NCBI GenBank assembly: GCA_001600095.1 | Contig: BCIX01000004.1 | Span: 1,430,586-1,494,585 of the forward strand | Direction: 5' to 3' | DNA from: Bullera alba | Taxonomy: Eukaryota; Basidiomycota; Tremellomycetes; Tremellales; Bulleraceae | Length of the DNA: 64,000 nucleotides | Shown here: piece by piece, positions 1 through 64,000 of the stretch | Numbering within the stretch: position 1 is the first letter of the stretch | Layout of the letters: every line of letters starts with the position of its first letter | Notes under the pieces: generated by a model | Databases searched by the model: none | The model's input: the letters and a program-made list of their open reading frames with translations, nothing else | What the model was told of the DNA's origin: nothing | Position numbers and translations under genes: made by a program

Positions 1-473
1 CGTGGCGTCGATCACTGTCAAAGGCAACGTGTTGTTCATCAGCGTCTGGGATCAGAGTGTGAGTCTTCAAGTACGCCATGCTGTATTATACTTGACGCCG
101 TTTCTGTTTAGCATATGAAAGACGTCCAGTCGGCAGTCAGAAAAGCCAATATCCCAGGTGTTTCACCTCAAAGAGTGGACGACACCTCATTTAGATGTCC
201 AATAGCCAGGTACGTTCGCCCACCTCATCTTACCATGAAAGGAAACTGACTTGACAATGCAGACCCACGTTCGAGCTGCGTCAAGAATTGATCAAGTCGA
301 TTGGCGCGAACATCGAGACTGCTAAGAATCAAGTCCGGAAAGCTAGAACGGATGGGTTGAACAGTCTAGGCGGGAAGGGAGAGCCAGGGACGGACGACGT
401 GCAGAAGCTCGCTGATAAGTTTGGAGGGATGCTGGATGATAGTCTGTCTCAGCTGAAGAAGGAGCTGGCTTAG
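1..473 (+). CDS. RRF1: Mitochondrial ribosome recycling factor, C-terminal part (5' end outside window)
   Basis: Ribosome recycling factor releases the post-termination ribosome from mRNA; a fungal nuclear copy normally serves mitochondria. Three exons are visible: 1-58, about 115-209 and about 263-473. Joined, they read VKGNVLFISVWDQS, then MKDVQSAVRKANIPGVSPQR, then RPTFELRQELIKSIG and the helical end with KNQVRKARTDGLNSL and DKFGGMLDDSLSQLKKEL. The pattern P-x-(F/L)-T/E-x-R-(R/Q)-E-L-(I/V)-K followed by N-x-(V/I)-R-K/R-A/I-R is the family hallmark in the long helical domain, and the stop lies where the family usually ends. Introns carry GTGAGT/GTACGT donors. The N-terminal part with the targeting peptide is outside the window, so mitochondrial location is inferred from family knowledge only. 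Confidence 0.85.
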
Positions 474-957
474 GTGTACTCATTCCGCATCGCAGGATGA
501 GTCGGGTATACAGACTACAGAGCATGCATTGCTCAATCTAGCAGAATCGCGGGTATCGATCCCACTCATGGACACGGTGGGAGGAAGGATATGGTGTTCA
601 AAATGCTCCTAGATGAAAGGCACAAGGACCCATGCTGAAGTTTGGAACTCCGCGGATGGTCAGGTACCATCAAAATGACGTGTCTGAAGGAACGACAAGG
701 CGAGCGTTGAGCGAGATGACCTGAGATGACGAAGGGGTGTGTTTTGATGGGGGTTGTGGGAGATCTGTTGGTGAGGTATGATATCATCGACTTGCCTCCT
801 CCACGTGAACTGCGGCATACATAAACCAGGACAAGTGTGAAGATCTTCTCGACTCGTCAATCATCTCAAGAATCACGAGCACTGTCACACCACAACATCA
901 CTACTCGCATACCTGCCTACTCGCTACCCCACACAAACCCATCTCAACTCACTCGAC
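474..957. other. Intergenic region
   Basis: No convincing coding exon seen on either strand. The last 120 bases before 958 are rich in C, A and T with short CAC/CTC runs, which fits a leader of the downstream small gene. Confidence 0.5.
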
Positions 958-1364
958 ATGTTCGGCTCTCGACCTACCCGCAGTGGCACATATCGCCAAA
1001 ACCGAATCAGAGGTCTGAAAGCCGTGAGTGAGAGCTCCATCCCCACTTCACCAGCTCTCGTCTTCGTCCTGCCGGTCACTGACTCATGATCACTGCTCAG
1101 GCAATCAACAACCCACGCACAACGTCAGCCGGACGCGCAGAGGCGAAGCATGATCTACACACGATGGGCGTGAAAGCAAACAAGTGAGTGCCCGATGGAT
1201 TGAAGTGCCACCCTCGATGGTCGAGGCTGACTGTTAAAATCGACAGACCTAGCTTGGGGACACGATTGCGACATCTCTTCCACCTACCTGGCAAGTCACA
1301 CCACAGAAACGCCCATGTCTCACACACGACTATCCACCCAAGGAGGGCGGGGACGTATTACTAG
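958..1364 (+). CDS. Small Con-6-domain-like protein (88 aa)
   Basis: Three exons, 958-1023, 1101-1183 and 1247-1364, give an 88-residue basic protein starting MFGSRPTRSGTYRQNRIRG. Residues about 19-46 contain GLKAAINNPRTTSAGR followed by AEAKHDLHTMG. This matches the short repeat of the fungal Con-6 family (G-x-K/N-A-x-x-x-N-P-x-x-S/T-x-x-A/G-[KR]-x-x-A-x-x-x-L), described from conidiation- and stress-induced small proteins. The introns have GTGAGT donors and CAG acceptors and the frame stays open only when both are removed. The tail is rich in H, R and K and ends AGTYY. Molecular function is unknown for the family. The family assignment is good by pattern, less sure because only one copy of the motif is present. 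Confidence 0.6.
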
Positions 1365-2095
1365 GAGCTCAAGGTATAAGGACCCTTGGCAAGCTGGAGC
1401 CCACGACAGACGGAATGCTACAGCCTACATCTCGAGGCTTGAACGGGAGATACACTGTACCGCAATCGTTATCGATCTTGTCTTTCTGTCATACACGATA
1501 TATACTGGTCTGATACCCATCCTCTTCTGTGATCTCATCCATCGTCTCTTCGAAAGATGTGGAAGACAGAGGCAAGCGACGCTGAGACTGCCACAGTTAC
1601 CGTCTCTATGCCGCAACGGACCTGGCCAGCTATTACGGTATTTGCCACCCTGCTAACCTGTGTTTCGGCTCGGGACTAGTAATTTCGTAATTGCAATATT
1701 TGGTCCCGCGTCGTGTTTCAGATCTGGATTTCGCACGTTCTCTCCTTTTCCTTATCGACCCGTGTCGGGGGGTGGATGATGGTGACGGCTGTCACGCTGG
1801 TCTTCACACTCTACACCATACTAGTCCGTCGTCATACTGTGCACATCATCAGGGACTACTAGCACCGCGTCAACGACTCGGTTGCTCCGCTCATTTGTCG
1901 CCTCGCAACGATAAACAACGTCACTCGGATAGTCGGATCACCTTAAGGTGCTAACAATCCAGTACCCAGTCGCGTCACATCCTCACACACCAATCACACC
2001 GTTCACATTTCATTCGACTCTTCACTACAGTATTCACATCTGACTGTACCCTCGGCATCTATACTTGATCTCAACCCACGCTCACGCCGATCGCA
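1365..2095. other. Intergenic region with CT-rich leader at its end
   Basis: No gene recognised. The last 110 bases (about 1985-2095) are made of CAC/TCA/CTC-rich sequence typical of the transcribed leader of the next gene. Open frames here are short and show no recognisable protein. Confidence 0.5.
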
Positions 2096-3381
2096 ATGCT
2101 CGACGCCAGCGTGGCCACTATGGCCCTCGCCGACTGTACATTCTTCCTCGTCGCATACCACCTCGCCGCGCCATACTTCAGTACCGAGCGGAAACGGGCA
2201 TATATCCTTTCGACCATATGTTCCGGTACTATGAGCATCATATCCTTGCCTTTCGTATGGGACTATCTGGTGCATGGGCTTGGGATTATGTACTCAGCAG
2301 GGCAGGTGGGCTGGAAGAGGGATTTGGGGAAGTTTGGGGTGGTATTCTTCGGGAGCTACCTCTTTTGCGATCTGGCAATCGGGTGGTGGCGATATAGGTC
2401 ACAAGTCGGTCTGTTGACAGGGTGGATACATCATACGTGAGTAGCGTGTGGATCTTATCTTTGTCGAGGGTGTCAGCACATGCTGACATTGCGACACCGC
2501 GCTTCCAGTTGCTACATCGGCCTAATGGTCCATCTGCTGAACACCACTCAATCACCAATCTTCCTCGTCGGCGCTATCATGGAGGTAAGCTAGGTGTAGC
2601 AGCGAAAGTTCCCATAGCTGACTGGCCTGTCCAGGCTCCGACTTTCGATCTAGCCATTTCCAATCTCTTCCCTAGAGTACGAAACGATCTCCGGTTCTTG
2701 ATTTCCTTCTTCCTCATCCGGATTGCCTTCCACTTCTGCTTCCTCCTCGACTGCCTGCGACCTTCATCGCAAATCATCACCCAGGCATCGCTTGTACCAG
2801 CGGTCACTCTGTCGCTCGCTTTGATTCTCCACGTATCGTGGTTCCACTCTGCGGTCATTGGGTACAGAAAGCGGAACGCCGCTGCTAAAGGTATTGAGCA
2901 GAGTCAACCCATCACCGCGACTACATCTCCCGGTATGGAGGCTTCAGGCGTGCCCGACATGGATGAAGAGATGCCGACACCCGAACTACTCACTCCGGAA
3001 GACTCACCGCTTGTCACTCCACACACCCCATCGTCCATCACGAAGGACTCGACATTCTTCCCACAACTACCTCAACTGCCCTCTATGCCGAACATCCCCC
3101 ATCTCCAGCTGCCACAACTACAGCTCTCACGCGGAAATCTGCCTACAATGCCGACAATGCCCACTTTCGACGAGTTGCGATCGTCTTTTGCGGCCAACAA
3201 GGAGAAACATATGCGGGGGATGAACATGAATTTCGGGTTCAAGAACGCCGTGAAAAGCCGGTGGGAAAGCGGGAGGTCTGCTTGGAACGGAAGTATGGAT
3301 TCAGTCTTGGGTGCCGGAAGAGGACAGTCAGGACTGGCTGCTGAAGAGAGCGAGAGGAAGGATGAGATCGTGGTGCTATAA
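2096..3381 (+). CDS. TLC-domain integral membrane protein (TMEM56/TLCD-like)
   Basis: Exons 2096-2436, 2509-2584 and 2635-3381. The N-terminal two thirds are strongly hydrophobic with about six membrane segments. Marks of the TLC (TRAM-LAG1-CLN8) fold are the segment SYLFCDLAIGWWRYRSQVGLL, the histidine pair in GWIHHTCYIGLMVH after the first splice, and an acidic residue just before a PTF segment (IMEAPTFDLAISN), as in TMEM56/TLCD4 proteins. These ER or plasma-membrane proteins are linked to lipid handling; this one lacks an obvious ceramide synthase motif. The C-terminal third (residues after about 220) is a cytosolic, P- and T-rich tail with a short M/P/L repeat (MPNIPHLQLPQLQL, PTMPTMPTF). 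Start chosen as the first ATG after the CT-rich leader; substrate unknown. Confidence 0.75.
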
Positions 3382-3780
3382 CCCCATGCTTCTTGACACC
3401 GAGTTGGTGAACTCTCCGAAATAATGTACTTGTATCTCTTGTACCCATCTTTGTACACACTTGACGATCTCTTGGTACCAGTACTACCCATGCCACATAC
3501 CTTGTCTTTACGAGTTCCTGCAGCTCGCAACCCGTCTCCACACTCTCATGCATCGCCGCCGACCCGTTGATTTGCCACCCGGGCATGGTGCATCGGCCAG
3601 AGCCGACGTGAAATGTTGAGGCGAGGCGTGTGCAAAGCCGACGCAGACACTCGCGACTTGCTCTGTCACTACTACCTCACATAGCTCCTTTGTGTCGTCG
3701 ACTGTGCTTGACTTGTGGGGGCAGACAGAGCAAGTTAAGAACATCGGCGGGAAGATTGACAACAGCTTGGAGGATCAGCG
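3382..3780. other. Intergenic region between TLC-domain and YTP1-like genes
   Basis: About 400 bases holding the 3' flank of the TLC gene and the promoter of the next gene. No coding exon or RNA gene recognised. Confidence 0.5.
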
Positions 3781-5991
3781 ATGGAACGCCGGGAGGGATC
3801 GAGCTTGATATTGGTGTTAGCCGGTCTGCTATTGGCGAGCAAGGGTGAGTAGACTGAGGTGCCGAACCAGCCTTCTGTGCTGGACCTAGCATGTCCTGAT
3901 GTCTAGCACTGCGCCGGAGTATGGAAAGCCGCTGATATTGTCTCTAGTCGTCGCCCACGAGCATCATGACGCTGCTGAGATTGACCTGGGGGTGCCGTTC
4001 GACTGGAGGATCATATTTCACGTGAGACAGCTACGTTCACCGCGGCTATGGTGCTGATAGCTGATGATCCTACAGATGAGTCTGCAGACATTGATCTGGG
4101 GTGTGAGCTTTCCAATAGGGATGGTACTGGGCATGTCCAAGTGAGTTCTGGCCCACGGATCATGCGAAAGCTTTGAGGAGGAGAAAGTATCCCTTGCCAA
4201 TGTCAATGCTAATGTACGCCTCAAAAGGTCAAAGTATCACGTCCCCTTACAAAGTATCAACCTCGCCTTGACCTTCTTCGGCACTTGGTTCGGTCATCAC
4301 CACCATGGACGAGAGTTTCCAGCGACGGTGAGCTGAGCGAACAGTGAAAGAGACTGGCTTGGAAGCTGATTCATCCGTGACTTTAGGTCCACGGCACAAT
4401 GGCCAAGATAATTACTCTGATCATGATAGTGGTGGGTCAAACGTCCGAGGACCTCCTCGTGCACGTTCTGAGTACACACTTAGCAAGCCGGCCTTGGAAT
4501 CTTCCTTAAGCTCCACATCCTCGAAAAGACCGTGAGGCGGTATATCGTGCCTATACACGGTGTCCTGGGAAAGCTTTTCCCAATCCTAGGCTGGACCCGT
4601 GAGTCCTCCCGAGTACTTTGACCAACACTTCATACTGATTTTTCCTACAGAGATGCTTTTTGGTGTAGCTACAGCACTGAGCTTCTGCCGTGGAGGCAAC
4701 TTGGGTCAATGTGCCGCTCACTACATCATGGGATCGGCTTTCATCGGATACGCCGCCATCCTCGTGATCATGCTCAACCTCGGCGGAGAGTGGCTGAAGC
4801 GCAGGGGATGTAGCCAGGAGCTGCTGGATAGTTCCGTCATAATGGTCTGGGTGAGTTGCCCGTTACCGCTCTAGGTGCTCCGATCCACTGACCGGAAACA
4901 GGGTATCATCAATACTTTCACGGAACACCACGGCGGTCCGTGGTCGCATAAAGACATGCAGCATACCATGATGGTGAGGTACTACCTGCACTTGTATTGG
5001 CAAAAACCGGTGCTGACTATGAGCAGGGCGTTTTGTGGTGGGCTGGCGGCATGCTCGGAATCTTCCTCTCACGCAATGGGAAAAGAAGCTTTGTTCCAGC
5101 TGTAATGTGAGTCAACCTCGCCCATATCGTACGCAGTGCCACGGACGCTGATGGAAATTAGCATCATCATGACTGGATGGGGAATGAGTGCGCATGAGCA
5201 ACACCTCATGATCTCCTCAAAGGTGAGTCACCGAACAACATCTCCTTTCAAGGTGCTGACCCGCCTGTGCGCACGCCAGATTCACGGACTTTTCGGGTAC
5301 GCTTTGATCGCCGCCGGAGCCTTGCGTATCGTCGAAGTATGCTTCGTTCTCGACGACAAGCCGACACCCAGTGGGACCATCAGGGTGTTCCAGCACCTTC
5401 CGCCATACGTCAGTCGCCTCTCAGCTATCCCGCCTGGTATAACACTGACTTGTTGTAGCTGCTCACCCTTGGCGGGACACTGTTCATGTCTGCCACAGAC
5501 GAGGAAATGCACAATGCCGACGAGTAAGTCTCAAGAGCACCTTAATATGCGTATTGTTTCTGATGACCATTGTTCAGTCTTGGTATTGACCACGTCACAT
5601 ATGCCTTATTTGTATGTCGACTTTCCCGACATGGGTCCCAGACCGCTATCATCCACCCATTGGCTGAACTTAGCTGACTGATGGGCGCTCGTTCAAACAG
5701 GACTTCTCGCTCTCGTTCCTGATATACCTCTTGATCACCTTCCTCGTACATCTCTACTCCAACTCCGGCAAAAATGCCTCCTCGACGTCCCAGAGCTCAC
5801 CGGACGCCCTAGAAGCCGGGTATTCGAAGTTGACGCGGGGCAGTGTCGAGGAGCATGAGGATGGGGATGGACCAGAATCGTATGAGTTGACAGAATATGA
5901 TTTGTCGGCGGATGAGGATGCGACGAAAGTCGGCGGGGAGGATGAAATTGATTGGATGGATAGGGACGGTACGAGCAGGGTCAGGCTGTAG
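3781..5991 (+). CDS. YTP1: YTP1-like multi-spanning membrane protein (DUF2427 + Ytp1 C-terminal domain)
   Basis: About nine exons. The first (3781-3844) gives MERREGSSLILVLAGLLLASK, a signal peptide, and is joined to VVAHEHHDAAEIDLGVP from 3948; the splice is fixed by frame. Then come FHMSLQTLIWGVSFPIGMVLGMSKSK and YHVPLQ, the classic N-terminal DUF2427 segment, and GTWFGHHHHG. The C-terminal part carries FGVATALSFCRGGNLGQCAAH, FTEHHGGPWSHKDMQHTMMG, GWGMSAHEQHLM and SATDEEMHNADDLGIDHVTY, the conserved His- and acid-rich loops of Ytp1. The tail after the last membrane segment is acidic (EEHEDGDGPESYELTEYD). Ytp1 proteins resemble mitochondrial electron-transport proteins by sequence but their function is unknown; the His-rich loops suggest metal binding (inference). 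Convergent with the M13 protease gene downstream, 166 bases apart. Confidence 0.85.
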
Positions 5992-6157
5992 TGCTTCGGG
6001 GATCACGTTGTTGCCATTCATTACCAAACATCAATCATCGTCACGACCATGTGTATGGACTGATATGTTCGGGCGTGAATATCAGGTGCTTCACTAACGT
6101 GCATTCTTGAAATCGCTACACTATCTCTCGGACAATCGCTCAAGCGTTATGTCATCT

Positions 6158-9100
6158 CTACCATAATTCGCATTGCTGCTTCTTTGGGGGGTTCATCTAC
6201 GCTTGACATTAGAATTCACACTCATACTCGAGTCGAGTCCCGCCCAACTGACCTTCGAACCCTCTTTGCACTGGAAGGCTTGATGGAATGCATCCAAATT
6301 CCTCAACGTGCCCGTCGCTCGCCAGAAGGGTGGCGAGTGGGGATCCGTCCTGACTCTCGACACCGCAGTGGCAGGTCGAGTGAGTTGTGCCCAAACCCGA
6401 GCGTAGGCCAGGAAGAAGAGCTGCTCATCGGTGTACTCCAATCCCGGGAGTCGCAGCTCATCTTTGAGTTTGGTTGAATCCAACGAGTTTCTCCAAGCGA
6501 GATGGGCTTGAGCAAGGCCAGAGTCGGCAATGTCCTCGCCGTTGGTGAGCTGCGAATTGTCAGCACAGAAAGAGCTTCAATTGATGATACTCACGTTTCC
6601 ATTCACATGTACCTTGTTGCCCTGGGCGTCGAGGACGTAGTATTGGGAGTACTGCTTGGACACGCATTGTGCTCTCTCCTCGAACGCCTCCACCGTCGAG
6701 TTGGTCCACCACTGCCTAAGTCGGCCTAGATCCCAGTCAGCTTCATACACCTGTACATATGTGCGCGCTAGCTGACCTCTCTCGTCGTATTGACTGCCAG
6801 TGTTGTCGAATGCATGGGTGAGCTCATGTGCAGCCACGGCACCGAATGCTCCGTATTTCAGGTGTACTGGCCATGATTGGTGGTAGAAGGGTGGTTGGAG
6901 GATACCAGCCGGGAATACGATCTCGCCATCAGGTGGTGCTGAGCCGTTGTCAGTATGTGTACGGTTGAAGACCTGCAATGAAGACTCACAGTAATACGCG
7001 TTTACGGCTAGGAAAGGAAAAGGTCAGCTTGTCGTCACACGGACCGAGATAGCTGACTTACTCTGTGGGTACATCTAAGCCGATATGTCAGTCAAGCCTA
7101 TCACAGACGTTGCCAAGCCGGCTCACCTCCCATGTCTGCCTGTCCCTTCTTCTCCCAAGACCGGACCATGTCCTGATTTGATCATTGACCGTACTCTGCA
7201 ATACGTTTCCGAAAAAGTCATCCGCCTTGATGTCGACCCTGGCGTACCATCTTGCTAGAGACTCCGAGTCGGTCGTGTTGGGAGTAAGGGGGTAACCGAC
7301 CTTCGGGAGGATCCCCTTGGCCTTCTTCTGAGCGGCCTTTGCCGACGTCTCATCCATCCAGGAGATATGAGGTAGTTTGTCGTAGAACGCATCGACAATG
7401 TCTTAGTACAGATTTTCAGCTCTCCCGATACCGCAGTGGAACTACAGTTAGCTTGCTCACTAGTGATGATAGTCTCGCCGTCTTTCTTGGCTTCGGGACT
7501 AAAAGCCTCCTTAACAAACTCCTTTCCGGCAATGTAACCAACGACCTCGTCGACGTAATTCAGACACACATCTTGCCTGTTCTCCTCGGTACCCTTCTTC
7601 AGGCCCTTCAACACCTCTTCCAGCCGTCTGGCCTCCTTCTTCACGCCGGTCTTCGGACCCAGGGCGCTCGAGTACTCTTGGGCTACACGTAGCGCAAAGT
7701 ATCCGGACAGCACGTAGTCGGGCGTCTTGGCGAGAAGGTTGGTCACGGCCTTGAGGTATGCGGGATGGGTGACAGTGATGTTCTCTGGGAATGATCGGAT
7801 AGCAAATGCGGAGAAGTAGGTTGGCAGGTCGAGGAAGGGTAGAGCTTTCTCAACTGCTTTGGTGGAGTATGGGTTGTACGAGTAGTGAGGATTGAAGAGC
7901 TTTTCGGGATCAGCTCCAGCCCTGATGAGCTCTCGCTCAAATTCGGCAACCTTGGTGGCCAGTCTCTCCATTCTAGCGTCGAGAGGAAGATCTTTGCCAG
8001 GTGGCTTTCCTGGCTCTGGGTGATCTTTACCGCCTTTGTCGTCGTCTCCGGGCCACGGCCATGGCCATCCAGCTGCTTCGGTCTCAGCCATTTCAGCGGC
8101 GATGAAGTCGATAATATCCCGCTTGAACGGTTTGACGTCTTTCGAACCGGTGTGCGAAGCGATGTCGAGGAGGATACCTTTTACGACCGAGGTATACAGC
8201 TCGAAGACTGGCTTCTCCTCGTAGTACTCTTTCGAAGGGAGGCCGCCGAAAGCCTGATACGCCCACAGACTCTGAACTTGGGGGTCGTCACCTCCCGCAT
8301 CGCCTTCGATCTCAAAGTTGACAAGAGCGCCGATGCCTAGAGCTGTTTTAGTATATTTGCAGTGGACAAAAAGAACACTCACCTCGGGAGTGGAGCCAAG
8401 CCAGGATCTTTGTGAGCTTTTCCCGTCGTTCGGGGTCGACTTTCGCGGAAGACACCAGCCCGTCAGCGCTTGGGAAGGCGGGTCTTTTGACTTGGGATGC
8501 AAATCTTCCGAAGTTCTTGGCTTCCTTGTACAGCTGGAACCTCTCTCCAGCCTGGAATAGGGTAGGAGGGAGGACATAACCTCCGAGATCTGAAGTGATC
8601 GCCACGAAATCTTCCTCATCGGCATCGGGGGCTGGAACAAGGTCGAATTCGCCGAAGGTGTCTATGACGGTCTTGATAAGAGGAACCAAAGGTTCAAGGC
8701 CAACTTTGTTGAGTTTGTCCTGAGATGGTATCAGCTTGTATCGAGCAGGGACTGTCCGCACAGGGGAGTTGACAAACTCACTATATCGCTGCAGCTATTG
8801 TAGAGGGACTTCAATTTATGCAAATTGGCCTCTTCAGCCGACCCTCCTGTCTGCTTGTCAGGGATTGAGTCTAGGACCTTGAGGACGATCTTTTTGTTGT
8901 TGTCGGCGACTTGGTGGAAGGCACCGTAAAGCCCCCGATCCGCAGGGATGGAGTTGGACGCTTCCCATCCGCCCACTAGGATGATTGTAGTGAGCTCATC
9001 GGCGACTCGGCGTCTACAGCTTTCTACTCACCAGCGTACTGATAGAAGTCATCGCATGGGTCGACCGAGGTATTGAGAGACTTCAGGATGTCGGCGGAGA

Positions 9101-9558
9101 GCAGAATACATTCTGGAGTGAGGCAGACCTCCTGAGCTCAGTCAGCTTGGCATACTGAAGGGAAGGGCAAGGACTGACCTTGGTAGGCTTGCCGGTCGGG
9201 ATGGCAGAGATGGTAGTCGTAGCAGTAGCAGTGTGAGTGTGATCAACCGTGCTGGTCGACCATCCACCATGATGATCCTTTCCTTTCTCCCTGCTGAGAG
9301 CACCTTTTGTCCCGGCGAAAAGACCGATGAAAGTGCTCATGAGAATCAAGAAGAGGATAGCGAGGCCAGATAGAATCTTCTCGAGGTTGGTGAGTTTTCT
9401 TGCCGGGTGGAACAGTGCGCCGAAGAAGGAGTCATTCTGCCTCTCTTCATCCAACAGCGGAGCTGTTTCTGTGATAAAGAGTGTCAGTTCCTCGGCTCCA
9501 GCAACCCAATGCTGTTTTCAGACCTACCCTCGTCTGTTGAGCGCCTGGGGTTGGACAT
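6158..9558 (-). CDS. M13 family zinc endopeptidase (neprilysin / endothelin-converting enzyme type)
   Basis: Type II membrane metallopeptidase. The start gives MSNPRRSTDEE, spliced to TAPLLDEERQ, a single anchor (ILSGLAILFLILMSTFIGLF, residues about 45-65) and an ectodomain with paired Cys. Zinc ligands are in HELTHAFDNTG (genome 6814-6828 on the minus strand), with the third ligand in NGEDIADSGLAQAH, which departs from the usual GENIADNGG. INPPDGEIVFPAGILQPPFY-type substrate-site residues precede it. A P/W/D-rich insert (GWPWPWPGDDDKGGKDHPEP) breaks the N-terminal lobe. Past the exon end QCKEGSK the open frame stops without the family's C-terminal C-x-x-W; a GTCAGT donor and an AG acceptor just above 6181 add KQQCELW and stop, restoring it. 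Substrate unknown. Shares an upstream region with the intronless gene at 10189. Confidence 0.88.
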
Positions 9559-10188
9559 GGTGCAAACGGTCGTTGAGAGGAATGTCAACGCTCGAAGCAA
9601 CGAAGTGGTATTATATATACAGGAGAGGTCGAAGGCGCAGCGGCAGTGATCGTCACGCGTTGATCCGTGCGCCGGATATCGGACATCGCCGACAGTGGCG
9701 CGTGCGCGTAGCAGGACTAGTCACGTGACCTTCCAACCATCGGACGACGTCACGTGGGTGGCTTGGATGTCGACCGGTTAAGGTTTGGTCGCCTGGTGGA
9801 GGTCGTCCAGGCGTTTCCCAAATCTGTCTCTCCTTTTCTCGGACGAGCAGAGACTCAGAGAGAGGAGTAGAGGCGAGCTGAGAGGGGCCAGATTGCATTC
9901 ATGGAACACTTCGAAACGGACCAGTTGGAACTTTCACTGGAGTACCGCATGGGATCATGGGCACGTGATCGTAGCAGGCCCTCGCCGCGACCAGAACCGA
10001 TGGAGGGTGGAGACATGGGAGCAAGAATATAAGGAAGAAGCCATGGCTCGCTCAATTGCTCCTATTCACCACCTTACATCACCCTCACTACCTCTCACTG
10101 CTCCCCAAAGTACAAAATCGAGTCTCTTCCCTTTGTCGACTCTCGCACACGCCGTTTCTAAGCACAACGCAAGCACCCTGCGATTAAG
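9559..10188. promoter_or_regulatory. Divergent intergenic promoter region (M13 protease / orphan gene)
   Basis: A 630-base gap between two divergent starts. A TATA-like stretch (TATTATATATAC) at about 9609-9620 lies roughly 55 bases upstream of the protease ATG on the minus strand. A TATAAGG at about 10026-10033 lies 160 bases upstream of the orphan gene, followed by a pyrimidine/CAC-rich leader. Two CACGTG-type hexamers or near matches (CACGTGAC near 9722, CACGTGGG near 9751, GCACGTGAT near 9961) occur; they fit bHLH sites by pattern only. Confidence 0.45.
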
Positions 10189-11199
10189 ATGTCCACTATC
10201 CTCCACAACCGTCACGTCTCGCGACAACCCCTCCCGTTCGCAACAGCTTCGTTCGCGCGTTTCGACCCGCAAACCTCCATCAACTTCAGTGACACCCGCC
10301 TATTCACTCAGGCTCAAGCCGACCCGTACAAGGACGCCATCTTCTTTACGCCGCGTAGAGTCAGGTCCAAGACCAACCGACCTCTTCACGAGTCCGCCAC
10401 CATCGACAGATTCCTCTTCTTCGAGCCCGTCGAGATCGCGCCCCCTCTTCAGTCAATCAGCCAGCGAATGACCTCCATCTCGTCCCTCGACAGCTTCCCC
10501 GCATCAAGTGAGAACAGTCCCTTGGCCAACGACGCTCTCACCCTCGGATCCCTGGTGATGACTCCGCTGTCCAGATCCCCTCGACAGTGCAATAATCCGA
10601 CTCACCATGGCTCCTGCGCCGACGTCGCTCACTGGGTTCCAACATCCGATGGCACCTTTATTCGCGCCACGTTCAGGGATTGCAACGTCGTCCCTCGCGT
10701 CAACCACGCTCGAGAGGACTCCACAGCCTCGATGGAGTCATTCCTCCTACTCACGCCTGCCGAGATCCTCTCCCGATCGGTTCATATTTCGCTCCTGGAC
10801 GTCAACCATCCTGTCGAGGCCGATACCACTGATGAGAGGGCTACAAAGGACAAGGTTATGGGGGAAGAAGGTACCAACACCGGTCATGCTCAACAAGACG
10901 CTCCTACGCCTCAGAAAACCTACATCACCAGGTTTGCAGCGATCCACGGCACCGACGCCGAGTCTCCTTACGTCCCCGGCCGCTTCCTCAAAGTCGAGCA
11001 CGTCGGTCGTCATGCAGCTCCCCCGCCCTCTCCTCTGGTAATCCACTACTCTGAGGCCCACTCCTTCGAAGACCCATCCGACCTCTTTACCAGATGGTCG
11101 TCCACGTTCACCCCAACCTACGCCGCGGGGATGCCGCTCGACCTGGCTTACGTCAACCAGAGGCTGGACGCCTTCATCCGCGAGATGAAGACCGTGTAG
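10189..11199 (+). CDS. Intronless hypothetical protein (336 aa)
   Basis: One uninterrupted frame from an ATG after a CT-rich leader to TAG. No known family recognised and no signal peptide or membrane segment seen. It is mostly polar with S/T/P-rich linkers. A short hydrophobic-proline motif recurs: AIFFTPRRV (about residues 50-58), RFLFFEPVEI (about 74-83) and SFLLLTPAEI (about 185-194). The C-terminal third is more ordered in look, with PYVPGRFLKVEHVGRHA and DLFTRWSSTFTPTYAAGMP, ending in a charged helix (LAYVNQRLDAFIREMKTV). Being intronless among intron-rich neighbours is notable. Coding status is supported by length, codon regularity and a CT-rich leader; function cannot be assigned. Confidence 0.7.
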   Translation: MSTILHNRHVSRQPLPFATASFARFDPQTSINFSDTRLFTQAQADPYKDAIFFTPRRVRSKTNRPLHESATIDRFLFFEPVEIAPPLQSISQRMTSISSLDSFPASSENSPLANDALTLGSLVMTPLSRSPRQCNNPTHHGSCADVAHWVPTSDGTFIRATFRDCNVVPRVNHAREDSTASMESFLLLTPAEILSRSVHISLLDVNHPVEADTTDERATKDKVMGEEGTNTGHAQQDAPTPQKTYITRFAAIHGTDAESPYVPGRFLKVEHVGRHAAPPPSPLVIHYSEAHSFEDPSDLFTRWSSTFTPTYAAGMPLDLAYVNQRLDAFIREMKTV

Positions 11200-11428
11200 C
11201 GTTCGGTAGGGTGGTCATCATTTTGTAGCTCTCGGTATATGTTCGGTAGACTGTTGTGAGGATTAAGGATGAGAAAAAACGACTAGGATAGTCGTGACAG
11301 AGAAAAAGGAAAAATGACTGCTCGCTTGACGTATTGCATGATATGCATGTCTTCTGTTATCACTTTGATGCTTCACCTCTGCGTGTCGGAATATCTCAGT
11401 ACTCGGGACGGAGGTCTGTACTCTCCCA

Positions 11429-14400
11429 TCAAAGGTACTTGTTCGACTTGAGCCACTACGTCCGATCAATCAGCACAAGAAACTGTGTGAACACCAGTAG
11501 CTCGTCCGTACTCACCTCCTCGACATCCTTCTGATCCCTCTTGAGCCAATCGGCCGAGGCCTGGATCGAGTCGTAAGCCTGGTGCACGGCGAGTTTACAT
11601 CTCCTGATATCCTTGTCCTTGAAGAAGTCCTTGAACCTCTGCAGATCCTCGTGAGAGGTGAAAGAGGTGAGCGACCCTCTAACAAGGTAGTTGATGCCGC
11701 TGTTCTCGAACCTCTTGTACAGAGCGTCGTAGTGGTCCAAGAAGTAATCGCTGATCTTCCTCCTCGCGGCGTGGTTCGCTCCGAGACCAAAGAAGAAGAT
11801 GTAGTAATCTTGATCTTTGACACTTCCATCTTCGAGCATCTTGAACGTTCGCTCAATGAGCGCCTCGTCCTTGGGCGAGCAGAGGGCGTACATTGCGTCG
11901 ACCTTTGTAGACGGGTTGGCGGGCTTGTTGTAGACGGCCAAGATCTTCTCGTACGCCTTCTCTCCGCCGTATCTCACCGCATTGACAAAGATGGTTCGCT
12001 GCAAGTCGGGTGGGATCTGACTGTCGTCGTTGCTCTCGAGGAATGGCTGGAATCGAGAGTTGAGCTCGTCCAGCACTCCTTGGTCCTTGGCCGAAGCAGC
12101 AGACGAAACAGCCAACGCTCTGAGCTCCTTTGTATCAGGCGAGTCCTCTTCGGCGTGCTCGTAGCCCATCCTCTCGACGACCGGCTTGAACAGCTCCACA
12201 CGGAGCTTGTCGATCGCACCTCGCACTGGCTCGGGCTGCTCCCACCACACTGCCTCGAGCTTGCCGAGAGCGTTGGCGATTTGGGCCCATGGAAGGTTCT
12301 CGGTCTCGACCTGACCAAGTGCTTTGACCAGATTGAGGGATCCACTGGTCTTGCCGTAACCAGCTCGAGCGAGAGTGGTAGCGTCCGAAACGAGACCAAC
12401 CCTGTCCTCGACGGAGAACGACGAGGCAGCTTCTCCGAGCTTCTGCAATCGCTCGGGAGAGTAGTTGACTCTGTAGACACCGACTGTCTCGGCGTTGAGC
12501 TTGAATGAATCCGCTCCATTGAGCTCGTATGTGCTTGATCGGTCGGACAAGATCGCTTTGTGGTCGACCTCCGGCGTGTCTCCCTTGAAAGTCTTAATCT
12601 CCAGGGGAACCCACCAAATGGTCTCGTCTTCCTCCGGTTTCACGTCACCAGTGGCCAGGAATCGGTTCTGGGTGACCTTGATCTTTCCAGCTTCAGACTC
12701 GTCGACAGTGATGACAGGGAAACCAGTCTTCAGGGTCCAGTTGGCCATGACCTTGGCCACATCGATACCGGATGCCTCGGAGATACCCTCCCAGAGGTCT
12801 TTGGTCTGAGCATTGCCGTAAAGGTGCTTCTTGAGGTAGATCGAGACACCTTTGAGGAACTTGTCCTCACCGACAACGCCCATCAGCATTCGTAGAACGG
12901 AAGCACCCTTCGAGTAGCTGATAGCGTCGAAGATCTGGCTGATCTGGTCCTCGTTCGGGCAGTCGACTTCGATTGGGTGACTGCTTCTCTGCGAGTCAAG
13001 AGCCAAGGCGGACGTCAAATGAGTGTTGAGGAACTCCGACCTAGGCTTCCACTCGGGCCAAATTCGGTCCAGGATAACAAGCTCTCCCATCAGAGTTGCG
13101 AAAGCTTCGTTCAACCACAGGTTGTCCCACCACTTCATGGTGACGATATCACCAAACCACATGTGGGCCAGCTCGTGACATTGGACTACGGCGACTCGCT
13201 TCTTGGCGCTCAAAGAGCTCTTCTTCGGGTCGTACAGGTATGCGGTGGTTCGACCAGTGATCAAACCCCAGTTCTCCATGGCTCCGGCATCGAAGTCATG
13301 TGCGACCAAAGTGTCGAGCTTGGGCAAGGCGTAAGGGATGTCGAAGATCTCCTCGTACACTGGTAGAGCCCACTTCTTGATGTCCAAGCCGAATTGAGCT
13401 TGACCAATGGCGTCGGGGGTGGCGAAGATTCGGAGCGGAATGGTTTTCCCGGTCTTGACGGATTTGTGCTCGCTCGAGAGCGAAGCGAACTCTCCGCAAG
13501 CAAAGGCGACAAGGTAGGTAGACATCAACGGAGTTGGTTCAAATTTGGTGATTTTCAGATTCGAGCTCGACGATCCAGCCTCAGTCTTTCCCTCTGTCTT
13601 GCCTTCCGTCTTGGTCTGACCCTCTGTCTTGCCGGCGAGCTCGCTGACTTTGACGGCTGAACCAGTGTATCCAACACCGAGGGTAGAGCCCAGCTCGTAA
13701 GAGTCGGATAGTGCTGACTCGGCAGAAGCGTTGGAAGGCGCTTTCCACGGCTTGGAAGAGACGTCGGGCATGTTGGCGAGAACAGTGAGGTTCTCGGGGG
13801 CAATCATGGAGACGGAGAATTTCGACTTGACCAATGGCTCGTCCCAGCATCTGTCGAAGAGGTTGTCAGCTCGGTATCTGCAATAGGTAGCAAATAGCTG
13901 TGACTTACGGGAAGGCTTTTCGGGCGTCGGTCGCCTCGAATTGCGTCAGCGCATAGCTGAGTTCTAGTCAGTGGACAGCTCAACAAATGCTGGAAGACCA
14001 CCCACATAGGCTTCTTGCCTGTCTTCTCGTCGACGTCACCCTCGGACTTGTAGTATCCGTTCATGCTACCCTCAAGTTCCGCTTCAAATCTGAACCAGGC
14101 CTTGACTCCTTCCTGACCGGCTTTGAGTCCTCCTCCTGGAATGCCCTTGAGATCGACGGTGACTCGTGTCTGCTCGGCATCGTAGGTGAACTTGTCAAGG
14201 CCGATCTGCTGCTTGGTAGACGACTTGAGGTCGACGGAGGTGAGACCCATGTGGGTGATGGAAAGGTTCTTGCCCACGTTGAAAGTGAGGGAAGAGGTCG
14301 ACTCGTTGACTTTGAGGTGAATCAGAGCTTCACCAACGTAGGATGGGGGGTTCGATTGGAGATCCGTCTTGAAGACGAGCTCATAATGCTATAGCCCTTG

Positions 14401-14529
14401 TCAGCATTTGCCTGGAGGGAAACCATGTTGCTCAGCCCTCCAGCGACTCACCTCGGGGTACACATTGGTCGGAAGCCTGGTAGCATCCCCGGGTTTGGTG
14501 GAAGCACCGCCAGCGACTGAATCGGCCAT
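11429..14529 (-). CDS. APE2: M1 family aminopeptidase (Ape2/Aap1/PSA type)
   Basis: Zinc aminopeptidase that trims N-terminal residues from peptides. Starts MADSVAGGASTKPGDATRLP, then NVYPEHYELVFKTDLQSNPP, the usual M1 opening. Substrate-binding GAMENWG and the zinc site HELAHMWFGD (HELAH at 13163-13177, minus strand) with downstream NEAFATLMGE are intact, and the catalytic Tyr region is present. The ERAP1-C-like helical domain follows to a tiny last exon, 11429-11455, that adds WLKSNKYL after KRDQKDVEE, the normal family ending. Introns in the N-terminal part separate GKKPM, YALTQFEATDARKAFP and CWDEPLVKSKFSV. A low-complexity TEGKTEGKTE linker sits in the beta domain. An in-frame Arg-rich extension upstream to 14733 could be a leader, but the CT-rich look suggests 5'-UTR. 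Convergent with the orphan gene, 229 bases apart. Confidence 0.92.
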
Positions 14530-15597
14530 TTCTATACCTCCAAGTGCGTTATGAGAGCAAAGACAGAGTGTTCTTCGACTCGCTTGTTGTCTTCGAGGGA
14601 GAGTAAGATGATTGAAGGAGGAAACAGTGAGAGTCTGAGAGATCGAGAAAGCGTGAGTATGAGACGACCTTGGACAGCAATATCCGCGACGGAAGCCATA
14701 CCGAAAGTGAGGCGATCTCCTATCGAAGTCCACTCACCCTTGTTGTCAACGAACGGAGTAGAGGTGTCTTTGGTGCTTTGCCTACGGATAGAGCTCTTGC
14801 TGCAATTGCTCTACCTAACATAGAATGCGATGGAAGGGGTTGTTCAACTGACTGCCCGTTCTGTATATAGCAACCGCTCGAAGCCTCTCTATGGTTCCAC
14901 ACGTCCACACCTCGCATACCGCTGCCGGATCTAGGATCACAGCCGGTAAGGCGGTCACCCCCGCCACTCAAATTGATCCCGCGTCAGCGTTGGCTCAGCA
15001 AGTTGCCAATTGGCAATCACCCAATCGCCATACATGTACTCCTCGATCGTAAGGCCAGAGAGTCAACGGCCTTGTCTTGCTATCCGCCACACCACCAGCT
15101 CGCATCTTGATCACAGCATACATTTTCTGCCCGTTCCATCGACTAGAGCGGCGAGGTCCGAAAATGCGGAAGAGCGATAGATCCGCAATCTTCGCCGGTT
15201 CCCCTTGACCTTGCCTTGACCCCTTCCATTTCCAACTTCGGTAGCTTGACAGCCAGACACTCGGTTCCACGTCGTATGCTCCGGCAACCTCAAGATCTAC
15301 AGTCTAGTGTCTGCTACGGTCCACGCGGTCAAGCTCCGAAACAGATTGATGCCCTTAATTTGACTCGATGCACCGCCCAACTGGTCCAAATCTAAACGCC
15401 CTGCTGATCAGCTTCGAGTCGAGTCTACATCCACCTCGATTGAAGCCTTATAACTTATAAGTACAGCTGAACCGCGCTCTCACAGATCTCCCAAGACTTC
15501 CAGACCGACAGTCTTTTACATCTTTCATCCCTCGCCACCGTCTCTCTCCCTTTTACTAGACTTACTATTGCGCTTCATCGCTGCTTTCGACAACGAC
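14530..15597. other. Intergenic region upstream of the repeat-bearing gene
   Basis: About 1.07 kb with no recognisable coding exon. The first 250 bases probably hold the promoter and leader of the aminopeptidase on the minus strand. The last 110 bases are strongly pyrimidine-rich, as expected for a plus-strand leader. Confidence 0.5.
15447..15460 (+). promoter_or_regulatory. TATA-like element
   Basis: CTTATAACTTATAA lies about 150 bases before the first candidate exon of the repeat-bearing gene and is followed by a pyrimidine-rich leader. Position and composition fit a core promoter; there is no direct evidence of use. Confidence 0.4.
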
Positions 15598-15642
15598 ATG
15601 TACCTCCGTCATTCCGCAACATCCACCTCGACCTATATGGAG

Positions 15643-17746
15643 GATGGGGAAAGGTGAGTAGCTCAGCTGCTTGCATTGGGTCTTGGAAGACTTTGTTTGA
15701 TTCGATCCTGCGGAAGTGAGACCAAAGGGAGAGATCCGTCTCTCCCTTCGGAGGACGCCCTTCTTTCGCTGAGCATTGCCAGGTAAAGACTTCCTCCATT
15801 CCATCTCGTCAGCGGAAGCCAGCTTCATCTCCTGTAGGCATTGCCAGAGATGGAGCTCGCATCCGCTCGATTCTTGATCTTCATGACAGTACTCCTCGTT
15901 TGTTACGAAGGGAGAGGGTGACACACGACCTGCCGGGTTGCGCTGACTCCCGGTAGACTGCATACAACAACCTCGAGACTTCGGTAGACACTGCGTGATA
16001 ACATTGGAACTCTGGCTCCCAGATAGAACCAACGCAGGTGAGTAGCTCAGCTGCTTGCATTGGGTTCTGGATGCCTAAGCTTGACTCAATCCTGTCGCAA
16101 GTGAGACCAGAGGGGGGGAACCGTCCCCCCCTTCGGAGGACACCCTTCTTTCGCTGAGCATTGCCAGGCGAAGGCTCCTCTATTCCATCTTCGTCAGCGG
16201 AAGCGAGCTTCATCTCCTCTGGGGTGTAGAATGGGGACTCGGATACCGTTCTAGAGTCCCGATTCTTCCCCCCGATCGGCATCGCCAGAGATGGACCTCG
16301 CTTCCGCTCGATCCTTGATCTTCATGACCGGTTCACTTGACTGTTGTGAAGGGAGAGAATGACACACGACCTGCCGGGTTGCGCTGACTCCCGGTAGATG
16401 ACAGATACGCCGGACAGCATCAAGGACGCATCAACCCGTCCGCTATGAAGGTGAGTAGTTCTCTGAGCTGCCTGCTGGGGTTCTTGGGCGTCTTCAGCTT
16501 TGATTCTGCTGCGAGCGGGTCAGGGCCGGCCTACGCCTTCTTCTGGAGGTCAAGCGGCTCTGGCTTGCCGGCATGTCAAGCGTGGTGTTTTCATCCCTCA
16601 TCCAAAGTCAGTGGAAACGCGCTTCAATCTTGAATCAATCTCGGGATGCTGTATCTTGGTGGACGACCTTCCTGCCTTTTGTAACGGGCTCCCCGGTGAG
16701 CATTGTCAGGAACGCGGCGCGCTTCCACTTGATTGTCTGTCTTCCCGACAGAACGATTCTTCGACGAGCACTTGAATTGTCTGCATGTCGGGGCGAGAGA
16801 GATGATGACAAGAGACCTGCCGGGTTGCGCTGACGCCCGGCAGATCAAAGCGATTTACCTATCACTCGACAATTCATCTGGCGGTCGGGGCCTTCCAGCG
16901 GACATTCGACGGTGGCGCTGTTTACCGTGAGTAGTTCTCCATCTGCTTGCTCGAGGTATCAGCGGGCTTCCATCTTGATTCAGTCCCGTCCTAGCTCGAG
17001 GGCAGGGTCCGTTCGACGCGCACGTCGTGGAGTTTCCTCCCAGAAGAGGTGCTTCATGCGTGCCTTCGGATCAACCTGTCCTATCCTGCGGCGCATTGCC
17101 AAGCGAAGTCATCTTTCACATTCATCCAGTCGGTGTTGCCGTGCCCATCGACCCTCGATGTAGCGCGGTTCCACTTGACTTTCGATCTCTCCAGCAGTCT
17201 GTTGAGGAGGGAGAAAGTGACGCACGACCTGCCGGGTTGCGCTGACTCCCGGCAGGTTGCGATCACTTACGACGACGACGGACGGGAGCACGAGCAATTT
17301 CCCCGACAAGCTCATATCACAAAGGCCTACCGTCTCACCCATTCGCCCACCGTCCGCGACTCCGCCTGCCGACTTGTTACACGGAGACATAGCCTGCTTC
17401 GGGGACTTGGTATCGATGTATAAGGTGAGTAGCTTTCCGCGCTATTTGCTGGGGTTTGGAGGACTTTTGCTTGATTCGATCCGTCGAGGGCATGACTTAG
17501 CCTGATCTTCGGAGGGGGCCTTACCCTTCGGACGTGAGGTTGACTCTGTTCTGCGTGCATCGCCAATCGAAGCTTCCATCCCTTCCACGTCTGCGAGCCA
17601 CACTTCATCTGCCAGCGGTTTGGCATCTATAAAGATGGAGCGTTTGCTTCCGCTCGATCCTTGAGCTCTGCTGCAGATCCGTCTGTTGAGGAAGGAGAGG
17701 ATGACAGAAAGACCTGCCGGGTTGCGCTGACGCCTGGCAGATTTAG
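15643..17746 (+). CDS. Hypothetical 133-aa protein interrupted by five introner-like introns
   Basis: Removing the five repeats as GT-AG introns leaves exons 15643-15653, 15957-16037, 16398-16450, 16844-16926, 17256-17424 and 17741-17746. Exons 2-5 (386 nt) stay open in one consistent frame across three junctions of differing phase (1, 0 and 2) and reach a stop two bases into the codon after the last intron's ATT. Sample segments are DFGRHCVITLELWLP, AGQHQGRINPSAMK, LSLDNSSGGRGLPADIRRW and GDIACFGDLVSMYK. No family is recognised. The start is the weak point: the first ATG of the leader (15598) is in another frame and would stop early in exon 2, so an ATG at 15643 was chosen. The locus could instead be a non-coding transcript or a decaying gene. 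Introns here are 303-393 nt, five to seven times longer than others in the window. Confidence 0.4.
15654..15956 (+). repeat. Introner-like element copy 1 (303 nt)
   Basis: Begins GTGAGTAGCTCAGCTGCTTG and ends CCCGGTAG. Invariant 21-nt core at 15927-15947. Contains a short central inverted repeat (CATCTC near 15826 and GAGATG near 15848). Close to copy 2 in its first 60 bases and in the GCTTCCGCTCGAT-type segment after the hairpin. Confidence 0.8.
16038..16397 (+). repeat. Introner-like element copy 2 (360 nt)
   Basis: Begins GTGAGTAGCTCAGCTGCTTG like copy 1 and ends CCCGGTAG. Core at 16368-16388. Its central CATCTC/GAGATG arms enclose a larger loop of about 60 bases with a second GGGACTC/GAGTCCC pair, suggesting an inserted inner hairpin. 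Copies 1 and 2 are the closest pair within the tandem array. Confidence 0.8.
16451..16843 (+). repeat. Introner-like element copy 3 (393 nt)
   Basis: Begins GTGAGTAGTTCTCTGAGCTG and ends CCCGGCAG. Core at 16814-16834. The longest and most diverged member; the ends match the family but the middle has its own sequence. The 3' stem (CTGCCGGG with CCCGGCAG) is perfect. Confidence 0.75.
16927..17255 (+). repeat. Introner-like element copy 4 (329 nt)
   Basis: Begins GTGAGTAGTTCTCCATCTGC and ends CCCGGCAG. Core at 17226-17246. Preceded internally by GAGGAGGGAGAAAGTGACGC, matching the purine-rich GGGAGAG..TGAC block found just before the core in the other copies. Confidence 0.78.
17425..17740 (+). 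repeat. Introner-like element copy 5 (316 nt)
   Basis: Begins GTGAGTAGCTTTCCGCG and ends CCTGGCAG. Core at 17711-17731. Very similar over its whole length to copy 6 located 2.3 kb away, sharing for example TTGATTCGATCCGTCGAGGG and GGACGTGAGGTTGACTCTGT. The 3' stem keeps pairing through a G-U wobble. Confidence 0.8.
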
Positions 17747-19157
17747 AATTCCTTCTAGCAGCCTTGCCCAATCGTGCTACCAGCGGCGGAGATGTATTTT
17801 GTAGTAGCGTTTGCGAACGTGCAATGTGTAGATCGTGTATCTTCATCCCTCGTTCTCTCATACTCATAGTGCAATGATGAATCAATACATCATGAGACTT
17901 CATGGCCATGATCTATCACACTTTTGATAAGTTGGAAAGCTTGTGTGCCCATCGCCAGCTCAACTATTGTCCGAGTCCACCGCATCTTCATCTATCTACC
18001 TCCTTGCGAGCAGCGACACCGACCGGTGCTCTCCGGTTCTAGTGGAGGTACCCGGGCAAGAGCTGCATACAGGATAACGGGCTCGTGGCCTGTGGTAGAT
18101 TCGACGACGTGGCACTTGGGCGGTGCTGGCCTGTGGCTTGTGTGATGAGATTCGACTCGACCGACTACCGCCGAGCGGGGGAGCGATATTCCCGTCTATA
18201 ATAGAACCCGGAGATCAGTCCAGACAGGTCCAGACCAGTAGATCAGTCGATCAGGACAGATCGAGACTCGTGGTAGCGGGCCTAGGGAACTGGAGGCAGC
18301 TATAGTCATGCACGTGGAGCCAAAGCCGTCGAACCTTTGCTTGGCAGCTGACGGTGTTCTGTGAGCTGCACTGGTCCTGCCTTGTCCTGCGAATCACATG
18401 CTTTCTACGAGCTCGAGTAGAAACTCAAGACTGCTCAAGATAGACTCCATTCAGCTTGGCGCACTCTGCTGTGCTTAAATGACGGTCGACATTAAAACCC
18501 TAGGCTGTTTCAATTTGGTCGACCTCGTCTGACTCGACACTCCAGCAGACTCCAGCTGACGCTGTATGATGTATCCGCAAGAGCGGAGCATGTCTTCAGG
18601 GTTTGCGTCTGCACCGGCTCGGATCTACAGTGCCTGGCCGGAGTATATAAGGCCAGGTCCGATCAGAGAAGCGCGGGCACAAGGTGACTACCTTCTCCTC
18701 GAACTGGGTGAGTACGATGTGAAACGATAGGAGACGACTGCATCGCCCAGATGGACCAGACCTAAATCGTAGGCCTGCTGACTGAGCTTAACTGACTGGT
18801 TGACTGGACTGATGCGCGAATTCGAGTCGATTTCGTACTCATGCGAATGCGATGGGACTGATATAAGATCAAACGGAACACCCTCGTTCAGTCCCCTCGG
18901 AGCTCAACACATACACATCAACATTCGAGTCATCTGTCCTACCGACCGACACTCGCAGTCTCTCCGAAACACCACATCACACGTCCATTAGTAGGTCCTT
19001 ATCGAGATCAAGAGCGAATCGTACTTACGAAGTTACGGTACTCAGAATCGATCCGGCGAAACCAACTCAACAATCCCCAGCCGATCCACCGTACTCTCGC
19101 GACTAGCTTCCTTCCCCTCGAACTACCGCCCTATACAGATCCACATCCCCTCTCGAC
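17747..19157. other. 1.4-kb gene-poor region with a TATA-like site
   Basis: No coding exon recognised. A good TATA box (GTATATAAGG) lies at about 18647-18656 and a second weaker one (TGATATAAGA) near 18859, upstream of the gag-like gene. A run of CACATC/CTCTCC-rich sequence from about 18900 to 19157 looks like a leader. Several short GATCAG/GACTGA tracts (18210-18250, 18770-18815) give it a low-complexity look. No long terminal repeats were found by eye. Confidence 0.45.
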
Positions 19158-20015
19158 ATGTCGGGCCAATCGGCTGAAATCCAATTCTTGCTCGCCCAGC
19201 AGGCGGCGACTCAAGAGCTTGTCGCTAGGATGGCCAACATCATCCAGACGTGCCGCTGCCACGACACTCACCATCGTGGACACGATCGAACGGAGGCTGC
19301 AACCCAGCTGGACTACAACCGTAGCGATGTCGCCCTGATCCATTCCGATGTGCAAGTCAGCCCAGATGAGAGATTCGCCCACATCCATCCCATCATCTAT
19401 CGCCGTGCCGTCGATGGTGAACTCGCCCTTCATCACTTCTGCGCTCTGCTGTCAACCCAGCACCTACTCGCCTACAATCTACCCGATTCTTTGAGAAGCG
19501 ACCCCGATCTCTTCGCCTCTGTCTCCACGGCCGACCCGAGAGTACTGCCACCAAACTTCAAGGTTTTCCATGTAGCGTGGATGGTGTTAATCGAGATCTA
19601 CACAACCGGTCCTGCCAACACATGGGGAGTCGCCTCCCTTCAAGCGCTAAATGCGTATTTGTGGTGGTTGTCCCAAGCGGAATCCAAGTTTGATTGGTTA
19701 TCTTTGATGTCCCATTTTGCCCAGGTTGTCGCCCCACGTCTGAAGAACACGAACCCCGTGGACTTTGTGAAGTGGATCCACAGCCTAGCATTATGCGAGC
19801 CTCACCACATTCTCCAGCCGTTACGGCTCGACGTCGCCTTCTACAGGGTCAAAGCCTCGTCGGACACACATCAAGTGGTATGCCGAGGATACCAAAACGG
19901 CACATGTCGCATCACCACTTGTAACCGACCTCACCAATGCGATAAATGCTTGGGTTTCCACCCATCGGAGGAATGTCCGGATAACGACGGCTCGAATCGC
20001 GAGGAATTGAGGTGA
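19158..20015 (+). CDS. Gag-like protein with C-terminal Cys/His zinc knuckles (285 aa), orphan retroelement-type gene
   Basis: Starts MSGQSAEIQFLLAQQAATQE after a CT-rich leader. An N-terminal glutamine-rich helix is followed by a mid region with W- and L-rich helices (VFHVAWMVLIEIYTTGPANT, ALNAYLWWLSQAESKFDWL) resembling nucleocapsid-type proteins. The C-terminus has clustered Cys/His, VCRGYQNGTCRITTCNRPHQ then CDKCLGFHPSEECP, close to the C-x5-6-C-x4-5-C-x3-H pattern plus C-x2-C-x4-H-x4-C seen in gag-like proteins of basidiomycete retroelements. No protease, reverse transcriptase, integrase or recombinase follows and no LTR was seen. It may be a domesticated or orphan gag. Twenty-odd codons past its stop comes introner-like copy 6, which would be a 3'-UTR intron. 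Confidence 0.6.
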   Translation: MSGQSAEIQFLLAQQAATQELVARMANIIQTCRCHDTHHRGHDRTEAATQLDYNRSDVALIHSDVQVSPDERFAHIHPIIYRRAVDGELALHHFCALLSTQHLLAYNLPDSLRSDPDLFASVSTADPRVLPPNFKVFHVAWMVLIEIYTTGPANTWGVASLQALNAYLWWLSQAESKFDWLSLMSHFAQVVAPRLKNTNPVDFVKWIHSLALCEPHHILQPLRLDVAFYRVKASSDTHQVVCRGYQNGTCRITTCNRPHQCDKCLGFHPSEECPDNDGSNREELR

Positions 20016-20055
20016 TGAGGATCGGATGCTCGAAGGAGAAAAGGGTTAGACTAAG

Positions 20056-20374
20056 GTGAGTAGCTGCTTCGGCTTCTTACTGGGGGTTTTGGAGGGCTTC
20101 CATCTTGATTCGATCCGTCGAGGGCATGACTTAACCTGATCTTCGGAGGGGTCTTACCTTCCGGACGTGAGGTTGACTCTGTTCTACGTGCATTGACAAG
20201 CGAAGATCTCCATTACCTCTTCCGTGTCTGCGGATGACGCTTCATCTCTGCCATCCAATCACTGGCAGAGATGAGGTGTACTTCCGCTAGACTTTCGAGC
20301 TCCCAAACAGATTCGTCTGTCGAAGAGGGAGAGAGTGACGCAAAGACCTGCCGGGTTGCGCTGACGCCCGGTAG
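20056..20374 (+). repeat. Introner-like element copy 6 (319 nt, dispersed)
   Basis: Begins GTGAGTAGCTGCTTCGGC and ends CCCGGTAG, with the core at 20345-20365. Nearly collinear with copy 5. Carries the best central hairpin of the family: TCATCTCTGCCA (20242-20253) pairs perfectly with TGGCAGAGATGA (20263-20274) around a 9-base loop. Lies 41 bases after the stop of the gag-like gene in the same orientation, flanked by AAG on the 5' side. Confidence 0.8.
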
Positions 20375-20587
20375 TTCTACCCAGTGCCCCAGTGCCTGCC
20401 ACCGCCTCGACCTCACATCGTTCCGTAGACGCATTGCCACACGTACCGATATTGCAACTTCCCCTCATTAATCAACCAGGTGTTGAACACCGCCGACTCG
20501 CTTCGCTGCCTCGTACATGTTGTAAAAGCCGGTGTCATGCTATGTAGACTCGTTGTATGTAAGACTGTATCTGAGCACTGCAGAAGG

Positions 20588-23550
20588 TTAGAACTCCTCA
20601 ATCTCCTCTTCCTCACTGACACCCCCCTCTTCCTCGTCTCTCTGTTCCGTCTCGTCCCATCCCTCGTTGTCCACGAGACCAAGACTATCTTCCCCCGCCG
20701 ACTCGTGTTCCATGCCTTGTTCCTCCTGCTCGTCTCCGTCGCGTAATTCATCCCCCCGTCGCCCAGCGTACGCGTTATAAGGCGGCATCGAGAGTGGTTT
20801 GAGTGAGGATGGCAGCAGTGTTCCTGCGGAGGGTGAATCAGCGCCAGACCTCGTTCCACATCAACACGTCGGAGCAACGGACGACTCACGTCCAGATAAA
20901 CCTTGAATCTTCACCATCATCGGCAGGAGCTCCGTCGCCATTGTCAACTTGGTAGCAACGCCTCCCCACGCGTTGTAGCCATCATCCTCCTCCGCGTTCA
21001 GGTCTCGCTCTGCCAGATGGACTGAATGGTTCACTCCTCGTTTGGCCAAGTATCCCGCTGCAGTATCCAATAGGATGGTGTTGGAACGCTCGTCTCGGTA
21101 AGCTTCGAAGAATTGTGGTTTGATGACTTTCTGATTCTTCCTATGACAGTATCAGTCATCGCTCTTCCCACCTGTATCGATCGTCCCACCTGGGCACTGG
21201 CGATGGCAACGCCATCAATGAACCTCTCACAGATATGTGCAAAGCATAAGCGATCGCCTGTGGGCTTGCTTGCCACTGCAGGGGTCATACTCAGCGACAC
21301 TCTCTCTTCATGACAGCTAGCGGCTCACGAAATCCTCGTCCGTCCTCATCACGTCCGCAGAACACAGGTCGTCGAAAGCGAAAGACACTTGATCGATGTC
21401 CGAGCAAAAGCTGGGTAGTGACTGCTGGATCCAAAGGCTGAAGGAGGAGGCATCGACGGGAATGGTTGGCAAGAAGTTCTTCGATGTCGTGTCAGCGCGC
21501 CTTCACTGACTAGTAGCTAGGGGGATCTCCCCAACCCACTCACCTCCATTTGCACCATGGACTTGCGGCGCTCAAAGCTCGCCAGGTGCGAAGGTAGAGG
21601 ATCGGCATCTGGCAGAGCTTCGACCACCGCCACTCTTTCGGCATCTTCGTCCTCCATTTTAGGGTCGCCCAGCCCTGTCGTTGATCAGCGCAGACAAAGT
21701 ATATACGACGACACCTACGCTTGTTATAGAAGACTTTACCCAGAGCATGGAATAAGTTCAGGCTTTGCTCGCGTCTTGTGACTGCATCCAGGCTACTTTA
21801 AGATCAGTATTGGCCCCAAGATGAGCTTGATCTGACTCACACAGCCCTCAGGTCTTGACTGACGTCCAGCTTGGCGCCCTTTCCACCCCTGCTCCCGAGT
21901 CCCTTCTTCTTCCCAGTCGCAACTTCCTCCTTACGCTTGCGCTTATTGCTTGTACCCTTGAGCCCGCCAGCACACAGCAGCTGCAAGGAGTTGATCGCTG
22001 AGCGTAAGTCCCCATTGGCAGTCATGGCTATCAACTGAACGGCGGATCTTGGAGGAGGTGTTTGGGGTTTTAGGATTGCCATGTCCAACACCCTAGTCAA
22101 AGCCTTCGTCAAGAAAGTCGGTGCGATGGGCGGGAAGCTACAATGTCAAGGCCAGTATCAGCTCGTACTGTCCTCCCGACGAAGTTGAGCTGGATGGCTT
22201 TCCTTAGCTCCTGACACCAAGGCCCATCTTTGACCTCTCTACCCAACAGCTCCAGAGCTCCTTCCCTTCCACCTCTCTCCCTGTCCATCCAGCTCTCTTC
22301 AGCCCGGCCGCCAGATCCCGCTTCAGAGTGAATGACGATCAGCGGACAGGAGGTCGATGAGTAATTCTGGCAGAATTGGGAAAGCATCGAATGGAAAGCT
22401 TCGCGAGTTGGTAGATGAGATATATTGGGCAAGGCGGTGAGAAGAAGTATTCGCGGTCTGGAAGATTGGCTTGAGCTTTGGGACGAAGACCCAGGATCCG
22501 ACATGGACATCTCGAGCGGTCTGTAAGAGTTCCTGGACAGGAACGAGGAAAGCTTGCTCATGGCAGACTCGCGCTCTACGAGCATGTCAGCTGGGCTGGG
22601 AGGCTGAGGAGGAAGGATTCATACCTATACCGACGCCGATGGTCCGTTCTTCGACACCTTCCCCCCATTCCACCAGGTCGATGCCCATCTCTTTGGCAAG
22701 AACACGAACGGTGGTCGCCTTACCGCCACCAGCGGGCCCGGTGAGCAAGAGCATCCGCTACAGCAGGCAACTTAGCTGGTTGCACATAAGTGGGGCTAAG
22801 CTCACCTACCCTGTACTTTCGTATTCGATCTCTGCTTGTCTTGGTCATGCCACCTGGAGGGCCAATGTAGTCCTGAGGATGACCATGTAGCGCCTCATGC
22901 ATCCAAGTCTTCACCTTCGCTATCCTGGCGTTTCCAGGTGCGAGCTCAGCCTACGGACCAGTCAGTTTACGGTCCGCCCTCGATACTTCGTCAGACTGAC
23001 CTCTGTCACGGGAGCATAGCATTCAGACCACATATTGTACCTCGAACTTGAGACTAGTGAAGCTGGTCAGCTATCGCAAAGATAGATTGGCAAGTCAGGA
23101 GCTCTGCTATCACACAACTCACATTGAGTCGACGAGCTCGGAGCTTCTTCTTCCTCGTCGCTGTCGATCAGAAGTACCGGGTCTTCCTCTCTTCCTTTGC
23201 CCTTGAGCGAGTTAGCGGTGCTCCGAGAGGCTGACGACGAGCTGGAACTCTTCGACGTGCTTGAGACCGTTCTCTTCCCCTGTATGCCCGGTCCGGGCGG
23301 AGGCATCCGTTTTGCATCTTCCACCGAGTTGCTTGATCTCGTCGCAGATGGTCTGATCGGGGCTACGGGAAAGGCGGAGAAGTTGAGGGTTGATTGGAAC
23401 TATTTGACAGTCAGCTTCACTAACTCGTACATTATGTGGTTAGCTGAGACTTACCGAGCTCAGGCTGCCCATCTTCTTCACACCGTTGACAGAGCGAGCC
23501 AGGCTCGCCTTTTCGGACGAGCCATTGGACGTCTTGCTCTTTGGCGCCAT
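20588..23550 (-). CDS. RAD17: RAD17-like checkpoint clamp-loader subunit
   Basis: RAD17 with RFC2-5 loads the 9-1-1 clamp on damaged DNA. Many exons. The start MAPKSKTSNGSSEKASLARS leads to a serine-rich stretch and an acidic segment (DPVLLIDSDEEEE), then WSECYAPVTEAELAPGNARI and KVKTWMHEALHG, the conserved RAD17 opening. The P-loop reads LLLTGPAGGGKATTVRVLAK with EWGEG after it, and NGDLRSAINSLQLL is the conserved lid motif. The C-terminus is acidic and ends EEEEIEEF. Two oddities: the P-loop has Ala after Lys, where Thr or Ser is usual, and the Walker B site reads ILLLTALPNI where other RAD17 have an acidic pair before LPN. The junction near 22140-22150, where IQLNF should continue to PPIAPTFLTK, could not be spliced in frame by eye. 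RAD17 orthology is well supported; catalytic competence is not. Confidence 0.8.
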
Positions 23551-24007
23551 GCTGAGCTATTGCCGTGTCATAAGTACACCTTGCTCATGATGCAACACTG
23601 AGCTCGATGGTGGTCGAAAGTCAAGGTTAGAAGTCGCAAGAGAGGAAGCAAGAGAGGAGCATTGGCCGCTTGGCGGAGGAATGTTGACAAGTCGGCAACA
23701 AGTCGGAAATCCCACTGGCCGCTCCCACTTCCGTGGGAAACAAAAGTGATGCATGCCGCGGTGGAGGAGCCTTTGGACCGCGAGCCCAGAGCTTCGAGGA
23801 GGATGTCGAAGGTGATATACAAGTGATATGTGATACCTGCATACGTCCTGCTCAGAACGACTAATCTAGCTTGACCACCATATCGATCTGACGAAACGCC
23901 ATATTGATTCTGTCACAACCCGCAATCGCTGCGTAGAAGGATATTGTCGACATTAGCGTGGATCTCGCACTCCGGCCTTTGCACACTCCCTAGCAAATCT
24001 CCCCGAC
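23551..24007. promoter_or_regulatory. Divergent intergenic region RAD17-like / KSH1
   Basis: A 457-base gap between divergent starts. No coding exon recognised and no clear TATA box. Presumed to carry both promoters. Confidence 0.45.
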
Positions 24008-24387
24008 ATGGTATGTCTATTGGCCCCCTCCCTCTTCATCTCCTTCCCATCATCTCTCACCAGTGTCCTGCTAAGTTATGTCCTCCACTGCCAGAACGAC
24101 TAACACTTCCGCTCAGTCTGCCTTGTTCAACTTCCAATCTCTACTCCTGGTTCTCCTATTGTTGATCTGTACCTCGACCTACGTCCGCGGGGCTGCGCCA
24201 GGGATCGTCGATAGGAACAAGGACGGGTGAGTCAATTCCAGCTGACTGGGATATCTTGGCAGCTGACGACTCTCGTGATAGTTTCATGGGCGTGTTCTTC
24301 AAGTGCGCGAGAATAGGGGAGAGGTTATCGCCCTATGTCTCGTTAGCGTTGATAGCCATGGCCATGACCATGATCATAGGGTCGTAG
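24008..24387 (+). CDS. KSH1: Protein kish (secretory pathway, TMEM167 family)
   Basis: Small, highly conserved Golgi/early-secretory membrane protein of about 70 residues. Exon 1 codes only the start Met (24008-24010), then intron 24011-24116, exon 24117-24226, intron 24227-24281 and exon 24282-24387. The protein begins [20 protein letters not shown] and STYVRG, then [20 protein letters not shown] and [19 protein letters not shown]. This matches the kish family: MSALFNF start, (L/I)ICTxxYxR, GFxGxFxKxARIGER(L/A)SPYVS and a second membrane helix. It is needed for secretion in yeast. Length and both helices are normal. Convergent with the bZIP gene, 71 bases apart. Confidence 0.95.
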
Positions 24388-24458
24388 CGGAACGGAGAAT
24401 CAAGACTCGCATGTGCGGACGATAATTACGAGTAGCATGACGAGATAGACCTGACGCT

Positions 24459-26384
24459 TCATGTACTGTAATCTACCTGAAGATGATTTGCTACTTGAGA
24501 CTCTACCGAGTCGTCCGCGGCTAACGGACCGCCAACACCTCCAGTCCATCCACCATTCGGCCCGACCAGGCTCAGTAACACCTTGAGCTTGTCCACCATT
24601 TCACTTGTCATTCCCTCTTTACCCGCGACGACCATCTTGTTGATCAATCGCGCCAACTCCTCCTGATTGTCCACACCCAAGCTTCTCATAGCCACTTCCA
24701 CCTGAGCATCGGGAGGCACTGGAACATCCTCAATTGGCAAGAACAGATCCTCATCCTCCTCGTCTTCATCGACGAAGTCGTCGCCTTCATCGTCGTCGTC
24801 ATCATCGTCCTCGTCGTCTGATCCATCGGCATTGATCCGGACTCTTTTGGACTTCCCTTTGCCTTTGCCCTTGTTCTTCCCGGTCGGCCTGGGCGTCTCT
24901 TTCCCTTGTACGGTAGATGGTGTTGGTCGCTCGTCGTCAGATTCGTTCTGCGGCGAGGAAGGCGGCAGGAATTCTCCATCTTCCTCTCCGTCCATGTCCA
25001 TATTGAAGAACATGTCGAAAGAAGGCAGGTTGTCGTCCTGGAAGCCGTTCCATGAGCTTGTATTTGTGCCAGCGAGGTCCGTGATGAAGTCCATCTGTGG
25101 CGCAGCGTTCTCTGCGGGCATGCCTGGGAGATTCGGAGTGGAGAACCCAGAAGGCAGGGGCAAACCGGCGCTTTGCACTATCTGACGTAGCTGTTCCAGC
25201 CTATCGAAGGTCAATACCCTCCCTGTTCGTATTCTCTGATGACTTGGCGAGACTCACTGGCTCTCGAGATTGTGACAGTGAGCTTCGAGCGCAGTGTACG
25301 CTGCTTCCTTCTCCTTCAGTTGAGTCTCTAAGCTACCGAAAAACTCTCGCTTCTTCTGACGAGCTTGGAGAGCTAGCAAAGGCGAGTCAACAACGTCTCC
25401 TGTCCTCAATGGAATCAACCCACCAGATACTCTATTTCTTGCCCTTCTTCTCGCCAGTAGCTCCTCTTTGGGCATGTTCTTCCTTCCTCCGGGACCCATT
25501 GGAGGCAGAGGCCAGGCCGGGAGATTGCTTGCTCCAGTCAACGAGCTTTCCCCTTCTTCATCGCCTTCCACCGAAGACAGCGCTCTCTTGTTCCCGCGCG
25601 TTGCATTGGCCGTCTGCTCTACCTCGGCGAGTGTGTTTGCGCCTTCGAAGCCATTGGTCGCATCGTTCTGATGCCAGAAGCCAGCTCGGCTTTGTGATGT
25701 ATGATGCTCGGTCGACCCCTGAGCCTGGATGCCGCCATGGCCTGCTGAATTGGCATCACCAGGATGACCGGTTCCAGACACTGCGTGTAGAAGAGCATCG
25801 AAGTTTGGCGAGTCAGCCTCAGAGGCTAGTGCTTGAAGGAGATTATACGAAGGCGGGACCAACGGCGGCCTTGATATCCTTCCAGACCTCGTCTGTTGAA
25901 ATGGCGTTGATCCATGCCCGGCGGTATGGCTTTGTCCGTACTGACTAGGACCTGCGCCTCCATTCGCGGACTGAATGTTATGATGATCCAAAGGTGGAGC
26001 TTGGAATTGAAGCCGTGGATCGATAGGCATAGACCCTCCTGATGCAGCATGCTGGGATGAGGCAGCTAATGCCTGTACGAAAATCTGGTTCGAGAACAGT
26101 GATGCAAGAGCTTTGGCGGTATCGCTCGGCGAAGCTTCCTGCGTAGGAGAAGGCATTAGTCCAAGCTTAACAGAGCATCATGAGATTTCTTCTAGCTTTC
26201 CGACGTACGAGCCAGCCGCATGTATACCTGAGCTTGCACTCACCTGGACAGCGGGCTGATCGTCCTTTCCCTTCCTTTGTTTCTTCGTCCGTTTCTCGCT
26301 TCCACTCGCTTGCTTTGCCGCGCTTGCTGCAGCTACCAGTGCTTCCAAGCCTCCCAGCGGCATTGTATTCGATAACGAGGACAT
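24459..26384 (-). CDS. bZIP transcription factor
   Basis: Start MSSLSNTMPLGGLEALVAAA with an Ala-rich helix, then a basic KRTKKQRKGK, an intron, and a long Q/S/G-rich linker. The bZIP region is near the middle: PKEELLARRRARNRVS joined across a 51-nt intron (about 25377-25427) to ALQARQKKREFFGSLETQLK, then a leucine zipper LEAHCHNLESQLEQLRQIVQ after a further intron. The spliced basic region has the N-x-x-S-A-x-x-A-R signature. The intron is a multiple of three and has no in-frame stop, so an unspliced message would insert 17 residues in the DNA-binding helix. The C-terminus has an acidic block (DDEDDDDDDDEGDDFVDEDE) that may activate transcription, after a KGKGKSKRVRI basic run that could be a nuclear signal. 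Target genes unknown; it could not be matched to a named factor. Confidence 0.8.
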
Positions 26385-26732
26385 GACAGGTCCCTACACT
26401 GTATGGTACAATCTTAAGTATGGAGTCGATAGACCTAGCTAGTTGACCCCTTTCCAGTTGATGAGAGTCCAAGAGGACGAAAAGTGGTGACGTGAATACC
26501 TCGTGACGTGGAAGAAAGCACGCGTTGCGGAATCAAATTTATGGAGCTCCGAAGAGATTTTGCTGTCGTCAATCGTCACTCGACCGTCACCAAGTTGCAC
26601 CAAGTCCACTCCGACTGCTACCTACTCACCAACAGCAGGCACAAAGCAGCTATTACAGTCACCTTCCGACACTAACAGCCGGTTATCGACCCCATCTATT
26701 CCCTTCCGTAGGAACCGACGCCGATTTTCGAG
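26385..26732. promoter_or_regulatory. Divergent intergenic region bZIP / RRP17
   Basis: A 348-base gap between divergent starts with no coding exon recognised. Presumed bidirectional promoter. Confidence 0.4.
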
Positions 26733-27652
26733 ATGAGTCGAGCTCCAAGAACCAACATCGCTCTCTTGACCGAGGGCCAATCGTATATTCAACGAGCAAA
26801 GCAGGCTAGGAAGGAGCAGGTAGAGACTGTCAAGTTCGACGACGATGCCAGAAGGTGGGACACTGATCTTCTTATTCAAATGTGCTGTAACTGACCGCTC
26901 GTGACATAGAGACTGGCTGTCTGGCTTCTCGAAGCGTAAGAAGGCAAAGACGGAGGAGAGGCGATCGCGGGCAAAGCAGAGGGAGCATGAGGCGCATCTG
27001 GAGGAAAGGAAGAAGGTAAGCTAGCAGGATTTTCTTCCAGCCCCTGAGTAGCTTGTGATGCTGATGGTCATCAATTCAGGCAAGGCGGGAGTTGAAAGAG
27101 CGAGCTGCGCAAAATGTCAAAGCGGTCAGAAAGGCAATGGGCCTAGCGGATGATTCGGACGTCGATGATGACGACGAAGACGACGATGTGGGTGGTAATG
27201 CCGAGGCTGGACCATCGAGGATAATGCCCGAAGAAGTGGAATACGAGGATGAAGATCAACTCGCCACCGTGACCATCATTGAGGATTTCGAGCCTGATCA
27301 GGTTCAACGCTTCACCCGGACATCGTCTCAAACGCCTGATCCGGAGACGGAGGCTGGGCAGAGGGTAGAGGTGACGAGGCCGAAAGTCAAGGTGATGCCA
27401 GCAAGTAGTCGGCGAGCGACACAGAAGGCTGAGAGGGAGAAGAAGAAGCGAGAAGAGCAGAAGTCAAGCCGGAGTATGGAGACGAAAGCAGAGAGGAAGA
27501 TTGGCAAGGCGATGCAGTCGAAGAGAAGGACGGAGAAGGCTGGATTGGCTATTGAGCGTAATGGAAAGACCAAGTTTGCCGCAAAGGGTAAAGGAGGCAA
27601 AGGCAGCTTCAAGGGCAAGAAGGGAGGTGCTGGTGGAAAGGGAAAGCGATAG
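26733..27652 (+). CDS. RRP17: Ribosomal RNA processing protein 17 (Nol12/Nop25 family)
   Basis: Nucleolar 5'-3' exonuclease-type factor of large-subunit rRNA maturation. Exons 26733-26854, 26910-27015 and 27080-27652. Starts MSRAPRTNIALLTEGQSYIQ; the family core is VKFDDDARRDWLSGFSKRKK, then an uninterrupted charged helix (KAKTEERRSRAKQREHEAHL, EERKKARRELKERAAQN). This FD-x3-R-x2-(Y/W)-L-(T/S)-GF-x-KRK pattern is diagnostic. The middle is acidic (DSDVDDDDEDDD) and the tail is very basic with a G/K run (GKGGKGSFKGKKGGAGGKGK), as in many nucleolar proteins. Convergent with the permease gene, 43 bases between stops. Confidence 0.88.
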
Positions 27653-27695
27653 GTGCTGGATCGACTAGACACTATGACACATGTAGCATACGTTG

Positions 27696-30097
27696 TTATC
27701 GTTCGGACATTTCTATTCGATCGCTGCGTAACATCCCCCTCGTCTCTTCAGCGGTGTCTGGACTTCGTATGCCACCACGAGCCGATTCGCCGAACCACTT
27801 CGATGGAAGAATGCCAGTCGCGGCGACATCATCTCTGAAAGCCTCCCATGCCGCTAGAATGGGTTAGCATCCACTCTGCCGGTGACTGTTATCTGCACAT
27901 ACCTTGCAGAGTCGCTTTCACGCCGCGTTCCTCGTTGGACAATGTCGCGCCAGTCTTCGAACTCTCCCTCGATCTCGCTGTGAGATAATACATCGGCACG
28001 CCGGCCGCCATGAACACTGCACGAATGGCGTCAATGGGAAAAGAAGGAAATTGGTCATCAGACACTCACAAAAGGCCGCCAGGGACTCCAATGGCGCCGC
28101 AAACACCGGCATGAGCAAGAGGAACATCGCCACCTATTCGATAATGGATATTAGATTAGTTATGTTTGTAATCCGCAAGGCCTGAGGAGAGGACTTACTC
28201 CGCAGAAGATGATTGGTGTGATAATCCAGGTCCGGTAAGGACGCTCGAGATTGGGTTCTTTCACTCTCAGCACGAGCAGTCCGAGGACTGTGAGGAGGTA
28301 GAAAGTCCATGAAGTGACGGAGAAGAAGTTGAGCAAAGCTGATGTCCGGTTCAGCTGTGGTTTGCCTTCTGTCGACCTGGAACTCACTTCGGAAGCCACC
28401 TCCGAAGACGATGAAGAAGACTGTGAGACCGGCTTGTAGCGCCATAGCATGATCTGGCGTCCGGCGCTTTGGGTGGAGCTTGGCAAAGATGGAGGGCAGG
28501 AAGTGATCTCTCGCAGCAGCATAGATGAGTCGGGAAGCTGGCATGATGATCAGCTTTAATTGATTCGAAGTCTCGTTTGGGCAACCCACTGGTGTAGAAA
28601 GACGCATTGAGGGCTCCAAAGCAGCTGATTGCGACTAGAATGCTGAATAATATGGCGCCAAATCGCCCAATAACTACTCGGCCAAAGTCCAAAGCAACCG
28701 TGTTCGTTGATGCCACGACGCTTGGCTCCAGGACCACAAAGTAGGACGTGTTTGCGGCCAAGAAGAGCAGAAGCACCAGGGTCATTGAGGAATGTAGGGC
28801 TCGAGGCAGATCTCGCTCCGTGTCTTTCATCTCGCCCGCGATGAACTGCGCCAGAACACCTAAGTCAGCTGGATAAATCTCGCCCGATCAGCACATCTCA
28901 CACTACAAGCATCCCAGCCGTCGAAAGCCCATAAACCGGAGTAGAGGGCGATAGCGTATTTACTGGGATTTTTGGCGGATCCTGCGAAGAGAGCCTCCTT
29001 GGTGAAAGATGGCCCTGCACCGAATCGAGCTAGGTGGATAGCACCAAGGACACCAACAAAGACTAGTGACATGGTCTTGACGGCGGTGATGACCACTGAG
29101 GATTTGGCACCCATCGACCGGGATATCAGGTTGAGTACAGAGACCAGGATCACGGCTATAGATGCTGTGATCTAGATGTCCTTCATGTCAGCTTGCCGGA
29201 GCAAGCAGGGAGTCTTGACATACCTTGAAGGTCCACTCGGGTACAGGTGATTCCGGATCAGCTGTCACCGCATGGTAGATCATCCGGTTGATGTACTCGC
29301 TGTATAAACGCCCGATCAGCAGAACCCCAGGCCTCGGTGGGAGAGTCAGACTTGCCCAAAGATGAGGGAGATGATAGCCGCGCTTCCAGGCTTCACGGTA
29401 GAGACCACGGCCCAGGTGTATAGATATGACACCATAGGACCGAACTGAGATTGAATCAGCAACAATTCTTCTCCCATTACTGTGATACGACCTCACCGAG
29501 TATGCAAGATACGCTTGGGCACCTCCAGACAGAGGTATAGCACAACCGAGTTCCGTATACGAGCTGCAGCCAGCTCGGTCATTATGCTTTTCTCGTGGCG
29601 GAGATGTGCAGATCTCACCTTGCTCCAGTCCATGCCAATAGAGCGCTCATGACCCATACCAACAAACTCGCTCCTACACTTCCCACTTCTGCAGTGACAA
29701 CGCCTGGCGAGGAGAAGATCCCTGATCCAACTTGCGTCCCTATAATCAAAGCCATTCCTATTTGCATGTCACACTGATAAGCCGTATCCCGCCATGTCTT
29801 AACCTCAGACCCACCTTGCAACATGCCAACATGCCTTTCATCTCCCTTATGTCCTCCTCCCTCTCCGCTGCCGTCGTCCACTTGACCACTCGGCGTCAAG
29901 GGAAGTAGATCCGACTGGAAGTCGAAACCGCCCAAGCTGGTGATTGTGCTAGATCGATGGTGACGGACCAGTCCAGGGCGGTCAGTCACATCATCTGGGA
30001 ATGCCTCGCTCAGTTCCAGCTGCCGGATTGACGCGGGCGAGCCGTGTTCCGAGGTCGAGCCTCGAGGAGAGGTAGACACCGGCCTGTAGTCTGCCAT
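27696..30097 (-). CDS. LAT-type amino acid permease (APC superfamily)
   Basis: Plasma-membrane amino acid transporter of the fungal Mup1/YLAT-like group. The cytosolic N-terminus (MADYRPVSTSPRGSTSEHGS, about 110 residues) is S/G-rich. TM1 carries IGMALIIGTQVGSGIFSSPG, the unwound glycine motif of LAT transporters, then GSVGASLLVWVMSALLAWTG. Other marks are the GLWAFDGWDACSVRC-type TM6 region, GEMKDTERDLPRALHSSM after it, and RLIYAAARDHFLPSIFAKLH before TM8. About twelve membrane segments can be counted across roughly nine exons. The C-terminus is DDVAATGILPSKWFGESARG. Substrate cannot be decided; methionine, cystine or large neutral residues are possible for this group. Confidence 0.87.
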
Positions 30098-30562
30098 CTC
30101 GACCTCGAGCGGGGAGGTGGAAGCAGCAGAGCAGTCGGTGACTCTATTCTATGGCAACATGGTGTTCTCGACGGTCCAATGCAGGCTCTGATAGATCGTG
30201 CGAGCGCAATGGACTCTTCTCGATTGCTTCTCGAGGACGTTGAACGACCGGCCGGACTTCTGACGCAAGACACGAACGACAACAGAAACACTAGCGGATG
30301 GCGTGTAGGACCCAGGCACGGGCATCATACGCGCGGATCTCGAGGTTCTTCAGTGCGCCGCGTCGCGTGGGCATCGATGTCGACCTAAACCCAGACATTA
30401 GATTACTTTCCTCGTCCAACTTGCCTAGATAGCATAGACTGTCTCCTCGAGCTCCCAACTTTACCGGTTCTCCTCCGCTTCGGTCGTTCATATCCTTCGT
30501 GCCACAAGAGGAACAAGAGCCAAAAACACAGTCGCAAGAACGTTTGAAGTCGAAACTTCGAG
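30098..30562. promoter_or_regulatory. Divergent intergenic region permease / RFC5
   Basis: A 465-base gap between divergent starts. No coding exon recognised. A CT-rich leader-like stretch precedes the RFC5 ATG. Confidence 0.4.
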
Positions 30563-32245
30563 ATGTCTCTTTGGGTCGACAAGGTAGGTGCCGGTGTGCT
30601 AGAAATTCAGGGCAATAGTCTGATCCAAACTCATTAGTACCGTCCCAGGTCTCTCGATGACCTGCACTACCATCCTGAGCTTTCGTCGAGGCTCAAGTCG
30701 CTGGTGCGTGACTAAGGTTCTGCCTTGAACGGACCTTCATCTAATTTCATCTTACTATAGGCGGCCTCTGGCGATTTCCCTCATATCCTCTTCTACGGTC
30801 CCTCAGGCGCTGGCAAGAAGGTGAGTAAGACGCGCACTGATTCATGATGGCAACCGAGAGGCGACGACTAACTAGATGTCAGACGCGGATCATGTCGACC
30901 CTGCGAGAGCTCTATGGTCCAGGTGTGGAAAAGGTATGTTCTGGCGTGACATAGATTATGGAGACAGCCGCCAAATGACCCTCTATTAGCTACGTATCGA
31001 TCAGCGAGTCTTCGTCACCCCTTCAAATCGAAAGCTGGATGTCAATGTCGTCCAGTCGAACTACCATATCGAATTGACACCTTCGTAAGGCTTTCCAGAA
31101 CATCCACCTCGTCAGTCCTGACTGTGTCACAGAGATGTCGGGATGTATGACCGAGTGGTCATTCAAGATATCCTGAAGGAGATTGCCCAGACGCAGCAGG
31201 TCGATTTAAACGCGAAGCAGCGTTTCAAGGGTGAGCCGTGATCGTTCAATCATTGTAGACTGCAAAGCGCCCGCTGACTTCAATTTCAGTCGTCATCATC
31301 AACGAGGCCGATGCCTTATCGCGAGATGCGCAGGCAGCTCTGAGAAGAACGATGGAGAAGTACATGAACAATATGAGGTTGATTCTCTGCGCCAACAGTA
31401 CAAGCAAAATCATCGCTCCTATTCGAAGTCGATGTCTCCTGGTACGAGTTGCTGCACCCACGAACGATGAGGTGGGTACTCGGACCTAAAGTCTGCTCCA
31501 GCATAGCGTTCCTCGCGTTACAAGCAGGTGCTGATAAAAATTATAGATGTCCAAAGTCTTGCATCACGTTGCAAAGAAGGAACGATTCCAGCTACCCGCC
31601 TCCGCATGCGACGCTATCATCGAGTCGTCATCTGGCAACCTCCGAAAGGCACTACTGGTGTTCGAAGCTATGAAAATGCAAAAACCCGATCTATCAGGCA
31701 GTCTGGAGGTCGCCAAGCCCGACTGGGAGACGTATTGTGCGAAAGTCGGCGACTCGATATTACAGGAGCAAAGCGCTCAGAGACTGCTGGAAGTCAGGGG
31801 AAAGGTGTACGAGCTGCTTAGTCATTGTATTCCCCCGACAGTGGTCTTAAAGGTGAGTTCAGTCACGAGAACGACTTGTCGCTGACATGTAGACCATCAC
31901 CGAGAGATTGGTTGAGAAAGTAGATGATGCTCTGAAACCCCAGATCATACATTGGGCCGCCTATTACGTGGGTGAAATCAAGCGAGTCCTCATACTGACG
32001 GGAGCAGGAGCTGCGAATGCGAATGGGCTCGAAGAAGATCTTCCACTTAGAGGCGTACATCGCGAAGGTCATGTCGTGAGTGGCCCTTAGTCTCAGTCCG
32101 GGACGCAGATGCTGAATATAGGATTCAGTGTGTACAAGAATTACATGTTGTAAGTCAAGCTGAAGCTGGTTTGAGCCTTGTTACACGTTCGTCTAGCTGA
32201 CGGATCTTTAGAATGGGTGTGATTGATGACCTCGAGCCTTATTAA
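30563..32245 (+). CDS. RFC5: Replication factor C subunit 5 (ortholog of human RFC3)
   Basis: AAA+ clamp-loader subunit that with RFC1-4 loads PCNA. About ten exons; the first is only 21 nt (MSLWVDK). Order: [20 protein letters not shown] (RFC box II), [20 protein letters not shown] (P-loop with the GKK-T typical of this subunit), [40 protein letters not shown] (Walker B as NEAD, normal here), [37 protein letters not shown] with the SRC motif, and the collar domain to [10 protein letters not shown]. The NEAD substitution and lack of full ATPase activity are known for this subunit. The last exons splice YY to [20 protein letters not shown]. The length, about 355 residues, is normal. Convergent with the phosphatase gene, 133 bases apart. 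Confidence 0.95.
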
Positions 32246-32378
32246 GAGCACCAGGTATTTCTAGCGCTAGCTAGCTGCCACACTATGTATTCGTAGCATC
32301 TCATCAGGACCGCGTACGGGATACTTTATAGCTGAAATATATCTCAAGTCTATGATCTGTCCCGTTATCTGAGGCTGA

Positions 32379-33656
32379 TCACTTGAGCAACTGCGCAAAG
32401 TCGCCAAAGCTCTCCATGACAAAGTCCGGCACTGTTTTGCTAGGGTTGTCGCCGTAGATCTGTTCTCGCTTGGTGACACCTGGGAAGCAGAGGTTCAGCG
32501 GCTTGTGACCAGGTGTAGAAGTCATACTCACCTCCCATGACCAGCAGTGTTCGGACACCGGTGTTAATGCCAAACTCGATATCCGTGGCCAAGTTGTCTC
32601 CTACCATGATAGCACGCTTTGGGTCAAACTGATGTCTGAAAGCGATTGGTCAGGTCGACGCAGGCTCTCCGTTCTCGTTTGACTCACTCGGCTAGGATGG
32701 CGTCCATCATGGGCTTATTGGGCTTGCCGATGACAGTGGGCTCCATCTTGCTAGCGTAGACGAGAGGTATTGAGATGGAACCAGATCCGGGGAAGGTCGT
32801 ATGTCTAACAGGGTGTTCAGGGTCGTCTGTGGCGAAGGAGGTCGGGTACGTAGGGTCCTGGTTGGTGAGAAGGAAATGACAACCCTCGTTGTCTTTGAGG
32901 TAGGTGTAGGCTTTGGCGAGCTTCTTGTAGTCTATACCTACGTCAGCGAGTAGCTCGAAGTAAGTTGAGGGAGATTGAGCTTACTGATGTTGATGTCAAA
33001 GCCGCAAAGGACGGCACCTATGGACGGATCGGGCTTGATGCTGGCAAAGCCATCCCGGCCCATGAACACATTATCCTCTGGATCCTACCTCATTTCAGCT
33101 TCTGCATACTCAAGCAACAACGGGGGAGCTGCTTACTGTTCCGCCTGCATGGGCAACGCCAACAGCGTCCAATTCCTGTTCTAGACCCGACTCCCCGATG
33201 ACATAGACTCTCTTGTCTTTGGGCAACTTCAGGATTTGCGAAATGTAGACTCCAGCGGCATATCCAGACCCAAAGATTTCCTCCTGAATGACACCAGTAT
33301 CAGCACAATACGTATAGCCTGAGCTGATACGACCCACGGCCTTGGCTTCAAGACCCATCTTCTCGAATGTCTTGACGTACATTGGCCGGGACTTGGCAGC
33401 ATTGTTAGTCACAAAGATGATCTTCTTGCCTAGAAGATGGTCAGGATGCCCCCAAGTGACTTGTCTACATGCTTATGACAGCAAGACGGAACTCACCGAG
33501 CTCTCGCAGGTACTTCAGCGTCTCTTTGACCCCTGGGGTCACATTAGAACCGTGGTAGATCACACCGTCGCAATCCAACAGGAAGGTGTCTACCGAGTCG
33601 AGTAGCGTCTTGTACTCTTCCACAGACTTGAGGAATGGAGGCGGAGACTGAGCCAT
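32379..33656 (-). CDS. PHO13: HAD phosphatase, PHO13 / phosphoglycolate phosphatase type
   Basis: Cytosolic HAD-family phosphatase that clears toxic glycolytic side products such as 2-phosphoglycolate and is known for 4-nitrophenyl phosphate activity. Start MAQSPPPFLKSVEEYKTLLD; motif I is LLDCDGVIYHGSNV with the catalytic Asp pair, motif II is IFVTNNAAKSRPMYV, and the cap carries EEIFGSGYAAGVYISQILKL and VYVIGESGLEQEL. Motif III/IV is PNKPMMDAILAE then KRAIMVGDNLATDIEFG, with GDNLATD supplying the Mg-binding acids. About six exons. Length is near 310 residues as in PHO13. All key residues are present. Confidence 0.92.
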
Positions 33657-34385
33657 TTTGGCCGCGATTGAAGTTGTTCAAAACAAGAGAGATGAATCTA
33701 GGGGCTGGTATCAGACACGGAGAGGCGAAGTACTCTGCAAGATGACAAAGGAGCAAGCAGCAGCAGGACTCGGAACATGAAATCGACTGGTATCGATCTC
33801 GAAGATCGAAGACGACCGACAGGAAGCGGAGCAATGCCAGAACTGAGATTTGAAATGCTAGTGTAATGCGGAATAGCAAAGGGGACCAAGATATTTCGAA
33901 CAAACGTAATGCAACAGGTAATGATCGTTAGTCGGTACGAGTGCGGAGTGAGTACACTTCATTAGCGCAACAACACATCGCCCAGCGAGTCTGCGACGGC
34001 GGTGGGCATAGGTAAGGAGAACGATCGTAGCATAGACACAGAGAATAGTCCTTGTGTACAACCTCCTCGTACATACGACGATGTCCGCGTACTATGACCT
34101 GTTACTTCCAATGTACCAATTGCAAGTCCAGAGGGGTGCTGCCGCAATTTGTAAACTGGAAGTAACAGGTCCGAGTACTGGCGCTCGCGGTAATAAGTGC
34201 CCTGGTGTCGCATGACTCCATCGTGGGCGTAAGCGGCGAAGATGCTTGAGAGGAATTTGATCCTAAGATCTGGGCGAGATCAAGACCCATCTCGGTATCC
34301 ACCCTTGGTAAGTCCTCGTCGTGCGGTGCCGGAGAGGATTCTGACCAAAAGTCGACCAAGTGGCTGGCTGGATCGATAGTGTTGG
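33657..34385. other. Intergenic region upstream of the phosphatase gene
   Basis: About 730 bases. The first part should hold the phosphatase promoter on the minus strand. No gene is recognised. A 130-residue frame at 34102-34509 on the minus strand overlaps the end of the helicase pseudogene and has no recognisable family. Confidence 0.4.
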
Positions 34386-37300
34386 TCAGCCAGACATTGG
34401 ACGATCGGGATACGCCGCCGTAGCCGCCGCGCTCGACCGTGTTCGCGTTCCAAAAGCACTCCACGACATCGACCACCATTCCACCGATCTCCACCCTACC
34501 CGTCTCCATCCCACCATCGGCATCCTAGCCATTGTCCCACCCAACGCTGCACCCTCTTGAGCGACCTCATCACCAGTATCCCTGTTGTTACCACGCTCGT
34601 TGGCATCACCATCATCGCCAGGACCCTCGTCGGCACTACCATCATCGCTTGTCTCCTCGTCGATAGTCTCCTCGTCGCTGTCACCCTCCTCGCCAGCACT
34701 CTCGTCGCTACCATTGCCGCCGTCATCACCACCATTGATCCCACTGGCACCGTCGAAGCCGCCGGGTCCGAAATCGAGATCTTCGCCCTCTGCGTCGAGT
34801 TCCGAGTCGCTCTCCTCGACCAAAGCGGCACTTTGACTGTCCACACCACCAAGGTAGTCTTCGTCGGGCTTGCCGTCTGCGTCGAGGCTAGAATCGTAGC
34901 TCCCTGTTGGCGATGCTGGCGCGACGTCGACCCCGCGAATTTCGTACAGTCCATCCACATCAATGGTGAAATGATCGAAGTCGCGGGTGGTCTTCCTTAC
35001 CTTCGGCACCTGACAGGCTGTACATCCACCAACGGTAGTCATCACCATCTGTCGGTTCGGAAATGCCAGAAGCGGATCTCGAAGCAGACTGTAGATGGGC
35101 CAACCTAGTCGATCGAGTTCGGACCATGGGCGCGGGTTGCCGGGACGGATGATGTGCAAGAGCTCGGACGGGACCTCGGGTGGGAAGGTTCGTTGGACCA
35201 GTACCCGATAGAACAAGAAGCGAAGTCGATTCCGTGCATCCTGCAGTTAGGTATGCAGCTCGAATGCATCTTTGTCGACGAGCAGCGGCGGATACGGCTT
35301 GACCTCGTGGTCTGTAGGATCGAAAGGGAGTCGGGTCGAAGGCTCCTGCCACGTGTGAGGCTCATCCTGGATGTGGTAGGTCCTGATGTTGGATTGCCAG
35401 CGGAACCAGGCGTCGTGTAGTTGGTGTAGCGACTCGGCCAAAGCGTCTCGCGCGGTGACATCCTCCAGACGGAAGCGAGCGTTGGCGCGCGATAACCAGG
35501 TCGAGAGTTTCGCCGGTGACAAGTGGTAGGGCGTGTTCTTCGGGTAGTACTCGTACCAGAACGGCTGCGCTGTCCACCTGCCGAGGTAGCTATACACCTT
35601 GTTGAGGCCCAATCGAGGAAGCTGCCATCGCTTGCGGGTGCTAGCCACCGGGGTGCCGTCAGCGGTCGAGGGAGAAGAGGGAGTATCGATGGTCGAGTTT
35701 TCACCCCGGCTGCCGTTGACTCCGGTGGTAGTGTCTCTCACAACCTCATCACCCACTGCCATAGGCGGTCCAACACCGTTGTCCAGTTGACCCATTGTCT
35801 TCTGATAGCCGTACATCATCACCGTACACGAGTCCGAGGTGTCCTCTGCTTCGATCAGGTGGGCAGTGACCGTATTGGTTCGACCAACACGAATGGTGCG
35901 ACCGGTGGTCTGATGGAAAGTGTACACATCCCACGGCAGATCGAGAAAGAAGACCGTATCGGCTTGCTGGTGATTAAGACCGGTGTTGCCGACCTTGGTG
36001 CTGCCAACTTTGGTGATGATCATCGTCCGACATAGGTACGACGGTAGGGTAGAGTTGACGTCGGCAGATTGGTGCCCATCGAAGTGGACAGTCTCTTTGG
36101 GATCAAAGAGCGGCTCGGAGAGGTGGGATTGAGGGCTCTGGAACGCCTCCAGTCGTCTCTTGCGCTCGGCAAGGCTGAGCCGTCCGTGAAACGTCGAGCA
36201 GAAGATGCCGTTCCAAGCGAGTTGAGCACAGTTCATGGGCAGTAGATGCCTGAAGGAAGTACAGAGGACCGCCTTGGGCTGTTTGCTGGCGTGCGAATTT
36301 CCGGTGGGATGGCATCGGGGTGGTCGAGTAAAAGTTTTATCACCATTGGTTTTGGGGCTCGGCGATCAGCAAGCCCGCCTACTTCAGCCTATGGTCGAAG
36401 GTCCGACAGGCCCTTGGTGGTGAGGACGGCGTGCAGGGATGGTATGGCAGGCATGGTACTGCGAAAAGACACCTGAGTACCTATGGGGACTACTTCGGGA
36501 CGTCGAGTGTAGCACGAGGGTTGGCCTTCTTACAGGCCTTCGCATCGTCCTGGATCTTGATCCGCTCGTTGTCGAGCGCTGGAGCGACCTGTGCCAGGCT
36601 TTGGTACCAGGGATGACAGTTCTCGTAACCGATAATCGCACAAGGGCCTTGGGGCATCGGTAAGCCTCACCTCGGCGGGAGCTCAGGCTGGGACAGGTAT
36701 CACCATTCAGCTCGTTGTCGTCATCGTCGGATTGTTCCAGCCACTGACAGAACGGCAACCACCATACCGGTCCGACAGCAACTTTGGCCTCGTAGTCCTT
36801 GATGGCTTTCACCATCACACTCATCCCTTGGCGAATCGAGTCTGACGACAGAGTGCGATGTTCGAGACGGGCGTCGTTCAACAGGGCGAGCTTGGTTTGC
36901 ACGCCCTCATCGGTCTTTTTGAGCTGTTTGAAGAGGTTCTTGTTGAACCTGTTGACCTCGTCTCGGAGGTGAGTCGCGGTGTGGATGATCTGCTGGGCGT
37001 AGTGGTGATTGTCGCCGTAATGTCCGTGGTCCATTTGGTAGGTGAGATTCGCCTCCACAGGGTCCCGCTTATAGCTCCCCTCTCAGCTCTGGGATGAGAG
37101 GGAGAGGCACTGCCTGGCTGAGGCGGGTCTCGAACGGGACGGTACCTGCCCATTCTGTTTCGGGAAGGTCGGACAGGACAAGAGCGGCCATCTTGATCAG
37201 GAACTTGATGGCCGTCTCGGATAGAAGATTCCCGAGCTCGGTCAGGAGCTTGGAAACATGGACGTTAGGCAGGGATCCATCTTTGAAGACACCGTTGGGG

Positions 37301-38010
37301 AGATCCTAGACGTAGGCGGAGAATCGGCCCATAGACTGTCCCCTGAGGGCATCCGGCGAGAGATCGGGGATGTGATATGCCGGTGGAATCGCCTGTGACG
37401 GATCGGCGGGAGCCTTGCTGTTGTCGATGATCGCTATCGGGCTCTGGTACGTGGCGAGGCCTGGGTGAAAGCGGAGGTCGTGGAATACCGCCTGCGGGGT
37501 ACGACCGTCGAGATCTTCGGCGGTGATACAGTTGCCAAAGATCTCGGCACGAGCCAATCGGTGAAGAGGCCGGGACCTGCTCTCCGCATCGCGTAGGACT
37601 TGAGCGATATCGTTACGGTCTAGGACCCGGTGGTAGAGCTCAGGGTCGATCTCGTAACACCGCTGTCGGAAATGGTCGTAGGTGAATAGAGAGTCGGGCA
37701 TGTAAAGCGATCCAATACCATTCGCGGCGTTACCGCTACTCGTCTGCTCAAGCACCGAAAGAATCGAAATCTCGATACAAGTTCAATGGGGCCATTGGCG
37801 AGGCGACAATGGACGTAGCCGTCACAGACCATCGCAGCTGGGCGTGTTGAGCGGGCAAAGTACACGCTTCGAACGTTGCTTGGTTGGTTTCTTTGCTTCG
37901 TGCGCCTCGTCCAAGAACAGCATCGACCACTGCCTGCTGTGGTCGAGGATGGAGCGATATGTCGACGTTGACCGTTGATATTCATCCCTTCGCTCGCTGA
38001 GGGGAGCGAA
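34386..38010 (-). pseudogene. Degenerate SNF2-type helicase pseudogene (motif II to C-terminal)
   Basis: Fragments on the minus strand occur in the order of an SNF2-family ATPase. The DEAH box (WSMLFLDEAHEAKKPT, at 37900-37911) is followed 75-90 bases later in another frame by motif III (LRWSVTATSIVAS, 37811-37825). Then come LYMPDSLFTYDHFRQRCYEI, the helicase-C lobe FCSTFHGRLSLAERKRRLEA, IITKVGSTKVGNTGLNHQQA and DTVFFLDLPWDVYTFHQTTG with RTIRVGRTNTV (motif VI). Breaks: frameshift between motifs II and III; stop or shift near 37755-37790; TAG at 37306-37308; shift near 37070-37085; shift near 36670; TAG at 36389-36391; TAA at 35247-35249. Motif I was not found upstream of 38010, so the N-terminal part is lost. 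The C-terminal tail is very acidic (E/D/G). A few breaks could be short introns, but not all. Confidence 0.75.
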
Positions 38011-39171
38011 CTAAGGTTCGCATGACCAGTTGGCATTGTTGGTCTTCAGCCTATCCTCTCCTTCCCTTCTCCTCATTCGATCCAAGCGCAGCTAGCATAT
38101 AAGCGATCCCAGCGCAGACAGCAAGGTGAAGCAGTCGCTCTTGGTGTGGTGATCAAAAGAGAGACAGGCTCGGTCGACCAATTGGCGAGGACTGGCAGTG
38201 ACTGGCGTAGGGCCGATTGGCGGTGCACACATCGAATCGTGTCGTCACTGGTGAAGTGCTGAAGGCTTTCTTGGCCGCCTTAGGAAGAGGATCCCGATCA
38301 TGCCAGGCAAGGGTTGGTACCTCTTCTCGGTGTCGCTTTCCTTTGACATTCACCATTTCTAGGGGCGGTGTCGTCTATAGGTCCGTCGTCGCTCGGGACC
38401 CAGTAGGAGAGGAAGATGTAGGGGGGCTGAGGAACGTACTCACAAGAGACCCGATTATATGAGAATGTTGCGTGGCCGGAGAGCAAGTCACAGCAAGGAG
38501 CCATTTGTCCTGGGCGGAAGGGGAGAAGTGGAGCGAAGGCCGACAGAATCGTCTGGCGGTGTCGGGACGTCACTGTCCCCTGCCAGATCCTGCCAGGTAT
38601 GGCTGAATGCTGTCGAACGAATCATTGGTCTAAAGCAGATTGCGATGTCCGTGCTGTCCGAGGCGCAACATACGATCGGTAGTCATTGATGGATACCGAA
38701 GCTTGGTCATTGCTCGCTCGACAGCCATGGGCCAAGTCGTGCCAGACATTGGATTTGGACGTGGGAGGCGGAGGCTGTCGGGAGGTGCATCTTCTTCCCG
38801 TCTCCTGAGCTCTCCCCAGGTGATCAGAGCTGCCGTCACCCATTCACACGCCCAGGGGCCAGCGGTCCCGTGGAGCGGGAGCTACTCTACAGTGGACGAC
38901 CTCCACTCTTGATAGCGCTTATCAGGATTGCCACATCAGGTGAAACGCCGGATATCGCCGACCAGGCTCAAGTCCACTTGTATGCAACGCTGTATTTTGG
39001 CTGTTGTCAACACATTGCACTGGTACATCGACTCCCTATCTATCCCTCCCAGCCTATTTAGGGGTCTAGATAGCAAGCTAGATGCCCTTCTGATCAATTG
39101 ACGAAAAAAACTGGCGATTATCACCTCTAAACTCGCGCCTCTGCGACCTAAAACACCCACAGCTCATCGCA
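38011..39171. other. Gene-poor region between helicase pseudogene and SPT6
   Basis: About 1.16 kb. No conserved exon seen; the missing ATPase motif I of the helicase was looked for and not found. The last 70 bases before 39172 are leader-like and include CTCTAAACTCGCGCCTCTGC. The rest shows no clear signal. Confidence 0.45.
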
Positions 39172-42100
39172 ATGTCCGACCGCTCTGGATCTCCCTCGTC
39201 AGAAGGCGAGGGCGAGGTGATCCGACCTCATGGTGAAGACAGAGACTCTTCCGAAGAGTCGGAAGATGACCCAGAAGAGGAGAAGCGGATCCGAGAGGGC
39301 TTCATCGTGGACGAGGACGAGGATGATGAGGACGAGGATCCAGAGGCGGCACGTGAACGAAGACGTAAAGAGAGGAAGAGAAGGAGAAAGAGGGAGAGAA
39401 TTAGGAAAGAGCGTGAAGAAGCGGAGGAGCTGTCGGAAGATGAGCTCGAGCTCATTCAAGAGAACAGAGGTCTTGCTGGGTCAAGCTCGAACAGACCTCA
39501 TAAGCGGTTAAGGCGGAGGAGTGGCTCGGAGGCCGATTTGGACGAGGATGAGGAAAGACCCGTTCCCACCCTACAGGACATGTTCAGAGACGAGGATGAG
39601 AGAAGAGGAGAGTTCGATGAAGATGATTCTGAGTTGGGAGACTTTATCGAGGAGGACGAGGATGATGAAGAGGGCAAAACCGAAACAGAGGAGCAGAGGC
39701 GGGCTCGTAGACGCGAAGAGAAGCTCAAGAGGAGGGAGGCTGCGAGAAATAGACCTGCGATGGCCGGTGTGGACAAAGGGTGAGTTATCAAACGTGATGC
39801 GAGACGAGGTGAGGTGATTTGTGCTAAATGGCCTCAGAACCTGGGACGAGGTGTACGAAGTCTTTGGAGACGGTCACGACTTTGACTGGGCTCTTGTTGC
39901 GGAAGAGGATATGGACGAGTTTGCAGACGAAGAGGCGAAGAAGGATCTGAGACTTGAAGATGTGAGGAAGCCGACAATCAGGCCGATAGTACAGTGCTGA
40001 CTTGAACCAGGTATTCGACCCTGCGGACATCAAAGCGCGTCGACTGCAAGACGAGGACAAAACCATCGCACACACAGACAGACCGGAGCGACATCAACTT
40101 GTCAACTCGACATTATCGGACAATCCCGTTCTTGCACCCGATACACTCTTCCCTCCTCCCGACATCGCTGCTGGTTGGGCTTACTCGAAGATTTCTCTGC
40201 GAACGCAATACATCTTCTGCGACTTGCATGCCGACGGATCCTATCCCGAGCCCACGGTCGAGAATCCTCAGCCATACCCCGCTTTCCGCCGTAGCGACCT
40301 TTTGGCCGACTTCATCAAAGCCGTGTCTACCGCTCTCAACATGATGTTCGTCCAGCACCTCGAAGTGCCATACCTGTGGCATTACAAGCGCGATGCCTTC
40401 AGTGTATTGGAGAACCAAGGCCAGAGCTCGGTTCAGTTCTTGGAGAGAGACGAGCTGTGGCAGCTGTACAACCTCGGACTCAAGTTCAGGGCCATTCACG
40501 CTCGTTGCGCTCAAATCACTAACATGTGGGGCAAGATCAAAGCGAAAAATCCAGAGGCGGAGAATTCGTACCTCACGAATACACTGCTAGCGTCGGTCTG
40601 TATGATGAGCATAGAAGCCGCGGCGGAGGGGTACGAGTGGCTGTCGTATCACTATCCAGAGGAGATCAAGGCTATCAAGGAGGAAGAGTCGCTGGAAGAG
40701 GGTGTCAAGAGATTACCGGAACGGTCAGGCGAGGACAAAAGGCATGGCCCCATAAGCCAGCTAGTCAAGGTGAGGATTGTAGTGCGCAATGTCGTCAGCC
40801 GTGCTGATGCGGTTTCTAGGCATTTGGTATCAACGTTTCGCCAATCGCAGTCACGTTCAACGATGCCGAGGGTATCCCGGTACCGCCAACGAATCCAGAG
40901 AAGTCGCCATCGGAACTCGCTGAGGAGTACTCTGGTCCGGGAACATATTACATCGGTGCTGAAGACGCGCTAGAGAGTGAGCGGGGTCGTGCTGTGATTG
41001 CGAGCCTGGCTAATGAAATCAGCTGCGAGCTCAATCATCACAACGGAGTTCTCGAAGGATCCCTCGATAAGGCAGCAAGCTCGAGACTTTATAGAGGCCT
41101 GCGGTGTGGTTACTGTAACGCCGACAGAGAGGGGAATGGGCGTGATTGACCAATATCACCTCTACTACGTGAGTCAGCTCATGAGTAGCTATCTGCGGCA
41201 AGCTGACGGGATTGCAATAGACATTCAAATTCCTCACGAGAAAGCCGATATCCATGTTTAAAGACTCGCCGCAATTCTTGCACATGCTGAGCGCGGAGCA
41301 AGAGGGTCTCATCACCATCGCCATCGAAGTAGACCCCGAGCAGACGCAGCAATTCACCGATACACTGGTCCGCTGCGTCAGGTCGATGGACTATGGAGAA
41401 GTTGCGACGGCTTGGAACGCGGCCAGGCAGGAGATTTGCGGGACCCTCGTCAGCAAATTCCTGATACCGGGAGCGGCCAAGTGGGCCAAGGAGGACATGC
41501 GAAGCAAAGCCGAAGAGTTCGTCGCTGAGCGGTGTAGGATGGAGCTGGAGTTCGTGAGTCAAAGCGCGACGTAGGCGGCCTCTACGTCACAGCTGACTGG
41601 TATAGCGTGTCAATGTTCGTCCTTTCGCCACGCCATCCATGGAGCAAGGCGAGATCCCTTCGGTGCTAGCCTTGACAAACGGTCGAGGAGAGATCAGGGA
41701 CGCCGTCATGGCTGTCATGTTGGATGACGAGGGGAATATCCGGACGCAGACCAAATTCGACAACCTCAAAGACGAGGCGGATCGGGATGCGTTCATCGAG
41801 CTCGTCGAGAGACGGCAGCCGAAAGTCGTGGTCATTGGTGGATTGTCTGTTCAAGCCGCTCGATTACGAGACGACGCTGCGGCCGCTCTTCGACAAATTG
41901 CCATCAAGGCGACCGGCGAGACGGCCCCTGTGTCCGAGGCGTATGGAAGCAACGAGGAGTATCAAATGGCAGTACAGGAATTCGATGCCAAGATCGCTCC
42001 ATCCCTTGTCCCCCTCATCTTCGTCAGCGACGCCACGGCCAGGATGTACATGGACAGCGAGGAGGCTGGCAAGGAATACCCCTCGTTACCCATAAACGGG

Positions 42101-44451
42101 CGGTACGCCCTTGGTCTTGCTCGATACACCCAAAACCCTCTCAACGCTTACTGTAAGCTCGGCAAGCAGATCGCCAATGTCACCTTTATGGAGCATCATC
42201 AGAAGCTCGTAAGTGCAGAATAGCCTGCCGTATGAGTATTGCTGATGGTTGCTTAAGATCTCACCTGAGCGACTCTTGGTCCACTTGGAGAGGGGATTGG
42301 TCAACGCGGTGTGCTTTATGGGTATCGAGATCAACTCATGTGTTGCGGATTTGTACCAGAGATCAATGCTGCCCTTCATTGCCGGTCTTGGTCCAAGAAA
42401 GGCAGACGCAGTGGTCAACGGCGTCAACAGAACCGTGAGTTCGATTAAGCCGTTCTTGGAGGACTGGGTACTGATTTTCGCATCAAGGGCAATGTGGTCA
42501 ACAGGATGTCACTACCGCTGGCGGGAGCGCTCGGACCGACAGTCTTCGAGAATGTCGCTGGGTTCCTCAGCATTGAGACCGACCTCAAGGACCTTATGTT
42601 GGAAGTCGACCGGCCAGAGGACCAACCTGATCCACTGGACATGACGAGGATCCATCCCGAAGACTACGAGTTTGCCCAGAAGATGTGTCAAGATGCGCTC
42701 GACCTGGATGCCGAAGACGTGGCGGACAGGCACAAGTCGGAGGTCGTGCAGCATCTGATGCAGGATGACGACCGAGCGAGGAAGCTAGGAGAGCTGAACT
42801 TGGACGACTTTGCCTTCAACCTCCAACGTCAAGGGGAAGGCAATAAGCGACACACTCTCGGCGAAATTGTCAACGAGTTGATCAGCTATCGATCCGACAG
42901 ACGGCCTGGCTTCTACGTGCCCAACGAGTGGGAGGTGGTGACAATGTTGACTGGAGAGACAGAGAGGACAATTGGACGAGGATTGAAGGTCACCGCCACG
43001 GTCAGGAAGGCGATCAGCGCAAGAGTGTTCTGTCAGCTGGAGAGCGGAATGGACGCGGTTCTGGAGCGCGATTATGTTGCCGACGACGACCAAACGGTGT
43101 CTTCGCTCGACGACATGTTCAAGCCCAAGACGGCGGTGAAAGCGGTTGTGATCATGCCAGAGCCGGCTCGATTCCAAGTCCGACTCTCGACCCGACCTTC
43201 GGATCTGCGGCAGGCAGTGCCCTTCCTCCAGCCATTCCGAGATGAGACCTTCAACGATCTGCAACGGCAGGGAATCGCGGAAGACGCTCTGGCGGCAAAG
43301 AGGCGCAGAAAAGCTGGTTCGGTCAAGCGTGTTGTCAACCATCCAAATTGGCACATCATGAACTCTGGTCAGGCGGAACAATACCTTGCTTCTCAACATC
43401 GAGGCGATGTGGTTGTCAGGCCGAGCTCGAAAGGTTCGGATCATCTGGCTGTCACGTGGAAGGTCGACGAGGATGTGTATCAGCATATCGATGTTCAAGA
43501 GATCGACAAGCCAAACGAGTATACCATTGGAAGGATTCTCAGAGTCGCTGGAAAGTACAGCTATTCCGACTTAGACGAATTGATCATCAACCACGTCAAG
43601 GCCACTGCTAGGAAATTCGACGAGCTGCAGATGCACGAAAAGTATAGACCGGAGGATGAGCTGGGTGAGCGGAACGATGCCTAGCTTTTGTGTGATAGCG
43701 CTGACGGACGAGCAGAGGCGTACTTGAAGAACTATGTCCAAGCGCATCCCGGACGAAGCATGTACGGCTTCAGTATCGACTCTGACCGGCCCGGCTACGT
43801 CAAGCTCTGTTTCCTCAGCAAGTCGACAAAGGACGGAGGTGTGATCCAAACTTGGGTAGGTTCTTCCCGTCGTGTAGTTATTGTCGAGCGGTAGCTCATC
43901 TCGTGCAGCCCGTCAAAGTCTTGCCAGGAGCGTATCAATTGAACAATGCCGAGGTGCCCGGAGTGACGGAACTGTGTAATGCCTTTAAAGCGCAGTATTC
44001 CTCTCGACTGGCCGATCAGGGTTCTGGCGGCAAGACGCCCGGTATCCGAATGGGCAAGACGCCTCTCGCAGGCGGTCGAACCCCTGGTGGTGGTAGAACA
44101 CCCGCGCCTGGCGGTATGAGCGTCAGAGCCGGTGGAGCTACACCGGCTTATGGTGGTCCAATGGGCAGAACACCCATTCGACCAGGTATGACCCCAAATC
44201 CATGTAAGTGTCGCCCTTTTGCCAACCTCGATCCAGAGCTGACTCGAGGGGCAGATGGACAAGCGCAGACAGGATACGCCGGTGGGGCTACGCCAGGATA
44301 TCAGGGCCAAGGGTACCCCCCTCACCAGGGACAGCAATCGTACGGAGAACCCAGAGCTCCGGGGTATGTCCGCCCACCACCAGCTGGTCCCCAGGGCTAT
44401 GGCATGGGAGGTGCACCGCCGGCCGCGGGCATGAACCCAGAACGAGCGTGA
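39172..44451 (+). CDS. SPT6: Transcription elongation factor SPT6
   Basis: Histone chaperone and elongation factor travelling with RNA polymerase II. Start [20 protein letters not shown] and an acidic N-terminus ([30 protein letters not shown]) that binds histones and Spn1/Iws1. Then the core: [20 protein letters not shown] (DLD), the HTH part with [20 protein letters not shown], the YqgF-like fold ([31 protein letters not shown]), helix-hairpin-helix [20 protein letters not shown], the S1 domain and the tandem SH2 region ([37 protein letters not shown]). About ten introns. The C-terminus has a T-P repeat tail ([42 protein letters not shown]) and ends AAGMNPERA. All expected domains are present. 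Confidence 0.95.
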
Positions 44452-44956
44452 GTGCGATGATGTGCAAGAGTGTGGATAGCTGCTGATGGCAAGCGTAGTG
44501 CGATGTTGTCTAGACAGGGGAGATACTAGTTGAATCGAGGAACTCTCATGGAGAGAAGAGAGAGGAAGAAGCGGATCACAGGATATTTGTGATCGTGACA
44601 GAATCTGCATTGCTTGTAACAGTATGACCGGTTCGACGACATGACCATTCCGCACATTTAGCATGCATCATTAGCACTCGAGGAAGACGGGGCATGGCAC
44701 CTCTGTACGCGGAGTATCAGTGAGCATGGCAGTAAATTGATGATGTCGTGTCTCGAGCAACATCAATGCCAGCGAAGGGTTAGACCTGGTTGGACAGATT
44801 GAATGTCCACACGCCGCACCCCCCTCGATTAGAACCCAAATGCATATGCAAACCCATGTAAAGTAACAACTTTAACTTCTAAGACTGGAAGACTGGTTCG
44901 AGGCGAGACGGCTGATGTCGAGATATCGAGATGAAGACCATTGCTAGCTCTCGGTT
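44452..44956. other. Intergenic region between convergent SPT6 and zinc-protein genes
   Basis: About 500 bases holding two 3' ends. AT-rich patches near 44580-44620 and 44830-44880 may serve polyadenylation. No coding exon seen. Confidence 0.45.
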
Positions 44957-45383
44957 TTAGGCGGTGACGAACTTTGGGAAGCACACCTGGAACGTCTTTC
45001 CAGAGTGCTTGCCGTCGACGTGCTGCTGGAGCCTAAGCACTATTAGCTATTGGCTGGGGAACTGGCCACGAAGCTAGCTTACATTGGCTGTTTGGAAGTA
45101 CCCTGGAAGGTCTGCTTGCAGATATCGCACTGGATAGTCTGTGCGGCCTAGACGATAGGTCAGTCAGTATGCGCGGGGTGAGGAAGGTTGAAGAGGAAGT
45201 TGTGCTCACGGCGTTGGACTTGAGTTGCGAGGTAGGACCTTTCTGAGCCTCCTTCGCGTTCCTCATCTGAGCCTGCTTGGCTTTCGCACCCTACAATCTT
45301 GCCGTCAGTATCGGGTGTGCAGCAACGTGTTGGCGGCTGTAAGGAATGAGCAAACATGCTGCACTCACGTTTCCACCACCCAT
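44957..45383 (-). CDS. Small zinc-binding protein, At2g23090/SERF-like
   Basis: Four exons: 45369-45383, 45210-45290, 45083-45147 and 44957-45032. The spliced protein (78 residues) begins MGGGNGAKAKQAQMRNAKEA, a basic 4F5/SERF-like helix, then GPTSQLKSNA, and a single C2H2-like zinc site TIQCDICKQTFQGTSKQPML then QQHVDGKHSGKTFQVCFP. The C-x2-C-x14-H-x4-H spacing and the final QVCFP match the small eukaryotic family typified by plant At2g23090. Function is unknown; conservation suggests an RNA- or protein-stability role (inference). The first coding exon is only 15 nt. Confidence 0.88.
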
Positions 45384-45789
45384 TATTGAACTGTTCTAGA
45401 GATTTGAGGTAGGTCCGGCGAGATGAGCTGTGAGCAAGCGGTTGCTGCTGGTGGAAAGTGGTGACGTTGTTGATGAGTTAGTAGTGCTTGTAGGTGATGT
45501 TGATCCTTCTCGCTGTACGAGTACGACCAGCAGCAGTTAGAAAAAAGTCAAAAAGGAGGTGGCAACAACGGCTCTGGCCGGTAAGCCTGACACAAAAGTC
45601 AACAGGCTCATCGAGCCTGATAATACGCTCGAGACGTCATTTCCAACGCGTTTCAGCTTGACGGCCCATGTCGGCCTGGTCCAAGCCTCGTCTCTGGTCA
45701 GTCATCTTGTACATTGCACCGGAAGAAAGCAGGCAATCAGCGGGACCACTCGATCCATCACCCCAGATACTATCACCCAGACAAACGCT
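45384..45789. promoter_or_regulatory. Divergent intergenic region zinc protein / capping protein alpha
   Basis: A 406-base gap between divergent starts with no coding exon recognised. Presumed to carry both promoters. Confidence 0.4.
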
Positions 45790-47579
45790 ATGAGCGAGTT
45801 GTCCCTCGAAGAAAAGTGCAAGCTCGCTGCCAAGCTGGTTGAGCAGAGTCCACCCGGAGAAGTCAAGTGAGCAGTCCGGTCTGTGATGTGCTTCTGTTGG
45901 ACTCCGCTGACATAAGTTCTTGTTAGTGACGTTATCAATGGTCAGCTATAGGATTCGGCGTGAAGGTGATAGCTGAACCGAATGTATGCCAGACTTACGG
46001 AACATCATTAACGACGATGAAGCGCTCATGACCCATGTCCGACCTTCACTCCGAGCGTATAACCTGAAGCAGCTCACGCCGGTCGAGCACGAAGCGGAGG
46101 GCGATGTACCTGCACATACGGTAAGCAGCTATCGAGTCAGTAACAGGACGCCCAGCTGATAGTACGGTCCAGTCTATACTCTCCGAAGCTAACATCCTTC
46201 CTGGGAGCACGGACTCGGAGGAGCGATACGTGGATGCCTCAGGCAAGAGGTCGTTTGCGTACGACCACATCACACTAGTCAGTGGAGTTGACTGTCTGGG
46301 CGAGACACCGAAAAGCTGACTCCGTCCCAGACTATCAGCGACTACCAGCCATACAACTTGCCAGAGGAGGAAGAGACGTTCAGGTGAGTCACATCAGACG
46401 GCAAGTTGTTCAAATAGTGAGGGACTGATGATTGCCAAGATCCGAGCTAGCACAATCACTGGCGAAGTACACCAAGAATCACTTCTCCGCTGGCCACTCC
46501 TCCGTTTCGTGCTCGCAGTACCCCCTTCTTCCGCCAGTTCCAGCTTCGTCCTCGCAGCCAGTCATCGAGGAGCCCAAGCCAGAAGCCGAATCGTCCGACG
46601 CGCCTGAAGCTGCTCCGAAATCAGAGACAGAAGCGGTCCAGGATGACATTGTCACCGATGTCGTGCCAGAGCAGGTCGCAGCTGGAGATGCCGAGCCTGT
46701 TCCCACCCCGGTAGTTGGTGAACCCACCATCCCTTCAGCAGAGGAGGTCGGCTCTGCAGGTGGTCTGGAGAAACTGGATGAGGAAGTAGAGAAGGTGAAA
46801 GAAGACGAGGAAGGAGCAGCGAAGCCATCGGACGAGACGGAGGTGTCGGAAGCTGCTTCGCAGTTGAAGGTGGAGGAAGGAGAGGTCGAAATTCCAGCGG
46901 AGCCTTCGGCGGTTCCAGAGCCGTCTGCGCCTCCCACAGTAGAAGAGTCGACAGCTACTGCTCCGCCAGTGGATGAGAGGAAACAGGAGAGGGTCGAGAA
47001 CCCAACGTATACTTTGGAGATTGTTGGTAACAGATACAACCCGTCGAATTTCTGGTAGGTCGTTCGAGCAGAATGTGGAGCTGTAATATCATACTAATGC
47101 TCGATCCAGGACTGGCAGGTGGCGGGCGAAGTGGGTCGCAGATGCTGCGAACGGTGTTGTCGAGGGAGTCATCAACGTGGACGTTCATTACTACGAGCAA
47201 GGAAATGTAGGTCCTAAGGATAGCTGCTGTGTGTATATTGACTGACAATGTGCTCCAGGTTCAACTCGCAACGGAACACACTACATCCTTCCCCTACCCC
47301 GCTGAACCGACAGGTGGTCAGAGCATTGCCTCCCAGATAGTCACTGCGATATCGAAAGTAGAGACAGACTATCATATGGAGCTGAACGACGTGTATGGAG
47401 AGTTGGGCGACAAGGCTTTCCGAGCGTGAGTGTGAAGTGCAGGGTGTTGATTCTTCGGGTAATGATGGCTGACTACTGGCAGATTGAGACGGGCATTACC
47501 TGTGACTAGGCAAAAGATGGATTGGGACAAGGTCGGCGGATACTCTCTCGGCGGCGACCTCAACAAAGCAAGGTCGTGA
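45790..47579 (+). CDS. CAP1: F-actin capping protein alpha subunit with acidic insertion
   Basis: Alpha subunit of the heterodimer that caps actin barbed ends. Start MSELSLEEKCKLAAKLVEQS. Exon 1 is 45790-45866, exon 2 is a 14-nt micro-exon (45927-45940, followed by a GTCAGC donor), and exon 3 starts at 45993; together they give VINDLRNIINDDEALMTHV. Next come RPSLRAYNLKQLTPVEHE, FAYDHITLTISDYQPYNLPE and LAKYTKNHFSAGHSSVSCSQ. The family then normally continues directly to its next beta strand; here about 160 residues rich in E, P, A, S and V intervene (about 46515-47000) before PTYTLEIVGNRYNPSNFWTG and RWRAKWVADAANGVVEGVIN. The C-terminal tentacle helix with RRALPVTRQKMDWDKVGGYS is intact, so actin binding should be kept. 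The insertion is the main departure from the usual 260-290 residues. Confidence 0.92.
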
Positions 47580-47951
47580 TTGTCGGGAGGGGAACTGTAC
47601 AGAGATAAGTCGACAGTGTATGCAGAGATAAGTTGCTCCTTAGTGTCGCAGTGGCTGCTGGCTGTCAAGGAGAGACTGTATACATGGTGAGCAGCTCTAT
47701 AGCTTGTGCTGACCGGGGAGGTGATTCACCACGTGGTCTAACCTGAAACCTGAAACACGGAGGGATGGCCGATGGATCGGAAACGCTAAAACGTAGGAGT
47801 CTGAGCGCCCATCAATCACTGGGGGAAAGGAGAAAAGTTGAGTCAACTATAAGGAGGGAAGCCGTCTTGAATTTTGATCCTCCCTCTACCCTCATTTCAC
47901 CAACCATCCTACTTCAGCAGCAATTTCCACACGTCGCGAGACTCACCCGCC
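47580..47951. other. Intergenic region before the eIF4E-family gene
   Basis: About 370 bases with the 3' flank of the capping-protein gene and the promoter of the next. The last 80 bases are CT/CA-rich. An in-frame open stretch runs upstream of the ATG at 47952 but contains no other ATG. Confidence 0.4.
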
Positions 47952-50758
47952 ATGTCGACCACGGGTGGTGGCGAGTCCACCTCTCACTCCCGTATCACAT
48001 CACCCACTCTTCCCCCAGCACCGGACCCATCCCGCACTTCCCTCTCGTCATCAACAAACTCAAACTCCAGATCCAACTACGCCTTGTCGGCCTTTCGAAA
48101 TGCAGAATCCCTAGACAAGCTGGTTCAGGCATTAGAGTACCACGACCGATCGACAATGACGATCACAGCATCGCACAGACCTCATAATTTCATGTCGGCA
48201 TCAGCAGTCGAACAGACGTTCCAGACGGGGCAGATCGGGAGTCGGGATGGTCTCAAGGTCAGAGTCGTCTCAGCAGGGGAAAGGGACTTCGGGACGGGCA
48301 ATGGTGGAGAGGAAAGGAGTGAGAAGGATTCGTTTTTGCCGGAGATATTGGACACCATCATGAATGGCAAGAAGGAAGCACAGAGCTCAATGATCCAGAT
48401 GGGAGACCGAGACCGAGGAAGCCTGTCAGATAGGGAGAGACAGGAGGTGTTGAGGCAGGAGAGACTGCAGATGGGTCTGAAGGGGATGGCATTGTCAATG
48501 GAAACCAATCCACCAGCCCCGACATCCGACAATGCGAGGTTCAGCTCGAGAGGGTACCAAAACGTGCCAGTGACCCCTTCGATGTTCACTCCAGCGACAG
48601 CCGGTCTGAATATCCCCAAAGCTGTATTGCTGCCTGCTCTGGGTTTATCGACAGACGGGACCGGGTTGGCTCCGCCAAGCGACGACAACGCCACTGCGGC
48701 TCCTGGGAAGAAGTCCAAGAAGAAAAAGAACAAGAAGAAGAAGAAGACGAAGAGTAAGGGTGTAGCTGAGGAAGGGGTGGACGAAGATGGAGAGGCTGTT
48801 GACAAGGAGTTGTTGGTCGACGAGGAAGAGGATCAGATGGAGATGGAGGAGGACAGGGGGGAAGACGGACTGGAAGGCAAGGCGAAAGTGCCAGACGAGC
48901 TAGCCAACGAGACATCTGTATCCGCTGCCGACATCAGCGACGTTGAGGTCCCTCGAGATCCCGGATCACACCTGCAGTCTGACAACACTTCCTTCCCAGT
49001 CATCGATCTCAACGACAGCGACCTTGAAGAGGGGGATACACCGCTGGCACCCATCAGCAGAGATGGTACTATCCAAGTCGATTCGGAACAACGCAACCCC
49101 TCCGACAATGGTGATGCACCCACCGACTCAGGCGACACCAGCTCAGACGACGATAGCGTGATTCTCATACTCGGCACGCCAACACTCGCACCAGCGGTCT
49201 TCACACCGGCGAGATTAGTTCCTCCATCCAGAATCCAAACGCGCTCTCCGCTTACGCCATTGATCCGCCAACCGTCCTTTCGCCTCGTGTTCGGGAGTAT
49301 TAATGGTGAAGAAGCTTTGGAGGACGGCAACCAGGAACACGAGGTCAATGTGAGGTTGCCGCCAGCCCAGCCACCAAAGACCACAGACGACATTGCACAT
49401 GAGAGCGATACGGATGCCAGTATCGATCTTCAGACCGCTGCAGTCTCAGAGCCGAGCTCGAACACCATAGACGACGAGGTCAGCAAAGCTGGATTTTTGG
49501 AGGAGGCCAAGCAAGAACAGGACGTTGAGAAAGAAGTGGACGAAGCCGCAGGAGGAATCAATCAGTCGTCTCTGCAAGTCGCAGATACGGAGGAAGAGGC
49601 GAAGTACGAGGCGACCGTTGTCGATCCGAGCGAGACGGAGGAAGGAAATTCTGCCGCAGAAGAGGACACGATCACGCCAGTTGTCACTCGCCTGGAGTCG
49701 TCACCGCAGACAGTCGATCAAGACCTCGCATCGACTATGCCACTCCGCACACCTCGCCTCCCACCAACCCATCTTAGGGAGGTCAAGACGCCCACCGAAC
49801 CATTCTCGTCCAACATCTTCGATGACGAGACGAGAGAGCAAGTCTTGGTGATCACCCTGGACGAGCCACCCATTNCCCCCNCCTCTCCTGCCACTCTCAA
49901 GCTGTTCTCACCTCAGCCAAAGTCTCCGCCTGAGATCGCCAACACCGAGGTCCAGTACCCGGGAGTCCTCCTCCCCCTTGCAAGGGTATGGGTTCTCTAC
50001 TACTCTAGCACTGGATTTGAACCAGCAACTGCAAGAGCGCCCCTCGGCCAACCACCAAACTTCGCTTCCGACCCGATGGTCCAGGTCCTCGTTCAAGGCG
50101 GCAGGATGAAAGGTGCTGAGGAGTTCTCGCACGGCCTGTTCGAGCTGTTCAGATGCGCCACGGTGGAAGACTTTATTGGAACGTGGAAAGCGCTGAGGAG
50201 GAAGATTGCCCATGCCAAAGGTCGACCCATCGAGCCCGTCGGAGAGCCTATCGGACCCAACGCCGAAGGACTAGGAATCGGCTTCTTGAACGAGAACACC
50301 AACTTTCACTTCTTCGTCAGGGGGGTCAAGCCCATGTGGGAGGATAAGCTTTGTGCTAGGGGAGGAAAAGTCATGTTGGCGGGTAACCCAGTTCAGGTCA
50401 GTCATCAGCTTTCTTTATAAGTTTCCCGATAAGCTGATACTGATTCTCGCTCCAGATGGACCCGATCTTCCTTCACGTCTGCTTCTTGCTGGCTGGGGGT
50501 GCCTTCGAAGAGTCCTGCCCTGGAGAGGCGTACGCCCGAAATGGTACGAAACCACTCGTACTCGGCGCCGTTCTGTCGAAACGAAGGAACAATACTCGAA
50601 TTGAAATCTGGCTGGGAGGAGTGGAAGCCCCGAACCCAGCGTGGATTCGACTAGTGGAACAGTTCATCGGTAGAGCGATCGAAGGACAGCAGGTGTTCCC
50701 CTACCGAGCGTTCAAGGCCGGGACCGAGCGTTCCGAGCGTGGCGGCAAGCGACCATAG
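47952..50758 (+). CDS. eIF4E-family cap-binding-like protein with ~670-residue N-terminal extension
   Basis: Two exons, 47952-50396 and 50456-50758 (donor GTCAGT), give about 915 residues. The C-terminal 245 residues fold like eIF4E: LLPLARVWVLYYSST (cap-binding Trp strand), CATVEDFIGTWKALRRKIAH, GLGIGFLNENTNFHFFVRGV, KPMWEDKLCARGGKVMLAGN (the K/E-P-M-W-E-D motif holding the second cap Trp and Glu), FEESCPGEAYARNGTKPLVL and NNTRIEIWLGGVE. The N-terminal part is low complexity: S/T-rich, then a lysine run (KKSKKKKNKKKKK, residues about 253-266), then long E/D/P stretches. SNALSAFRNAESLDKLV near the start is a possible conserved helix. Two unresolved bases (49875 and 49881) lie in the linker just before the domain. 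It may be a 4EHP-like regulator rather than the main initiation factor (inference). Confidence 0.85.
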
Positions 50759-51900
50759 GCGGGGAGGGACAAGTCACCGTGGACAGAAGACGGCACTTTG
50801 AAGGGAGATTCGAGGGGATGGATGACACTGTGGATACCGCTAGGAGACGGAGTGCGGAGATTAGGAAGACTGTAAATTAGTAGAAGGAGTCAAAAGGCAG
50901 AGCATCCCAGGCGCTCGTCCCATTGCGATAAACATAGACTCGGCCCATTGTACCATAGCCCACGTACCATAGCATCGAGAGGCCATTGATGCACCAGCTC
51001 GCCCGTGGAGCTGCCATGCATTGTACATATATGAGCGTTGAAGACAAGCTGTGGAAAGAGCCAGCGGGAGCCCGGGCGTGGCGCCGCACGCGTGATGATT
51101 GACCGATTGATACGACTACCGTGTGTACCTAAGAGAAGCATGACGTGTCATTCTCTTATGAGCCAAACTTTTGACTGCGCCTCGCTTCACCCTCGTGTCG
51201 CTTTTGTCTTTCTCCTTGTCTTCTCGTCTTCTTCATGCTTCCTCATACTCTTCCTCTTACGCTGTTCCATCTTGCTCTCGCTCTTTCTCCACTGTACTAC
51301 CTGATCACGACTCGGAACGCCCTCACTAATCGTTTGTACAACCGCTCAAATCACCAATGCCCTAGTCTAGACAAACAGTGAGTCCCATCTTCTCAGCAGC
51401 GCTCTCATCCCAGAATCCTCACCCCTCCCCCGGCCCTGATGATTACCTTGTCGCCCCAGTCCTAGGCCTCTATCCTTTACGAAGGGGACGCTCTGCGGAT
51501 TCGACTTATTCGCACAAGCCAAACGTTGCGTCTCTGAGCCAAATCATCTTCACTATTCCTCCGTTCTAGAGCGCTGCAGGATGTAGTTGGACTTGAGCTA
51601 ATCAGCAATAGATAGATCCGTTTGACGATCAACGACTGCTCAGTCGGATCGAAGACAATTATACTAGGTGAGCAGGTCTTCCTTTGACTCCCTGATATAC
51701 CTACACACATCCCGCCCAGAGATGATTTACATTTCCATGCTAAGACTGACCCTACGGGGGTTGAAGTTACAACGTACATTAAGAACGGCCAGCTGAGGGC
51801 ACATCCCACTATTCATACCGTCCCGCCCTGCCTTATGATTATTCCAAGAGAGTTCAGCGCTGACTGTATGAGTAGTCCACACATCAAGTTTCTCGTCGCC
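50759..51900. promoter_or_regulatory. Upstream region of phospholipase C with pyrimidine tract, micro-uORF and open upstream frame
   Basis: About 1.1 kb. A long pyrimidine tract fills 51180-51300. A two-codon uORF (ATG-CCC-TAG) is at 51357-51365, just before a consensus GTGAGTCC donor at 51369. A second GTGAGC donor near 51665 pairs with CCCAG at about 51720; the sequence from there to 51900 is open in the phospholipase frame (DDLHFHAKTDPTGVEV, TTYIKNGQLRAHPT), and the exon before it reads DPFDDQRLLSRIEDNYTR. The coding start could thus lie upstream of 51901. Confidence 0.4.
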
Positions 51901-54473
51901 ATGAGCAGTGACGGCACCGCGACTCCGGTCAGAGAGGCCATTATCCCTCAAGCGCTGGTCAATGGCGTGCCCATGCTCAAAATCTCCAGCAAGAAGATCA
52001 AGCAAGTCATCGTCCGACTCGAAGACCTCGCAATCACCTGGGCAAGTGGAACCGGTAACAAAGGTGGGCTAACCGTTTCATTACTCACCACAATCCCCTT
52101 TCGTACCTTTATACTCTGCACAGCATAACATGCTAAATCATGCATTTTTCCTTCCTACCGCTTTCAACCGAGCAGTTCCGATCTCTGACATCCGCGAGCT
52201 AAGACTCAATCAACCGCCGACGGACGAGTACCCCTCGACTCGATGGATCACCGTGGTCTACGTCCGTCAATCGCAGTGGAAGGTGCTGCACATTACGGCT
52301 CTGACGGATGACACGTATCAACTCTGGGTGGACACGCTCACCAAGCTGGTCTCGGAGACGTCGGACAGGTTGATCAACCAGATCACGCCCTCGGATCCCG
52401 ATTTGATGTGGATAAGGCAGTTGTGGCCAGCTGGTGCCAAGGTCGTCGATTTCGGCACGGCTGCGGCTCTCTGTGGTGGCATGGGACTCATCATCCCATC
52501 ACACGTCGCGGAAAAGTACAACGTGAGCTGGCAGGCATAGTGAGCAGTGGATGGTGGCTGACCTGAATCTCGCTCGTGGTAGAAAGCACCGCTGGATCTG
52601 TCTGCCTTTAGACACCTGATCAGGGAAGCACAAACCAGGCCAGAGCTCTCTGAGTTGTTCAAGGCTCTGACCAGGAGCGAGACAATGAGTCGAGATCAAG
52701 TCGATGCCTTCCTTCGTCATATACAAAAAGTGAGCCCGCTTCCATGGTCAGATGGCCATATCTGACCCCTGTTCGATCAGCTCGACCCCGGCGATATCTT
52801 CGACACGTTCAAACGAGACGACGTTTGGACCTTGGACTCTCTCACAGAGTTCCTCCTATCACCACAGAATGTCCAGGTCAAGGCTCACGACATGACCCGC
52901 CCATTGCCTGAGTACTTCATCTCCAGCTCGCACAACACCTACCTCGTCGGAGAGCAGTGGCGGGGGGAATCCACCGTTGAGGGGTATATCAGGGTCTTAC
53001 TGGCCAAGTGTCGGTGTGTGGAGAGTGAGTGTCTCTCCACCTGCCGTGAACTCTCGGCCAAGGTGGATGATTGCTGATTGGCAATTAGTCGACTGTCACG
53101 ACGGAGACGATGAGCCAGAGGTGTTTCACAAAAAGACATTGACGTCGAAGTGCCCCGTGAGAGAGATCTGCCATGCGATCAACAAGTACGCCTTTGTCAC
53201 ATCGCCATACCCCGTCATCATCTCGGCAGAGGTGCATTGTTCCTCCGAGCAGCAAGAGAGACTGGGCGCTATTCTACGAGGGGTCTTTGGAGAAAAGCTA
53301 GTCACTGCGCCTCTGCCAGGCTGCGTGGGTCTGCCCAGTCCAGAAGATCTAAAGTACAGGATCCTCTTCAAGGTCAGTCCTGGCGTGAGAGCTCCTGTCC
53401 CAATTACCGGGCTGATCGACGTGATCAATAGGCGAAACCCCCTACGCACGAGAAAGAGAAGAAGCCCGAACTATCCTCCACCGATACATCCTCCACTGAA
53501 TCAGACTCCGGATTCGCTCGACTAGCAAAGCGCTTGAGCATCTCCAACAGCGACAAGCCTCAATTCGCGACCTGCCTGTCCGACCTGTTGATCTACACTG
53601 CCGGCGTCAAGTATCAGGGTTTCTCCAAATTGGTCGAATACCTCCCTCATCACCAGTTCTCCGTCAGCGAGCGGACGGGCTTGAGGATCATGAAGGAGAA
53701 CAAGGCGGATTGGATCAAGCACAACTTCAACCACATTACCCGTGTGTACCCCAAAGGATTCAGGTTGAACAGTACGAATTACGATCCGTTGCCATATTGG
53801 TCTACTGGGTCACAGCTGGTTGCACTGAATTGGCAGACACTGGGTCAGTTGATATCTCTCGAAAAGTGCTTAGACTGACTGGACTCTCTTCTTAGACGAC
53901 GGAGTCATCCTCAACAACGCCCTGTTCGCGGATAGCGACGGCTACGTCCTCCAGCCTCTCGCCCTTCGTCAAAAGACCAACGAACCTATTGAGAGGTACA
54001 GGATTCGAATCCAGCTCATCTCTGCTCAACGACTACCCCTATCTTCCGACTTGTTCGTCGACACTCGTCTCAGCACCGACCCGTCCATTGCCCCTCAGCC
54101 CACACAGCGGACTTCGACGATCAGGGGCAAAGCTCTGAATCCCGTGTGGAACGAGATGGTCGAGTATCAAATCGACACGACGGCCAGTCTGCTCGACTTG
54201 ACTTTTGTCCACCTTGAAATCAGAAACAAATCCCTCTTGGCGCAATGGGTCAAACCGATCGGAGCGGCGCCGAGGGGATATCACCATTTGCCGCTGTACG
54301 ACCCTTTGTGCTCTCGATACGTCTTTGCCACGTTGTTCGTCAAGATCGAAGTCGACGTGATCAGAGAGGAAGACAAAGCACTCGCCAGCCCGCCATACAT
54401 GCGACACCGCTCATCCTCAAGCTCGTCCAGCATGTCCAGTATTATGGCCAGCAAGGTCCTGAGCAGGCCGTAG
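51901..54473 (+). CDS. PLC1: Phosphoinositide-specific phospholipase C (delta-like)
   Basis: Hydrolyses PIP2 to diacylglycerol and IP3. Start [20 protein letters not shown] with a consensus Kozak context. PH domain: [20 protein letters not shown] to [20 protein letters not shown], joined by an intron near 52063. EF-hand-like helices follow ([40 protein letters not shown]). X box: [20 protein letters not shown] with the first catalytic His; [40 protein letters not shown] with the second His. Y box: [52 protein letters not shown]2 domain: [20 protein letters not shown] and [17 protein letters not shown] serine tail ends VLSRP. About ten exons. Catalytic residues look complete. Convergent with THO2, 304 bases apart. 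Confidence 0.93.
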
Positions 54474-54777
54474 CCAGAGCGAGTACCGTGCAATGGCTGG
54501 ATCAATCACTGCACTCCATACATCGCCCGCGAGGTATCTAACGACTATTCCTTTACGACCACGACACGACAATCCTCGACCTGCCCTTATTCCGTTGTAC
54601 CCTACCTTTGTTCAGCTCCCACGAACTCTACTACCTTGACGCTTGACGCTTAATGACGAATGCATGCAGTTTTACGATATGACATGAGTCGAGAGCGCGA
54701 GAGCATCGACAACACGCGATTAGATGTCATTTGATGGCTAGCCCGCTGTCCACTCCAATATCTCTATATGAATTGGC
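54474..54777. other. Short convergent intergenic region PLC1 / THO2
   Basis: 304 bases holding two 3' ends. Nothing else seen. Confidence 0.4.
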
Positions 54778-57700
54778 CTACTCGTTTGCGCCTTTCATCG
54801 CACTCGCCAGCATTCGACTGCCCGCAGCTTCCCTCCCTCTCCTATCGTGACCTCTTGCCTTGTCCCTGTCGATCTTGACTCGCTTCGATGCGCCGGGTGA
54901 TTCCTCCCGAGCTGGTCCACCCAGATCGACTGCTGCAGTCAGCGGCAATCCCGCTTTAGTCTCCGTATACTCAGTACTCACCCTCGTGAGGACGCTTGCG
55001 CAGGTCGGAGGGACCGGAAGGCGGACCTCTCATGTCGAGAGGTCGGGGTGGGCCGTCGAGTCGAGATCGATCGCTAGATGGTCCGCTGGGGGCAGCGCCC
55101 ATACGCGCCGCCAAACCCGATTGATGGGGTGGTGTCGGTGGTCGCCCCGATCGAGGGGCCTCTGGACGACGGGGCAGGGCGTACGTCGTGCCGCTCGAGG
55201 GTGGCGCTCGGCTCGGTCCAACAGGTGGCTGCGACACCGTGTCAGCTACATCATGGCCATGCACGAGCTAGCTCACCTCTGATGGCCTGGCTCTTGGTGG
55301 CTCAATGATCCGATCGTTAGGTCCGCTGGGGTGAGAAATTGGTCTGGCATCCGTTCTGCCATTGACGTCCTTCGGTCCGTCTCGCCTCGGCGTCCGATCT
55401 GGTCTGTTGTCCTCCGCGATAAGCTCACGACCTCCAAGGTTTCGCTCTCGAGGATCCGGGCTTCGAGGTCTTGCCGCATCTCGCACAGAACCTCTATCCC
55501 TAGGATCCCTGTGATCCCGCCTGACATCCCGGCCGCCATCACGAGGATCCCTGGCATCTCTCCCGTCCCTCGGATCACGAATGTCCCTGCCGTCTCGAGA
55601 CTCTCGAGGATCTCTGTCCCTCTCCCTTCGGCGATCCCGGTCTTCACGCCGATGATCCGGTTTCTCGTCCCGTCTGTCCTTTCGCTCTTCGCGCCTAGAC
55701 TCGTGTCGATCGCCCCGGTGTCTGTCCTCCCGAGCACGATCCCGGTCTTTCGGATCATCGATTCGCCGAGGCACCTATGAAGAGTCAGCACCGATTCTGG
55801 TAGTCGATATTTGTCACAACTCACCTCTTCCTCCCGCTTTCTTTTCTGCGAGATGGAATCGTCGTCTGGTCTGGTAGATCGTTCACGCTCCCTGTCCCTG
55901 GACTTTTTCTCCTCGCGGTCCTTGTCATCTCGTCGACTGCCATCTCTGGAAGATCTACGAGTCTCTCGTTCTGCAGAGGCAAGCTTGTCCGCTCGGGCTT
56001 GAAGCAGATCCTCTTGTCGTTTCCGGTCGGCATCAACAGAGGGTGGTCCTGCGGGCGATCGAGCTCGTTCCGAAGCTGCATCCCCCAACAACTCTTTGAC
56101 CCGCTCGACCACCGGCGCATCGCTCTTGGAGCTTCTCTCCGAGCGAGTATCCCGATCTCGATCGTCACGACCGCGATGGCTTCGTCTCGACCTCTCACTG
56201 GCACGACTCTCCGCACTTCGACTGCGTCGACGAGAGGGCGATGATCGCCTTGACGTGGCTGGTGACCTCACCCGTTCAGGGATAACATCCGCTTCGATCC
56301 TGACTGACGCTGACTTGCTGTCGTTCTCGGCTGTCGAGGAAGGAGCGGTCGGAGTAGGCCTTGCGCCTGGGCCGAACTTTCGGGCACGGGCCGCAGCCCG
56401 CTCTTCGTCGACGGCAGTACTGGTCGCAGGGGACGCAGTGGGCGGCGGACCCATGGAAGTGTTCCTTGGAGCTGGTGACGCTGCCGAGGGACCGGTTGGC
56501 GCGTTGCGGCTCTCTGATGCGCCATTGCGAGTCAAGCCTGTTGGGCCTGCCGGCGCTACTGGCGGGACTGAGGCGGTGGATCGAGTCGCCCTGGGTCCTG
56601 CCGGTGGTCCTGTAGGCGAGGTCTTATCCCCATCCACGGTGAGCGGAGGTGTTTTCGCCTTGGCCTCGACATCGGCAACAGCTGGAGATGCGGGCGTCGC
56701 TCTGAGATTACTGTCAGCTGGGATACCATGAGAGCGTCAGGTCCTGGATAGCTCAGACTCACTTTTGCTCCGCCTTCAGAGCCTCTTGAGCGGCTGCCGC
56801 TCGCGATCTCTCTTCCAATTTCGCTCTGAGGACCTTCGGATCTCGTGGCTCCAGAGCCGGCGGCGGTAGTGGCGGGGTGATTGCTCGACTGGCTGGCTTG
56901 GACGCTTCTCCGTTAGTTGGCTGTACAACCGGCTTGGCCACTTGAGGTGGTTCCCTTGGCGCCGGTTTGGGGCCGCTCGGGTGGAACAGGTGTGGGGCGA
57001 CGTATGGCCTGGTCGAATGTCGCTTTGTGAGTTTTTGTAGATATCTGAAAGGGAAAGGTCAGCATGCAAACCGCTACACTTGTACGAGCCGGGACTTACG
57101 CCTGACACTGATGTTGTAGATCCGGTGTGAGATGTCCCTTCTTCCCATCCACCAGATCCTTGACCGCAGCCGTCATTTCCCGTGCATTGCTCTCCATCAC
57201 GGGGAAGAATTCGACGACTTGCAACCCAACGCTGATGGCGTTTTTGATGTGCATAAAGTCGGTCTCTCCCCAACACGATACGAGCGCCTACAGAGGTCAG
57301 CAAAAGACCAGTAAGATGGAGTGAGGACTCACCTTGGTCAACGCGTTGTGGGCTTTACCGTAAAAGTCTCTAAACTGGGTCCAGGACATTGCCGACATTG
57401 GCGACTCCCTTCTCGACTTGAATATCATGCCTGGGAGCTTCTTCCCAGAGTCGTCGCCATCCTTGAGACCCAAGGCTTCCTTCTTGTATAGCGCTTCGCT
57501 AGAGTGCCATGCGTCCAGATTCTGCATCATGGCGCTGAGACATCGGCCAAAGTTTCGAGCTTCGTTGGTCGTGCAGGAGAAGATTGTTCCGGCGAGATTG
57601 TCGCTGAAAAAGTTCTGGTAGACGAACACGGTGGAGAAGCCCACAGTGCCGAGATCGTGGGCGAGTCTGATGAATTTGGCGACAAAGATCGCATCGGCGG

Positions 57701-60700
57701 GGGTTTGAAGGCATCGCGGGATGAAGCAGTATTGATGCAATTGGTAGCTCAATTTGCGCTGCATGTTCTTTTCCACAACGACTGAAGGGCTGGTCAGCTC
57801 GAGACCCGGAGCGGTGGGAGGTAGCTTACATGATCCGAACCAATGTTTGCTCTCCCTCTGCAGTTGTCGACTTGTTGTAGCGACAGTAGTCGACTGCGCC
57901 TCCTTCTCCTCTTTGAGTTGGTCGATACGTGCCTTCAGCCTTGTTCGCTCGGCACGCTGTTCGCTAGTCAAGGGCGCTCGCCACGACGCGACGTCCCTGT
58001 CCAGAGCCTCGATCTTGGAAATCGCCTTGTCGTACGCCTCGGGGGAGAAGGCGATATCCGACATGGTGAGATGCCAGAAGATGACAAAGAAGGGTGCGCT
58101 GACGAACGTTAATTGGCTTCAGGGTGATTCAGTCTTGCACTTACCCCATACACGAGTTGACATCTGCGGGCAATAACTCCCGCGCTTGCTCCATTGTTGG
58201 CCGCAGCGAAGCAGGGTACCACACCTTGGCATCCTGATCTATATCAGCCTCCAATCAAGATTGACTATTGTGATTCACTTACCGAGGTTGCTTTTGGTGC
58301 TGGAATGGTCGAATGGTCCTGGTCGCCATTCTGCTCCTCCTTCATCGCCACATCGCCATCTTCAGGCAGATCTTTCGTTGAGAGCGTTGGTGATGGCAGA
58401 GGCGTCGTGTCTCGGATCGGCGAAGCGATCGTTCCGGCTTCCTTGGCCGCCGCTATCTTCAGGCGCATAGCTGCTTCCTTGGCCGACTTCGCCTTTTGCA
58501 ATTCCGCATTGAGTCTCGGTCTGAGGATCTGGAAGGCCATGACAAAGTCGAGGTCGAACTCTGAGACGAGAGAGCCGAGGTTTGGCGTGGCGTTGATGTG
58601 CTCGTCCGAGGATAGGTGTTCCGCAAGCAACTCTCCGTATTGTATGAACGTCCCGTGGACCTATCAATGGATCAGCGCTTCACCTATCGACTGGGAAACT
58701 AGGACTCACCGTGTCCTGCATCATGGACATGACTTTGATTGGCTCTTCTTCCAGATTCTCCATGGATTCTTGCCGGACTTTGGCCAGTGCAATCCAGATA
58801 GGCACCGCCAGCGCGGTGTCCCGCAGCGCAGCAACGAGACGAGGCAAGCTCTTCTTGGTGCTCTTTGCCCTGTCAAATGGTGCCTCCTTGGCCTTTGCTC
58901 CAAATTCGGCTCCTTCCACTGGCCGGTTGATCGTCAAGGTGGTCGAGTAGAATGCCTCTTTGACCAGCTCCCTTCCTCCGGCGTAAGCTTGGACTTGATC
59001 CGTGGAGATTGCGTCGTTCTCGACCTGCGACACTCCAGACATGATACTGATAAGCCTGTCCAGGATGGTCAGATCGCCAATTTGATTATCCATTAACCGA
59101 TTGACGATGAATTGCAACACCGGTTGTAGGTCCATGGATACGTAGCGTCGGCTGAAGTCTCCAACGAACGTAGCGAGACCTAAAATGATCAGCCGCTAGC
59201 ACACTTTCCAGTTGGTCGTACTCACTGGACAACCACAGCGCTACGTCCGTTCCATTCTCGTTCGTCATGCGTGTACCCTTTGGCGGGTTTGCCAGTCCGT
59301 CCAGAAGAGTGAACGCTGCAACGTCGGTCGACAATTGAGTCATGTATCGACCTGCCTCGACGATGAACTGCCCGATATTCGAATAATTTCTGACTTGGTG
59401 AACAGCAGTCGACCACAACGCTTGAGGGTTTGTATGACTGAGTTTAGCCAAAGACCTTGCGGGACCTCGATCCACCACGCCACCACCTCCAGGCGCAACA
59501 ACTCTCCTCAGAGCGTCTCTCACACCCTTGGTGCTCGCCTCGGCGGCAGGCACGGCGACTGGACATGACATTGGCTTTCCAGGTGCACATGTAGCGTCTC
59601 GCCATTCCGCGTAGAGGTTGTATCGCGTCATGTAAGGCAGGTGTTTGAGGAGATGCCACAGCTCGACGTCGAAAGCCGCAGTCGCACCAGAGGCCGAAAG
59701 AGCGGGTAGGAGCGAGAACCGGATGATATTTAGCCATGGCTTCATCTCCGCAGTGGTGGGCTATAAGTTGAGCAGTAAGCATGGCTCTCTGCACTGTGTG
59801 ACCGGCACTCACCTCTAAGAATCTCGACCGTTCCTTGTCATCCATAGTGCTCGCTCCATCCAGGCTCTCAGACTTGGCTCGCTGTAAGTCGGCGAAATGA
59901 GCCGCTCCGATCCTGCAGATCTTCACCATCGTCTCGACGTCGCGACCACCTAGGCCGCGCACCAGACCCAACCATCTCATTCCCTTGTCGTGTATATCCT
60001 GAATGCTCGACCATCGCTCGAGACCATGATGCCATTCGGGGTAGAAGAACTCGAACTGCTTTTCCACTGTATCCGGCGGGCATGGCGCTATCAACGTCGG
60101 CACGATGGGTCTGATCTTCTTCAAGATCGCGTTGGGTCTCACGTCTGCGAGTCCGAGTTCGTCTTCGGTATAGTCACCGAGGCCTTGAGCGGCTATTGGA
60201 CTGTAGACCGGTTCCAAGGCGTATTTCACGATCCGCAGAATCAGGTCCGAGATCGATGGATGACTCTGGGCAAAGGATGGGTACTTTCCAAGGAAGTACA
60301 GCGCGGTAGAAAGATCACCGATGGCGAGAGACGCCTGCAATAAGATGATCCGTTGCTCTGGGGGCGGTTTGGGCGGTCCTGCGTCCTCGGTATTGGTGGA
60401 TGGTGTTTCTGGAGCAGCTTCGTCGTCGACCAGAACAGTCTCGGTGAGCTTGTTCCGGGTTTTCGTGCCCTGAGTGACAGTCTTGAGATAATTTGAGTTG
60501 ATGACTTCCAGCTGGGCGTCGTCGGGCGAGAGCTATTCCACGACATCAGCACCAGCTACCACACGAGCTGAATGATCACTTGCGAAAGGTAATAGGTCTG
60601 CAAGGCTGACGAAGCTATACTTGACTAGCAGCGCAGCTAGGTATACTAAGCCGTGTGGCGTCTCGCCGCCATCGGGTTTCTGCTTGGCGATCAGTATCTC

Positions 60701-62009
60701 TCGCACAACTTTTCTCGGGACATACCTGGAAAAAACCGAATTTGACGCCCAGAACCTGGCTCAAGACTCTATCACCTCCTTTGGCCAGAGCATCTTTGAT
60801 CTCATCGACCTCGTCATCGAGCCAGCTGTCGACTGCTTTTTGTTTGCCCTTTCCATCCGGAAGGGCAGTACTGCCCCAGGGTGAGCACCGCAATAGGTCC
60901 AAGAAGAACCTCCAGTGTGCAGCCACTTGACAGCTTGCAATGTCCAGAATGATGTCGAGGACTCGAGGAGGGGACAGGTTGAAGTATCCTATCAAGGCCA
61001 TGATCTTGTCCCAAACTCGCTTTGCCCTCAGCGAGCGGCCTTTGCTCGTTTCACTGCGGTATGTCGGTGACAGCGAGTCGGTCGATGTCAAGAGTACAAT
61101 CAGAGCAGAGAACCCCTCGGAGGACTCTCGGAGGAGGTTGTACTTGGATTGCTTGTAGAATAGCGTTGTGCTGCGTTTGACATGCGACCGCTGCAATGCC
61201 GTTGGCGCCGAGGGGAATGGATGAAGCCCTAATTTGAGCAGGATCTCCGGTGAGAGAAGCAAGTTTGGTATTATCGTGGGTATGGTCGATGATTCCTATT
61301 CATGATGTCAGGTACCGTATCGTTGGGTAAGGCCGGGAAGAGTCCACAAGGGGTAGGCGATTGACGAACCATGAGAAGTTTGATCAACTCGACTCCTTTT
61401 TCGCCGGGAGGCATCGTCCGAGTCGACGTTTCCCCATCCACATCCATCTCCTCCGTTTTGGGCTCTTCTGGCGCTCCGACATCCTCCTTCTCCTCATTGA
61501 CAACTTCGACAGCATCGACCAGAGCCTCGGTCAAGACGGTCAGGCGCTGCTCCTTGTCCTCCTCTTCCAGCTGTTGAACGACATAGGCGCAGACATCAGC
61601 CAATTGTTGAGCGTCCAGTGAAGATACAAGAAGGGAGATGAGAGTATTCGACAGAGGGAGAGATGCTAGTGGTGTCGCGGCATCCTCTAGGGGCAGTTGA
61701 GCAATCACAGTGTCTCCAATGACATTTTTGCCTGACCCTCCGAAGTCGAGGATCGCTTTTGAGATCTCGTCGTCCATCCTGTCCGGCGTTGTCGATGTGC
61801 CAAGTCTGACAGCGACCTGGAAGACGGTCCGACAGTCTTTTTGTAGGCGATGGCAAGATCCAACGAGACGGAGAGCAGCAATCACAAGGTGTCGAGCTGT
61901 CGGTGTATCGAGTTCGACTTCGGACTAACGGAAGCAAATTGACGGCTCGATCAGTCATCCAGGCAGTAGTAGAAACGCAGAAGCAAGCTCCATCTCTCTG
62001 CATCTCCAT
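54778..62009 (-). CDS. THO2: THO complex subunit 2
   Basis: Largest THO/TREX scaffold, coupling transcription to mRNA export. Over fifteen exons and about 2000 residues. Conserved pieces in order: MDDEISKAILDFGGSGKNVI, LAKGGDRVLSQVLGVKFGFF, FEFFYPEWHHGLERWSSIQD, MKPWLNIIRFSLLPALSASG, LLKHLPYMTRYNLYAEWRDA, KLSHTNPQALWSTAVHQVRN, YSNIGQFIVEAGRYMTQLST, MDLQPVLQFIVNRLMDNQIG, YGELLAEHLSSDEHINATPN and the Tho2 core APFFVIFWHLTMSDIAFSPE, CFIPRCLQTPADAIFVAKFI, YQNFFSDNLAGTIFSCTTNE, ALVSCWGETDFM. The C-terminus is a long R/D/S-rich tail with RDPRD repeats (about 55440-55700) and ends MLASAMKGANE. The 5' end is uncertain: frame closes just upstream of SEVELDTPTARHL, and an ATG at 62007-62009 joined by a 52-nt intron (donor GTTTCT) is a guess. 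Confidence 0.88.
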
Positions 62010-62192
62010 CGTCTCTGCTCTCGTCATTGGGGATTGGTGATCTATGCATTGATACATGGGTCCGGAAGCGCACTATAGTCTGGAGCAATCCCCACAGAGC
62101 TCCTGAATCTCCAACTCGGCAACGGGTCCCTCGCTGCACCTAGAGCAGGGGTCGATGCTCGATTCTCCTCTTCGCAAAGCCTGTACCACACC

Positions 62193-63542
62193 TTAGATAG
62201 GCTGCAGCATGCCAGCGGCGATCATCTCCTCCTGTGTCATCGACGACGACTCGATCATGATTCCAACACCGAATTTGGAGGCGTTCTAAAGGCAGTCAGC
62301 AATCAAGCTCTGATTTGAGTTTTTACACTCACCTTGGCATGGTCAATCTCTCCAGACACGAGGAAGGCGAAGGCTGGGGTGAATCTCTGCTCCAGCAGCA
62401 TACCAACCTTTCCAGCAGAGTCAATCTGTCCTCGGAACGTGGCCATCCTGAAGTCGTACTTGGCTCCAAGAGTGGCAACGGCTTCCCGCCTAGCTGGGCC
62501 CATCATCGAAGCTGGCTGGATGATCGTCTGCAAGTCCAAAGCGACGTCGACCTTGTCACTCAATTTCTGGAAGTATGTAGCCTGGACGTTCCCCGATGGC
62601 TGCAACTGGGCAGTGGCGGTCCATGAGGGGGTGAAAGGCAGCGAAGATGGCTGGCCCATGGCGGTGGGTGTGAGGGCCTCGAGTGGGTTTGGCAGCGAGG
62701 TGAGTTTGGCGAGGTAGGATGTCGAGGTTTCTAGGATGGAAGGTTGAGGATGCTGGATGATGGACTCGAATCCGAGCGACAGTCTCGGTGAAATCGAGTG
62801 GAGGAGGGACACAAAGTGGATACCGGTACCGTCGAGCAGACCTGGGTTCATGGTTTTCAGCGACAGAGAGTAGTGTGGGCCAAGGTGGTCGTGCTCGATC
62901 TGGATCATCGACTGTCCTGGTTTGTTGAACAGCTGCACTAGTGTCAATCCCGCCTCGCGATCCCGACGACCATCGCCTGTGCGAGCCGCTCACCTGTCCC
63001 TGAATCTTGGTGATGTCCGATGACGACCAAGTCTGGTTCGCTCTCATTGTCACCACTCCCTGTCCATCGACACCACCTTGAAGCAACGACTACAGGGGGG
63101 TCAGCAAAACCTCTGAAAGACCCTCATAACGCCGGTCCCACCTGCGCATTGGCGAACACGGCTCCAAAGTTGTAGCTAGCTGGTTTGCTTGCCGATCCGA
63201 GGGCAAACGAATGCGTCAACTGGAAAGCTGGGTTTGCAGAAACGACTCTTGCGACATCCGCTCTAGCACCGTCGAATGTCCAGTTTGCCAGATGGACCTC
63301 TGTCCCAAGCGTAAATCAGCCACTACCTCCTGCTCATTCATTATGATTTCCTCACGGGAGACATCTCTAGTCAAGTTCTCCACCGTTCCGGGCTGAACCA
63401 GTCCAAAGCTCTCTTTCCATCCGTGGAATCGAGCATAAGTGTTGTAAACGGGTCCTGCGACTGGGTGGAATAGGTTTGCCACGCTGTCGAGGTATGGCGT
63501 GAGTGCGGACGGTGCCGCAGACTTTTCCGAGCTGATCGACAT
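62193..63542 (-). CDS. TOM40: Mitochondrial import pore TOM40
   Basis: Beta-barrel channel of the outer-membrane TOM complex. Exons: start MSISSEKSAAPSALTPYLDS, then YARFHGWKESFGLVQPGTVE and NLTRDVS, spliced at a GTGAGG donor to QVHLANWTFDGARADVARVV and SANPAFQLTHSFALGSASKP. Next SYNFGAVFANAQ, SLLQGGVDGQGVVTMRANQT, LFNKPGQSMIQIEHDHLGPH, YSLSLKTMNPGLLDGTGI and LGFESIIQHPQP. The last strands give MATFRGQIDSAGKVGMLLEQ, RFTPAFAFLVSGEIDHAK and, after an intron, FGVGIMIESSSMTQEEMIAA to MLQPI. The PG-x-x-E and DYxxxDY-type positions and C-terminal beta signal region fit TOM40. About 365 residues, normal length. THO2 begins about 180 bases downstream on the same strand. Confidence 0.93.
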
Positions 63543-63846
63543 GGTGCTAGGAGGTGGATGAGGTGTGTCGATGCTACTCGAGCGATGACTATGAGGTGAC
63601 TATGACTATAGCTGTGGCCACGGATTGAAAGAATCTCAAAGCAATCATCGGCTTGGTTGAGTCCGGGATTAACGAGTGTGGCACTTGCACTTGTGCTCAC
63701 TTCCGTCGGAACCAGATTTGTTGACAACCCTCCTACTATCAGTCCGCTGCAGTGAAAGAGAAGATACTGTGCCGTTGCTGTGCCGCTTGACCACTGGACC
63801 AGCTTGTGACCAGCTATATACTGCTCAAGTCTTGAAGCAAAGCATC
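63543..63846. promoter_or_regulatory. Divergent intergenic region TOM40 / downstream gene
   Basis: 304 bases between divergent starts. A TATA-like CTATATACTG lies at about 63814-63823, some 25-30 bases before the plus-strand ATG, very close for a TATA box but in the right direction. Confidence 0.4.
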
Positions 63847-64000
63847 ATGGCTGTCGATCCATCGTCATCGAGGGTCAACTACGAATCTCTTAACCTATCC
63901 GCCGCCTCGTTCACCTCGGCAATCAATGCCTGGATCCCAGCAAGCTTTGGACGACAACGGACAGAAGCGGAGAAGAGCCAGGAATTCGAGCAGGCTCTGA
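63847..64000 (+). CDS. Unidentified protein, N-terminal part only (3' end outside window)
   Basis: An ATG at 63847 opens a frame to the window end: MAVDPSSSRVNYESLNLSAA, SFTSAINAWIPASFGRQRTE and AEKSQEFEQAL. The frame is uninterrupted for 51 codons with a plausible Kozak context. The family is not recognised from this short part. Confidence 0.55.
   Translation, partial: MAVDPSSSRVNYESLNLSAASFTSAINAWIPASFGRQRTEAEKSQEFEQAL

Follow-up and report, generated by a model that had tools for sequence, protein, structure and literature searches.

Predicted covarying fold across both splice sites of a multicopy, intron-like family in Bullera alba

Introduction

Do repeats that run from a splice donor to a splice acceptor multiply as introners (or introner-like elements), that is, as introns that insert their own copies into new genes, or by some other route? 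The question is raised by a 64,000-nt stretch of the Bullera alba genome (the window), in which an earlier note saw six repeats bounded like complete introns and read them as an introner-like family. No description of this intron family was found in the literature.

Results

The six repeats were located exactly where they had been placed, all on the forward strand and 303–393 nt long (Table 1). Their shared ends were confirmed as well, with GTGAGTAG opening and (C/T)GG(C/T)AG closing six of six; the opening sequence occurs 12 times in the window, compared with 1.86 ± 1.30 expected (12 was reached in none of 100 shuffles), and half of these occurrences are the starts of e1–e6. The earlier note put the element length at five to seven times that of the other introns in the window, which is about right: 55 intron-like candidates had a median of 70 nt, 29 of them being at most 75 nt, in a crude, frame-based scan with an upper bound of about 520 nt, whose long candidates are probably mostly false. 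Five elements share one locus, with spacers of 53–169 nt, as reported before.

Table 1. Intron-like elements, spacers and zinc-finger open reading frame (ORF) in the window
Feature	Position	Strand	Length	Remarks
Element e1, intron-like	15654..15956	+	303 nt	Fold z −3.5
Exon-like spacer e1/e2	15957..16037	+	81 nt	Similarity to other spacers at shuffled level
Element e2, intron-like	16038..16397	+	360 nt	Fold z −5.7
Exon-like spacer e2/e3	16398..16450	+	53 nt	Similarity to other spacers at shuffled level
Element e3, intron-like	16451..16843	+	393 nt	Fold z −2.9
Exon-like spacer e3/e4	16844..16926	+	83 nt	Similarity to other spacers at shuffled level
Element e4, intron-like	16927..17255	+	329 nt	Fold z −4.0
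Exon-like spacer e4/e5	17256..17424	+	169 nt	Similarity to other spacers at shuffled level
Element e5, intron-like	17425..17740	+	316 nt	Fold z −0.6
Zinc-finger ORF	19158..20012	+	284 codons plus stop	C-terminal CCCH/CCHC pattern; ends 43 nt before e6
Element e6, intron-like	20056..20374	+	319 nt	Fold z −6.9, −7.3 (two computations)

By donor, branch point and acceptor the elements look like U2-type spliceosomal introns; of their description as complete spliceosomal introns, what stands is that the sequence signals at the exact ends fit this type. Among the 21 non-degraded copies of the 22 found in the genome, the donor GTRAGT and the branch-point motif CTGAC are present throughout and the acceptor YAG in 20, one copy lacking its AG, while AG stands directly 5' of the donor in 11 of the 21 compared with 7% in the background. 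The adjacent aminopeptidase gene contains an intron-like gap that carries the same GTGAGT, TGCTGAC and TAG signals.

The genome search with the 3' cassette, which the earlier note had proposed, did find copies genome-wide, but none was found splitting recognisable coding sequence. It gave 22 matches at up to three mismatches versus two for the reversed control pattern, many more than chance would give, and these 22 copies occupy 11 loci, a count that rests on the cassette, so that copies that lost it may be missed. At seven of the 11 loci, the element lies 3' of a small ORF on the same strand, 168–386 nt beyond its stop codon in all seven, and these ORFs belong to one paralogous family with a coiled coil and an EVEQLC-type motif. 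In four genome searches, the small proteins gave matches at E < 0.1 only in the seven element loci; the structure model shows two helices plus disorder (mean pLDDT 59). The other four loci are outside this family, and the elements there interrupt no recognised coding sequence. Two of them have the element after a zinc-finger ORF (e6 in the window and the C2 element, which is preceded by a second ORF with a CCCH/CCHC pattern), and two have no recognised ORF, one being the e1–e5 array. For the zinc-finger ORF of the window, no Pfam family was found at E up to 1, the homologue search gave no named homologue, and the structure model is poor (mean pLDDT 39); a Gag-like reading was rejected for want of a Pfam match and a named homologue. 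Among IMG/VR contigs, an exact match was not found, and a bacterial and archaeal collection held 16 exact matches to an 18-mer, about twice the roughly seven given by a uniform-base estimate.

The arrays in the genome comprise five, three and five copies. The spacers had been called unrelated, which holds in the window, where their identities do not exceed shuffled controls, and fails in the array C4:1950087-1953055 on the same contig. There, the exons next to the introns are alike and were duplicated together with the introns, and the homology continues past GT and AG into the flanks, a pattern that the earlier note had named beforehand as refuting its introner reading. In contrast, similarity begins and ends at the splice sites in the window array and in 12 copies chosen for their independent flanks. 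Compared with shuffles, the reading frames of array spacers are at best weakly open; in two arrays the open stretches slightly exceed chance length (64 and 52 of 2000 shuffles), which leaves room for short coding exons there, and the case that array spacers hold such exons is weak at best.

The consensus fold has five domains and strong covariation. In the 14 long copies, the consensus energy was −62.3 as compared to −18.5 ± 3.8 in 100 column shuffles, and 110 cells were changed on both sides as compared to 41.7 ± 4.7 in 500 shuffles, which ignore relatedness among the copies; structure and alignment derive from the same element sequences. In the predicted 5' stem, nt 1–10, which hold the donor, pair with nt 20–29. 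This stem had 24 both-sided-change cells across 21 copies versus 10.3 ± 3.1, a value that 0 of 500 shuffles reached; counted as pairs with both-sided change (4 versus 3.3 expected, 214 of 500 shuffles), it was not above shuffles. The donor letters were more constrained than their pairing partners (5 versus 30 variable of 126 cells). The 3' hairpin is closed by the last 8 nt, including the acceptor, and has the branch-point motif in its loop; its stem alone hardly varies, and no covariation was found in it. Donor and acceptor are thereby both placed at stem bases. The fold of e5 is no better than that of shuffled sequence, unlike those of e1–e4 and e6. The covariation, the identity between the two closest paralogues (88.8% in the element, 83.0% in the coding sequence and 69.1% in the stretch from stop to element) and the window spacers at the shuffled level together indicate selection on the structure of the intron and stronger conservation of the intron than of the exons.

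Several known kinds of element were considered and set aside. Words in e1 and e2 that we take to be A-box- and B-box-like fall within conserved stems and no T-run terminator was seen by eye, so a tRNA-derived SINE was dropped. Helitrons end in CTRR, which the elements lack at their ends. HAC1-type introns have both splice sites within hairpin loops, whereas those of the elements are at stem bases. Group II introns have the ends GUGYG...AY, while the copies here end in AG, and a group I or group II intron was rejected also because Rfam gave no match in the window at gathering score (none at E up to 1 for 15400–20600).

Discussion

We tentatively propose that the elements are a paralogous family of long, deeply structured introns of the U2 type that grew by gene and local duplication, with the excised RNA probably being the product. 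Gene duplication together with local duplication of intron–exon units, not transposition into unrelated genes, would have multiplied them, and they would sit in the would-be 3' untranslated part after a small ORF or, like e1–e5, in a locus without a recognised ORF. We infer that they are spliced out and that the full-length excised intron probably functions as a stable RNA, with its ends protected by terminal hairpins that begin at nt 1 and finish at the last nt. Arrays of up to five would raise the RNA dose, by analogy with snoRNA host genes, whose introns encode RNAs, and the intron RNA might have the small coiled-coil protein as a partner. A bolder version, which we consider improbable, would make the exact excised intron with its splice-site terminal hairpins a new RNA class, complexed with the co-transcribed coiled-coil protein; RNA and protein would then be the two components of a gene family that is duplicated whole and raises RNA dose through arrays. 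Counted against the main proposal are that paired splice sites could hinder splicing, that the fold of e5 is at the shuffled level, that one copy lacks its AG and that the 3' stem is without covariation.

That the family consists of introners seems very improbable to us. The similarity bounded by splice sites in the 12 copies with independent flanks, the mutually unlike window spacers and the four loci outside the small-protein family would agree with introners. However, the 22 copies occupy only 11 loci, and the claim of an introner-like family is not supported, because seven of these are paralogous gene loci, and introns of paralogous genes count as false positives and are taken out in the introner survey of Gozashti et al. 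2022 (PMC9860276, in part). Presence in non-paralogous host genes, which is expected of introners, was not found among the 11 loci, no recognisable coding sequence was found split by a copy, and exons were duplicated with introns in the C4 array. Direct repeats of at least 3 nt abutting the copies are absent in 21 of 21, and no inverted repeat joining both ends of an element was found among the window elements; target-site duplications and terminal inverted repeats are frequent in introners, not required.

The main rival to the excised RNA is regulated splicing, which we regard as somewhat doubtful. The fold would hide both splice sites, and binding of a factor, which might be the encoded protein itself, would set retention or removal of the intron and hence mRNA export or decay. 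Such control would suit a donor and an acceptor within stems and a branch-point motif in a loop, and it is known from yeast, where splicing is regulated by structures to which the protein product of the gene binds (parts of PMC12350175, PMC13232506, PMC12311795 and PMC4937481); UTR introns of Cryptococcus are also retained more often than ORF introns (PMC5006051, in part). Yet the five-copy array e1–e5, with no recognised ORF, makes little sense as a protein switch. It is quite unlikely that the elements are no introns at all but a structured 3' untranslated RNA element or an element kept from an old mobile gene; its ends would only mimic splice sites, and it could, for example, be bound by the zinc-finger or coiled-coil protein encoded nearby. 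The pairing of both ends and the two neighbouring ORFs with CCCH/CCHC patterns would fit this, whereas the donor, branch-point motif, YAG and preceding AG found together at the exact ends, and the recurrence of these splice signals in the aminopeptidase-gene gap, argue for introns.

If the elements are introns, the 22 copies are natural replicates for asking how the spliceosome removes an intron with base-paired ends, and the family lets one ask whether selection can act on an entire intron as an RNA product. They also point to a pitfall, since donor-to-acceptor likeness would be scored as introners unless the host genes are tested.

Comparison with known systems

As in introners (PMC9860276, in part) and fungal introner-like elements, for which stable folds are predicted (PMC8469720, in part), the intron similarity here runs from donor to acceptor. 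Introners occupy many non-paralogous genes, while one gene family accounts for seven of our 11 loci, and no copy was found within recognisable coding sequence. In fast-evolving paralogous families such as Plasmodium var genes, where introns are conserved, intron likeness likewise arises through gene duplication while exons diverge (excerpts of PMC9860276); the introns described here differ in their covarying fold with both splice sites, their post-stop position and their tandem arrays. The sister stwintrons of Hypoxylaceae also amount to a few dozen similar, foldable introns in one fungal genome, but they are nested, have terminal inverted repeats and take new positions in unrelated genes (excerpts of PMC8469720), whereas our elements are built of separate domains, and a search of those in the window found no inverted repeat running from end to end.

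Structured, conserved introns, some of them several per transcript and with poorly conserved exons, are shared with snoRNA host genes, structured yeast introns (PMC4937481, in part) and human FLEXI RNAs (PMC11460701, in part). In comparison with such intron RNAs, the family here has no Rfam match in the window, its conservation covers the entire intron down to the last base, and its excised RNA is a putative one. The autoregulated introns of yeast ribosomal protein genes also have structure that may control splicing (PMC13232506 and PMC12311795, both in part), while the elements here are multicopy, post-stop and have both splice sites inside stems. What is new here is this predicted, covarying five-domain fold that spans both splice sites.

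Results

All six repeats that an earlier note had read as intron-like were recovered on the plus strand, as an array of five (e1–e5) and a separate copy (e6). They are 303-393 nt long, and each starts with GTGAGTAG, which is over-represented in the window (12 occurrences vs 1.86 ± 1.30 expected), and closes with a terminal hairpin (stem CTGCCGGG / CC(C/T)GG(C/T)AG, loop TTGCGCTGAC(G/T)). The window spans C4:1430586-1494585; its genes are eukaryotic (SPT6, THOC2, M1 aminopeptidase and eIF4E domains), and their introns appear short, at most 75 nt in 29 of 55 candidates from a crude scan. The e1–e5 locus lies head to head with the M1 aminopeptidase gene (minus strand, 11459-14733) across 14733-15654, and the two may have a common intergenic promoter region; an intron-like gap in this gene carries the GTGAGT, TGCTGAC and TAG signals also seen in the elements.

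The genome-wide search that the earlier note had suggested was run over 19.4 Mb (7 contigs) with the conserved 3' end, the 3' cassette, and found 21 places with at most two mismatches and 22 with at most three, vs 2 for the reversed control; this counts copies retaining the cassette, and those having lost it could escape. Grouped by transcription-like unit, the 22 copies make 11 loci. One copy on C6 is degraded; as we read its sequence, its 3' hairpin is still complementary, with stem letters changed on both sides.

Element copies and small-protein ORFs (C2, C4 and C6, contigs; bare coordinates, window positions on C4)
Feature	Location	Strand	Basis or remark
e1	15654-15956	+	intron-like element; 3' cassette census
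e2	16038-16397	+	as e1
e3	16451-16843	+	as e1
e4	16927-17255	+	as e1
e5	17425-17740	+	as e1
e6	20056-20374	+	as e1
Element copy	C4:1613676-1614151		3' cassette census
Nine element copies	C4, between 1943253 and 1953055	minus	3' cassette census
Element copy	C6:1047756-1048198		3' cassette census
Degraded 22nd copy, longer	C6:1048293-1048920 (end approximate)	+	GTGAGTC start; neighbour of preceding copy
Element copy	C6:1052670-1053152		3' cassette census
Element copy	C6:1073408-1073872		3' cassette census
Element copy	C6:1206129-1206590		3' cassette census
Element copy	C2:2365940-2366376		3' cassette census
Small-protein ORF	C4:1612559-1613362		motif ORF upstream of element
Small-protein ORF	C4:1953419-1954033	minus	motif ORF upstream of element
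Small-protein ORF	C4:1948881-1949447	minus	motif ORF upstream of element
Small-protein ORF	C4:1945386-1946111	minus	motif ORF upstream of element
Small-protein ORF	C6:1052235-1052480		frame interrupted; intact relative exists
Small-protein ORF	C6:1074116-1074673	minus	motif ORF upstream of element
Small-protein ORF	C6:1206759-1207322	minus	motif ORF upstream of element

Among the 21 non-degraded copies, all carry the donor GTRAGT (a single one, seventh base not T, 280-600 nt upstream of the end) and CTGAC, and 20 end in YAG. The exception, an array copy at C4:1950728-1951192 (minus), ends in TAA, its terminal AG changed to AA; the acceptor at the usual place is gone and the fold is retained. 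AG stands directly before the donor in 11 of 21 copies (7% background, binomial tail 4e-8), and in 8/15 once the additional copies in the two C4 arrays are set aside. In 12 copies selected for independent flanks, identity was 0.20-0.33 upstream of the donor (positions -15 to -4) and 1.0, 0.55 and 0.44, in order, over the final three exon bases, the pattern expected of a donor site; past the acceptor only the second base, at 0.59, rose above a range of 0.18-0.44.

Fold energies gave z of -2.9 to -9.1 against dinucleotide shuffles in all of 21 copies (30 shuffles each) except e5 (-0.6); e6 reached -7.3 with 100 shuffles. The 14 long copies (443-484 nt) have five domains in common: a stem of nt 1-10/20-29, two long arms, a further hairpin and, at the 3' end, the terminal one. 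Their RNAalifold energy was -62.3 vs -18.5 ± 3.8 in 100 column shuffles, and 91.6% of cells were paired vs 83.7 ± 0.5%, falling to 40-46% when partners were slid by 1-3 columns. Both-sided change affected 46/90 pairs vs 26.4 ± 2.7, and 110 cells vs 41.7 ± 4.7 (shuffle maximum 59, n=500), in statistics whose alignment and structure derive from a single sequence set and whose shuffles ignore relatedness. The six window elements have a similar layout and weaker covariation (19/80 pairs).

Across 21 copies, the 5' stem has 24 both-sided cells vs 10.3 ± 3.1 (0/500 shuffles as high) and four pairs with both-sided change, no excess over shuffles (214/500); the 3' stem is near-invariant and lacks covariation when taken alone. 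G-U pairs, frequent in both stems, fit RNA better than a DNA hairpin, we infer. Over positions 1-6 of the stem, the donor strand deviates from the commonest letter in 5/126 cells vs 30/126 for its partner; at positions 7-10 both vary alike (35 and 42 of 84). Something besides the stem therefore constrains the donor, much as expected of a splice site. A scan for 8-bp stems with YAG at the end and a loop containing CTRAY (window and 11 loci, about 163 kb, both strands) found 20 distinct places, every one a member of this family.

The motif (E/D)(M/L/V/I)E(Q/D/E)(L/M/I)C marks seven ORFs in the window and ten element loci, all upstream of an element on the same strand, with 168-386 nt from stop to donor. 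These loci were chosen for carrying elements, which biases the linkage seen in that scan alone; four genome-wide searches with family proteins returned the same seven loci exclusively (E < 0.1). Five of the seven genes encode a PPxY word, absent from the other two, which are related C6 genes, and a Pfam scan of five of the seven proteins gave no family at its cut-off. The small proteins look maintained, because four of the genes have metagenome relatives at 78-90% identity and dN/dS is about 0.33 between the two closest paralogues. The predicted structure, two helices plus disorder, fits many roles. Inside the C4 cluster, a VEDLC-word ORF (C4:1946759-1947427, minus) did not resemble the family at a threshold of E 0.05 among the element loci compared, and no element was found directly downstream.

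Two other elements follow CCCH/CCHC-pattern ORFs: e6 begins 43 nt after the stop of the ORF at 19158-20012, and the C2 element 11 nt after such a stop. A third such ORF (C2:339704-340168, minus), related to that at 19158-20012, has neither GTRAGT nor an element within the following 1.3 kb, and no profile match was found for it. At two loci, e1–e5 and C6:1047756, no ORF was recognised. Three neighbouring C6 ORFs (1050026-1050484, 1053675-1054349 and 1055282-1056055) each have a predicted membrane-like stretch and are weakly alike (30%/102 aa and 22%/94 aa to the middle ORF), suggesting a local duplicated family near two element loci.

Discussion

The earlier note proposed introner-like elements, introns that multiply as units, separated by unrelated exon-like spacers. 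The latter part holds in the window, where identity is 71-87% between adjacent elements and 54-71% between spacers, the latter inside or under the shuffled range (57-76%). It does not hold in the C4:1950087-1953055 array, where neighbouring introns are 80-94% and exons 62-88% identical, the lowest exon value lying at the shuffled level (63-66%); since introns and exons are both alike, intron-exon units were duplicated there. No direct repeats abut any of the 21 copies examined, and no copy was found to split recognisable coding sequence. Reading frames through the joined spacers stay open somewhat beyond shuffled expectation in two arrays (as long in 64 and 52 of 2000 shuffles) and not in a third (993/2000), and coding exons are unlikely.

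Our first choice for the product is the excised intron RNA: the whole intron would be the conserved object, pairing extends exactly to both of its putative ends, arrays would supply as many as five copies from a unit, and for one of them no protein was recognised. Regulated splicing of a structured intron comes second; the pairing of both splice sites and exposure of the branch-point motif in a loop would suit it. According to the available text of PMC12350175, canonical yeast splice sites tend toward depletion of structure, so paired splice sites would be unusual under either reading.

No published description of this intron family was recognised in the literature searched, with most subscription journals outside its scope. 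The introner survey of Gozashti et al., in the accessible parts of PMC9860276, filters by host gene with a protein cut-off of E 1e-20; in principle such a filter would remove the seven paralogous loci, and several of these paralogues are more distant than its cut-off. As far as the available text of each source describes them, stwintrons (PMC8469720) and the introners of Amoebophrya (PMC7789003) are structured repeated introns too, of another kind than these elements.
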